This document shows, in pieces, positions 1 through 32,551 of a DNA stretch of 32,551 bases. The notes below the pieces were generated by a model. It worked only from the letters and a program-made list of their open reading frames with translations. It had not been told where the DNA came from and did not search any database. Origin of the DNA: a virus. Each line of letters opens with the position of its first letter. The first letter of the stretch is position 1. The stretch is from positions 1 through 32,551 of the IMG/VR virus record IMGVR_UViG_3300025141_010569; one strand, given 5' to 3'. The translations under genes and the position numbers were made by a program.

Positions 1-9
1 GGCCTATGA
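1..9. repeat. Terminal 9-bp overlap, left copy
   Basis: GGCCTATGA at the first nine bases is repeated exactly as the last nine bases (32543-32551). This is seen directly. It suggests that the window is a circular or circularly permuted molecule opened at an arbitrary point, or has very short end redundancy. Joining the ends gives a single non-coding region of roughly 170 bp between the last leftward gene and terS. Confidence 0.6.
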
Positions 10-19
10 CACCCGCTAT

Positions 20-44
20 CCCCCCCTCAATCAATGGGGGGGGG
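20..44 (-). terminator. G/C-run hairpin at end of leftward operon
   Basis: A run of seven C (20-26), a nine-base A/T-rich spacer and a run of nine G (36-44) can form a 7-bp all-GC stem. The stop codon of the lysozyme-like gene lies in the loop, and the G run encodes the last Pro residues of that protein. The position at the very end of the leftward block suits a terminator. No T tract follows on the minus strand, so this is an inference from structure and position. Confidence 0.45.
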
Positions 45-723
45 AGGGTAAACGCTCAGAACCGCCCCATTCTACCCCATAACGGCCCACCAGCGGCAGC
101 CCAGGCCATCGTTGACGCGCTGCCTTCATCCACGCCTTGAGCTTGCGCAAGCCACCAGGCAGAGCGCCAGAGCACCTCTGCTGTCCGGTGCGCTTTGTCT
201 TGCGCCAGACAGGCCCACGGTTCACGCGGATCCATGCGACGACCCACGGCCGCCGCACCTTGCCGCAGCGCCGACGGAGGCCGCGCTTCGACTTCACGAT
301 CTGCCCCAGATACACAGCGGCAGCGCTGATCGGGTCACGCCTATCGGCACCGGCACGCTCTGCCCATGGCCACAGCTGAAACCATCCCACCGCCTTGGCC
401 ACGTTCAACCCTTCGAGGTCAACGCGCCAGTCGCCCAAGGCATCAGACGTGCAGCGTGACTCACGGCAGGCAGTGGCAGCCAGGGCACCAGTCATAAACG
501 ACGGCACACCGGCAGCCCGCTCCATGGCCAGCCATGCGCTAACCACGTCAGCCGGACAGCCACAGCCAAGCGCCATCTCGATGATGACCTCGTCAGCGCT
601 TGGCGTCTCGCACCGTGCGCAAGCAGCGAACACAAACACCAGCACCAGCGACAGCACCAGCACCGTAGCAAAGCGTGCCACCTTGCGCTCTGTCTCGGCT
701 GCCCTATATCGCCAATCATTCAC
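31..723 (-). CDS. Lysozyme/transglycosylase-like protein with N-terminal membrane or signal segment
   Basis: Probably cleaves peptidoglycan from the periplasmic side during entry or lysis. A GTG start at 723 gives 230 aa, preceded by AGAGG at good spacing; the frame is open further upstream, but that part overlaps the methyltransferase gene. Residues 15-36 form one hydrophobic stretch (VARFATVLVL onward, ending FAAC), which could be a signal anchor, a SAR-type segment or a lipoprotein signal. Around residues 78-91 lies a TGALAATACRESRC stretch with a candidate catalytic Glu88, followed by AVGWFQL, as in SLT-type lytic transglycosylases. The C-terminal third is very basic. It is the last gene of the leftward block and overlaps its upstream neighbour by 8 bases. 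The fold is inferred from motifs only. Confidence 0.6.
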   Translation of the reverse strand: MNDWRYRAAETERKVARFATVLVLSLVLVFVFAACARCETPSADEVIIEMALGCGCPADVVSAWLAMERAAGVPSFMTGALAATACRESRCTSDALGDWRVDLEGLNVAKAVGWFQLWPWAERAGADRRDPISAAAVYLGQIVKSKRGLRRRCGKVRRPWVVAWIRVNRGPVWRKTKRTGQQRCSGALPGGLRKLKAWMKAARQRWPGLPLVGRYGVEWGGSERLPSPPH

Positions 724-1351
724 ACGCCACCTCTGCGAATAGGCCAAGCTGCGCACCTTCGAGTCCAAGCATTCCGCGCCACTGCTCGATCTCCGCATCG
801 CTTGGCGTGCCTCTATCACACCACACCACACGGGTCACAGGTTGCGCCCGTGGCAGCCAGATGGCCCAGCAGTGTGACGAGGTATCCGCCTTGCCGTCAC
901 CAGTGAACGACACACGCCCACGCAGCCAGAGCAGCACGTCAGGCTTGAGGTCACTTCGCACACCCTCACCCCACCAAGTCACACGGGTGAGCATGGCGCC
1001 AACCACACCATGGCGGCGTGCGTGCGCCTCGATGCGCACCGCGAACGCTTCAAGCTCCCTGCCGTATGGCGGGTTAGCGATGACGTGTAACCGTGGCCAC
1101 ACACGTGTCAAGGCGTTGCCCGTCATCACGCTGCGCACCTGGCTGACTGCATACAGGTCATCAGCGAACTGCGGCAGCATCTCGATAGCAACCCACGGGT
1201 GACCGTCACCCAGCCAGAGCGGCAGAGCACCGCGACCGGCGCACGGGTCGAGCATGGACGCTGATGGTTCGATGACGTCCCGCAGGTAGGACCGCAGCGG
1301 GATCACCGCTTCCGGTGGTGTTGGGTAGTATTGGGTTGGGTTGTCGCTCAT
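716..1351 (-). CDS. DNA adenine-type methyltransferase with NPPY motif
   Basis: A 211-aa SAM-dependent DNA methyltransferase-like protein. Motif I is DPCAGRGAL at residues 35-43 and the catalytic motif IV is NPPYGRE at 93-99. The order SAM site then NPPY fits gamma-type N6-adenine enzymes. It is short, with no obvious separate target-recognition domain. Downstream comes GAMLTRVTWW and a C-terminal region of unknown role. The start overlaps the stop of the zinc-ribbon/HTH gene by ATGA. It is one of three methyltransferase genes in this genome and likely protects phage DNA from host restriction. The target sequence cannot be read from the protein. Confidence 0.75.
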   Translation of the reverse strand: MSDNPTQYYPTPPEAVIPLRSYLRDVIEPSASMLDPCAGRGALPLWLGDGHPWVAIEMLPQFADDLYAVSQVRSVMTGNALTRVWPRLHVIANPPYGRELEAFAVRIEAHARRHGVVGAMLTRVTWWGEGVRSDLKPDVLLWLRGRVSFTGDGKADTSSHCWAIWLPRAQPVTRVVWCDRGTPSDAEIEQWRGMLGLEGAQLGLFAEVACE

Positions 1352-1575
1352 ACCGTGTGCCTGTAGACCGTCGACACACCACGCCCCACCACGTCAGCGA
1401 CGGCAGCAAGAGACAGTCCACGAGACCTCAGCTGGCGCATGCGCTGCACCTCTGCATCGCTCACCGGTCGCCACAGCGAGCCGATCACCCCGCTGCGCCT
1501 GGCTCGACGGTAGCAGGTATCACACCGCTGCCGCGCTACCGCTTGATCGTCTTGGCAGTCGACGCAGGTGCTCAT
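1348..1575 (-). CDS. Small zinc-ribbon plus helix-turn-helix protein
   Basis: A 75-aa protein. The N-terminus has C4-x2-C7 and C18-x2-C21, a plausible zinc ribbon. The C-terminus (53-73, GLSLAAVADVVGRGVSTVYR) is a convincing resolvase/MarR-style helix-turn-helix. The start was set at ATG 1575 because it overlaps the upstream methyltransferase stop as ATGA; the frame is open further upstream but lies within that gene. It sits between two methyltransferase genes with 4-base overlaps on both sides and could regulate this block, or act as a DNA-binding accessory to it. The DNA-binding role is inferred from motifs; the target is unknown. Confidence 0.7.
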   Translation of the reverse strand: MSTCVDCQDDQAVARQRCDTCYRRARRSGVIGSLWRPVSDAEVQRMRQLRSRGLSLAAVADVVGRGVSTVYRHTV

Positions 1576-2510
1576 AACAGGCCCTGCTGCGCGGTGCGCG
1601 CCCTGATCAGTGGCTCGTATTCTGGATTGAGTTCGATGCCAAACCACCGCCGGCCAAGCAACTCAGCCACCGCGCCGGTTGTGCCAGACCCGAAGAACGG
1701 GTCTAGGACGATCCCGCCTTCAGGACAACCCGCCGCGATGCATGGCTTGATCAAGTCCGGAGGGTAGCAAGCGAAGTGAGCTCCGCTGAAGGGTCGCGTC
1801 GTGACTGTCCAGACGGATCGCTTGTTTCGGGTATCTGTCACCGTGACCGAATCCTTCAGTGCGTTGCCAGACGCGGCGACACCTGCGCCGGTTGCTTGTC
1901 CGCGACTGAGGCTCTTCGGTCCCATCGTGCGGACTTCTCCCGCGTGGGTCGCCCGCTCCTTGATAGCGTCCGCGTCATAGTAGTATCGCGGGGACTTGCT
2001 CATCAGGAACACGTATTCATGCGCCTTCGTTGGCCGGTCGGTGACGCTCTCCGGCATCGGGTTCGGCTTATGCCAGATGATGTCCGAGCGGAGCCACCAG
2101 CCATCTGCTTGAAGAGCGAAAGCGACGCGCCACGGGATTCCGACGAGGTCCTTCGGCTTGAGTCCTTTAACGCCCCCCGTCCCAAACCGCTTGGACCGAT
2201 TCGATCTCCCGTCGGTGTAGCCGTGGCTCCCTGTCCTATTCATTGCCGAGCTGTAACTGTCTCCGAGATTGAGCCACAGCGTTCCATCGTCACGCAGCAC
2301 CCGGTGCACCTCGCTGAACACCGCAACCATGCGGGCAACGTAAGCGTCTGGCGTCTCTTCAAGCCCGATCTGCCCATCGTGGCCATAGTCACGCAGGCCC
2401 CAGAATGGCGGAGAAGTAACGCAGCAGTGGGCAAAGCCGGCGGGCAGCGTGCGCAACACGTCCAGACAATCACCGATCACATAGCCCGGCGCCGGTGGGC
2501 AGGTGCTCAC
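1572..2510 (-). CDS. Beta-class DNA methyltransferase (TSPPFWGLRDY type)
   Basis: A 312-aa amino-methyltransferase (N6-adenine or N4-cytosine). Catalytic motif IV is TSPPFWGLRDY at residues 32-42, and the SAM-binding motif DPFFGSGT lies near the C-terminus at 270-277. The order IV then I is the beta class. The middle part (DIIWHKPNPMPESVTDRPTKAHEYVF) matches the conserved core of the N4/N6 methylase family. Start is GTG at 2510, forming GTGA with the stop of the 52-aa gene upstream. Length and motif set look intact. It probably makes an orphan protective methyltransferase, since no restriction nuclease gene is adjacent. Confidence 0.88.
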   Translation of the reverse strand: MSTCPPAPGYVIGDCLDVLRTLPAGFAHCCVTSPPFWGLRDYGHDGQIGLEETPDAYVARMVAVFSEVHRVLRDDGTLWLNLGDSYSSAMNRTGSHGYTDGRSNRSKRFGTGGVKGLKPKDLVGIPWRVAFALQADGWWLRSDIIWHKPNPMPESVTDRPTKAHEYVFLMSKSPRYYYDADAIKERATHAGEVRTMGPKSLSRGQATGAGVAASGNALKDSVTVTDTRNKRSVWTVTTRPFSGAHFACYPPDLIKPCIAAGCPEGGIVLDPFFGSGTTGAVAELLGRRWFGIELNPEYEPLIRARTAQQGLL

Positions 2511-2665
2511 CGCATCACCTCGACCTCATCAGCGGCAACCCATTGCGTCATCTGCCCATGGCTGGCCTCGTACCAGCCCACGAGCAGCAAGAGCACGCCT
2601 GCTGTGTTGGTGTGCTGTTCTAGGATCTCCACAACCCTACCGGCCCATAGTCGCTCAGGTTTCAT
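2507..2665 (-). CDS. Small hypothetical protein (52 aa)
   Basis: I do not recognise the family. The start ATG at 2665 is preceded by GGGAGG eight bases upstream and lies one base after the helicase stop. The protein is a short acidic chain (MKPERLWAGRVVEILE onward) with a hydrophobic LLLLVGWYE core and an ending VAADEVEVMR, which suggests a small beta-barrel-like or helical fold. The stop overlaps the methyltransferase GTG start by four bases, so it is translationally coupled within the replication/methylation operon. Confidence 0.65.
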   Translation of the reverse strand: MKPERLWAGRVVEILEQHTNTAGVLLLLVGWYEASHGQMTQWVAADEVEVMR

Positions 2666-2666
2666 G

Positions 2667-4040
2667 CTATCTGCCTCCCGGTGGTGTCTCGTAAGCCATG
2701 CGGGCACCGTTCCACCTCACATCACCTTCGCGCACAGTGAACGGCGGGCCGTGTCTGAACTTGGGCACGCCTATGGTGGCTCGCTGCTTCTCAGAGCGGA
2801 TCCGCGCCTTGGCTGCCTCACTGTTGGGCATGATGTCAGGATCCATGTTTGGCCGGTGCGGTATCAGCGCCACGTCAGCGTCAGCGGCAATAGCCTGGCT
2901 GCCCTTGGCATCGCTCAAGCGTAAGGCCTTGCCGCTGCCTCTCGTCGCTGATGCGGTGGGCTGGCTCACGGCAATGGCAGCGGTATCAAACTCGATGGCG
3001 CACGCTTTCATCATGCCAGAGGCCAGGGCGAACTCTGCCTCGTCCGTTGCGTCTTTGCGCCCGGTGAGGCCACGGCATTTCTGGATGTAGTCCAAGACGA
3101 TGAGCCCAAGGTCACCACGCTCGTGGATCACCCGCTGACAACTGAGCCGCAGTGACTGCGGGCTCAACCCGTCTGTGCGCTCGATGTGCAGAGGCCACCG
3201 GGCTGACTCGTCATGCGCCACGGTATAGCGCTCAAGGTCTCGACGGCCCAGCTGGGCCAACCCCTTGCGCGCCAGGTTGAACGGCACGCCACTGGCCAGG
3301 GTATTGAGCCGCCCGGCCAAGTCTGCCTTGCTCATCTCAAGCGAGACAAAGAGCACGGGCCGACCAGCACGCAAGGCGTTGAGGGTGTAACAGAGCGCCA
3401 GCGCTGTCTTGCCCATGGCGGGCGCAGCGAGCACCACAGCCAGCCAGCCGGGGTGTATCGTCATCTGCTCGTCGAGCTTTGCGATCCCGCTGCGGATCCC
3501 TCCTGACTTCTCCTCACCCGCTAGACACCGCCTGTGGTGCTCTGCAAAGCCCGTCAGCGCATTTTCAGCGCTCACAGGTACCAGCACCTCAGTTGCACCC
3601 CTGACGGCCTTCTCGGCCATCTCAGGCAGGTCTGACGGGTCTAGGTCTGTGTCACGTGCCATGGCTGTCAAAGTGTCGGCAGCGGCAAGCAACTCACGGC
3701 GCCCACGGTACTGCCTGACGATCTGGGCATAGGCGTCGACGTGGCGCGTCATGCCTGCCCTGTTCATCACCTCCGATATGCCCTTGTAGCCCACCAGCTC
3801 AAAGGTGCTGGCCGCGTTGAGGTACGCAACGATCAGGGCCTCATCGACGGTGCCGTGGTGCTCGTATGCTTTGACCACCGCTTCCCATAGAGCCCGGTGC
3901 CTGGCGACGTAAAAGTCATCAGGCTCCAGCAACTCAGCGATATGGGCACACTTCTCAGGGTGAACGATGGCAGCGCAGATGACCTCACGCTCTGTGTCAG
4001 GGTCATGCGGTGCGGTGAGGCTGGTGGTTGCCGTGTTCAT
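2667..4040 (-). CDS. dnaB: Replicative DNA helicase, DnaB family
   Basis: A 457-aa hexameric 5'-3' helicase expected to unwind the phage replication fork. The N-terminal domain (about 15-120) has the DnaB-like PDTEREVICAAIVHPEKC and DDFYVARHRALWEA segments. The RecA-like core carries Walker A APAMGKTA at 206-213, VLFVSLEMSKADLAGR at 229-244, Walker B LIVLDY at about 313-318 and the H3 region IAVSQPT near 357-362. The length matches the family. ATG 4040 overlaps the replisome-organiser stop by ATGA, so organiser and helicase are coupled, as with the lambda O/P and SPP1 gp38/gp40 type modules. Confidence 0.93.
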   Translation of the reverse strand: MNTATTSLTAPHDPDTEREVICAAIVHPEKCAHIAELLEPDDFYVARHRALWEAVVKAYEHHGTVDEALIVAYLNAASTFELVGYKGISEVMNRAGMTRHVDAYAQIVRQYRGRRELLAAADTLTAMARDTDLDPSDLPEMAEKAVRGATEVLVPVSAENALTGFAEHHRRCLAGEEKSGGIRSGIAKLDEQMTIHPGWLAVVLAAPAMGKTALALCYTLNALRAGRPVLFVSLEMSKADLAGRLNTLASGVPFNLARKGLAQLGRRDLERYTVAHDESARWPLHIERTDGLSPQSLRLSCQRVIHERGDLGLIVLDYIQKCRGLTGRKDATDEAEFALASGMMKACAIEFDTAAIAVSQPTASATRGSGKALRLSDAKGSQAIAADADVALIPHRPNMDPDIMPNSEAAKARIRSEKQRATIGVPKFRHGPPFTVREGDVRWNGARMAYETPPGGR

Positions 4041-4636
4041 CCCTGCTCCGATCGCTTGGCCAAGCGAAGCCGGGCCAGGGCGTCGACCTGTTCCCTTTGT
4101 TCCTGATTGAAAGAAAGAAAAGAAGGGGGCGCCCCGGCCTCGCGCCCGCCTGAAGGCTTACCTAGGTTCTCTCTCTCTTTCTCTCTCTCTGTCTCTGTCT
4201 CTCGCGAGTGCGCGGGCGGATGTCCGCACACGCGCGGGAGTGCTAGCACATCGCTAGAGCCGGGGGACTGCTCGCCAGTTGCGCCCTCTGTCGGCTCGTC
4301 TGCTAGCACATCGCTAGCAGGTTGATAGCAAGGTTCTAGCACATCGCTAGCGGACTTGGGCTCAACCCATTGGAGCCAGCTAGCAGAGATCAAAGCATCC
4401 AGATCGATCGGGTCTGTGGCTCCAATCTGATTGGCTAGCCAGACAGGGTCAGCCGGGATCCGGTTCTCAAGCTTCGCAGCCATGAGCCAGATCCCAATCA
4501 GGTGACCCTTGGCAGAGTCATTGAGTTGCGACCACGCGTAATCAGTCAGGAGGCTGCGGTGCAGCTTGACCCACGTGGGATCCCGGTTCTTGTAATGCTG
4601 AAACCGTGACCAGTTGCAGACAGATACGAATTGCAT
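4037..4636 (-). CDS. Replisome organiser / helicase-loader-like protein containing origin-like repeats
   Basis: A 199-aa protein in the replication-initiator position just upstream of the helicase. The start ATG 4636 has a GGAGGG ribosome site. The N-terminal domain (about 1-90) contains FQHYKNRDPTWVKLHRSLLTDYAW and resembles winged-helix replisome-organiser domains. The middle is a low-complexity linker in which (A/S)SDVL recurs three times, encoded by identical 15-bp DNA repeats. It then runs through an Arg/Glu/Thr stretch encoded by a GA tract, to a C-terminal helix. The design parallels lambda O, whose gene contains the origin. The initiator role is inferred from position, N-terminal pattern and repeats; direct homology to O is not visible. 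Confidence 0.7.
   Translation of the reverse strand: MQFVSVCNWSRFQHYKNRDPTWVKLHRSLLTDYAWSQLNDSAKGHLIGIWLMAAKLENRIPADPVWLANQIGATDPIDLDALISASWLQWVEPKSASDVLEPCYQPASDVLADEPTEGATGEQSPGSSDVLALPRVCGHPPAHSRETETEREKERENLGKPSGGREAGAPPSFLSFNQEQREQVDALARLRLAKRSEQG
4096..4124. other. AT-rich tract, candidate DNA-unwinding element
   Basis: Twenty-one of 29 bases are A or T in a genome that is otherwise strongly GC-rich, with an A/G-only run on the plus strand (4110-4124). It lies inside the organiser gene, downstream of the repeats in the gene's reading direction. This is where a melting region would sit in a lambda-like origin. Confidence 0.45.
4168..4203. repeat. Pyrimidine/purine tract (TC-rich microsatellite)
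   Basis: Thirty-six bases of almost pure C/T on the plus strand, only 4191 and 4197 being G. The tract encodes an Arg-Glu-Thr-rich stretch of the organiser. Strong strand asymmetry beside iterated sites resembles the asymmetric tract of the lambda origin. It could also be a simple slippage-prone repeat. Confidence 0.6.
4243..4350. other. Three CTAGCACATCGCTAG repeats, candidate replication origin iterons
   Basis: Identical 15-bp copies lie at 4243-4257, 4303-4317 and 4336-4350. Each is itself an inverted repeat, CTAGC-ACATC-GCTAG. Spacing is 60 and 33 bases, so all three are in the same coding frame and give the repeated SDVL peptide. They are inside the replisome-organiser gene, upstream of the purine tract and AT-rich tract in gene direction. 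Binding by the encoded organiser is inferred. Confidence 0.6.
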
Positions 4637-4702
4637 GCGTTGCCCTCCATGCTCACCCAAACACCCACACGCCCCAGCGGGCAAGCGCTTGGCTCTGGCT
4701 AG

Positions 4703-5242
4703 TTAGAACGGAATGTCATCGTCACCGTACGGGTTGCCCTGCGGCGCAAGCGTTGCCTGCGCGTACTGTGGCGGCGCTGTCTGGTGTCGCACGGGCTGCG
4801 GCTGCGGCACACGTGCCGGCGCAGTCTCAACCATGCCGCGCTCGTTGCCAGCGCTCTGCACCGGCTGCGCGTGCTGTGGCTGCGTGCCAGGGTCACGCCA
4901 GTAGCCCCGATCGCTCTTGGGCTGGTCTGCGGTGTCCTGGGCCGGTACGCCCAACTCTTTCACCACCACGCTGGTCCACTCGCGGCCCTCGTCGTCTTTG
5001 CGCTGCGACAGCTCACCGTTGATTTCAACGATCGTGCCCTGCTCAATGCGCTTGGCAGCCTCTGCGCCCCGGTCGCCAAACATCACGCACCGCGTGTACC
5101 CTTGGATCGTCTTGGGCTGCCCCGTCTGCCGGTCTTGGATCTGCTTACCATGCTTGATCTTGAACGACAGGAACGCGCCCGATCGGCCTTGCTTCATCTC
5201 CGGTGGGAACGCCACCGCACCACAGCCCCAGACTTTCAACAC
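4703..5242 (-). CDS. ssb: Single-stranded DNA-binding protein
   Basis: Coats single-stranded DNA during replication and recombination. The GTG start at 5242 follows GGAGG at seven bases and gives 179 aa. Residues 1-100 form the OB-fold (FLSFKIKHGKQ, CVMFGDRGAEAAKRIEQGTIVEINGELSQR, WTSVVVKEL). There follows a long Gln/Pro-rich linker, and the acidic tip DDDIPF, the standard SSB protein-interaction tail. It is the first gene of the leftward replication block and starts about 35 bases from a palindromic operator-like site. Divergently placed exonuclease and RecT genes suggest that it works with that recombination pair. Confidence 0.95.
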   Translation of the reverse strand: MLKVWGCGAVAFPPEMKQGRSGAFLSFKIKHGKQIQDRQTGQPKTIQGYTRCVMFGDRGAEAAKRIEQGTIVEINGELSQRKDDEGREWTSVVVKELGVPAQDTADQPKSDRGYWRDPGTQPQHAQPVQSAGNERGMVETAPARVPQPQPVRHQTAPPQYAQATLAPQGNPYGDDDIPF

Positions 5243-5277
5243 GTGTGCACCTCCATGCCTCCGCACCGTGACGCATC

Positions 5278-5292
5278 AACGCACAACGCGTC
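5278..5292. promoter_or_regulatory. Operator-like palindrome, site 1 (divergent early promoter)
   Basis: Read on the minus strand this is GACGC-GTTGT-GCGTT. It matches the sites at 7863, 9966 and 9989 (consensus GACGC-KKTGY-GCGTC). It lies in the 110-bp gap between SSB and the rightward block, just upstream of a rightward -35 at 5300 and overlapping a leftward TTGACG at 5294-5289. Another TGACGC half-site is at 5269-5274. Confidence 0.6.
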
Positions 5293-5299
5293 AAGCAAG

Positions 5300-5328
5300 T
5301 TGACCAAGATCGGCGCAGAGGCTACAAG
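5300..5328 (+). promoter_or_regulatory. Sigma70-like promoter for the rightward recombination operon
   Basis: TTGACC (5300-5305), a 17-base spacer and TACAAG (5323-5328) are close to the consensus. They lie 25 bases upstream of the first rightward start codon at 5353, next to operator-like site 1. The promoter is predicted by pattern only. Confidence 0.55.
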
Positions 5329-5352
5329 ATCCACAGGCAACGAGGAGACCTA

Positions 5353-5484
5353 ATGCGACGACGATCCCCTAGATTCATCCTATTGGCCGGGCAACTGTTC
5401 AGCGATCTGCCCTTGATCCGTGAAGCGCTGGCCCGCTTTGGCCCTGGCGCGAAGGTCACAGACCTTGCGAGGTGCAGCCCGTGA
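5353..5484 (+). CDS. Very small leader gene of the rightward operon (43 aa)
   Basis: A 43-aa reading frame that is easily missed. ATG 5353 is preceded by GAGGAG at six bases, and its TGA stop forms GTGA with the next gene's GTG start. The product begins with an arginine cluster (MRRRSPRF) followed by an amphipathic helix (LLAGQLFSDLPLIREALARF). I recognise no family. Strong ribosome site plus coupling argue that it is translated; it may be a small regulator or inhibitor, or simply a coupling leader. Confidence 0.6.
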   Translation: MRRRSPRFILLAGQLFSDLPLIREALARFGPGAKVTDLARCSP

Positions 5485-5765
5485 GCGGTGGCGAACGCCT
5501 GACGGTTGCAGCGCTTGACGTGCTGGTGGGCAGGCTGCGGGGTGTGGCCATGCGCCTCACCAATGCGGGCGCAGACGATGACGCTGCCGCCGTGGGGCGG
5601 GCTGCGAACACCCTTGATCACCTGTCGCTGCGATACGTGATCCATGACCCTGAGCCAGCCGGGGGTACATCCCGGCCAAACCGGGGGTACATGGTGACCA
5701 AACCGGGGGTACATTCCTGCTGTAACTCACTGAGTGCGGGCGCAGACGACGAGGCAACACAATGA
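5481..5765 (+). CDS. Small hypothetical protein whose 3' end carries 22-bp tandem repeats
   Basis: A 94-aa protein from GTG 5481 (GCGAGG ribosome site). The N-terminal half (about 5-55) is helical and Leu/Ala-rich (LTVAALDVLVGRLRGVAMRL). The C-terminal part is encoded by three 22-bp DNA repeats and looks unstructured. Two in-frame copies of a 15-bp sequence (5564-5578 and 5735-5749, encoding AGADD) flank that part, as if a 171-bp segment had been duplicated or inserted. The stop overlaps the exonuclease start by ATGA. The function is unknown; its operon partners are recombination genes. Confidence 0.6.
   Translation: MSGGERLTVAALDVLVGRLRGVAMRLTNAGADDDAAAVGRAANTLDHLSLRYVIHDPEPAGGTSRPNRGYMVTKPGVHSCCNSLSAGADDEATQ
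5659..5714. repeat. Three tandem 22-bp repeats (iteron-like)
   Basis: The core CCGGGGGTACAT begins at 5659, 5681 and 5703, a spacing of exactly 22 bases. The intervening bases end in G-N-CCAAA in the first two units. Because 22 is not a multiple of three, each copy is read in a different frame, so conservation acts at the DNA level. A period of two helical turns suits cooperative protein binding. Confidence 0.7.
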
Positions 5766-6736
5766 CAGACGCAGAGCGGGCCGAATGGCTCAAGGGTCGC
5801 AAGACCTCGATCGGCGCTAGTGACGTGGGTGGCCTGCTTGGCCTCGCGGATCCTCGATGGTCAACGCCACTGAGCGTTTGGGAGTCGAAGATCTCAGACG
5901 AGGTTGACCCAACCGTCAGCGGTCCGGCCGCCATGGGCCTCGACCTTGAGCCCTACATCTTGGCGGCGCTCGCTGACCGTCTCAAGACTGAGGTGTACGA
6001 TGCCAGCGCAGAGCCGATCCGGCATCCCACGGTGCCGCTGGCCGTCAACCCTGACGCAATGGTCAAAGACCCTGAGACCGGTGAATGGTGCCCGTGTGAA
6101 GTCAAGTTCGCCACCGGGGATCAGCTGTCATCGTGGACGCTCGATCCCGCGCTAGGCTGGAACATGCTCCGATCGTGGCTCGCTGGTGGTGCTGACTTTC
6201 CGGCGCAGACCGTCATAGGCGGGTACTATTGCCAGATCCAAGCACAGATCCTCTGCACCGGCGCACCATACGGCTGGCTCGTGGGCGTGATCGGCGCTCG
6301 TGCCGGGTACATGCTGCGGCTGGGATACCCGGTGCCATCGCAGGCATGGCGGCAGATGAGGATAGAGCCCGATCCCGAAATGCACCGCACCATTGAGACG
6401 GCATGCGCTCGGTTCTGGGCTGACTACGTTGAGACACGGCAGCCGCCACCCACAGCCGGCAAGGCAGACCTTCGAGCGCTCAAGCGTGCGTACTGGCAGC
6501 ACACCAGCGGCAAGAAAATCGAGCGCCCTGACGGTGAGCCGTTTGCGCAAGCGCTTGAGGCATCCCGGCAAGCCATCAAGGCGCAAGAGACAGCCAAAGA
6601 CGAGGCAGAGGCCTGGCTACGTCGCATGCTAGGTGACGCGCAGACGGCAACCTGTGGCGAGTACAGGGTATCAGCCAAGACCACAAAGACAGGCAGCCGC
6701 CCGGTGAGGGTTGCCAAGATCAAGGCCAAGACATGA
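5762..6736 (+). CDS. YqaJ/lambda-exonuclease-type recombination nuclease
   Basis: A 324-aa 5'-3' double-strand DNA exonuclease that would produce the single strands used by the RecT partner. Family motifs are in order: GASDVGGLLGL at 18-28, MGLDLEPYI at 58-66 with Glu63, NPDAMV with Asp98, CEVKFA with Glu113 and Lys115 (the D-ExK metal site), and YYCQIQAQI at 155-163 with the conserved Gln. The C-terminal 80 residues are helical and basic. ATG 5762 overlaps the previous stop, and the stop overlaps recT by ATGA, so the pair should be made together. Confidence 0.9.
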   Translation: MTDAERAEWLKGRKTSIGASDVGGLLGLADPRWSTPLSVWESKISDEVDPTVSGPAAMGLDLEPYILAALADRLKTEVYDASAEPIRHPTVPLAVNPDAMVKDPETGEWCPCEVKFATGDQLSSWTLDPALGWNMLRSWLAGGADFPAQTVIGGYYCQIQAQILCTGAPYGWLVGVIGARAGYMLRLGYPVPSQAWRQMRIEPDPEMHRTIETACARFWADYVETRQPPPTAGKADLRALKRAYWQHTSGKKIERPDGEPFAQALEASRQAIKAQETAKDEAEAWLRRMLGDAQTATCGEYRVSAKTTKTGSRPVRVAKIKAKT

Positions 6737-7494
6737 GCAACGAGATCAGCATCACAGATTATATGCAACGCGGTGGCTGGCGGCAGCGGGTCAACGGTGC
6801 GCTGATGGGCGTGATGTCATGCGAAGCGTTTAACGCTGGCTGCCTCGCTGCCCTGGCCGATCCAAAGCTGCGGCAGTGCTCCGCCGAATCTCTTGGGCGT
6901 GCCTTTCTGACGTGTGCGTCCATGGGTCTTATGCCCGGCCCGCAGCAACTCGTGAGCCTGATCCCGCGTGGCGGGCAGGTCACCGTCATGCTTGGCTGGC
7001 GTGGCATTGCGTGTCTCTTTGCCCGGCTGCCGCAGGTTGCGCAGGTGTCTGCGGTGCTGGTGCACATCGACGACCCTTTGACCGTCGAGCCATTCCACCA
7101 CGAGCCGCACCCATACGATCGGGAGGTCACGAGCCCCGACAACTGCCGGGGCGGATACCTGCGGATCGAGTACACAGACGGGCGGACCACACGCCACCAC
7201 GTCAGCATCAGGAAGATCCTTGAGAACCGCAAAGCGGCGGGCAACTCAAGCGTCTGGCGCACCTACTTTGCGCCCATGGCGCTCAAGACCGTCTACCGTG
7301 ACGCGTGGGCACGGGCTGCCGTGGCCTTCGAGCCTGGCGCCCCACCGGCGCAGCACATCCTTAACGCTGAACTCCACGAGCGTGAGGCCAATGACGAGAA
7401 CCCGGCACGGGTGTCCGCGCCGAAACCGCAGAGCCCTGCCGCTGCGGCCATCTCGTATGATAAAAGAGAGCGGGCTGGTGACTCGTTGCCCTAG
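6733..7494 (+). CDS. recT: RecT-family single-strand annealing protein
   Basis: A 253-aa annealing recombinase partner of the exonuclease. The central signature runs from RAFLTCASMGLMPGPQQ through LIPRGGQVTVMLGWRG, LFARLP and, later, VWRTYFAPMALKTVYRDAWARA. These match the conserved RecT core (GL.P, IP...V, GWRG, M..KT..R). The C-terminus is a disordered Ala/Pro/Lys tail. It is coupled to the upstream exonuclease by a 4-base overlap and followed at once by a bidirectional terminator. It probably serves recombination-dependent replication and repair, and may drive mosaic exchange at the repeated elements near 9 kb. Confidence 0.9.
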   Translation: MSNEISITDYMQRGGWRQRVNGALMGVMSCEAFNAGCLAALADPKLRQCSAESLGRAFLTCASMGLMPGPQQLVSLIPRGGQVTVMLGWRGIACLFARLPQVAQVSAVLVHIDDPLTVEPFHHEPHPYDREVTSPDNCRGGYLRIEYTDGRTTRHHVSIRKILENRKAAGNSSVWRTYFAPMALKTVYRDAWARAAVAFEPGAPPAQHILNAELHEREANDENPARVSAPKPQSPAAAAISYDKRERAGDSLP

Positions 7495-7523
7495 CTAGTC
7501 GCCCCAGACCAGCCCGTAGCGGC

Positions 7524-7561
7524 GGGTGACGGGCTCGATTGATCGATCGGGCCCGTCACCC
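7524..7561. terminator. Strong bidirectional terminator between convergent units
   Basis: GGGTGACGGGC (7524-7534) pairs perfectly with GCCCGTCACCC (7551-7561). The 16-base middle section can itself fold (CGAT/ATCG). It lies just after recT and in front of the end of the leftward HTH gene. The stem is long and all-canonical but has no T run, so its strength is inferred from the stem. Confidence 0.7.
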
Positions 7562-7572
7562 TAGCCCTGGCG

Positions 7573-7620
7573 CAACAAAGCCCGCCCAGGCGGTGGCCGG
7601 CGGGCTGGTGGCTTTGCAGC
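7573..7620. repeat. Intergenic hairpin element R1 (diverged copy)
   Basis: A diverged relative of the repeated hairpin at 8824, 9203 and 9605: AAAGCCCGCC pairs with GGCGGGCT, followed by GGTGGCTTT. It sits at the 3' end of the HTH gene and back to back with the recT terminator, so it probably terminates the leftward accessory strip. Confidence 0.6.
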
Positions 7621-7635
7621 GATTAGGATCGGGCT

Positions 7636-7836
7636 CTAGTGCTTGTCCCGCCACCGCGATGCCATCGAGGCCACCAGCGTGCGTGCATCGAGGTCCGGCA
7701 GGGCTCTGAGCAGGTGATCCAGCTCGTTGATATTGGGCGACCGCAGACCGGTCAGCCAGTTGCTCACCCTTCGAGGTGACACGGTCACCAGCATGCGGTC
7801 AACGATGCTGGCCGGTTTTAGTGTGTTGCGATCCAT
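7636..7836 (-). CDS. Small Cro/XRE-like helix-turn-helix regulator (66 aa)
   Basis: ATG 7836 lies eight bases after GGGAGG, giving 66 aa; a GTG three codons upstream is possible. Residues 17-34 (VTVSPRRVSNWLTGLRSP) form a helix-turn-helix with the Asn-Trp-Leu-x-Gly-x-x-x-Pro pattern of Cro/XRE proteins, followed by helices NELDHLLRALPDLDART. The gene is alone between an operator-like palindrome (7863-7877) and terminator R1. It is the best candidate in the window to bind the four related palindromes and so repress itself, the replication/recombination promoter and the accessory strip. DNA binding is inferred. Confidence 0.7.
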   Translation of the reverse strand: MDRNTLKPASIVDRMLVTVSPRRVSNWLTGLRSPNINELDHLLRALPDLDARTLVASMASRWRDKH

Positions 7837-7862
7837 TGTGCTCACCTCCCTGGTGACCCTAC

Positions 7863-7877
7863 CACGCGTTGCGCGTC
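7863..7877. promoter_or_regulatory. Operator-like palindrome, site 2 (in front of HTH gene)
   Basis: CACGC-GTTGC-GCGTC on the plus strand, related to sites at 5278, 9966 and 9989 in both arms and spacer. It lies 27 bases upstream of the HTH start codon, in the short gap after the cysteine-cluster gene, which would allow autoregulation. Confidence 0.55.
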
Positions 7878-7887
7878 ACTAGCAGCC

Positions 7888-8322
7888 TCAAACACCTAGT
7901 GGCCACTCGAAGCCCGCAGCCACCCACGAGCGCGCCGCAGCGTTGAGCGTGAGGTGACCGTCAGGCAGACGCAGAAACGCGGGCATTGGCCCGATCTGCG
8001 CCAGCACACGCGCCAAGAGCCCAGGACCACGCCCAAGGGTTGCCGCGCCTGGCCTGGCCTCGTGCACCACCACAAACGGGCGATCGGCAACATCCTCGAC
8101 AAGCCAGACCACCAGCCCGGTTCGATCGGGCCGATCTTTGTTGGCGCCTACACCAAGCAACCACTGACACCGCGCACTAGAGCAAGGCGCTGGCCTGTCT
8201 GCGTAGATGGCGCACCCGCCATGCTTGCGCTGGTGCTGGCAATCCGACCAGCCGGCTGACCCGGTCTCAGGTATCGCAAGCACGTGGCAGCACGTAGAGC
8301 ATGGCCCGCAGCGGCGTGGCAT
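7888..8322 (-). CDS. YkgJ-like cysteine-cluster protein (CxxCxxCC)
   Basis: A 144-aa protein with ATG 8322 placed by a TAATG overlap with the upstream stop. It has the family signature C5-x2-C8-x2-C11-C12, then C28, GCAIYADRPAPC (C37 to C47) and C52-Q-W, the pattern of the YkgJ/UPF0153 zinc- or iron-binding family. The rest carries a hydrophobic sheet region (VVWLVEDVADRPFVVVH) and a helix. The biochemical role of this family is not established. In phages it occurs as an accessory gene; here it follows two other Cys-containing small proteins. Confidence 0.72.
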   Translation of the reverse strand: MPRRCGPCSTCCHVLAIPETGSAGWSDCQHQRKHGGCAIYADRPAPCSSARCQWLLGVGANKDRPDRTGLVVWLVEDVADRPFVVVHEARPGAATLGRGPGLLARVLAQIGPMPAFLRLPDGHLTLNAAARSWVAAGFEWPLGV

Positions 8323-8552
8323 TACTCGCACCCCCGAAAATCACACGCGTCATGCAACTCATCAAGGGCCTCAGCGATCCGTCCGGCTGCCCTGTGAAAC
8401 CATACAAAGCCCTGCGCGCCTCGCTCGCTCGTCGGTGCGTCCATCCTGATGTTGGCAGCGTGCAACAGCCGCCCGCAGTCACTGAGCAACTCAGCCACAC
8501 GCAGCGACCGGCAGCGCTCGCACCGTGCGTTATCGCAGTAGATGGCCGCCAT
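8322..8552 (-). CDS. Small Cys-containing hypothetical protein (76 aa)
   Basis: ATG 8552 overlaps the upstream stop (TGATG) and is preceded by GAGGTGGGG. The N-terminus has C6-x4-C11-x2-C14 followed by RSLR, possibly a small zinc site. The remainder is helical (LRVAELLSDCGRLLHAAN, AAGRIAEALDELHDACD), and two further Cys lie in the last ten residues. No family is recognised. Tight overlaps on both sides put it in one unit with the cysteine-cluster gene. Confidence 0.62.
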   Translation of the reverse strand: MAAIYCDNARCERCRSLRVAELLSDCGRLLHAANIRMDAPTSERGAQGFVWFHRAAGRIAEALDELHDACDFRGCE

Positions 8553-8785
8553 CACCCCACCTCAACATCACGGTCGCGAAACGGCAGCACCAGCCGCACG
8601 GCCCATGACGTCATGGCGTCTGTGCGCCCGCACTCATCGCATGCCTCGTCATCGTCGCTCACGAGTTCAAGCCATGCGCCCCGCGTATCGATGCCAAACT
8701 CGCGCCCGATCAGCGTGGACAGGGCCTCGGCTGTGATCTGGTACTGCCGGTGCTCTGACACCTTCAACTTGGCCTTGCTGCTCAT
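8552..8785 (-). CDS. Small hypothetical protein with CxxC (77 aa)
   Basis: ATG 8785 follows a GGTGAGAGG leader of the same type as the neighbouring cassettes. The N-terminal half (MSSKAKLKVSEHRQYQITAE) precedes a helix ALSTLIGREFGI. A CDEC pair sits in an acidic loop (DDDEACDECGR), and the C-terminus is a strand (SWAVRLVLPFRDRDVEV). I do not recognise it. It follows hairpin element R2, so it starts the last accessory unit before the HTH gene. Confidence 0.6.
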   Translation of the reverse strand: MSSKAKLKVSEHRQYQITAEALSTLIGREFGIDTRGAWLELVSDDDEACDECGRTDAMTSWAVRLVLPFRDRDVEVG

Positions 8786-8823
8786 CCTCTCACCCCGCTT
8801 GAACCCGTCGCCCCATGCGCCGG

Positions 8824-8874
8824 CACCCAGAAAGCCCGCTCAGGCAGTGCCTGGCGGGCTGGTGGGCTTGGTGG
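8824..8874. repeat. Intergenic hairpin/leader element R2
   Basis: A 51-bp copy of the cassette joint. It differs from R3 and R4 at a few bases in the hairpin, with the stem kept (AGCCCGCTCAGGC pairs with GCCTGGCGGGCT). It lies between the 94-aa and 77-aa genes. Confidence 0.75.
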
Positions 8875-8882
8875 TGGTGTGG

Positions 8883-9167
8883 CTAGTAGCCGCAGTTGTC
8901 GATCTTGAACAGTGCGCGGATCCGGTCGAGTTGGATCCACTTCTCAGCCAGCACCGCGTCAATGTCTGCGTCAGTCAATGTCGGGATCTGCATCTGCGTG
9001 CCGTACTCGTCCTCGTACCAGCCCTCACTGTCTGCAACGTCATTGAAGATATCTATCACCACGTCGTTGCCCGTGGGCGCCGTTCCGTTGAACAGCGCTG
9101 CAACGCGGGCCAGCGTCTTGACCCGGCTGCGGCTCAGTTGCGTGGTGGTCTTGGTCTGCCCTTCCAT
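8883..9167 (-). CDS. Accessory cassette gene, hypothetical (94 aa)
   Basis: ATG 9167 is preceded by GGGAGTGAGACG; the frame is open to 9197, but that part is the repeated leader. The N-terminus is basic (LSRSRVKTLARVAALFNG) and helical. The middle and C-terminus are acidic (DVVIDIFNDVADSEGWYEDEYG, LTDADIDAVLAEKW). No family is recognised. Flanked by repeat elements R3 upstream and R2 downstream, it forms a self-contained cassette. Confidence 0.62.
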   Translation of the reverse strand: MEGQTKTTTQLSRSRVKTLARVAALFNGTAPTGNDVVIDIFNDVADSEGWYEDEYGTQMQIPTLTDADIDAVLAEKWIQLDRIRALFKIDNCGY

Positions 9168-9202
9168 CGTCTCACTCCCTAGCCGCCCCAGCGGCAACCT
9201 GT

Positions 9203-9256
9203 TTGCACCCAGAAAGCCCGCACAGGCTAGGCCTGGCGGGCTGGTGGGCTTGGTGG
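9203..9256. repeat. Intergenic hairpin/leader element R3
   Basis: Fifty-four bases identical to R4 (9605-9658). The hairpin is AGCCCGC-A-CAGGC, loop TAG, then GCCTG-GCGGGCT (9215-9242): 12 pairs with one bulged A. The similarity continues at the left into a GCCGC/GCGGC mini-hairpin and the ribosome site of the following leftward gene. It works as the end of one gene and the leader of the next. Confidence 0.85.
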
Positions 9257-9266
9257 CGCCTGCGCG

Positions 9267-9569
9267 CTATGCGCGCCACACGCCATCGTGGCCCGGCTCG
9301 CGGTGGCACGCGTCATGGTGATCCCACTCGTCAACACCCTCTGCGATCAAGTGGGCTGCCGCCTGCTCATCGTCCAGCAGCATAAAGCGGGCGCACTCTG
9401 CGTCGCTCATACAGTAAGCCAACGCGCCCCCGTCCATCATGCGATCCATCCGGCGGGCTGTGAGCCACAAGAGGTGGCACCAGTCGATCTTGCGACCGCG
9501 AAGCCGCTGGCCCGTGTGGAAAGCCTGCACAATGGCCTCTCGCTCAGTCTGTGTAGTGCCGTCGCTCAT
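9267..9569 (-). CDS. Accessory cassette gene, hypothetical (100 aa)
   Basis: ATG 9569 follows GGGAGTTGAGAGG at good spacing. The protein is helical and rich in Asp, His, Met and Cys (TEREAIVQAFHTGQRLRGRK, MSDAECARFMLLDDEQAAAHL, DEWDHHDACHREPGH). The His/Cys-rich C-terminus might bind metal. No family is recognised. It lies between R4 and R3 and shares their leader, as the other cassettes do. Confidence 0.62.
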   Translation of the reverse strand: MSDGTTQTEREAIVQAFHTGQRLRGRKIDWCHLLWLTARRMDRMMDGGALAYCMSDAECARFMLLDDEQAAAHLIAEGVDEWDHHDACHREPGHDGVWRA

Positions 9570-9604
9570 CCTCTCAACTCCCTGCCGCCCCAGCGGCATC
9601 ATGG

Positions 9605-9658
9605 TTGCACCCAGAAAGCCCGCACAGGCTAGGCCTGGCGGGCTGGTGGGCTTGGTGG
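9605..9658. repeat. Intergenic hairpin/leader element R4
   Basis: Identical to R3 over 54 bases, with further similarity upstream at the mini-hairpin and ribosome site. It ends the 82-aa gene and leads into the 100-aa gene. Confidence 0.85.
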
Positions 9659-9667
9659 GTGGTGCGG

Positions 9668-9916
9668 CTAGAACGGGCGACCGCAGGGCATGAGGCCAGC
9701 CCGCAAGAATGACAGCCGCTCACACTCATCCTGCCAGCCGTCAGACCACGCCTGCTCTGCTGCGTCCCTGTCCGCGCATGGTGGGCAGAATCGCCCAAAC
9801 AGGCGCCGCCATGCCGCGTGATCGTGTCGCCCGTCATGCTTGATCCCTAGCCCCTTGCGGCGGCACCTTGCGCCGTCGTCATAGGCTGCTACCTCAATGC
9901 GGCCCTGCCGTGTCAT
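9668..9916 (-). CDS. First accessory cassette gene, Cys-containing hypothetical (82 aa)
   Basis: ATG 9916 is preceded by GGAGGCGAGACG. The protein has Cys at RCRRKG, a FCPPCADRDAAEQAWSDGWQDEC stretch and a C-terminal PCGRPF. The C-P-(x)n-W-x-x-GW-x-x pattern faintly recalls ribosome modulation factor-like small proteins, but this is weak. It is the first gene of the accessory strip, behind a promoter region with two operator-like palindromes. Confidence 0.58.
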   Translation of the reverse strand: MTRQGRIEVAAYDDGARCRRKGLGIKHDGRHDHAAWRRLFGRFCPPCADRDAAEQAWSDGWQDECERLSFLRAGLMPCGRPF

Positions 9917-9952
9917 CGTCTCGCCTCCGGTGTGGTTCTTTCCCATGTCCAA

Positions 9953-9982
9953 AGACTAAGCGAACGACGCACACCGCGTCAA
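9953..9982 (-). promoter_or_regulatory. Candidate leftward promoter of the accessory strip
   Basis: On the minus strand, TTGACG (9982-9977) and TAGTCT (9958-9953) are separated by 18 bases, about 40 bases before ATG 9916. The -35 lies inside operator-like site 3a, so bound protein would block polymerase. The -10 is only a partial match. Confidence 0.4.
9966..9980. promoter_or_regulatory. Operator-like palindrome, site 3a
   Basis: GACGC-ACACC-GCGTC has perfect 5-bp arms. On the minus strand the spacer is GGTGT. Its centre is 24 bases from that of site 3b, and it overlaps the candidate -35 of the accessory strip. Confidence 0.65.
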
Positions 9983-9988
9983 CGTACA

Positions 9989-10005
9989 TGACGCACAAAG
10001 CGTCA
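9989..10005. promoter_or_regulatory. Operator-like palindrome, site 3b
   Basis: TGACGCACAAAGCGTCA has perfect 6-bp arms around a 5-base spacer, the most symmetric of the four sites. Paired with site 3a, it suggests cooperative binding upstream of the accessory strip. Confidence 0.65.
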
Positions 10006-10040
10006 GAACGACACGCAGTCAAGCGATCAGCACAGACGCT

Positions 10041-10250
10041 TTACGCGCTGCCCCACTCCGGCACGAGCACCAGAAACGTGCGGTTCGGATCGTCTGGATC
10101 GCCCTCGACGATGGTGACGAGGCTGCGGGGTTGGGTCGTCAGCAAGACGTCCGCGATCACCTCATCAAGGGATCCGTATACCTCTGACCAGTAACGCTCA
10201 GGGCTCGATCTCAACGTCAACGCCAGGCCCGATCGTGATCTCGCCTTCAT
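10041..10250 (-). CDS. Small hypothetical protein (up to 69 aa)
   Basis: The confident part is YWSEVYGSLDEVIADVLL onward, with a strand-like VTIVEGDPDDPNRTFLVLVPEWG C-terminus. The start is uncertain: ATG 10250 lacks a clear ribosome site and overlaps the upstream gene by 53 bases, and a start nearer 10220 is possible. No family is recognised. It is the last gene of the lysis/methyltransferase block before the operator region at 9.95 kb. Confidence 0.55.
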   Translation of the reverse strand: MKARSRSGLALTLRSSPERYWSEVYGSLDEVIADVLLTTQPRSLVTIVEGDPDDPNRTFLVLVPEWGSA

Positions 10251-10437
10251 CGATAAACACCCGATCGGCTCTGAGCTTTGCCAGGGTCTCAGCCAACTTC
10301 ACGATCCCGATCGCACCTATGGCGTCGGCCGCGTCATCGAACCGCAGATCACCGGACATCTTGCCCAGGCTACGCAGGAAGCCGGGCACGAGGCTGGCCC
10401 ATTCGGCTGCGTCTTTTCCGTCGTCACTCAGAGCCAT
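10198..10437 (-). CDS. Small hypothetical protein (79 aa)
   Basis: ATG 10437 lies inside the last codons of the methyltransferase (14-base overlap); the ribosome site is weak, and a TTG at 10473 behind GGAAAGG is an alternative. The protein is helical in the first 60 residues (DDGKDAAEWASLVPGFLRSLGKMSG, IGIVKLAETLAKLRADRVF) and ends with an acidic strand region (DEGEITIGPGVDVEIEP). No family is recognised. Confidence 0.58.
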   Translation of the reverse strand: MALSDDGKDAAEWASLVPGFLRSLGKMSGDLRFDDAADAIGAIGIVKLAETLAKLRADRVFIDEGEITIGPGVDVEIEP

Positions 10438-11065
10438 GACAGGCCCCGGGTAGCCAAAAGGGATCGCAATCAAAGCCTTTCCAGGAGTGGCCCAAAGACA
10501 GCGACGCGGGTCGGCTCGCGCCGCTTCCGCAGAAGGGATCGACGACTAATCCGGTCGGGATGCGTTGCAAGATATGGGACCAAAGCGCGACCGGCTTCTC
10601 GTAAGGATGCGAGCGCTTCGACGGGCATTCAGCGTTGACCCAATTTCTAATCGCGGCGCGGTCGATAGCGAGAGGGGTCCCCTTCGCGAAGATCAAGACC
10701 GGATCCCAGGCTCCGCGGAATAGCCCACCCGTCCCCGGGCGGTTACGTGTCCACGCGATGGTGGTCGCGAGACGCAGACCGGACGTCGATCCGAGATAGG
10801 CGACATCCGGAAAGCGGCGCCAGTCACAAACGACCGCAGCGATCCCGCCATCGCGGAGGATGCGTCTCGTCTCGCGTAGCGTCTCGACGAATAGACGGTA
10901 GGGACTTCCGCTCGTCCCCGCTGCTCCGTCGTCTCGACCTCTCACGGAGTTAGGTGTCATCGAATAAGGAGGATCCAAGATCACACAAGCGACCGAGCTC
11001 GATTCGATCGTCGCCAGCCAATCGGGGGCCGACAACGGGTGAAGCAGGTCGAGCGCAGTCGCCAT
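10424..11065 (-). CDS. Beta-class DNA methyltransferase (DPPY...DPFCGSG)
   Basis: A 213-aa amino-methyltransferase, the third in this genome. Motif IV DPPY is at 31-34, and the SAM motif DPFCGSG is at 176-182 near the C-terminus, giving beta-class order. SHPYEKPVALWSHIL and LRETRRILRDGGIAAVVCDWRR match the family core. It is compact, with little room for a separate target domain. ATG 11065 (GAGGG, six bases) is preferred over GTG 11068, which forms GTGA with the upstream stop. Codon use in this and the next two upstream genes differs from the endolysin, suggesting separate acquisition. Confidence 0.85.
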   Translation of the reverse strand: MATALDLLHPLSAPDWLATIESSSVACVILDPPYSMTPNSVRGRDDGAAGTSGSPYRLFVETLRETRRILRDGGIAAVVCDWRRFPDVAYLGSTSGLRLATTIAWTRNRPGTGGLFRGAWDPVLIFAKGTPLAIDRAAIRNWVNAECPSKRSHPYEKPVALWSHILQRIPTGLVVDPFCGSGASRPASLSLGHSWKGFDCDPFWLPGACHGSE

Positions 11066-11538
11066 CACTTACCCTCGCAGAGAGCCGCGCGGACCTTCGG
11101 GCCGACCTTCAACGGGTCCGCGTCCTTGATACAGATAATCGAGACCTCCGGATCCCCGTCTCCGTAGACGGTGAGCTTGGTTCCACAGTCCGCCTTCTCG
11201 AGCGACCATCCGCCCGACTTCAGATGATAGTTCGCTCCGCACCCTCCGAAGGTCATGATCAGGAGGATACCGAGCGCGCCGACCAGGGGGATCAACGCGA
11301 CGGCGGCGAACCCCTTCTCCTCCGACGGGGGATTCTCGTCGGGTGCTGGAGCGAGGGATCGGTTCACGAACCGGATCGCCGCCATCGCGAGAGGGAGGAG
11401 GACCGCGGTCGCCATCGCGCCGACGACCTCCGGCGTGAGCTCATAGTGTCCGCCAAAATGCATGAGCAACGCGACGACTCCGGAGAGCCACGTACCGACC
11501 TCGGCCGGGTCTGCGATCTTCGAGTGTATCTTCTTCAT
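11065..11538 (-). CDS. Membrane protein of the lysis block, holin or spanin candidate (157 aa)
   Basis: Three hydrophobic segments are visible: about 15-32 (VGTWLSGVVALLMHFGG), 39-59 (VVGAMATAVLLPLAMAAIRFV) and 76-98 (GFAAVALIPLVGALGILLIMT). The third ends in FGGCGANYH, which resembles a lipobox-like Cys. A soluble Cys-containing tail follows. Position two genes after the endolysin suggests a holin or a spanin-like component; the family is not recognised. Val is encoded by GTC in 12 of 13 cases, unlike the neighbouring endolysin. ATG 11538 overlaps the 44-aa gene stop by ATGA. Confidence 0.6.
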   Translation of the reverse strand: MKKIHSKIADPAEVGTWLSGVVALLMHFGGHYELTPEVVGAMATAVLLPLAMAAIRFVNRSLAPAPDENPPSEEKGFAAVALIPLVGALGILLIMTFGGCGANYHLKSGGWSLEKADCGTKLTVYGDGDPEVSIICIKDADPLKVGPKVRAALCEGK

Positions 11539-11669
11539 TTGCTACCCTTCTCGGTCATGGCGCGGAGCTCCGCGGTAACTTGCTCGAGAGCGCGGAGACC
11601 TTGATCGGTCCGCTCGATGACCGCGATCTCAGGGTGATCGATCGCTTGGCTGTGTATTTTCGGGCTCAT
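11535..11669 (-). CDS. Very small coiled protein of the lysis block (44 aa)
   Basis: A short gene with strong translation signals: GGAGG seven bases before ATG 11669, and ATGA overlaps with both neighbours. The product is hydrophilic and helical (ERTDQGLRALEQVTAELRAM) and has no membrane segment. Its place between two membrane proteins of the lysis block suggests an accessory or regulatory peptide. No family is recognised. Confidence 0.65.
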   Translation of the reverse strand: MSPKIHSQAIDHPEIAVIERTDQGLRALEQVTAELRAMTEKGSK

Positions 11670-11998
11670 CTCTTTGCCTCCAGCGTTTTGACCACCGCCT
11701 TCAGTTCAACGGTTAGCCGGTCAATGTTTCGGGTTGCGTGCTCTTGCCTCGTGACTGCGCGGTCAAGCCGATCGTGCGCCTCTGTGATGCTGCGAACGTC
11801 GCTCTTGAGGAGCACAATATCTGCCCGGTGCTGGTCTGTGGTCAGCTCCACACGCTCAAGCCTGACCGTGGTCTGCTCGTGCTCTGCGTGCAGCATCGTC
11901 CATTGACTCACCGTGCCCACCGCCAGGGTCAAGAGCATGCCTGCCCAGCCAGCCAATAGGCCCACGTTATTGCGTGCCCATCCTCCGATCCCGCTCAT
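11666..11998 (-). CDS. Membrane-anchored coiled-coil protein, holin or i-spanin candidate (110 aa)
   Basis: ATG 11998 overlaps the endolysin stop by ATGA. One transmembrane helix lies at about 9-29 (NVGLLAGWAGMLLTLAVGTVS), followed by a long charged coiled coil (EHEQTTVRLERVELTTDQHR onward to KTLEAKR). N-in/C-out topology with a coiled-coil tail fits an inner-membrane spanin or a single-pass holin. Its place immediately after the endolysin supports a lysis role. The exact class is uncertain. Confidence 0.62.
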   Translation of the reverse strand: MSGIGGWARNNVGLLAGWAGMLLTLAVGTVSQWTMLHAEHEQTTVRLERVELTTDQHRADIVLLKSDVRSITEAHDRLDRAVTRQEHATRNIDRLTVELKAVVKTLEAKR

Positions 11999-12606
11999 GG
12001 TGTGCACACCCGCACAAAGCCCACGATCCGCGCCCATGCCTCGTCACCTTCCGTCACGATCTCACGCGCCACAGCGCCGGATCCGCTGATTTTCTGGTGA
12101 CCGTAGCCGCTGGAGTTGCCGCAGATGAGCGACACGGTGCGCGCTTCGCGGTCGATTGCAGTGACAAGCCCCACGTGTCCCATGCGTTTCTTACCCTTCC
12201 GCGCACGGTCTGCGTCTGCGGCGGTCTGGCTCAACCGGGTGCGCACCATGACGAGGCCTCGCGGATCTTGGTCCCAAACCTCGATCGGCAGCATCTTGCG
12301 GCTGACCGGTGCCTGCTGCCAGTGGCTCACAGCTCTGCCCGTGGTGGTGTAATGCACCGCATAGCCAGTGCGCGCCAACTGGCGGCAGCAACTCGATACG
12401 AAATACGCGCACCATGGTGGGCGCGCGTCAGGGTTGCCCCCGCCGTCGTGAATCAACCACGAGACATCCGGCCCGGCATTGCTGCCGCCGGTCTCACGCA
12501 CATCCTGCGACAGCCAGGCCTCTGCGATATTGACCAGCGCCTCACCTGCACCGGGCGCGTCACGCACCGCAGCACGTCGCAAGAGTCTGGCAAGCCAAGC
12601 AGACAC
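11995..12606 (-). CDS. Endolysin, CHAP/NlpC-P60-like cysteine peptidase
   Basis: A 203-aa enzyme expected to cut peptidoglycan cross-links at lysis. The catalytic Cys66 is in PPWCAYFVSSC, His144 in MGHVGLVTAID, and a polar Asn164 in CGNSSGYG could complete the triad. This arrangement is that of CHAP-type phage peptidases. The N-terminal 60 residues form a helical segment with the ETGGSNAGPDVSW loop typical of this group. There is no signal peptide, so a holin would be needed. The GTG start directly follows the TAG of the previous gene. Confidence 0.8.
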   Translation of the reverse strand: MSAWLARLLRRAAVRDAPGAGEALVNIAEAWLSQDVRETGGSNAGPDVSWLIHDGGGNPDARPPWCAYFVSSCCRQLARTGYAVHYTTTGRAVSHWQQAPVSRKMLPIEVWDQDPRGLVMVRTRLSQTAADADRARKGKKRMGHVGLVTAIDREARTVSLICGNSSGYGHQKISGSGAVAREIVTEGDEAWARIVGFVRVCTP

Positions 12607-12987
12607 CTAGACACCCGCAAACCCGTTAGCGGTGGTGATGTCTGGATAGGTGGCTGACTCATTGCGGCCAAGCACTGCCATCAACTGGTAGCCGCAGGCA
12701 CTGCCGCCACCACGCACGACCACTTGCTTCAGCCGGCAGTCAAACCAACCGGTAGACGTGCCCGCAGTCAGCGCCACGCGTGCGGTGCCCTCGACACCCG
12801 CCGTGGTGACACCCACAAGCAGCGCATCTGTGCCGCCATCAGTGACGGACGTGCAAACGATGTTGATCCGCTCTGTCAGGTTGTCAAACGTCACAGTGGC
12901 ATTGGTGGCGTCTGCGATCGATCCGCTCGCAAAGAACGGGACGTGATCGACGATCAGCGCTGTCTGTGTGTTCGCGTAGCTAGCCAT
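12607..12987 (-). CDS. Small virion-associated or fibre-like protein (126 aa)
   Basis: ATG 12987 has GGAGG nine bases upstream. The protein is Thr/Val/Ala-rich and beta-like (TNATVTFDNLTERINIVCTS, ALLVGVTTAGVEGTARVALTAG), with WFDCRLKQVVVRGGG near the end. It starts with MASY, as does the 216-aa protein just upstream, and the two may be related. Position between the tail genes and the endolysin suggests a small head- or tail-decoration or fibre protein. The family is not recognised. Confidence 0.6.
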   Translation of the reverse strand: MASYANTQTALIVDHVPFFASGSIADATNATVTFDNLTERINIVCTSVTDGGTDALLVGVTTAGVEGTARVALTAGTSTGWFDCRLKQVVVRGGGSACGYQLMAVLGRNESATYPDITTANGFAGV

Positions 12988-13034
12988 TTTGAGAGCCTCC
13001 AGCCGTGCCGGTACTATACACCGCACCAGGGTAA

Positions 13035-13060
13035 TGCGCGCCGATCGGGCTGATCGCGCA
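13035..13060 (-). terminator. Hairpin between fibre-like genes
   Basis: TGCGCG...GATC pairs with GATC...CGCGCA across AGCCC/GGGCT-like bases, with a small bulge, in the 93-bp gap between two small tail-region genes. It could attenuate transcription into the lysis block. A TATAGT hexamer on the minus strand downstream may be part of a lysis promoter, but no -35 at correct spacing is seen. Confidence 0.35.
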
Positions 13061-13080
13061 GCGTTTCAAAGGGTTGCGCC

Positions 13081-13731
13081 TCACACCGTCACCGTGTCTG
13101 CGGTGTCACCCGCCTTAAACGTGGTCAGCGCTGGCCGATCCCACGTAAACCGCACACCCCACACGATGCCGCCAAAGCCCGCATCATCAACCGTCAGGTC
13201 TGTGCGGGTGATGCTGATCTGGACGGTGTAATGACGCGCCACGCAGTCAGCAGATCCGCTCGTCAGCTTGAGCGCCCGCGACGACAGCGTGCCGGTGCCG
13301 TACACGCCAGATGTGGACATCGACGCAGCGCCGGCAGGGTCATTGAACGATCCGCTGCCCACCAGCGAGGCACCGGTCAGTAGGCTGCCGGTGGTGTCTG
13401 CTGTCGTCTGAAAAACCACCTTGATCGCCCCGGTGTAGTACACGCACAGGTGTGCGAACTCGACGCGTGCGGGCACGAGCAGCGGCAGCGCAAGCACGTT
13501 AGTGACGGCAGCGAACGATCCAGCCGATCCGGTGGTGCCCCCGTCGAGCACCTCGACCGCTGCATAGGTGCCGGGGTTGCCCCACCTGTTCATCAGCGAC
13601 CATTGCCCGCGATCGATGTCTGTGAACAGCGCCATATGGCCAGGTGTGGGATCGGGCAGATCTCTCGTGCCGGTGAGGTCAAGAGACGGCCCAAGCGTCT
13701 GCCCGCGTGCGGTGCCTGTGTAACTCGCCAT
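13081..13731 (-). CDS. Fibre-like or minor tail protein (216 aa)
   Basis: ATG 13731 has GGGAG at eight bases and lies just after the previous stop. The protein is Gly/Thr/Ser-rich and predicted beta (GHMALFTDIDRGQWSLMNRWG, HLCVYYTGAIKVVFQTTADT, VRFTWDRPALTTF). The segment YAAVEVLDGGTTGSAGSF and the regular strand spacing suggest a structural jelly-roll-type protein at the tail tip. No catalytic motif is visible. It is probably part of the adsorption apparatus. Confidence 0.6.
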   Translation of the reverse strand: MASYTGTARGQTLGPSLDLTGTRDLPDPTPGHMALFTDIDRGQWSLMNRWGNPGTYAAVEVLDGGTTGSAGSFAAVTNVLALPLLVPARVEFAHLCVYYTGAIKVVFQTTADTTGSLLTGASLVGSGSFNDPAGAASMSTSGVYGTGTLSSRALKLTSGSADCVARHYTVQISITRTDLTVDDAGFGGIVWGVRFTWDRPALTTFKAGDTADTVTV

Positions 13732-13733
13732 CG

Positions 13734-14753
13734 CTAGGGCTCCCTGAATACTTGGGCAGCGGTCACGCCTACGAGACCAGCGCCGCTGTCTTTCTGCACG
13801 TTAAACGCAATGGTGCCGCCATTGGGCGGCAGGGTGATCGTGTCATGCGTCCAGCCGCCTGACGTGGTGATCGCAGCCTCGTGCGCCTGGCTGCCATCGA
13901 CTAGCGCCAGGGCAGTGCCCGCTGCGTCGCCGGTCGCCAGCGTATACCAGCTCAAGCGGTAATCCCTGACCACTGTGTCAGACGGAGGCACCCACAGCAT
14001 GCCGGAGAGCACGCAAGACGGTGCATCGGTCGCCCACCACGGGCGCGTGGCAAGCACGTTCTGCGGACGCTGTAGGGTCGCCAAGCACGCCACACGGTCA
14101 CGCGCTATGGCTCTAACGTTATTCCACCCACGTGACACCAACTCTGTGCTGATGGGCTTATTGGCAGCCACCGGGCTCGATGCCGAATAGCTGGCCGTAT
14201 TGAACGCATCGCCAAGCGGCGTGTACCCGTCAGACCCGATCCCGCCATCGTACCGATCGACATGCTGCAGCCGGCCGGACGCACACACCACGCCGAGATA
14301 GTTCGAGTCGTCAGTATGACCGGTGATCTTGAGCTCAAGCGGTGCGGTGCCCGTTGTGGGCGTGACCGTCACGGTAAACGACGTCGCGCTTGTGGCCGTC
14401 ACCGCTTGCGTGGTGGTGCCTCCGCCATAGGTCACAGTTAGCGTGCCGGTGGTCCCTGAGTTGTTCACGAGCGCGTAAAGCGACACAACCACGGGCCGGC
14501 GCGACGCATTGCCCATGACGATCCAACGCCCAAGCGTGTCAGGTGAACCGCTGGCCGCGTTGGTCAGCGCCCCGACAGCTGCGGTGCCGTTGCCAAAGAC
14601 AGACGAGAACAGTGACGGGCTGTAGGTAGTCGCCAGCCATCGATCCTTGTCGCCCAAGCGTTCCCACAGAGGCGGCACAGAGCCGCCCCCGACAGGTGAG
14701 ATACCCGGCACGAGGTATGAGAGATCCATAGGCTTGTAATCGATCGTGGGCAT
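13734..14753 (-). CDS. Minor tail / receptor-binding-region protein (339 aa)
   Basis: A beta-rich protein. An N-terminal anchor (DYKPMDLSYLVPGISPVGGG) is followed by a Gly/Thr-rich Ig-like stretch (GTLTVTYGGG, SFTVTVTPTTG) and later WWATDAPSCVLSG and TLPPNGGTIAFNVQKDSG. The start overlaps the 892-aa gene stop as TAATG. Position after the hub-sized protein and before the endolysin is typical of host-recognition proteins. Specific binding is not deducible. Confidence 0.6.
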   Translation of the reverse strand: MPTIDYKPMDLSYLVPGISPVGGGSVPPLWERLGDKDRWLATTYSPSLFSSVFGNGTAAVGALTNAASGSPDTLGRWIVMGNASRRPVVVSLYALVNNSGTTGTLTVTYGGGTTTQAVTATSATSFTVTVTPTTGTAPLELKITGHTDDSNYLGVVCASGRLQHVDRYDGGIGSDGYTPLGDAFNTASYSASSPVAANKPISTELVSRGWNNVRAIARDRVACLATLQRPQNVLATRPWWATDAPSCVLSGMLWVPPSDTVVRDYRLSWYTLATGDAAGTALALVDGSQAHEAAITTSGGWTHDTITLPPNGGTIAFNVQKDSGAGLVGVTAAQVFREP

Positions 14754-17431
14754 TACACCAGCTTTGACGTGGCGTCATTGTGGGTAAACGTCGCCTGACG
14801 GGTTGAGCAGTTGGCCACGAGCGGGAAGGTGATGATCGATCGCGCGCTCACCCAGCCGGGCAGCGACGATCCAAAGGTGAGCAGAAACGGGTTGGCGTCC
14901 GTCGGCGCCGCGATGGCAGACAGCGTGATCTGTACACTCTCGGGCGTTGAGTTTTGCTCTTCTCCCGGCTCGTAAATCAGCACCGTGGTCGAGGCATCGA
15001 ATAGCTGCATGGTAAAAAGGTTGTCACACGTGACCTCTGTGCCGCTATCAACCGAACTGATGCCAAGCGACGGGCAGAGCGGGCCTGGCGCGATGGCCAC
15101 GCCAGCCAACAGTAGCGTCACCGTCTGCTGGCCGCTGAACAGATCGGCAGACCAGCCAAGACAGCGAGCGCCGATCGATGCCGGGGCACGTGTGCCGGTC
15201 ACAAAGTCATAGGTGACCGGGTGCGCAATCGTAAGGTTGATCATGTCACCGGGCTGCACCTCGACCCATGGCGCAACCTGTAGGGTCAGGATTGACTCAC
15301 CGTTACCGCGCCGAATGATCGACGCAGCAAGCTGCGCGGCCTCACCTTCGAGCATGCCGGGTGCTGCATAGGTGTGCGTGCGCGGACCCTCTGCCTGGAT
15401 TCTGGGCAGGTCTTGCACGGTGATCGTGTGCTCGTTTCCTATGAGCGCGGTCTGCACCTCAACCGTGACGATATTGGGCGCCTCTGCGGGCTCTGGCGCC
15501 TCGACCGCTTCAATGATTGACTCAGCCAGTGAGATGGTAACCGCTGCGCTGTCAGCGATGCCCACCGCTGATGAGACGATCGTGATGAGGCAATCGCCAA
15601 ACATGCCGGCGCCGGCCTCCGTCAAGTCAGGGTTGGTGGTGCGCTGCACGAGGCACAGATCGCGCATGGCCAGGTGACCACCAACGAGATCGATCACAGA
15701 GGCCTCACCGATCGAGTAGAGCGAGATCTCGTAATCGTTGAGCCCTGCCCATTTCATTTGATGCGCGTTGATCTCGGAGTCATCGATCCCGGCACCCTGG
15801 CCGATCGCAAGCGTGTCATGAGATCCACGGTTGCCCGCACCGGATGATTCGAGCAGCGTCAAAAGCACGTCCTTGACCACGCCCACTTTGCCGGTGACGT
15901 AGGCGAACTCTACCCCGTGAAACCACAGGCCCGGCCCTGATTGCTCGTGCACCGCTTTGACCCGCACGAGCGCCAGATCTGGCGATTCCAGATCGTCAAA
16001 CGGACCTTGGATCGCTGCGTCCCACTCGATCAACCCGGCTGACGTGTCGGAGTCGCCAAGCAGCGCAAATCCTGAAGACGGCAGCGCGAGATCGTTCCAC
16101 TCCGATCCCTCTGTCTGCGTGACCGGGATCCAGTAGCCGGGCAGGTAGTACGGGTTGATGTTTGGGCAGCGAACGGGGATCTGAACGGATGCGAACTCAT
16201 CGTTGATGTTGTATCCGCCGCCACCGCTGAACCAGTTGATTCGCCACTTGTACATCCCAGGCACCAGAAAATAGGGCGCCCCGGCTGGCACTTGCACAAA
16301 GGATTCGTCCGTGTCGCAGTAAGTGTCTGTGGTTTGTAGTCGGATCTCAATGTAGGGCAAGCCAGCGAACACCGCGTTGCTGTCCCACTTGGCTGCAAAG
16401 CTCATGAGATAGACGTCATCAATGGCCGTGGCATCAATCGTCTGCCAGATCGGATCGCTCACCGCAGCCGGCCCGGTGTTCGTTGCGCACATCTCGGCCA
16501 CCATGCCCAGCGTGAACACCCCATCAGCGTGCGTTGTGGGCACTGCGCACGTGCCCGTCACCGTGCCGCTGCTTGTCCACTTCCAATCAAAGAGCACAGA
16601 GCCCGGCGCAGCGTAGACCGGGAAGCCAGACACGGTCTCAGGGTCGAAGCTATCAGCCGGACCCATGGCATACGTCTCAGCGGTGACCTCGTGACCAAGC
16701 GGCAGCGATGCCCGACGCACGAGCGGCAGACACCGCAGAGCCATGCCGCGCTTTGATGGACGCGGCACCGCATCAACATAGCCGCGCCACAGGATCCGGC
16801 AATACTTGGTCGATGCGCCCGCATTGCACCACGTGCCATCAAGGATCCGCCGCTCAGGGCTGACGAGATGGCGCCAGAGCGTCACTTGGCGACCGCGCCA
16901 CACCGCCGGCTTGTCTGTGATCATCTTGTAGGTTGGCGACTTGACTAGATACTTGCCAGCCATCGAGCCACTGAGCCCGCGTGCCGTCAGGTTCACGTGC
17001 GTGCCGTCAACCACAGTTAGCGCCACTCGCTCAACGCCTATATACCCATGCGATGCCGTCCAGCCGGTTGTATCGACCACGAGCTTGGATCCGGTGGTGA
17101 CTGCCAGGTCAGCATCAATCATCAGCGTGGACGCTGGCTGACTGAACAGCGCACCCGTAAGCGCGTTATCCGCCAAACCATCCCAGCCCAAGACGAGGTC
17201 GAAGGCATCGCCACTGGCGCCACCGCTTTGCCGCTCGATGTTGACCGATACCTGCTCACCCTCCACGATGTTGAGACACTCAACCGCAGAGTCATAGCCG
17301 GTGGGCAGGCCTGGCGTTGATGTTGAATCAACGCGGGGTAGCAGCTTCTCAACGAACACGTGCGGGATCCCCTCGATCTGCACCGCATGGATCCAGCTAT
17401 GGCCCGCCTTGACGAGGTCTGACCAACTCAC
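14753..17431 (-). CDS. Large tail-tip/hub protein (892 aa)
   Basis: The longest gene here, in the position of tail-associated hub proteins downstream of the tape measure. The N-terminus (WSDLVKAGHSWIHAVQIEGI, HVFVEKLLPRVD) and the middle (VLLTLLESSGAGNRGSHDTLAIGQGAGIDDSEI) recall phage tip or baseplate hub proteins. About residues 640-780 contain GEAAQLAASIIRRGNGESILTLQV and WVEVQPGDMINLTI, a pattern seen in central tail proteins. The GTG start overlaps the upstream stop as GTGA. It probably builds the tip complex that opens on receptor contact. No enzyme motif is evident. Confidence 0.7.
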   Translation of the reverse strand: MSWSDLVKAGHSWIHAVQIEGIPHVFVEKLLPRVDSTSTPGLPTGYDSAVECLNIVEGEQVSVNIERQSGGASGDAFDLVLGWDGLADNALTGALFSQPASTLMIDADLAVTTGSKLVVDTTGWTASHGYIGVERVALTVVDGTHVNLTARGLSGSMAGKYLVKSPTYKMITDKPAVWRGRQVTLWRHLVSPERRILDGTWCNAGASTKYCRILWRGYVDAVPRPSKRGMALRCLPLVRRASLPLGHEVTAETYAMGPADSFDPETVSGFPVYAAPGSVLFDWKWTSSGTVTGTCAVPTTHADGVFTLGMVAEMCATNTGPAAVSDPIWQTIDATAIDDVYLMSFAAKWDSNAVFAGLPYIEIRLQTTDTYCDTDESFVQVPAGAPYFLVPGMYKWRINWFSGGGGYNINDEFASVQIPVRCPNINPYYLPGYWIPVTQTEGSEWNDLALPSSGFALLGDSDTSAGLIEWDAAIQGPFDDLESPDLALVRVKAVHEQSGPGLWFHGVEFAYVTGKVGVVKDVLLTLLESSGAGNRGSHDTLAIGQGAGIDDSEINAHQMKWAGLNDYEISLYSIGEASVIDLVGGHLAMRDLCLVQRTTNPDLTEAGAGMFGDCLITIVSSAVGIADSAAVTISLAESIIEAVEAPEPAEAPNIVTVEVQTALIGNEHTITVQDLPRIQAEGPRTHTYAAPGMLEGEAAQLAASIIRRGNGESILTLQVAPWVEVQPGDMINLTIAHPVTYDFVTGTRAPASIGARCLGWSADLFSGQQTVTLLLAGVAIAPGPLCPSLGISSVDSGTEVTCDNLFTMQLFDASTTVLIYEPGEEQNSTPESVQITLSAIAAPTDANPFLLTFGSSLPGWVSARSIITFPLVANCSTRQATFTHNDATSKLV

Positions 17432-18135
17432 GCGGCACCTGCGCTGACCATGACCTCAACCTCTGCCATTGATTGCACATCATCAAGCCACCGGATCGAG
17501 CTGATGCCCAGCGGGTAGCCGTCTATATAGCCGCTTGGGTTGCTGCTGGTGATCGCGTTGCCCGGTGTACCGCTTCCGCCAGTACCGGCGCCCAAGATGC
17601 GCACAGCGCCACGCAAGCACCAACCATGCCGCAATGACCAGAGCCCATAGTTATCCATGGTCAGCCGCCACCGCCAAATCTTTGCACCTCCCCAATTGTA
17701 GCCCACGGTTCGAGACAGCCGATCGGCCTCGTATTCAACTGACCGGCTGATTTCCACTTCCTCCCAAGACGCACCAAAGAGCGGGATCCCTGCCAGCGGC
17801 ACCAGGACGCTCTTAATCGTGGTGTGAGTGCCATAGGCCGCGCCGGGCTCGACGGCACCAAAGCCAAGCAGAGCGCCCAAGCGATCCGGCCACACGATCG
17901 CAGCTGATGAGCCGCTCAAGACCACCGCACCCTTTGAACTAATCGCAGCAGACCAGCCGGAAGCGTTGATCGCTGTGTCTAGCGCTGTGATGAAAGCCGG
18001 CCACAGCAAGCCAGCCGCGCCGCTGTCCGCGATCGTGTAGACCACGCCACCGATCGAGATCTTACGGTAGCCGGGCACAGAGGTGCAGACGTTCCCATAT
18101 AGCCAGGCCTGCGGTGTGTCAGATAGAGCGCTCAT
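17428..18135 (-). CDS. Distal-tail-position protein B (235 aa)
   Basis: ATG 18135 overlaps the previous stop by ATGA. The protein is beta-rich and begins MSALSDTPQAWLYGNVCTSV; the middle has KSVLVPLAGIPLFGASWEEV, and Trp-rich WGGAKIWRWRLTMDNYGLWSLRHG. Together with the preceding 214-aa protein it shares a Ser/Ala/Gly-rich beta segment with an INASG motif, so the two may be diverged paralogues. Position between tape measure and hub fits a Dit-like adaptor ring. The family is not recognised by sequence. Confidence 0.6.
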   Translation of the reverse strand: MSALSDTPQAWLYGNVCTSVPGYRKISIGGVVYTIADSGAAGLLWPAFITALDTAINASGWSAAISSKGAVVLSGSSAAIVWPDRLGALLGFGAVEPGAAYGTHTTIKSVLVPLAGIPLFGASWEEVEISRSVEYEADRLSRTVGYNWGGAKIWRWRLTMDNYGLWSLRHGWCLRGAVRILGAGTGGSGTPGNAITSSNPSGYIDGYPLGISSIRWLDDVQSMAEVEVMVSAGAA

Positions 18136-18776
18136 CCGCCCACCTTCCACAGGTAGGACTGGCATTCAAGCTTGAGCCGGCCCGCTGTGGCGCTCTTGCC
18201 AAACCTGCGCCGGATCACGTTATCGACCCGCAGCCGGCCAAAGTAGCGATCGACAACCCAGCAGTCCCAAACCTGATCGCCCCCGAATAGGTCTTCATAG
18301 GTCCAGAGGTTCGCCAGTGTGCCAAACACCTGCGCGGTCAGGCTCGTGGGCGCCATGTTTGGTATGTCTGTCTGCGCCCCCGCTGCCGCTGCGGGCACCA
18401 CGGTAGCCGTTGATGGCATGGCAGCGATCCGCATGCCGTGCTCAGGGTAAAACCCATCAGCGTGCACACCCGCGCCCACCAGCGTGGTGCCGGTGGTGGT
18501 GGCGTCGACATTGAGCCGTGTGCGGATCAGGCCGGAAGCGTTGATCGATATGCTCGAAGCGGCTTCCCAAGTGAGCACGCCAGACGTGGTGGCGTATGCC
18601 CTGGTGCTGACACCTAGCCCAAGGGCGGTGCGGGCGACCTCCCGCGCCAGGATGATCGCAGAGGTGCGCAGATCTGGGGTGATCGCAACCGTGGTTGCAC
18701 CAACGGTGACAGACAGCGAGCCAGACCAGCCAGACAGAACCTTAGCCATGCCCATCATGTTGAGAGGTGCTGCCAC
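18132..18776 (-). CDS. Distal-tail-position protein A (214 aa)
   Basis: The GTG start at 18776 lies three bases after the tape-measure stop. The ribosome site is weak. The first eight codons after the start form one arm of the perfect 24-bp inverted repeat (18751-18774). The protein is beta-rich (SLSVTVGATTVAITPDLRTS, ISINASGLIRTRLNVDATTT), with a C-terminal LWTYEDLFGGDQVWDCWVVDR and a basic end. It probably forms part of the tail-tip ring with its neighbour. An ATG start six or seven codons later cannot be excluded. Confidence 0.6.
   Translation of the reverse strand: MAAPLNMMGMAKVLSGWSGSLSVTVGATTVAITPDLRTSAIILAREVARTALGLGVSTRAYATTSGVLTWEAASSISINASGLIRTRLNVDATTTGTTLVGAGVHADGFYPEHGMRIAAMPSTATVVPAAAAGAQTDIPNMAPTSLTAQVFGTLANLWTYEDLFGGDQVWDCWVVDRYFGRLRVDNVIRRRFGKSATAGRLKLECQSYLWKVGG
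18751..18774 (+). repeat. 24-bp inverted repeat, right arm (near distal-tail gene start)
   Basis: It matches the minus strand of 21955-21978 in all 24 bases and begins CCCATCATGTTGAGAG on the plus strand. On the leftward mRNA this arm holds the first codons of the 214-aa gene, directly after its GUG. Confidence 0.9.
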
Positions 18777-18779
18777 GGG

Positions 18780-21245
18780 CTACCAGCCCGGCTCTTGGCC
18801 GGATCCGCGTGCGCTGTGCGCTGCTCGCTGAATCGACCGCGCCACGTCTTGCGGGCTGCCCAAGACGCCACCATGAAACTGCACAATGATGCGCCGATCT
18901 GGCGCAGCCTCACCACCGGCGCCGCCGCCCGTGTCACCACCGGCACCACCAACCGCAGCGGCTGACGGTGCGCCACCGCCACCACCAGCAGCGGCACCAC
19001 CACCACCGGCACCGGCTGCAATGGCTGTGAACATCCCGGCAGCGACGAGGTGAGCCGCACCGGCACCGTACTCCTGACTTGCGAACGCTGCGACCGCGTA
19101 AGCGGCCTGCATCAAAGCCGCGATCCCGGCTTTCATCTCCTCATCTTTTGCCCAGGACTGAGCCGCCACGCCCACGGCGCCAACCGTATTGGCCAGGGCG
19201 GTGGCAACATTGTCTTGGCCTTCAGCATACCGGGCCCAAGCGTCTGCGCTGTCTGCAACTGCGACTGCAGCCGGCGCCATCGATGAGTCAATCTGCTGCA
19301 TCTGCTGCGCCACGCCCTGCGCAGCCCGTGACACCCCGCGCAGCTGGCTGGCCAGCTCGTCATTGTTGATGCGCTCGACTTGGGTATTGTATTGCTCCTG
19401 AGCGTCACGCAGCCGCTCGGTTATCTCCGCACGCTTGACTAGAGCCTCGTTCTCATCGTCGCCTAGTTGCTTGAGCGCGAACGCAGCCTCAAGCCTGGCG
19501 CGTTGCAGTTCCAGCGATGCCCGCTCAAGCGGCTCCTTTGCTGCGGCGATGTCCCGGTCAAGCATGGACAGCGACACGATCTCACGCACTGCTATGTTTG
19601 CTTGCGTGCGTGCCTTTGCTTGGACCTCAAGAGCCTCAGTGACTTCGTCCTCAGCGTCTGCGATCGTGAGCAGTGCCTTGCTCTCTTCTGCCAAGATCAA
19701 CGCGCGTTGAGCGTCATACATTGCAGCCACGCGCCGCTTGGCGATCCTAAGGGTCAGCCACCGGTTGCGCTTCTCATCTAGCGCGGCCATCTGCTGCTGT
19801 GCTTTGACCTGCGCCCGCTCAACTTCCCCAGACGCACGCAACAGCGCCAGTTGACTGCTTGCGGCATCAAGCGCCTTCTGCGCCGCTTCACGTTCTGCCC
19901 GCCGGCCACCGCCACCGCCACCGCGCCGTGGCTTGTCTTTCGTCTTTGCTGTCTTTGGTTTCTTTGCGCCCTTTGGCTTTTTCCCGTCCATGCCGCTGGC
20001 AGCGAATAGCTTGTTAAGCTCTGCCTGCCACCACGCAAGACCCTGCGCGGCTTGTGCCGCCCGGTTTGCTGCGGCTGCCTGCTTCACGAGCGCATCGCGT
20101 GTGCCCAAGACGCCAATGATCAGCGACCGCGTCTCTTCGTTGGCCCATGCGGCAGAGGCTGCCCACTGATCCCACAGCGCCAGCTTCTGGGCAGCGCTGA
20201 GCGCCTTTAGCTGCGCCTGTAGGGTGGCCATGCCTTTGTAGTGCCGGATCTGCTTTGGGTTGATGTAATCATAGGCTGCGGCAACCCCCATCACAGTGCT
20301 GCCGATGCCGGGAAGAAGCGTGTTCAACTTGCTCACATAGGGCAGCACCGCGTCTTGACCCTTACCCGCGAACTCGTTGCTACGCGCCACCAAGTCCTCA
20401 AGACCAGCGCTCACCGCCCCCAGGGGCGCAGCATCAAACACGCCCCACCATGCTGCGCCCTCGTAGGCGGCCTCCTGCAAGTTGGTCGTCAGATCCTTGA
20501 GCGCTGCTGACCACGCAGCGATCTGCGATGTGCGTGTCTGCATGAGGTCGATGTCAGCGTTCTGCGCGTTCAGCTGCGCTACCGCATTATTCAACGCCCG
20601 CGTCTTGAGCGCTGCGTCATCGTAGGCAACGCCCTGCGCCTCCAGTTCTGCCCTGGCCTGCTTGAAAACACCGATCAACCCGAGGTTATCCAGCCGCATG
20701 TCGCTTGACTTAGATATGCCCTCGATCATGCTCTGTGTAAGGAATCCCATGTCCTTACCGGTGCGGATGCTGGTGGCAGACAGCGCACCCAAGACTTGCG
20801 GCAACTGCTGCACGTCGAGGCCAAAGGCCTTGAACTCCGCAGCCGCCTCCACGATCGACTTGCGATCGATCATGCCTGCCGTTGCTGTCTGAACCCGCAC
20901 GATCAGCCCAGGCAGGTCTTTTACACCCGCGCTCAGCGTGTCGAACATGTCGAGGCTCTTGGCGCCCTCAGTGACCATGGTGGCAAAGCCACGGCCGACC
21001 ATGCCAAAACCGACCATCCCTAGCGCCAACTCGGCAAGCGCTGCCTTGGCCTTGTCCAACTGGATGCCCCAGCGCCGCACCATGAGTTGCTGACGGCTAA
21101 ACATGGCCTGGCTCTTCTCGCCCGTAGCTGTCAGCGCAACGAGTTGCTTCTCGTTGGCAGCCATGGCCCGCTTGACGCGCTGCAACTCAGTGACAGCGTT
21201 GCCCCTAGCATCAACTTTGATGTCAAGGCTTGCACCCTTAGCCAT
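18780..21245 (-). CDS. Tape measure protein (821 aa)
   Basis: Sets tail length and is threaded through the tube. ATG 21245 overlaps the preceding stop by eight bases. The N-terminus has coiled helices (TELQRVKRAMAANEKQLVAL, AGEKSQ-type repeats) and a hydrophobic stretch (ALAELALGMVGFGMVGRGF). The middle has a Lys/Gly-rich break (KKPKGAKKPKTAKTKDKPRR), then long Ala/Glu/Gln/Arg coiled coils (QKALDAASSQLALLRASGEV). The C-terminus has hydrophobic segments and a Gly-rich run. About 0.15 nm per residue would give a tail of roughly 120 nm, from general knowledge of siphoviruses. Confidence 0.88.
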   Translation of the reverse strand: MAKGASLDIKVDARGNAVTELQRVKRAMAANEKQLVALTATGEKSQAMFSRQQLMVRRWGIQLDKAKAALAELALGMVGFGMVGRGFATMVTEGAKSLDMFDTLSAGVKDLPGLIVRVQTATAGMIDRKSIVEAAAEFKAFGLDVQQLPQVLGALSATSIRTGKDMGFLTQSMIEGISKSSDMRLDNLGLIGVFKQARAELEAQGVAYDDAALKTRALNNAVAQLNAQNADIDLMQTRTSQIAAWSAALKDLTTNLQEAAYEGAAWWGVFDAAPLGAVSAGLEDLVARSNEFAGKGQDAVLPYVSKLNTLLPGIGSTVMGVAAAYDYINPKQIRHYKGMATLQAQLKALSAAQKLALWDQWAASAAWANEETRSLIIGVLGTRDALVKQAAAANRAAQAAQGLAWWQAELNKLFAASGMDGKKPKGAKKPKTAKTKDKPRRGGGGGGRRAEREAAQKALDAASSQLALLRASGEVERAQVKAQQQMAALDEKRNRWLTLRIAKRRVAAMYDAQRALILAEESKALLTIADAEDEVTEALEVQAKARTQANIAVREIVSLSMLDRDIAAAKEPLERASLELQRARLEAAFALKQLGDDENEALVKRAEITERLRDAQEQYNTQVERINNDELASQLRGVSRAAQGVAQQMQQIDSSMAPAAVAVADSADAWARYAEGQDNVATALANTVGAVGVAAQSWAKDEEMKAGIAALMQAAYAVAAFASQEYGAGAAHLVAAGMFTAIAAGAGGGGAAAGGGGGAPSAAAVGGAGGDTGGGAGGEAAPDRRIIVQFHGGVLGSPQDVARSIQRAAHSARGSGQEPGW

Positions 21246-21564
21246 TGCGCGCCCCCTTGGCCTGCTCAAGCGCATGCGACTGCCGATCACTCACCAGCGT
21301 GCGGAGCGTGGTCCACAGCGGCTGTACCCATGCCGCGAAGTCATCAGGCCAGCCGGTCAGCGGGTTGAGCTTTGACGCTGCCTCAAGTTGCGCCACCGCC
21401 TGCACATATGGATCATCGATGATCGAACGGATCGGGCAGATGTCCCACCGCTGGCCAAGATACTGCCCAGCGTTGCGCCTGCACTGCGCCCTGTCACCAG
21501 CGCACCCGGCGCCGCCATCGTCGGCGCAGTCGAGCCCGCGCTTTGACAAGATGTCCGTCCACAC
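21238..21564 (-). CDS. Cys-rich protein in the second tail-chaperone position (108 aa)
   Basis: GTG 21564 follows an AGAG element eight bases after the stop of the first chaperone-like gene. The frame is -1 relative to that gene and is open upstream through it. The N-terminal half has four Cys (LDCADDGGAGCAGDRAQC and WDICPIR), possibly a metal site. Then comes IIDDPYVQAVAQLEAASKLNPL and a helical C-terminus. In lambda-like phages this place holds the GT product, made by frameshift; here a separate start seems more likely because no slippery heptamer is seen. It probably assists tape-measure folding. Confidence 0.6.
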   Translation of the reverse strand: MWTDILSKRGLDCADDGGAGCAGDRAQCRRNAGQYLGQRWDICPIRSIIDDPYVQAVAQLEAASKLNPLTGWPDDFAAWVQPLWTTLRTLVSDRQSHALEQAKGARNG

Positions 21565-21572
21565 CAGCGCTC

Positions 21573-21953
21573 TTAGTCGCTGGCGGCGGTAGGGTCCGGC
21601 GGTGCTAGGCTCAACTCGAATATCGCGCCACCGAGACACGCCAACTCTGCCGGTGGGATCCTGTCGAGCAGGTCCGTTAGCCCGGCGGCGCTGGTCTCGT
21701 CGATGCCTGGCCCACGGATCCGCTGCACGCAAAAGATGCAAGCATCGACGCTGATCGCTGATGCGCTGCCGCCTTGCAGCTTTAGCACCTCGCTTGAGCG
21801 CATGGGCCGGACGGTGACCGTCAGCGCATCGCCTTTGACTGTCTTGCAGTCCTCTGGCCGCAGCCACCGCATTGCGCCATCTTCGCAGGCCACAGACGGA
21901 TCGGTTGAGGCCACTAGATCGATCTGGTCTTTGACCCGTAACAGCGGCAGCAC
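21573..21953 (-). CDS. Tail-assembly chaperone-like protein (126 aa)
   Basis: Placed between tail tube and tape measure, the position of gpG-type chaperones. GTG 21953 is preferred because GAGAGG lies eight bases upstream; GTG 21962 is possible but has its ribosome site too close. The sequence has VTVRPMRSSEVLKLQGGSAS and a conserved-looking end, IPPAELACLGGAIFELSLAP, similar in style to tail-assembly chaperones. Three Cys are present. Its leader forms the left arm of the 24-bp inverted repeat. Confidence 0.62.
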   Translation of the reverse strand: MLPLLRVKDQIDLVASTDPSVACEDGAMRWLRPEDCKTVKGDALTVTVRPMRSSEVLKLQGGSASAISVDACIFCVQRIRGPGIDETSAAGLTDLLDRIPPAELACLGGAIFELSLAPPDPTAASD

Positions 21954-21954
21954 C

Positions 21955-21978
21955 GGCAGCACCTCTCAACATGATGGG
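21955..21978 (-). repeat. 24-bp inverted repeat, left arm (leader of chaperone gene)
   Basis: Reverse complement of 18751-18774 with no mismatch over 24 bases, bounded by mismatches on both sides. On the mRNA this arm contains the GAGAGG ribosome site of the chaperone-like gene. Confidence 0.9.
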
Positions 21979-21994
21979 ACCCCATTGCCCGCAC

Positions 21995-23221
21995 CTATAG
22001 AAACGCCACCCGGCACGGTGTGTCAATTGCGTTGGTCGACCCGTCACCGGTGCCGGTGTCCGCATCATAGTACGCAGGCTCGATGACGTGGGTGACGCTG
22101 ACGATCCCGTCACTGTCACCTAGCGTGCTCTGCGCGTTGACCTGGCCAACCGGGATCAGCATGGAAAACGCAGCGCCCGGCTGCGTGGTGTTCAGGTCAA
22201 CCTGCATGTAGGTATACGTGTCGCCCGGTGCCTTGACCTCAGTTGCGCCCATCGTGCTGACCAGCAGTTCCATTGTGGCCGTCACCGATCGACTGGTGAC
22301 GACATACTTGCCCACGCCCTGCGCGCTGCTGTGGTTTAGGGATGCCTTGTACTCTGCGGCAAACTCGACACTGAGCGAGGCCACGCCAACGCTGGTGCCG
22401 TTGCTCCGCACCAGCGATCCCGTAGTGCTGGTCGAGGCGGGCAACTGCGGCATGGAGTACGTGTAGAGGCCCGGCGCACCACCTGAGCCCATGAACACCC
22501 AATCAGCGAACGTCAGCTCTGCCTCAAGCATTGGCTGGGCTTTGGCGCTGAGATCAAGCTTCACGCTCGTGACCAGCCCGTCATACATGATGATCCGGCT
22601 CGACGCGTCAGAGCCCAGAAACTCCATGCTAAGAGGCACAGACGGCTGCGCGTTGCTCAGGAAGTGAGAGATCGAGCCAAAGAGCGCGCCGTCTGGCATG
22701 GCCACGGTCTCAAGGTCGTTGGTCATGGTCAGATCAGCGCTGGAAAGCGTCTTGACCCATCCCACCGCATGCCCGGCGCCACCGGCAAGGGTCTGCACCA
22801 AGACAGCGTCAGCGGCGCAAGCCGTGGGCGAACCGCTGGCCGTGACGGTTGGCGCGCTGTAGCTGTCAACCGTCTTGCCGGTAACGGCTTGCGTGTAGTC
22901 CGTGCCGCCAAGCACGTACTCCAGCAGGATCGAGTCAACGGTCTGATCGCCGCTCGTGGGATCGCTGGCGGGCGTGGTGGCGCTCCAACCGTGAAGCGGC
23001 ATGCGGATCGATGCCGTGCCGCCCTCCTTGCTGCCAGCGCTGACGCGGTTCTGGTAATAGCTCCCCCGGTATGCCTCCGTCATGAGCGTCTCAGACGTCA
23101 GGGTTGGTGTGGTGATCTCGCACTCTGCATATGTGGCGGCTGCAAAGGTCGTGGCCTTGGTGCCCCACGCGCCTTGCTTGGCCAGCGACACACGCCCAAG
23201 ATTTGAAGGATGGTAAGCCAT
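21995..23221 (-). CDS. Major tail (tube) protein (408 aa)
   Basis: The main tube subunit by position (after connector and terminator genes, before chaperones and tape measure) and composition: Ser/Thr/Gly/Ala-rich and beta. The N-terminus is AYHPSNLGRVSLAKQGAWGT, with a middle LSMEFLGSDASSRIIMYDGLV and a strand-rich YKASLNHSSAQGVGKYVVTSRSVT region, as in siphovirus tube proteins. ATG 23221 is preceded by GGAGTGATC, a near-perfect ribosome site fitting high expression. At 408 aa it is long and may carry an extra Ig-like or decoration domain. Confidence 0.8.
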   Translation of the reverse strand: MAYHPSNLGRVSLAKQGAWGTKATTFAAATYAECEITTPTLTSETLMTEAYRGSYYQNRVSAGSKEGGTASIRMPLHGWSATTPASDPTSGDQTVDSILLEYVLGGTDYTQAVTGKTVDSYSAPTVTASGSPTACAADAVLVQTLAGGAGHAVGWVKTLSSADLTMTNDLETVAMPDGALFGSISHFLSNAQPSVPLSMEFLGSDASSRIIMYDGLVTSVKLDLSAKAQPMLEAELTFADWVFMGSGGAPGLYTYSMPQLPASTSTTGSLVRSNGTSVGVASLSVEFAAEYKASLNHSSAQGVGKYVVTSRSVTATMELLVSTMGATEVKAPGDTYTYMQVDLNTTQPGAAFSMLIPVGQVNAQSTLGDSDGIVSVTHVIEPAYYDADTGTGDGSTNAIDTPCRVAFL

Positions 23222-23223
23222 GG

Positions 23224-23649
23224 TTAGATCACTCCGGTGAGTCTATAGGTGACGTCCGCAAAGGTGCGCGCCTCAATGGCGTTGTCTGTTTCGGTCATAT
23301 CTATGGGCATTATGTCTGCGGCGTACAGGTCAGCGTTCTGGGCTGCAAGGTTGATGAGCGCTGTGCTGATGCGTTCAGCATCAGAGGTGACCCGATCTTC
23401 CGTTGCGCCAGGTGCCACAGAGTAGAGCACAGTGATCATGAGCCCGATCTTGTAAGCGTCAACCGTGAGCAGATCCGCCCGGTTGGGCAGATCTGACACG
23501 TCGACAAAGAACACCCGATCGGGCGCACGCATCCCGGTGCGTGCTGCGTTCTCGATGTGCCTGAAGACATCGCGCCCGCTCGCTTGAGCGTCTGGCGTGA
23601 TGGCCTCTATGGCAGTGACCACCGCAGCGCGTACCTCTGAGGCCCTCAC
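23224..23649 (-). CDS. Tail terminator / completion-like protein (141 aa)
   Basis: The GTG start overlaps the previous stop as GTGA. A small alpha/beta protein: an N-terminal helix (VRAAVVTAIEAITPDAQ), strands (RVFFVDVSDLP, YKIGLMITVLYSV), then DAERISTALINLAAQN and TFADVTYRLTGVI at the C-terminus. This pattern and the position just before the tube gene fit tail terminator proteins (lambda gpU-like role). The assignment rests on context and general fold resemblance. Confidence 0.62.
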   Translation of the reverse strand: MRASEVRAAVVTAIEAITPDAQASGRDVFRHIENAARTGMRAPDRVFFVDVSDLPNRADLLTVDAYKIGLMITVLYSVAPGATEDRVTSDAERISTALINLAAQNADLYAADIMPIDMTETDNAIEARTFADVTYRLTGVI

Positions 23650-24539
23650 CGCCTCACCGCCCGCATGGTGTACATGGGCGAGACCTCACCAGGCTCGACG
23701 GCGCCATCGTCATCACGATCGATCCAGTTGTTCGCCACCGCCTCAGCGATGAGCCGGCGCAGCACCTGCTCTTGGTCGTTGAGGTATTGCGACGGGTCGA
23801 AGCCAGCCGGGATCAACGCGTCTGCCGTGGCGCATTCGAGCCGCAGAGCAGCGAGGCCAGCAGAGCCAAAGACATCCCGATCGCCGACCATATGCGGGTA
23901 GTTGCCGTCTGCGCGCAGGATGTTGCGCACGCGCTGTGACGCACGCTTGGCCAACTCGACATAGTGCCCGGCATCGAGCCCGGTGGCGTAGCCTGGAAAG
24001 GCCATGGACAGATAGCGGGCAGCATCGTCAGGGCTGACCGCGTCACCCCAGGGCGTCTTGACCACGTCCACGATCGAGCGGTAGCGCCTGACCACAGAGT
24101 CAGAGCCGGTCACCACCCACTCAACGCGGTTATTGAGCCCGCGATCTTGGGTGTCTGTGGTGGTCAAGCTGACGCTGAGACGCAAGCCAACCATCGTGTC
24201 ACCCAGCGCAATCACGCCCGGTGGCGCGTGCTCTAGCGTGATGTTGACCCCGTCAACCTGGCTGACGCTGACAGCGGCGGACCAGCCGTCAGCGCTCGTC
24301 AGCCAGTATTGGCGCCCCGCTGTGATGCTCGTGGCATCGTCGACCACAAAGACGGTCTGACTGGTCACCGTGCCCAGCGTCGAGGTGCCGCCCGATCCGA
24401 TCGTATCGATCGTCACAGTGGGCGTGCTCTTGGCTGTGCCGGTGGCAGTGTAGAACGTAGCGGTTGCGCTGCTTGGTGCCGCTGCGTCAGGGTACTCGAT
24501 GACCGTGGCAGCGGTGTCCTCTGTCACCTCTGCGGCCAC
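23646..24539 (-). CDS. Head-tail connector-region protein with EF-hand-like loop (297 aa)
   Basis: GTG 24539 has AGGGTGA upstream. The N-terminal half is beta and Thr/Ser-rich (about 1-150). The C-terminal half is helical (DDAARYLSMAFPGY, YVELAKRASQRVRNILR, DQEQVLRRLIAEAVANNW), as in head-tail adaptor proteins. Near the end, DRDDDGAVEPGE matches all key positions of a 12-residue EF-hand/dockerin calcium loop. Position after the capsid gene supports a neck role. The extra N-terminal beta domain is unusual for an adaptor. Confidence 0.6.
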   Translation of the reverse strand: MAAEVTEDTAATVIEYPDAAAPSSATATFYTATGTAKSTPTVTIDTIGSGGTSTLGTVTSQTVFVVDDATSITAGRQYWLTSADGWSAAVSVSQVDGVNITLEHAPPGVIALGDTMVGLRLSVSLTTTDTQDRGLNNRVEWVVTGSDSVVRRYRSIVDVVKTPWGDAVSPDDAARYLSMAFPGYATGLDAGHYVELAKRASQRVRNILRADGNYPHMVGDRDVFGSAGLAALRLECATADALIPAGFDPSQYLNDQEQVLRRLIAEAVANNWIDRDDDGAVEPGEVSPMYTMRAVRR

Positions 24540-24565
24540 GGGTCACCCTCCCCTGTTGCGCCCGT

Positions 24566-25486
24566 CTAGGACGGGTTGCTACCAATGCCGATCGGCTCAA
24601 CCTGGCAAGCTGCGGTCAGAGCGTAATCAACGGTGAGCACAGACGCCAATGTGTCCGGCTGTTCGGTCATGCGCAAGACCGGAGCAAGCCGCTGCCAGGC
24701 TACGAGAGGCGGCGCCAGTTTCGGCAGGAGACACCACGCGTTGGAATCATCGAAATGTGGGGAAATTATGATGTCATCGAGCGTCAAGAACTGCGTCACC
24801 ATGTTGGTGAGGCCCTGCCCCTGGCTCGACGTTCCGCCGGTGGTCAGCGCGTACGGCGAAGACACGGCCTGGACGGCGCTCTCTTCGAGGTCCGGTCCAC
24901 AGACGAGCCAGTAGCCGCCTGCGGAAAGGTCGTAGGGAGCGCCCGTAGCATCGACGAACTGCCTGGCGGCCTTATATGCGGCGGCCAGGCCAGCGATGTC
25001 CAAAGAACTAGTGAGGAGATTGGACCTGGTACCGCTTCCGCCGGGGATCGTGTGGTTGTTCGCAAAGAACCCCTTGCCGTCACCCGTCTCCTCAGACGTG
25101 AAGCAGTTGGCCAGCGAGTTAAACACCTGCTTGGCGTAGGTGTTCGCCACGGCGACGCCAATGCGCCGCGCCATGCCATCGACAAGGCCTGGGATCGTTT
25201 GACTGTCAAGACGTCCAATAGTTACTTGGGACGCGTACTGGCTGATGGAAATCGTCTTGGTCCCGGCAGAGCCGGCAGCAGTCGCGGTGCTGCTCAGGTC
25301 GGCCGACCCGTCCCAGGTGGCGATCTCACCAATCGAGGCCATCGAGGTGATCCGCAGTGCGCCGGACTCCTCTGTGCGCCAGTCGACCACCGACCTCCAT
25401 GAATCTGGAACGCTGGACAAGCCGTCCACGTAGTTGAGCGTCGCGGTGGCGTAGGCGTTCGAAGTCGAGAAACTAGTCAGTGCCAC
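24566..25486 (-). CDS. Major capsid protein, Mu gpT-like
   Basis: A 306-aa capsid subunit. The GTG start at 25486 is preceded by GGAGGTGATCC, an almost complete complement of the 16S rRNA 3' end, as expected for the most abundant virion protein. FFANNHTIPGGSGTRSNLLT, IAGLAAAYKAARQFVDATGAP and YWLVCGPDLEESA resemble Mu-like gpT capsid proteins, with LLPKLAPPLVAWQRL and an ending rich in Ala/Val. It lies downstream of the scaffold-like gene, in normal head-gene order. The fold is HK97-type by family; the family call is from memory of motifs. Confidence 0.82.
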   Translation of the reverse strand: MALTSFSTSNAYATATLNYVDGLSSVPDSWRSVVDWRTEESGALRITSMASIGEIATWDGSADLSSTATAAGSAGTKTISISQYASQVTIGRLDSQTIPGLVDGMARRIGVAVANTYAKQVFNSLANCFTSEETGDGKGFFANNHTIPGGSGTRSNLLTSSLDIAGLAAAYKAARQFVDATGAPYDLSAGGYWLVCGPDLEESAVQAVSSPYALTTGGTSSQGQGLTNMVTQFLTLDDIIISPHFDDSNAWCLLPKLAPPLVAWQRLAPVLRMTEQPDTLASVLTVDYALTAACQVEPIGIGSNPS

Positions 25487-25502
25487 GGGATCACCTCCGA
25501 TC
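25486..25502 (-). promoter_or_regulatory. Near-perfect Shine-Dalgarno for the capsid gene
   Basis: On the minus strand, CGGAGGTGATCCC directly precedes the GTG start of the capsid gene. Eleven consecutive bases match the complement of the 16S rRNA 3' end (rRNA GGATCACCTCC). The 94-bp gap upstream (25487-25580) may also hold a capsid-boosting promoter, but I see no convincing -35/-10 pair. Confidence 0.7.
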
Positions 25503-25580
25503 GTGTGACGGTGTCAGGTGTCCAACAGGCTACAACCACGCGCACGCAAGGCGCGCAGAAACGTCAAAGCGGTTGCGCGT

Positions 25581-26057
25581 TCAAGATCTTACGGTGATCT
25601 CTGACTCCGTCACGGTGCCGGACCCACCGGGGATCCGTGCCATCTCATCTTGGAACGTCTCGGCCGCACTACGGTGCACCCGGTTGCGGATCTTGCGCTT
25701 GCGATCTTGGATCATCAGGTAGGCCTTGTGGGGCACGCAGAGATACAAGCCCGCGTCTCCGTCAGCCGCCTCGAACCCGGCCTTCTTGGTGCCTGCCGGT
25801 GCGGTCTGGTAACCCATGCGCTTGAGCTGTGCAGCGAGCGCCTCCGCACGGTGTGCACCGCGCTGGCCGCACCGGGTGAACACCCAGCCGCTGGCGTACT
25901 CGTCCGGCATGCCATACCACTGCCCGATCGACATGCGATCGGCATTGTCGTACTGCTCGATCCACTCGTTCATCTGAAGCATTGCACGGGCCTCTGCCTC
26001 GCTTGCTCCAGTGTTGATCGCTTCGCTGGCGTCGATGATCTTATTTTTACCTGCCAT
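25581..26057 (-). CDS. Head-region hypothetical protein (158 aa)
   Basis: ATG 26057 lies inside the end of the scaffold-like gene (11-base overlap), with GGGGGCGACG upstream. The protein is helical at the start (IDASEAINTGASEAEARAML) and contains EQYDNADRMSIGQWYGMPDEY and WVFTRCGQRGAHRAEALAAQ. Then comes a small strand region with Cys (GLYLCVPHKAYLMIQDRKRK) and a basic C-terminal stretch. It might be a capsid-decoration or maturation protein, given its place before the capsid gene; no family is recognised. Confidence 0.6.
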   Translation of the reverse strand: MAGKNKIIDASEAINTGASEAEARAMLQMNEWIEQYDNADRMSIGQWYGMPDEYASGWVFTRCGQRGAHRAEALAAQLKRMGYQTAPAGTKKAGFEAADGDAGLYLCVPHKAYLMIQDRKRKIRNRVHRSAAETFQDEMARIPGGSGTVTESEITVRS

Positions 26058-26622
26058 CGTCGCCCCCAAATGTTGCTCGCATCTGCGCCCGGTGGAACTC
26101 AGGCCCAAACGTGCCGTGAGTGCTCGTCTTGAACTTCTCAACGAGCTTGGCCGTTACCGTGGCACCTTCCTCGACATGAGCAAAGAGCGCCGAGTTGGCA
26201 TCACGCCAGGTCTGCAAGGCTTGCGCGCCTGACGCGGTGTCAGGGTCAACTCCCGGCGCCAGGGTCAGCAGGTGCTCGTCACTCAGGGTGCCACTGACAC
26301 CCATCTTGCGCAGGTACTCGATCCGGCTACGGTCAACGGTGCGCTGGCTGATGGCCTCGACCGCTTCACGAGCCGATCGGGTGCGCTCAAGTTCCGCCTC
26401 AAGATCTGCCTTGAGCGCAGCCACACCGGGATCAGCCTTTGCCGGTGGCTCTGGCTTGACGGGCTCTGGTGCGGCAACCGGCGCCGGCGGTGCCGGCGGT
26501 GGTGTCAGCTCAAGTTGAATAGGCGCCGGCGCTGGCGCTGCTGCCGCCGGCGGTGCCGGTGCTGCTGCGGGCTCAGGCGTTGCCGCCACCTCTGCGGGCG
26601 CACCCGCGATCTTGTCGCTCAC
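26047..26622 (-). CDS. Scaffold-like head assembly protein (191 aa)
   Basis: The GTG start overlaps the preceding stop as GTGA. Residues 8-65 are almost entirely Ala/Pro with some Glu (disordered), followed by a helical charged segment (VAALKADLEAELERTRSAREAVEAISQ) and a C-terminal domain (TSTHGTFGPEFHRAQMRATF). A low-complexity acidic N-terminus, a coiled coil and a place just upstream of the capsid gene are typical of phage scaffolding proteins. No protease motif is visible. The role is inferred. Confidence 0.65.
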   Translation of the reverse strand: MSDKIAGAPAEVAATPEPAAAPAPPAAAAPAPAPIQLELTPPPAPPAPVAAPEPVKPEPPAKADPGVAALKADLEAELERTRSAREAVEAISQRTVDRSRIEYLRKMGVSGTLSDEHLLTLAPGVDPDTASGAQALQTWRDANSALFAHVEEGATVTAKLVEKFKTSTHGTFGPEFHRAQMRATFGGDDGR

Positions 26623-26849
26623 TGTCCGGCCTTGTACAGCGCGAACGCGGCCGACGTGGCGCGCATGGTGAACGTGCCGTCATCGTTGCGAGTCTCGACG
26701 CGAAACCCGTAGGCGCTCTGAAGGTGCGCGGCCTCTGCCTCTGGCACCGTCTTGCGATAGACGGCCGCACTCTCGAACGTGGGCTTGTCCCGCTTCACCT
26801 TGGCGGGCTTGCTCTTGGCTGGCTTGCTCTTGGTTCCCTTCTCAGTCAT
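26619..26849 (-). CDS. Small basic hypothetical protein (76 aa)
   Basis: ATG 26849 overlaps the upstream stop by eight bases. The N-terminus is a Lys/Pro/Ser repeat (GTKSKPAKSKPAKVKRDKP), probably disordered and nucleic-acid-binding. The C-terminal half is a small fold (SAAVYRKTVPEAEAAHLQSA, FRVETRNDDGTFTMRATSAA). The family is unknown; within the head operon it may be a minor virion or DNA-packaging component. Confidence 0.6.
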   Translation of the reverse strand: MTEKGTKSKPAKSKPAKVKRDKPTFESAAVYRKTVPEAEAAHLQSAYGFRVETRNDDGTFTMRATSAAFALYKAGQ

Positions 26850-27072
26850 CGCCCTTCCCTCGCTGCTTGTAACTGACGACCGCTTCATCGTCCGCGATCA
26901 TGATGTATCTGCCCTTGCTCGTGCCCACAGCGTGCCAGCCATGCGCCACCATGCCCGCAGCCTCGTCAGGCCCTGCAAGGCATGACGCGCACGCGGTGCC
27001 GGTCATATCCCTGACGGGCGCAAGGTCCGGCAATGCCTCGACGACCTTGGTCTTTTTCTTTTTCTTGCTCAT
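26842..27072 (-). CDS. Small basic Cys-containing protein (76 aa)
   Basis: ATG 27072 overlaps the previous stop as ATGA. The N-terminus has a run of five Lys (MSKKKKKTKVV). The middle has CASCLAGPDEA with a CxxC, and the end is a strand region (TSKGRYIMIADDEAVVSYKQ). The family is not recognised. Position between neck-like and scaffold-like genes suggests a minor head component. Confidence 0.6.
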   Translation of the reverse strand: MSKKKKKTKVVEALPDLAPVRDMTGTACASCLAGPDEAAGMVAHGWHAVGTSKGRYIMIADDEAVVSYKQRGKGDD

Positions 27073-27938
27073 CCCCTTGCCCCCTGCTTTGCCGCCTCGA
27101 ACTGCGCCTTAATGGTCTTGAGCCTTCGATTCCTGGCGCGCAATGACTTGCGTGCTGACACCTCGATCTGCGCGAGTCTTAGCATATCAAAGAGCGCCGG
27201 GAAAAAGAGCACGGCAACGACGTCATCGATCTTGCGCATGTCGTCAGCGCTCAGTTCGAGCAAAAATCCCCACTTGTTGCCCAGGATCCGCGCCAGATCG
27301 CTGTTATTCTTTGGCTGGCTTGTGCGTCTGCGGGATCCAGACGTGCCGCCCAGACCGGGATCGCGTGTCTTGCGTGAGCCGCCATAAAACGAGATCCGCG
27401 CCTTTGTCGGCCCAAGCGGGCGGATCTGCATGCCCTGCGCTAGCGTGCCGGTATTGTAAAGCGTCACCTTGGTTTTACCCTGCGCCTCTGCGTAGGCGCG
27501 TGAACTCTTATAGGCGGCCCAACCTTTCATTGGCCCACTCTGCACCCTGAACTCGAAGCCAGCGGGCTGCGGTCGTTTCGGGCTTACCCAGACGTAACCA
27601 ACGCCCTCCTCGATCAGCTTGCCGTCAGGCCCGATCCTGTGGCCCGGCTTGCCCTGACCATGCCTGTGCCCCTTGGCGGGCGGGCGCTTGTCCGAATATA
27701 GGCCAAACGGCTTGTCGCCAGACTTGCCCTCAGTGAAGATCGATCGCTTGATCAGCGCGTACGCAAGCCGCGCCACGTTCAGCAGCGGTTCAGCCATCTT
27801 CATCTGATCGGGTGTGATGAGTTCAGGATCCCAGCCGGTCATCGAGATCCGCGCACCGCGCCGGCCTCTGCCCATCTTGGACACGACCTTGCCCTTCTTG
27901 GCCTGGACGCTCGTCAGCCGATAATCAACACCAACCAC
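27069..27938 (-). CDS. Basic head-morphogenesis or neck-like protein (289 aa)
   Basis: The GTG start shares its G with the portal stop (TAGTG). The protein is very basic and contains VGYVWVSPKRPQPAGFEFRV, LYNTGTLAQGMQIRPLG and NSDLARILGNKWGFLLELSADD. The N-TG-L...I...I.FYGG and following ILGNKWGF pattern resembles virion-morphogenesis/tail-completion proteins (Mu gpG or HK97 gp10 style), but position directly after the portal would also fit a minor head protein. There is no MuF catalytic signature. The assignment is tentative. Confidence 0.5.
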   Translation of the reverse strand: MVGVDYRLTSVQAKKGKVVSKMGRGRRGARISMTGWDPELITPDQMKMAEPLLNVARLAYALIKRSIFTEGKSGDKPFGLYSDKRPPAKGHRHGQGKPGHRIGPDGKLIEEGVGYVWVSPKRPQPAGFEFRVQSGPMKGWAAYKSSRAYAEAQGKTKVTLYNTGTLAQGMQIRPLGPTKARISFYGGSRKTRDPGLGGTSGSRRRTSQPKNNSDLARILGNKWGFLLELSADDMRKIDDVVAVLFFPALFDMLRLAQIEVSARKSLRARNRRLKTIKAQFEAAKQGARG

Positions 27939-29482
27939 TAGGCCACGATCTCAAGCGGTCGAGCGCCAGCCAAGACCCTGCGCGCTGCGTCCTCGGTCAC
28001 CCCTAGCGCCTCGACCATGAAAGCGATCCCGCCTTCGACAGTCAGCGAGCCGGTGGCCACGCGTTCAGCGACAGACAGGCCAGCCAACACCTGGCCCGCT
28101 GTCAGCGCTGCGCCACCTGCGCCCGCCTCTGCGGCCAGCGTGGCCCGCTGCTCAAGGTTGAACCGCACCCGATCTTGCGCGGCTTCCTCGCTGATGGCCT
28201 CACGCGCTGCCAACTCTTCAGCGGGTGAGGTGATGCCCATCGCGACGAGACGCTCAAGCGCTTGCGCGGCGTGCAACTCATCAACGATCTGCACGGGCTC
28301 ACGGTAGGCGACTTGCACACCTGACGGCGGGAAGATCTCCACACCGCTCTGCACGTTTGTCCATGCGCTGACGGCGCGCAGGATCCTGGCCTCTGCGCGT
28401 TTGCACTCGTTGACCGCTCTGCGGCGCTCAACGTCTCGGTCGAGGTTATCGAGCCGCTTGGCCAAAGCGGTCAACGCGCTCGACTTGAGCACCGTGGCCG
28501 GGCTCAAGCCCTGCATGGCCACAGACATCTTGAGATAGTGATCAACCACCAGCCGATAGCCATCGAGCCGGGGATCCGCTTGTGCGAACTCGAACGAATG
28601 CTCTGGATCGCTGAGACCGATCACCGTCTCAGGCCCTAACTCGATCTCGCTGGCGGTGGCGTGAGGGAGCCCGCGGACGACCGCCTGGCCGTGTGCCTGC
28701 ATGAGTGCGACAACCCCTATCGAAGTTTGGTCTGATGAAACGGCGCGCTGTGCCAGCAGTAAACTCTCGTTAGCTGGTGACATGAATTCTCCCGGGGCCG
28801 GAAGCGCACCACGCAGCCGAACGGCCGGGATAAAGCCTAGCGGGTTGCTGCCGTCATCGCGCCACAGACCCTTACCAGCCAGATCACCCGGTGCGGTGGT
28901 TGTCCACACTGCCGTGGTGGGCGTGATGAGCGCAGTGGCAAACGACGTGATCCCGGTGGTGGCATCTTGCCCCACGGGCAGCCGGACAAACCACTTGCTG
29001 ACGTCGTCCTCATCATGGCTTGTCGGATCGGCCAGCTCGACGGACTGATCTTGAGGCGGCACCAGCAAGAGCCGCACGCCGCCTGACTTGGTGCCCCAGA
29101 CCCAGACCGTTGCGTTGTTCAGCGCGACCACCTGCTGATGCGCGTTGAGCATGGTTTCATCGATGCTGATCTCTTTGTAGATCTCACGCATCCGATCGGC
29201 CTGATCCTCTGACAGCCCGTCAAAGGTGCGTTGCGGTGCGTTCAGATACAGTTGCGCCTGCTCAAGAGCCAGCCGACGCACGAGCGGGATCGGTTTGAGC
29301 GTGTGATTTTTCCACGTCACCGGAAAACGGCGTTTGCGCTCTGCCTCCATGTCGCTCATATCGCCACGCAGGTACTGCCACAGAAGCCGCGTGATCTCGC
29401 GCCAGGCCAGACCACCAGCCCGGTCAACGTCTGCTGATGAGCCTACGGTCAGGCCCAGATCTAGAGGTGCCGCGTCTGCCAT
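27938..29482 (-). CDS. Portal protein, SPP1 gp6-like
   Basis: A 514-aa portal subunit forming the DNA entry ring. ATG 29482 lies 59 bases inside the terL gene; no better start exists after the terL stop before the conserved N-terminus (LAWREITRLLWQYLRGD). Characteristic portal segments are ALNNATVWVWGTKSGG, VRLLLVPPQDQSVEL, NPLGFIPAVRLRG, NESLLLAQRAVSSDQTSIGV and SALTALAKRLDNLDRDVERR, followed by the helical crown. The length fits the family. Confidence 0.88.
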   Translation of the reverse strand: MADAAPLDLGLTVGSSADVDRAGGLAWREITRLLWQYLRGDMSDMEAERKRRFPVTWKNHTLKPIPLVRRLALEQAQLYLNAPQRTFDGLSEDQADRMREIYKEISIDETMLNAHQQVVALNNATVWVWGTKSGGVRLLLVPPQDQSVELADPTSHDEDDVSKWFVRLPVGQDATTGITSFATALITPTTAVWTTTAPGDLAGKGLWRDDGSNPLGFIPAVRLRGALPAPGEFMSPANESLLLAQRAVSSDQTSIGVVALMQAHGQAVVRGLPHATASEIELGPETVIGLSDPEHSFEFAQADPRLDGYRLVVDHYLKMSVAMQGLSPATVLKSSALTALAKRLDNLDRDVERRRAVNECKRAEARILRAVSAWTNVQSGVEIFPPSGVQVAYREPVQIVDELHAAQALERLVAMGITSPAEELAAREAISEEAAQDRVRFNLEQRATLAAEAGAGGAALTAGQVLAGLSVAERVATGSLTVEGGIAFMVEALGVTEDAARRVLAGARPLEIVA

Positions 29483-30908
29483 GGAATCGATCCAGGGTAT
29501 AGGTTGATCGTGTGCGCTCTGCCAGCACCACGCAGGCCATGCGGAGGCAATCGCTTGCGTGGTCGCTGATCCCGTCTTTTTGGCAGCGCATCGTGTCAAT
29601 CGTGCCGTCGCTGCGCTGCTTGTACCTGTAGTTAAGCATTGCCTTGATGAGCGCCCGGCGGTCCTGACGCGCTGCAATGCCCGTTGACAGATATAGCATA
29701 GGCGGGCCGTCCACAGGATCGAGCAGTGAGTTAACCACAGCGATCCCGCTAAGAATGCTTTGCTCCTCTTTGCTCCGCATGCGTGACACCTGCGCGGCCG
29801 GGAACTGCTGCAAAAGCCAGGACATCTCAGAGCGCACCGCACGATCGCCCACTGCCCAATCGGGCGGTCGGCCATACTGCGCGCAGCGCTGGACGATCAT
29901 CTGACGGAACTTGACAGAACTGGTGCCGCCATCAGGGCACATCTCGTCAAAGACAATCAGCGCCCCGTCTGGCTGTTCAGCCAGAAAGATGATGTGCGGG
30001 TTGGCGTGCCCCCAATCACACGAGATGGCGTACGGCGTCTCGGGGTTGTGCCGATACGGCCTGACGTGATCGTCACGGCTGAACTGGTAGACAGCCGCTT
30101 GAGGCTTGAGCACGTCACCCATGACCTCGCTCTGATACATGCGCTTTGAGTAGCTGCGCTCCATGTTGGCGATGTAATCACCAGGCAGGTGCGTGTTGCT
30201 CATGCTCGATGCCTTGATCGTATACCAGCGCCTCAGCTCGTTCTGCTGCTCTGACTGCGGCAACCCTCGTGCAGCGTGGCGACGCTCGACAAAGAGCGCA
30301 GGCAGCCCGCGCAGACCCTTGGGCGTGGTGGTCGCCCATAGACCGCGCATCCTGGCGCGCGGGTCACGCAGGCGCCCCTGTAACACGTTCCAGATGTAAG
30401 CCGGATCAAACGATACCTCAGACTCATCGATCGTGGCGTATCCACAGGTGCGGCCACGCAGGTGCTCGATCTTACTGAAGGACCGCCATGCAATCGAGCC
30501 ACCACACACAAGCTCTGCCTCTAGCCGGCTGCGGACATAGCGCCGCACGATCGGATATCCGGCCTTGTGCATGCGCTCAACAGCGATCTCGAACTCAGGC
30601 AGCAAGGTGCTGACGCACAAGTCGTAAGTCGGACCCAAGGCCAGGCCGGAACTTCCCGGATTCATTACACAATGCAGGAGCAACTCATAGACTGACCATA
30701 TGGTTTTACCAGAGCCAACACCCGCGCAGAAAAGCTTGAACGACGTTGCGCCCGGCCCGGCACCAGCCAGGTGTGCCCGCAGCTGATGCGGCAGCGGCAC
30801 ATAGCCCGTGGCGGCGCTGATGAGCCGCAGAGCACCTAGCCGGTCGTGGTTGTCACCAAGGCGCTGCCGCAACTCAAGCCAACTCTCACGGGCGTTAGAT
30901 GAGTTCAT
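29424..30908 (-). CDS. terL: Terminase large subunit
   Basis: A 494-aa packaging ATPase and nuclease. ATG 30908 is chosen because the frame upstream of it lies in the previous gene. The ATPase domain has Walker A AGVGSGKT at 62-69, Walker B YATIDE at 157-162 and coupling motif ATTTP soon after. The nuclease domain has ISCDWGHANPHIIFL, the middle acidic DWAVGDRAV and the last motif SDHASDCLRMA. All three acidic sites of the RNase H-like nuclease are visible, so it is probably active. It overlaps the portal start by 59 bases. Confidence 0.93.
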   Translation of the reverse strand: MNSSNARESWLELRQRLGDNHDRLGALRLISAATGYVPLPHQLRAHLAGAGPGATSFKLFCAGVGSGKTIWSVYELLLHCVMNPGSSGLALGPTYDLCVSTLLPEFEIAVERMHKAGYPIVRRYVRSRLEAELVCGGSIAWRSFSKIEHLRGRTCGYATIDESEVSFDPAYIWNVLQGRLRDPRARMRGLWATTTPKGLRGLPALFVERRHAARGLPQSEQQNELRRWYTIKASSMSNTHLPGDYIANMERSYSKRMYQSEVMGDVLKPQAAVYQFSRDDHVRPYRHNPETPYAISCDWGHANPHIIFLAEQPDGALIVFDEMCPDGGTSSVKFRQMIVQRCAQYGRPPDWAVGDRAVRSEMSWLLQQFPAAQVSRMRSKEEQSILSGIAVVNSLLDPVDGPPMLYLSTGIAARQDRRALIKAMLNYRYKQRSDGTIDTMRCQKDGISDHASDCLRMACVVLAERTRSTYTLDRFHGRRGTSRSGPDRRLISRR

Positions 30909-31272
30909 CACCCGTATCGGCCTCGTCAAGGTGAATGGCGCGCAACTCTGGCGGCACCTGCACCAGGGCGGCGGACGCGTCACCGGTGCCACCGGATGCC
31001 AGGGCAATGCGAAACAACAACCGCAGGTGCTGAGAGATCCTGCCGCCCGCGTCACCGCCGGCGCTTTGATCGATGATGTCCGCCATGAGCTGCGCACCGG
31101 TCACGGCGCCAAGGTCACGCATTGAGAAGCCGCCACGGTCAACGATCTCGTCGACCCGCTGCCGGATGCTTGCGGGGTAAAGTTCACGCACAGACGACCA
31201 GGCCAGCGGCACGTTGCTGGCTGCGTCTGCTGCCCGCCTCTGGTCTTGGCCTGTCCGGCTTGGCCTGCTCAA
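30895..31272 (-). CDS. Hypothetical protein in terminase operon (125 aa)
   Basis: ATG 31272 overlaps the preceding stop as ATGA. A helical protein: N-terminal basic Gln/Arg (TGQDQRRAADAASNVPL), LAWSSVRELYPASIRQRVDE, then IISQHLRLLF-type helices (GRISQHLRLLFRIALASGGTG) and an acidic end (LDEADTGDEL). The family is not recognised. Position directly before terL suggests a packaging accessory or a second small terminase-like component. Confidence 0.62.
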   Translation of the reverse strand: MSRPSRTGQDQRRAADAASNVPLAWSSVRELYPASIRQRVDEIVDRGGFSMRDLGAVTGAQLMADIIDQSAGGDAGGRISQHLRLLFRIALASGGTGDASAALVQVPPELRAIHLDEADTGDELI

Positions 31273-31664
31273 CGCATCACCTCACCGGCAGCGATCCGCC
31301 AGTCGCGGATCCACTCGTCGGCCACCTCTGCGACTGAGGCCGCATAGTTGCGAGCCTCGACGATGGCAGCGGCAGACTGTGCAGGTTCAGAGCCAGCGCG
31401 CCAGAGGTGGCGCCACAATGACGCGTTGATCCAGTCGTGCAGCCGCTCCATTGATCGCGGCTCGATGAGCGCAGCGCGCCCGCGTCCGACATCGACCACC
31501 AGCCGCACCGGCGCCCTGATGGCGGCAGCGGTCTGGCTCGCTGGGCTGCCGCAGTAGGCAGCGAGCAGCACCAACCGGCGCTGCTGGTGGCGCAGCGGCA
31601 CACCCTGAACCTCGTCATTGAACCTGCGCAACTGGCGCCAGGTGTCTGACGTCACGTATCTCAC
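31269..31664 (-). CDS. Hypothetical protein in terminase operon (131 aa)
   Basis: GTG 31664 forms GTGA with the stop of the nuclease gene and is preferred over ATG 31715, which would overlap it by 55 bases without a ribosome site. Helical and Arg-rich: RYVTSDTWRQLRRFNDEVQG, LRHQQRRLVLLAAYCG, SQTAAAIRAPVRLVVDVGRG, MERLHDWINASLWRHLW, VADEWIRDWRIAAGE. No family is recognised. The high Trp and Arg content may mean nucleic-acid contact. Confidence 0.6.
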   Translation of the reverse strand: MRYVTSDTWRQLRRFNDEVQGVPLRHQQRRLVLLAAYCGSPASQTAAAIRAPVRLVVDVGRGRAALIEPRSMERLHDWINASLWRHLWRAGSEPAQSAAAIVEARNYAASVAEVADEWIRDWRIAAGEVMR

Positions 31665-31972
31665 AGACCAGCCACCCAGCGGATCCAGCTTTCGAGCCGA
31701 CACAGCACCAGCCATTCGGCCCGGTCATCACGCCAGACGACCACCGGCTCCCGGCTGTCTGTGTCGTTGCAAGCTTGTCGCCAGGCCGATCGAACGTTCA
31801 CCCGCTTCTGAAGCTTCACCTCGATCCAGATGCCGGGCACGCCATCGCAATCCGGTGACCGGGCACCGTCCGATTGATTCGACCGTGAGACGTCATACCC
31901 CGCAGCGCGCAAGATGTTGCATACCTCGCGCTCACCCCGTGCGCCTTTGTTCCTGCTGCGTCTGCCGCTCAA
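31661..31972 (-). CDS. PD-(D/E)XK nuclease, Holliday-junction-resolvase-like (103 aa)
   Basis: A small nuclease with the full motif set: N-terminal RNKGARGEREV (Glu14/Glu16), Asp41/Asp43 in ARSPDCDGVPG, then IEVKLQ with Glu51 and Lys53. The layout matches archaeal Hjc-like and phage resolvase-type PD-(D/E)XK enzymes. Placed immediately after terS, it could trim branched DNA before packaging, similar to resolvases or HNH proteins found beside terminases. ATG 31972 overlaps the terS stop by ATGA. Confidence 0.75.
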   Translation of the reverse strand: MSGRRSRNKGARGEREVCNILRAAGYDVSRSNQSDGARSPDCDGVPGIWIEVKLQKRVNVRSAWRQACNDTDSREPVVVWRDDRAEWLVLCRLESWIRWVAGL

Positions 31973-32403
31973 TCGTCTGCCTCCAGCAACTTGGCCCGGT
32001 GCTCGATGTACCTGACCCGCTGGTCAGCCTCAGCGCGTGCGACCTCGGCGCGTGCTTGCGCTGCCATCAGTTCCGCACGCTTGCCGGGATCCATGAACTC
32101 AGCTGGCGCACGTCGCGTCAATAGCCAGGTGGCTGCGCGCCAGTCTTTGACCCCGGCATCTGACACGCGGCTGACAAGCTCTGCCACGCTTTCTGCCTCT
32201 GCGCGTGTGACGTCATTGCAGAAGTTGCGATATATGCCGCGCCTTTGTTCGCGACCCTTGGCCAGCCATCGCGAAACGGTAGCAGGGTCAATACCCACGC
32301 ACGCGGCGGCACAACTGATCGGGATGCCCTGCCGGACAAAGTCAACGATCGCCTTGCGCCGCGCCGGCGTGCACTTGCTGCGACGTGTCCGCCCGTCAGC
32401 CAT
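31969..32403 (-). CDS. terS: Terminase small subunit
   Basis: A 144-aa DNA-recognition subunit. An N-terminal HTH (IPISCAAACVGIDPATVSRWLAKG, 27-50) follows a basic start, then GIYRNFCNDVTRAEAESVAELVSRV and DWRAATWLLTRRAPAEFM. These are typical of small terminases of the helix-turn-helix class. The C-terminal Ala/Arg/Glu helix is a likely oligomerisation segment. ATG 32403 is the first start of the leftward late block, next to non-coding direct repeats that it may bind. Confidence 0.82.
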   Translation of the reverse strand: MADGRTRRSKCTPARRKAIVDFVRQGIPISCAAACVGIDPATVSRWLAKGREQRRGIYRNFCNDVTRAEAESVAELVSRVSDAGVKDWRAATWLLTRRAPAEFMDPGKRAELMAAQARAEVARAEADQRVRYIEHRAKLLEADD

Positions 32404-32511
32404 CGTGCCCGGCCTCTCGTGTCACGCCCATGGTGCCACCTTGTACCTTGTCGCCTGTACCTTGTATCCCTGCACCTTTCACCTTCCCCTTTCACCTTTC
32501 AAAAGCGGGGT

Positions 32512-32545
32512 GCCTCCCGGTTTTCGGGGTGAAAAAGGGGGAGGC
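32512..32545. terminator. Long hairpin at right end
   Basis: GCCTCCC (32512-32518) pairs with GGGAGGC (32539-32545), and inside it TTTTC (32521-32525) pairs with GAAAA (32531-32535) around a five-base loop. It may insulate the late operon from readthrough coming across the junction, or form part of the packaging site. Confidence 0.5.
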
Positions 32546-32551
32546 CTATGA
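32543..32551. repeat. Terminal 9-bp overlap, right copy
   Basis: Identical to bases 1-9; see the left copy. Confidence 0.6.

Follow-up and report, generated by a model that had tools for sequence, protein, structure and literature searches.

The DNA analysed here, called the window, comprises 32,551 bp (positions 1-32,551 of IMG/VR virus record IMGVR_UViG_3300025141_010569) and comes from an uncultured virus of bacteria. The SSB gene (4703-5242, minus strand; PHROG 44, GTG start likely at 5242) is the first gene of a leftward replication block. Divergently from it, the plus strand encodes a RecE-like exonuclease (5762-6736; PHROG 434, 68% identity to relatives) and a RecT-like annealing protein (6733-7494; PHROG 148, 73% identity to relatives). 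A gene for a 66-aa helix-turn-helix (HTH) protein lies at 7636-7836 on the minus strand, where a previous sequence-only reading had placed it, and is followed by a strip of small leftward accessory genes (the cassette strip, 7888-9916, minus strand), bounded by this gene on one side and by a pair of candidate operators on the other.

A nucleotide search of 50,697 phage records gave no match to the window. In alignments to viral contigs, RecT and DnaB matched only members of the same phage group, including a fragment, G003, that stops short of the operator region. For the conservation analysis we used a relative, G002 (IMGVR_UViG_3300027847_001471), which shares ∼70% protein identity with the window in RecT, exonuclease and DnaB and has an SSB homologue that is 52% identical. 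The ends of G002 overlap by 164 bp, which suggests that it is probably a complete genome. G001 and G003 were grouped with G002, and conservation thus rests in essence on two independent phages. In searches of genomes, DnaB had only relatives of 27-29% identity, in MAGs of Actinomycetes, Chloroflexi and Clostridia; a search for the HTH protein in two of these MAGs gave no match in one and nothing better than E 0.026 in the other, and for these reasons no host is called.

Four sites in the window share the layout GACGC-KKTGY-GCGTC, in which the GACGC arms stand 10 bp, or one helical turn, apart. The first, GACGCGTTGTGCGTT (5278-5292, minus strand), lies between the divergent SSB and exonuclease genes, and the second, CACGCGTTGCGCGTC (7863-7877, plus strand), in front of the HTH gene. 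Two more precede the cassette strip: a proximal site, GACGCGGTGTGCGTC (9966-9980, minus strand), and, 24 bp further from centre to centre, a distal site, GACGCTTTGTGCGTC (9990-10004, minus strand), which is extended to TGACGC-N5-GCGTCA over 9989-10005. These are the coordinates given by the sequence-only reading, and with at most one mismatch allowed the pattern occurs exactly four times in the record. As had also been claimed, all four lie in non-coding gaps; none touches a coding base, and non-coding DNA makes up only 4.4% of the window according to the gene list made in this analysis.

Palindromes might arise by chance in a GC-rich genome, and the arms alone (GACGC-N5-GCGTC, up to two mismatches) are indeed not above chance, with 48 occurrences in the window vs 45 in shuffled sequences. 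The full layout behaves differently: against the four matches observed with at most one mismatch, 500 first-order (dinucleotide-based) shuffles averaged 0.15 and never exceeded 2, and two exact matches were found where 0.002 were expected. When every one of the 1,024 possible five-base arms was scanned for pairs separated by 5 bp, GACGC came top in non-coding DNA (4 sites), and the runner-up, CCAGG, belongs to a hairpin repeat. With leave-one-out matrices, each held-out site ranked fourth of 32,537 positions, right after the three training sites. When viral contigs were scanned for exact copies of TTGACGCNNTGYGCGTC, the matches listed comprised a single one per stretch, the G002 contig included, and no repeated set of sites outside this phage group; the matches outside G002, each a single one, were taken as chance. 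An origin of the four sites by chance, which is further contradicted by their presence at the same places in the relative, can practically be dismissed.

A weight matrix built from the window sites only was applied to G002 (∼32,850 positions), and its four best hits, at 32078, 3478, 5384 and 1612, fall in the SSB/exonuclease gap, at two cassette promoters (3478 and 5384) and at the HTH promoter, in gaps that by our estimate represent ∼1.3% of that genome. The earlier idea that a single family of operators marks three promoter regions is thus supported, and the matrix scan of both genomes found no equally good sites inside genes. The relative keeps the sites as well as the HTH gene; loss of the one with retention of the other, which would have spoken against the proposal, did not occur. 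The site at 32078-32092 has the same register as that at 5278-5292. The proximal cassette site has counterparts at G002:3478-3492 and 5360-5374, and the distal one at 5384-5398 (24 bp spacing) and, in degenerate form, at 3503-3517 (25 bp spacing), so that the tandem spacings in the two phages are 24, 24 and 25 bp. G002 has the cassette promoter in two copies, and this promoter has been kept even though different genes follow it; only one of six genes of the strip shows homology to G002, and this is partial. The counterpart of the HTH-promoter site (G002:1612-1626) is weaker, ranking fourth with the window matrix and 23rd with a matrix made from the strong G002 sites. One further claim, that the asymmetric spacer is conserved, holds within the window and fails in G002, where the two best sites, GACGCGCWGCGCGTC, are palindromic save for the central base; a conserved asymmetric spacer does not characterise the operator family.

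The sites are positioned in register with predicted promoter hexamers. The probable SSB promoter (5265-5294, minus strand) reads TTGACG-N18-CACGGT, with a weak -10 hexamer (TTGACG-N18-CAGGGT in G002), and the probable cassette promoter (9953-9982, minus strand) reads TTGACG-N18-TAGTCT, its two copies in G002 being TTGACG-N17-TACTGT and TTTACA-N17-TACTGT. At both promoters the site covers the -35 hexamer and the spacer, in agreement with the earlier remark that TTGACG hexamers (5289-5294 and 9977-9982, minus strand) overlap the sites; in G002, TTGACG likewise lies within the site at the SSB promoter and at one cassette promoter. The site in front of the HTH gene is located between the -10-like TAGGGT (7856-7861) and the weak -35-like TGCTAG (7879-7884) of its probable promoter (7856-7884, minus strand). 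Operators thus appear in the putative regulator's own promoter in both phages, and related ones at the SSB/exonuclease and cassette promoters are kept in the relative. One could also regard the sites as iterons or as another replication or recombination element, bound by an initiator or forming an origin, given their proximity to SSB and to the replication and recombination genes. However, they are dispersed over 4.7 kb, with one or two per gap and in register with promoter hexamers, and they also precede the HTH gene and non-homologous accessory cassettes, which makes this explanation very improbable.

The probable exonuclease/RecT promoter (5300-5328, plus strand) has a different geometry. 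Its hexamers, TTGACC-N17-TACAAG, are identical in G002, and the operator lies upstream of its -35, separated by a gap of 7 bp that is the same in both phages. With start sites guessed from the hexamers, we estimate that the centre of this single site falls near -27 relative to the likely SSB start and near -50 relative to that of the exonuclease, a position which, on this reading of the promoters, does not require repression of the exonuclease/RecT genes. The HTH protein might then have a dual function: through proximal sites it would repress SSB, its own gene and the cassettes, and sites near -50 would serve to activate exonuclease/RecT, and perhaps the cassettes as well, much as lambda CI does at OR2 or as restriction-modification (R-M) controller proteins do. 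The conserved 7-bp gap and the similar upstream distance of the distal cassette sites are in line with this possibility, which we nevertheless consider fairly unlikely: the exonuclease promoter is near consensus and may need no activator, the distances depend on the guessed start sites, and the constraint on back-to-back promoters alone could preserve the spacing.

What protein might bind these sites? The product of the HTH gene is an XRE/HTH_3-like protein with a homologue at G002:1400-1579; the two are 60% identical and the residues PRRVSNW are invariant. The G002 homologue scores 33.7 bits with the HTH_3 profile (32.6 in a six-frame search), above the curated cut-off of 23, whereas the window protein reaches 16.2 bits, so that by this cut-off the class assignment holds for the homologue and not for the window protein alone. 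In the six-frame search, HTH_3 matched nothing in the two phages other than this protein and its homologue. The profile aligns to the homologues only from its position 13 or 21 onward, and the alignment of the window protein with P22 c2 starts at residue 15; from these late starts, the first XRE helix seems to be missing. An AlphaFold model (pLDDT 85.8) contains four helices, vs five in the lambda-repressor-like fold. VIA-align matched it to P22 c2 (Z 5.8, rmsd 2.2, 53 residues) and to TP901-1 CI (Z 5.5), Z values that can reflect a common arrangement, and Foldseek gave weak matches (best E 0.51). G002 was the sole match when the protein was aligned to viral contigs, no match was found among named phages, and a PDB sequence search returned a single weak match, to a DNA-recognition subunit, which was left out of account. 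Two other candidate binders were rejected: a 99-aa HTH_38 protein (1348-1647), which has no homologue in G002, and the terminase small subunit, which fits packaging.

No other protein of the XRE/lambda-repressor-like kind was found in both phages, and the 66-aa protein is therefore the likely binder of the sites. Alternatively, a host regulator or another phage protein could bind them, the phage borrowing this control and the HTH gene being merely one of the targets. The assignment of the HTH protein is itself deduced from sequence, and in G002 the repressor homologue has as its neighbour a 161-aa protein that contains an HTH-like stretch. However, this protein has no listed counterpart in the window, just as the HTH_38 protein is lacking in G002, and, among the matches listed, the viral-contig scan offered no repeated site set outside the group. 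Moreover, both phages carry a site in the promoter of the HTH gene itself, which usually signals autoregulation, and we regard binding by another protein as unlikely. The sequence-only reading had proposed the HTH protein as repressor of its own gene, of replication and recombination and of the accessory strip; its conservation, its status as sole HTH_3 match and the own-promoter site favour it as the binder, whereas repression of exonuclease/RecT does not follow from a site upstream of the -35.

Taken together, the four palindromes are probably the operators of an autoregulated repressor of the XRE (lambda-repressor-like) type that the phage itself encodes. We infer that the 66-aa protein would bind as a dimer, with one subunit per GACGC arm. 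Binding between the two hexamers of its own promoter would result in negative autoregulation, and binding over the -35 (TTGACG) and spacer would silence the leftward replication block as well as the accessory strip, the second site 24-25 bp further upstream providing tandem, probably cooperative control of the cassette promoters. A CI-type lysogeny repressor of an integrating temperate phage would be accompanied by an integrase, and no PF00589 or PF00239 match was detected in the window or in G002; the protein therefore probably acts in a Cro-type shut-off of early genes rather than as a lysogeny repressor. A more elaborate scenario, which we consider doubtful, would be a dispersed early regulon of a non-integrating phage family, in which a ∼60-aa XRE repressor devoid of helix 1 represses replication and activates recombination from one shared operator, and whose operator-promoter module was duplicated in the relative, capturing accessory cassettes. 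An orphan phage group hereby gains a testable regulatory map, stating which protein would act where and on which gene blocks. The location of the accessory cassettes downstream of a conserved operator-promoter module also helps to predict when such uncharacterised genes are expressed.

Lambda has palindromic operators whose half-sites are one turn apart; they are arranged in tandem ∼24 bp apart and overlap the early promoters as well as that of the regulator itself. The system described here resembles the lambdoid CI/Cro regulators (lambda, P22 c2, 434) in these spacings, in the overlap of early and own promoters and in its XRE-type HTH protein with a VIA-align match to P22 c2. Unlike in these phages, the operators are of another sequence and are spread over three regions rather than forming a single intergenic switch; the protein consists of one domain of 60-66 aa and apparently lacks helix 1, and neither a divergent cI/cro pair nor an integrase was detected. 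The CI-MOR switch of TP901-1 (PMC7250872) shares the XRE N-terminal domain (the VIA-align match above); here, however, no MOR partner was identified, the protein has no oligomerisation domain and the operators are at replication and accessory promoters. Like the repressors of Cluster A mycobacteriophages, the protein would act at several genomic places, in promoters and intergenic gaps, but the stoperators of these phages are asymmetric 13-mers, bound by monomers and present in >20 copies per genome (PMC9283540), whereas we find four promoter palindromes, and the protein has a single domain. R-M C proteins such as C.Esp1396I are likewise small and XRE-type, with tandem operators of which one overlaps a -35, and they are autoregulated dimers, as proposed for the HTH protein (PMC3758141). 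Their C-boxes, in contrast, consist of GAC/GTC around a TATA spacer beside R-M genes (PMC3758141), and the sites in this phage have GACGC/GCGTC arms with a 5-bp spacer at early promoters of replication and accessory genes. The principle of the switch is classical, and this phage is a fresh instance of a familiar kind of repressor-operator system.

The four sites proposed as operators in the sequence-only reading (5278-5292, 7863-7877, 9966-9980 and 9989-10005, with its core at 9990-10004) are present exactly as written, and they are the only matches to GACGC-KKTGY-GCGTC with at most one mismatch in the entire 32,551-bp record; first-order shuffles gave a mean of 0.15 such matches and never reached four. 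All four avoid coding sequence, the non-coding share of the window being 4.4% by our gene list. As a guard against post-hoc pattern choice, every 5-bp arm (1,024 in all) was scanned with a 5-bp spacer, and GACGC was the top arm in non-coding DNA (four sites), followed by a hairpin repeat (three). With looser matching, GACGC arms alone showed no enrichment in the window; the operator claim therefore depends on the stricter sites, their location and their conservation.

Just one other phage group was found via exonuclease, RecT and DnaB: G002 (IMGVR_UViG_3300027847_001471; 32,869 bp) and the fragments G001 and G003. G002 is probably complete and circularly permuted, as its two ends share a 164-bp overlap that contains two mismatches. 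Gene order is common to both phages almost throughout, with protein identities of 73% (RecT) and 68% (exonuclease and DnaB). The window carries three putative DNA methyltransferases (716-1351, 1572-2510 and 10424-11068); G002 shares the Dam-like one and lacks any homologue of the N6_N4 pair.

The four window sites, and no others, were made into a symmetric matrix of 15 columns, which was scanned over G002 (∼32,850 positions). The best four positions, 32078 and 3478 (18.7 bits each), 5384 (15.3) and 1612 (13.0), lie in the gap between SSB and exonuclease, at two copies of the promoter of the accessory cassettes and in the gap preceding the homologue of the HTH gene; the fifth score (11.7 bits) is unconnected with these promoters. 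Only 0.7% of column-permuted matrices reached the G002 maximum. The earlier claim of one site family at three promoter regions is thus upheld in a relative that keeps both the HTH homologue and the sites, and no equally good site falls inside a gene. By itself, the 13.0-bit score is not significant (63% of shuffles attain it), and the site at 1612 is made credible by its location. In the reverse scan, with a matrix from the strong G002 sites, 7863 and 9966 came first, 5278 fifth and 9990 seventh, so spacer preference has drifted between the phages.

Promoter hexamers and start sites were predicted from sequence. In both phages, the SSB-exonuclease site is followed by AAGSAAG and the predicted exonuclease promoter TTGACC-N17-TACAAG, whose hexamers are unchanged, whereas divergence is seen on the side of the SSB leader. 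The outer arm of the site, read on the opposite strand, forms the TTGACG -35 of the predicted SSB promoter. In front of the HTH gene, both phages have the site placed between a -35-like and a -10-like hexamer. The predicted promoter of the leftward cassette strip (7888-9916) is TTGACG-N18-TAGTCT in the window, and those of G002 are TTGACG-N17-TACTGT and TTTACA-N17-TACTGT; upstream of each, at 24-25 bp, lies a second site. Different genes follow these promoters in the two phages, so the operator-promoter module is retained and its cargo changes.

Other elements accompany these regions. Within G002, two very similar copies of the cassette operator-promoter module (L012:3425-3540 and 5306-5420) precede different genes, and a SprT-like 482-aa gene lies further on behind one copy. 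A strong hairpin (∼-23 kcal/mol), followed by a short T-rich stretch, recurs downstream of cassette genes in both phages (window 8828-8872, 9210-9254 and 9612-9656, z ∼-4 for these three, and also 7575-7622; relative L014:2374-2415, 2825-2866, ∼3147-3187 and ∼5024-5064); these are probably intrinsic terminators or processing hairpins. Directly behind the exonuclease promoter, an unannotated 43-aa ORF (5353-5484) is probably a real early gene, since it is 55% identical to a G002 ORF. Just upstream of the exonuclease gene, the repeat CCGGGGGTACAT occurs in three copies (5660-5715); G002 lacks a homologue of this stretch.

The proposed binder, the 66-aa product of 7636-7836 (-), matches HTH_3 weakly; its G002 homologue (60% identical) scores well over the cut-off, and PRRVSNW, in the recognition-helix region, is invariant. 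These two proteins are the single HTH_3 match per phage in a six-frame search. An AlphaFold model built from two sequences (pLDDT 85.8) has four helices and aligns to XRE repressors such as P22 c2 (Z 5.8, rmsd 2.2, 53 residues) and TP901-1 CI (Z 5.5), starting from their residue 14-15, so that in the model the usual first helix seems to be absent. Foldseek gave weak E-values. The main rival binder, the 99-aa HTH_38 protein (1348-1647), has no homologue in G002. Adjoining the repressor homologue, G002 encodes a 161-aa protein (L012:1863-2348) with an HTH-like stretch, EQFGRSLGVSEGCIRNWESG, and no Pfam match; it was not seen in the window.

An autoregulated XRE repressor on dispersed operators is the best-supported account. 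The sites, their promoter register, their conservation and the XRE character are shown here; we infer the binder's identity, dimer binding, repression and cooperativity. A dimer of the HTH protein would occupy the 15-bp palindromes, whose half-sites are separated by one helical turn. It would block the -35 and spacer at the promoters of SSB, the cassettes and the HTH gene itself, binding in tandem and probably cooperatively at the cassettes. At the exonuclease promoter, the site is centred upstream of the -35, near -50 by our estimate, so that its effect on exonuclease/RecT could be none, hindrance or activation. Neither a tyrosine nor a serine recombinase was found in the window or G002, which makes early shut-off in the manner of Cro more probable than a role as immunity repressor in an integrating phage, though the phages may persist in some other way.

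By analogy, the set would be another case of an already familiar kind, the XRE phage repressor regulon. Lambdoid operators, the three operators of TP901-1 CI, the dispersed asymmetric sites of cluster A repressors, and R-M controller proteins with their tandem operators and autoregulation are of the same general kind. The window set differs from each of these four systems: its operators have another sequence and symmetry, they are spread across promoters of replication and accessory genes, and the protein is minimal.
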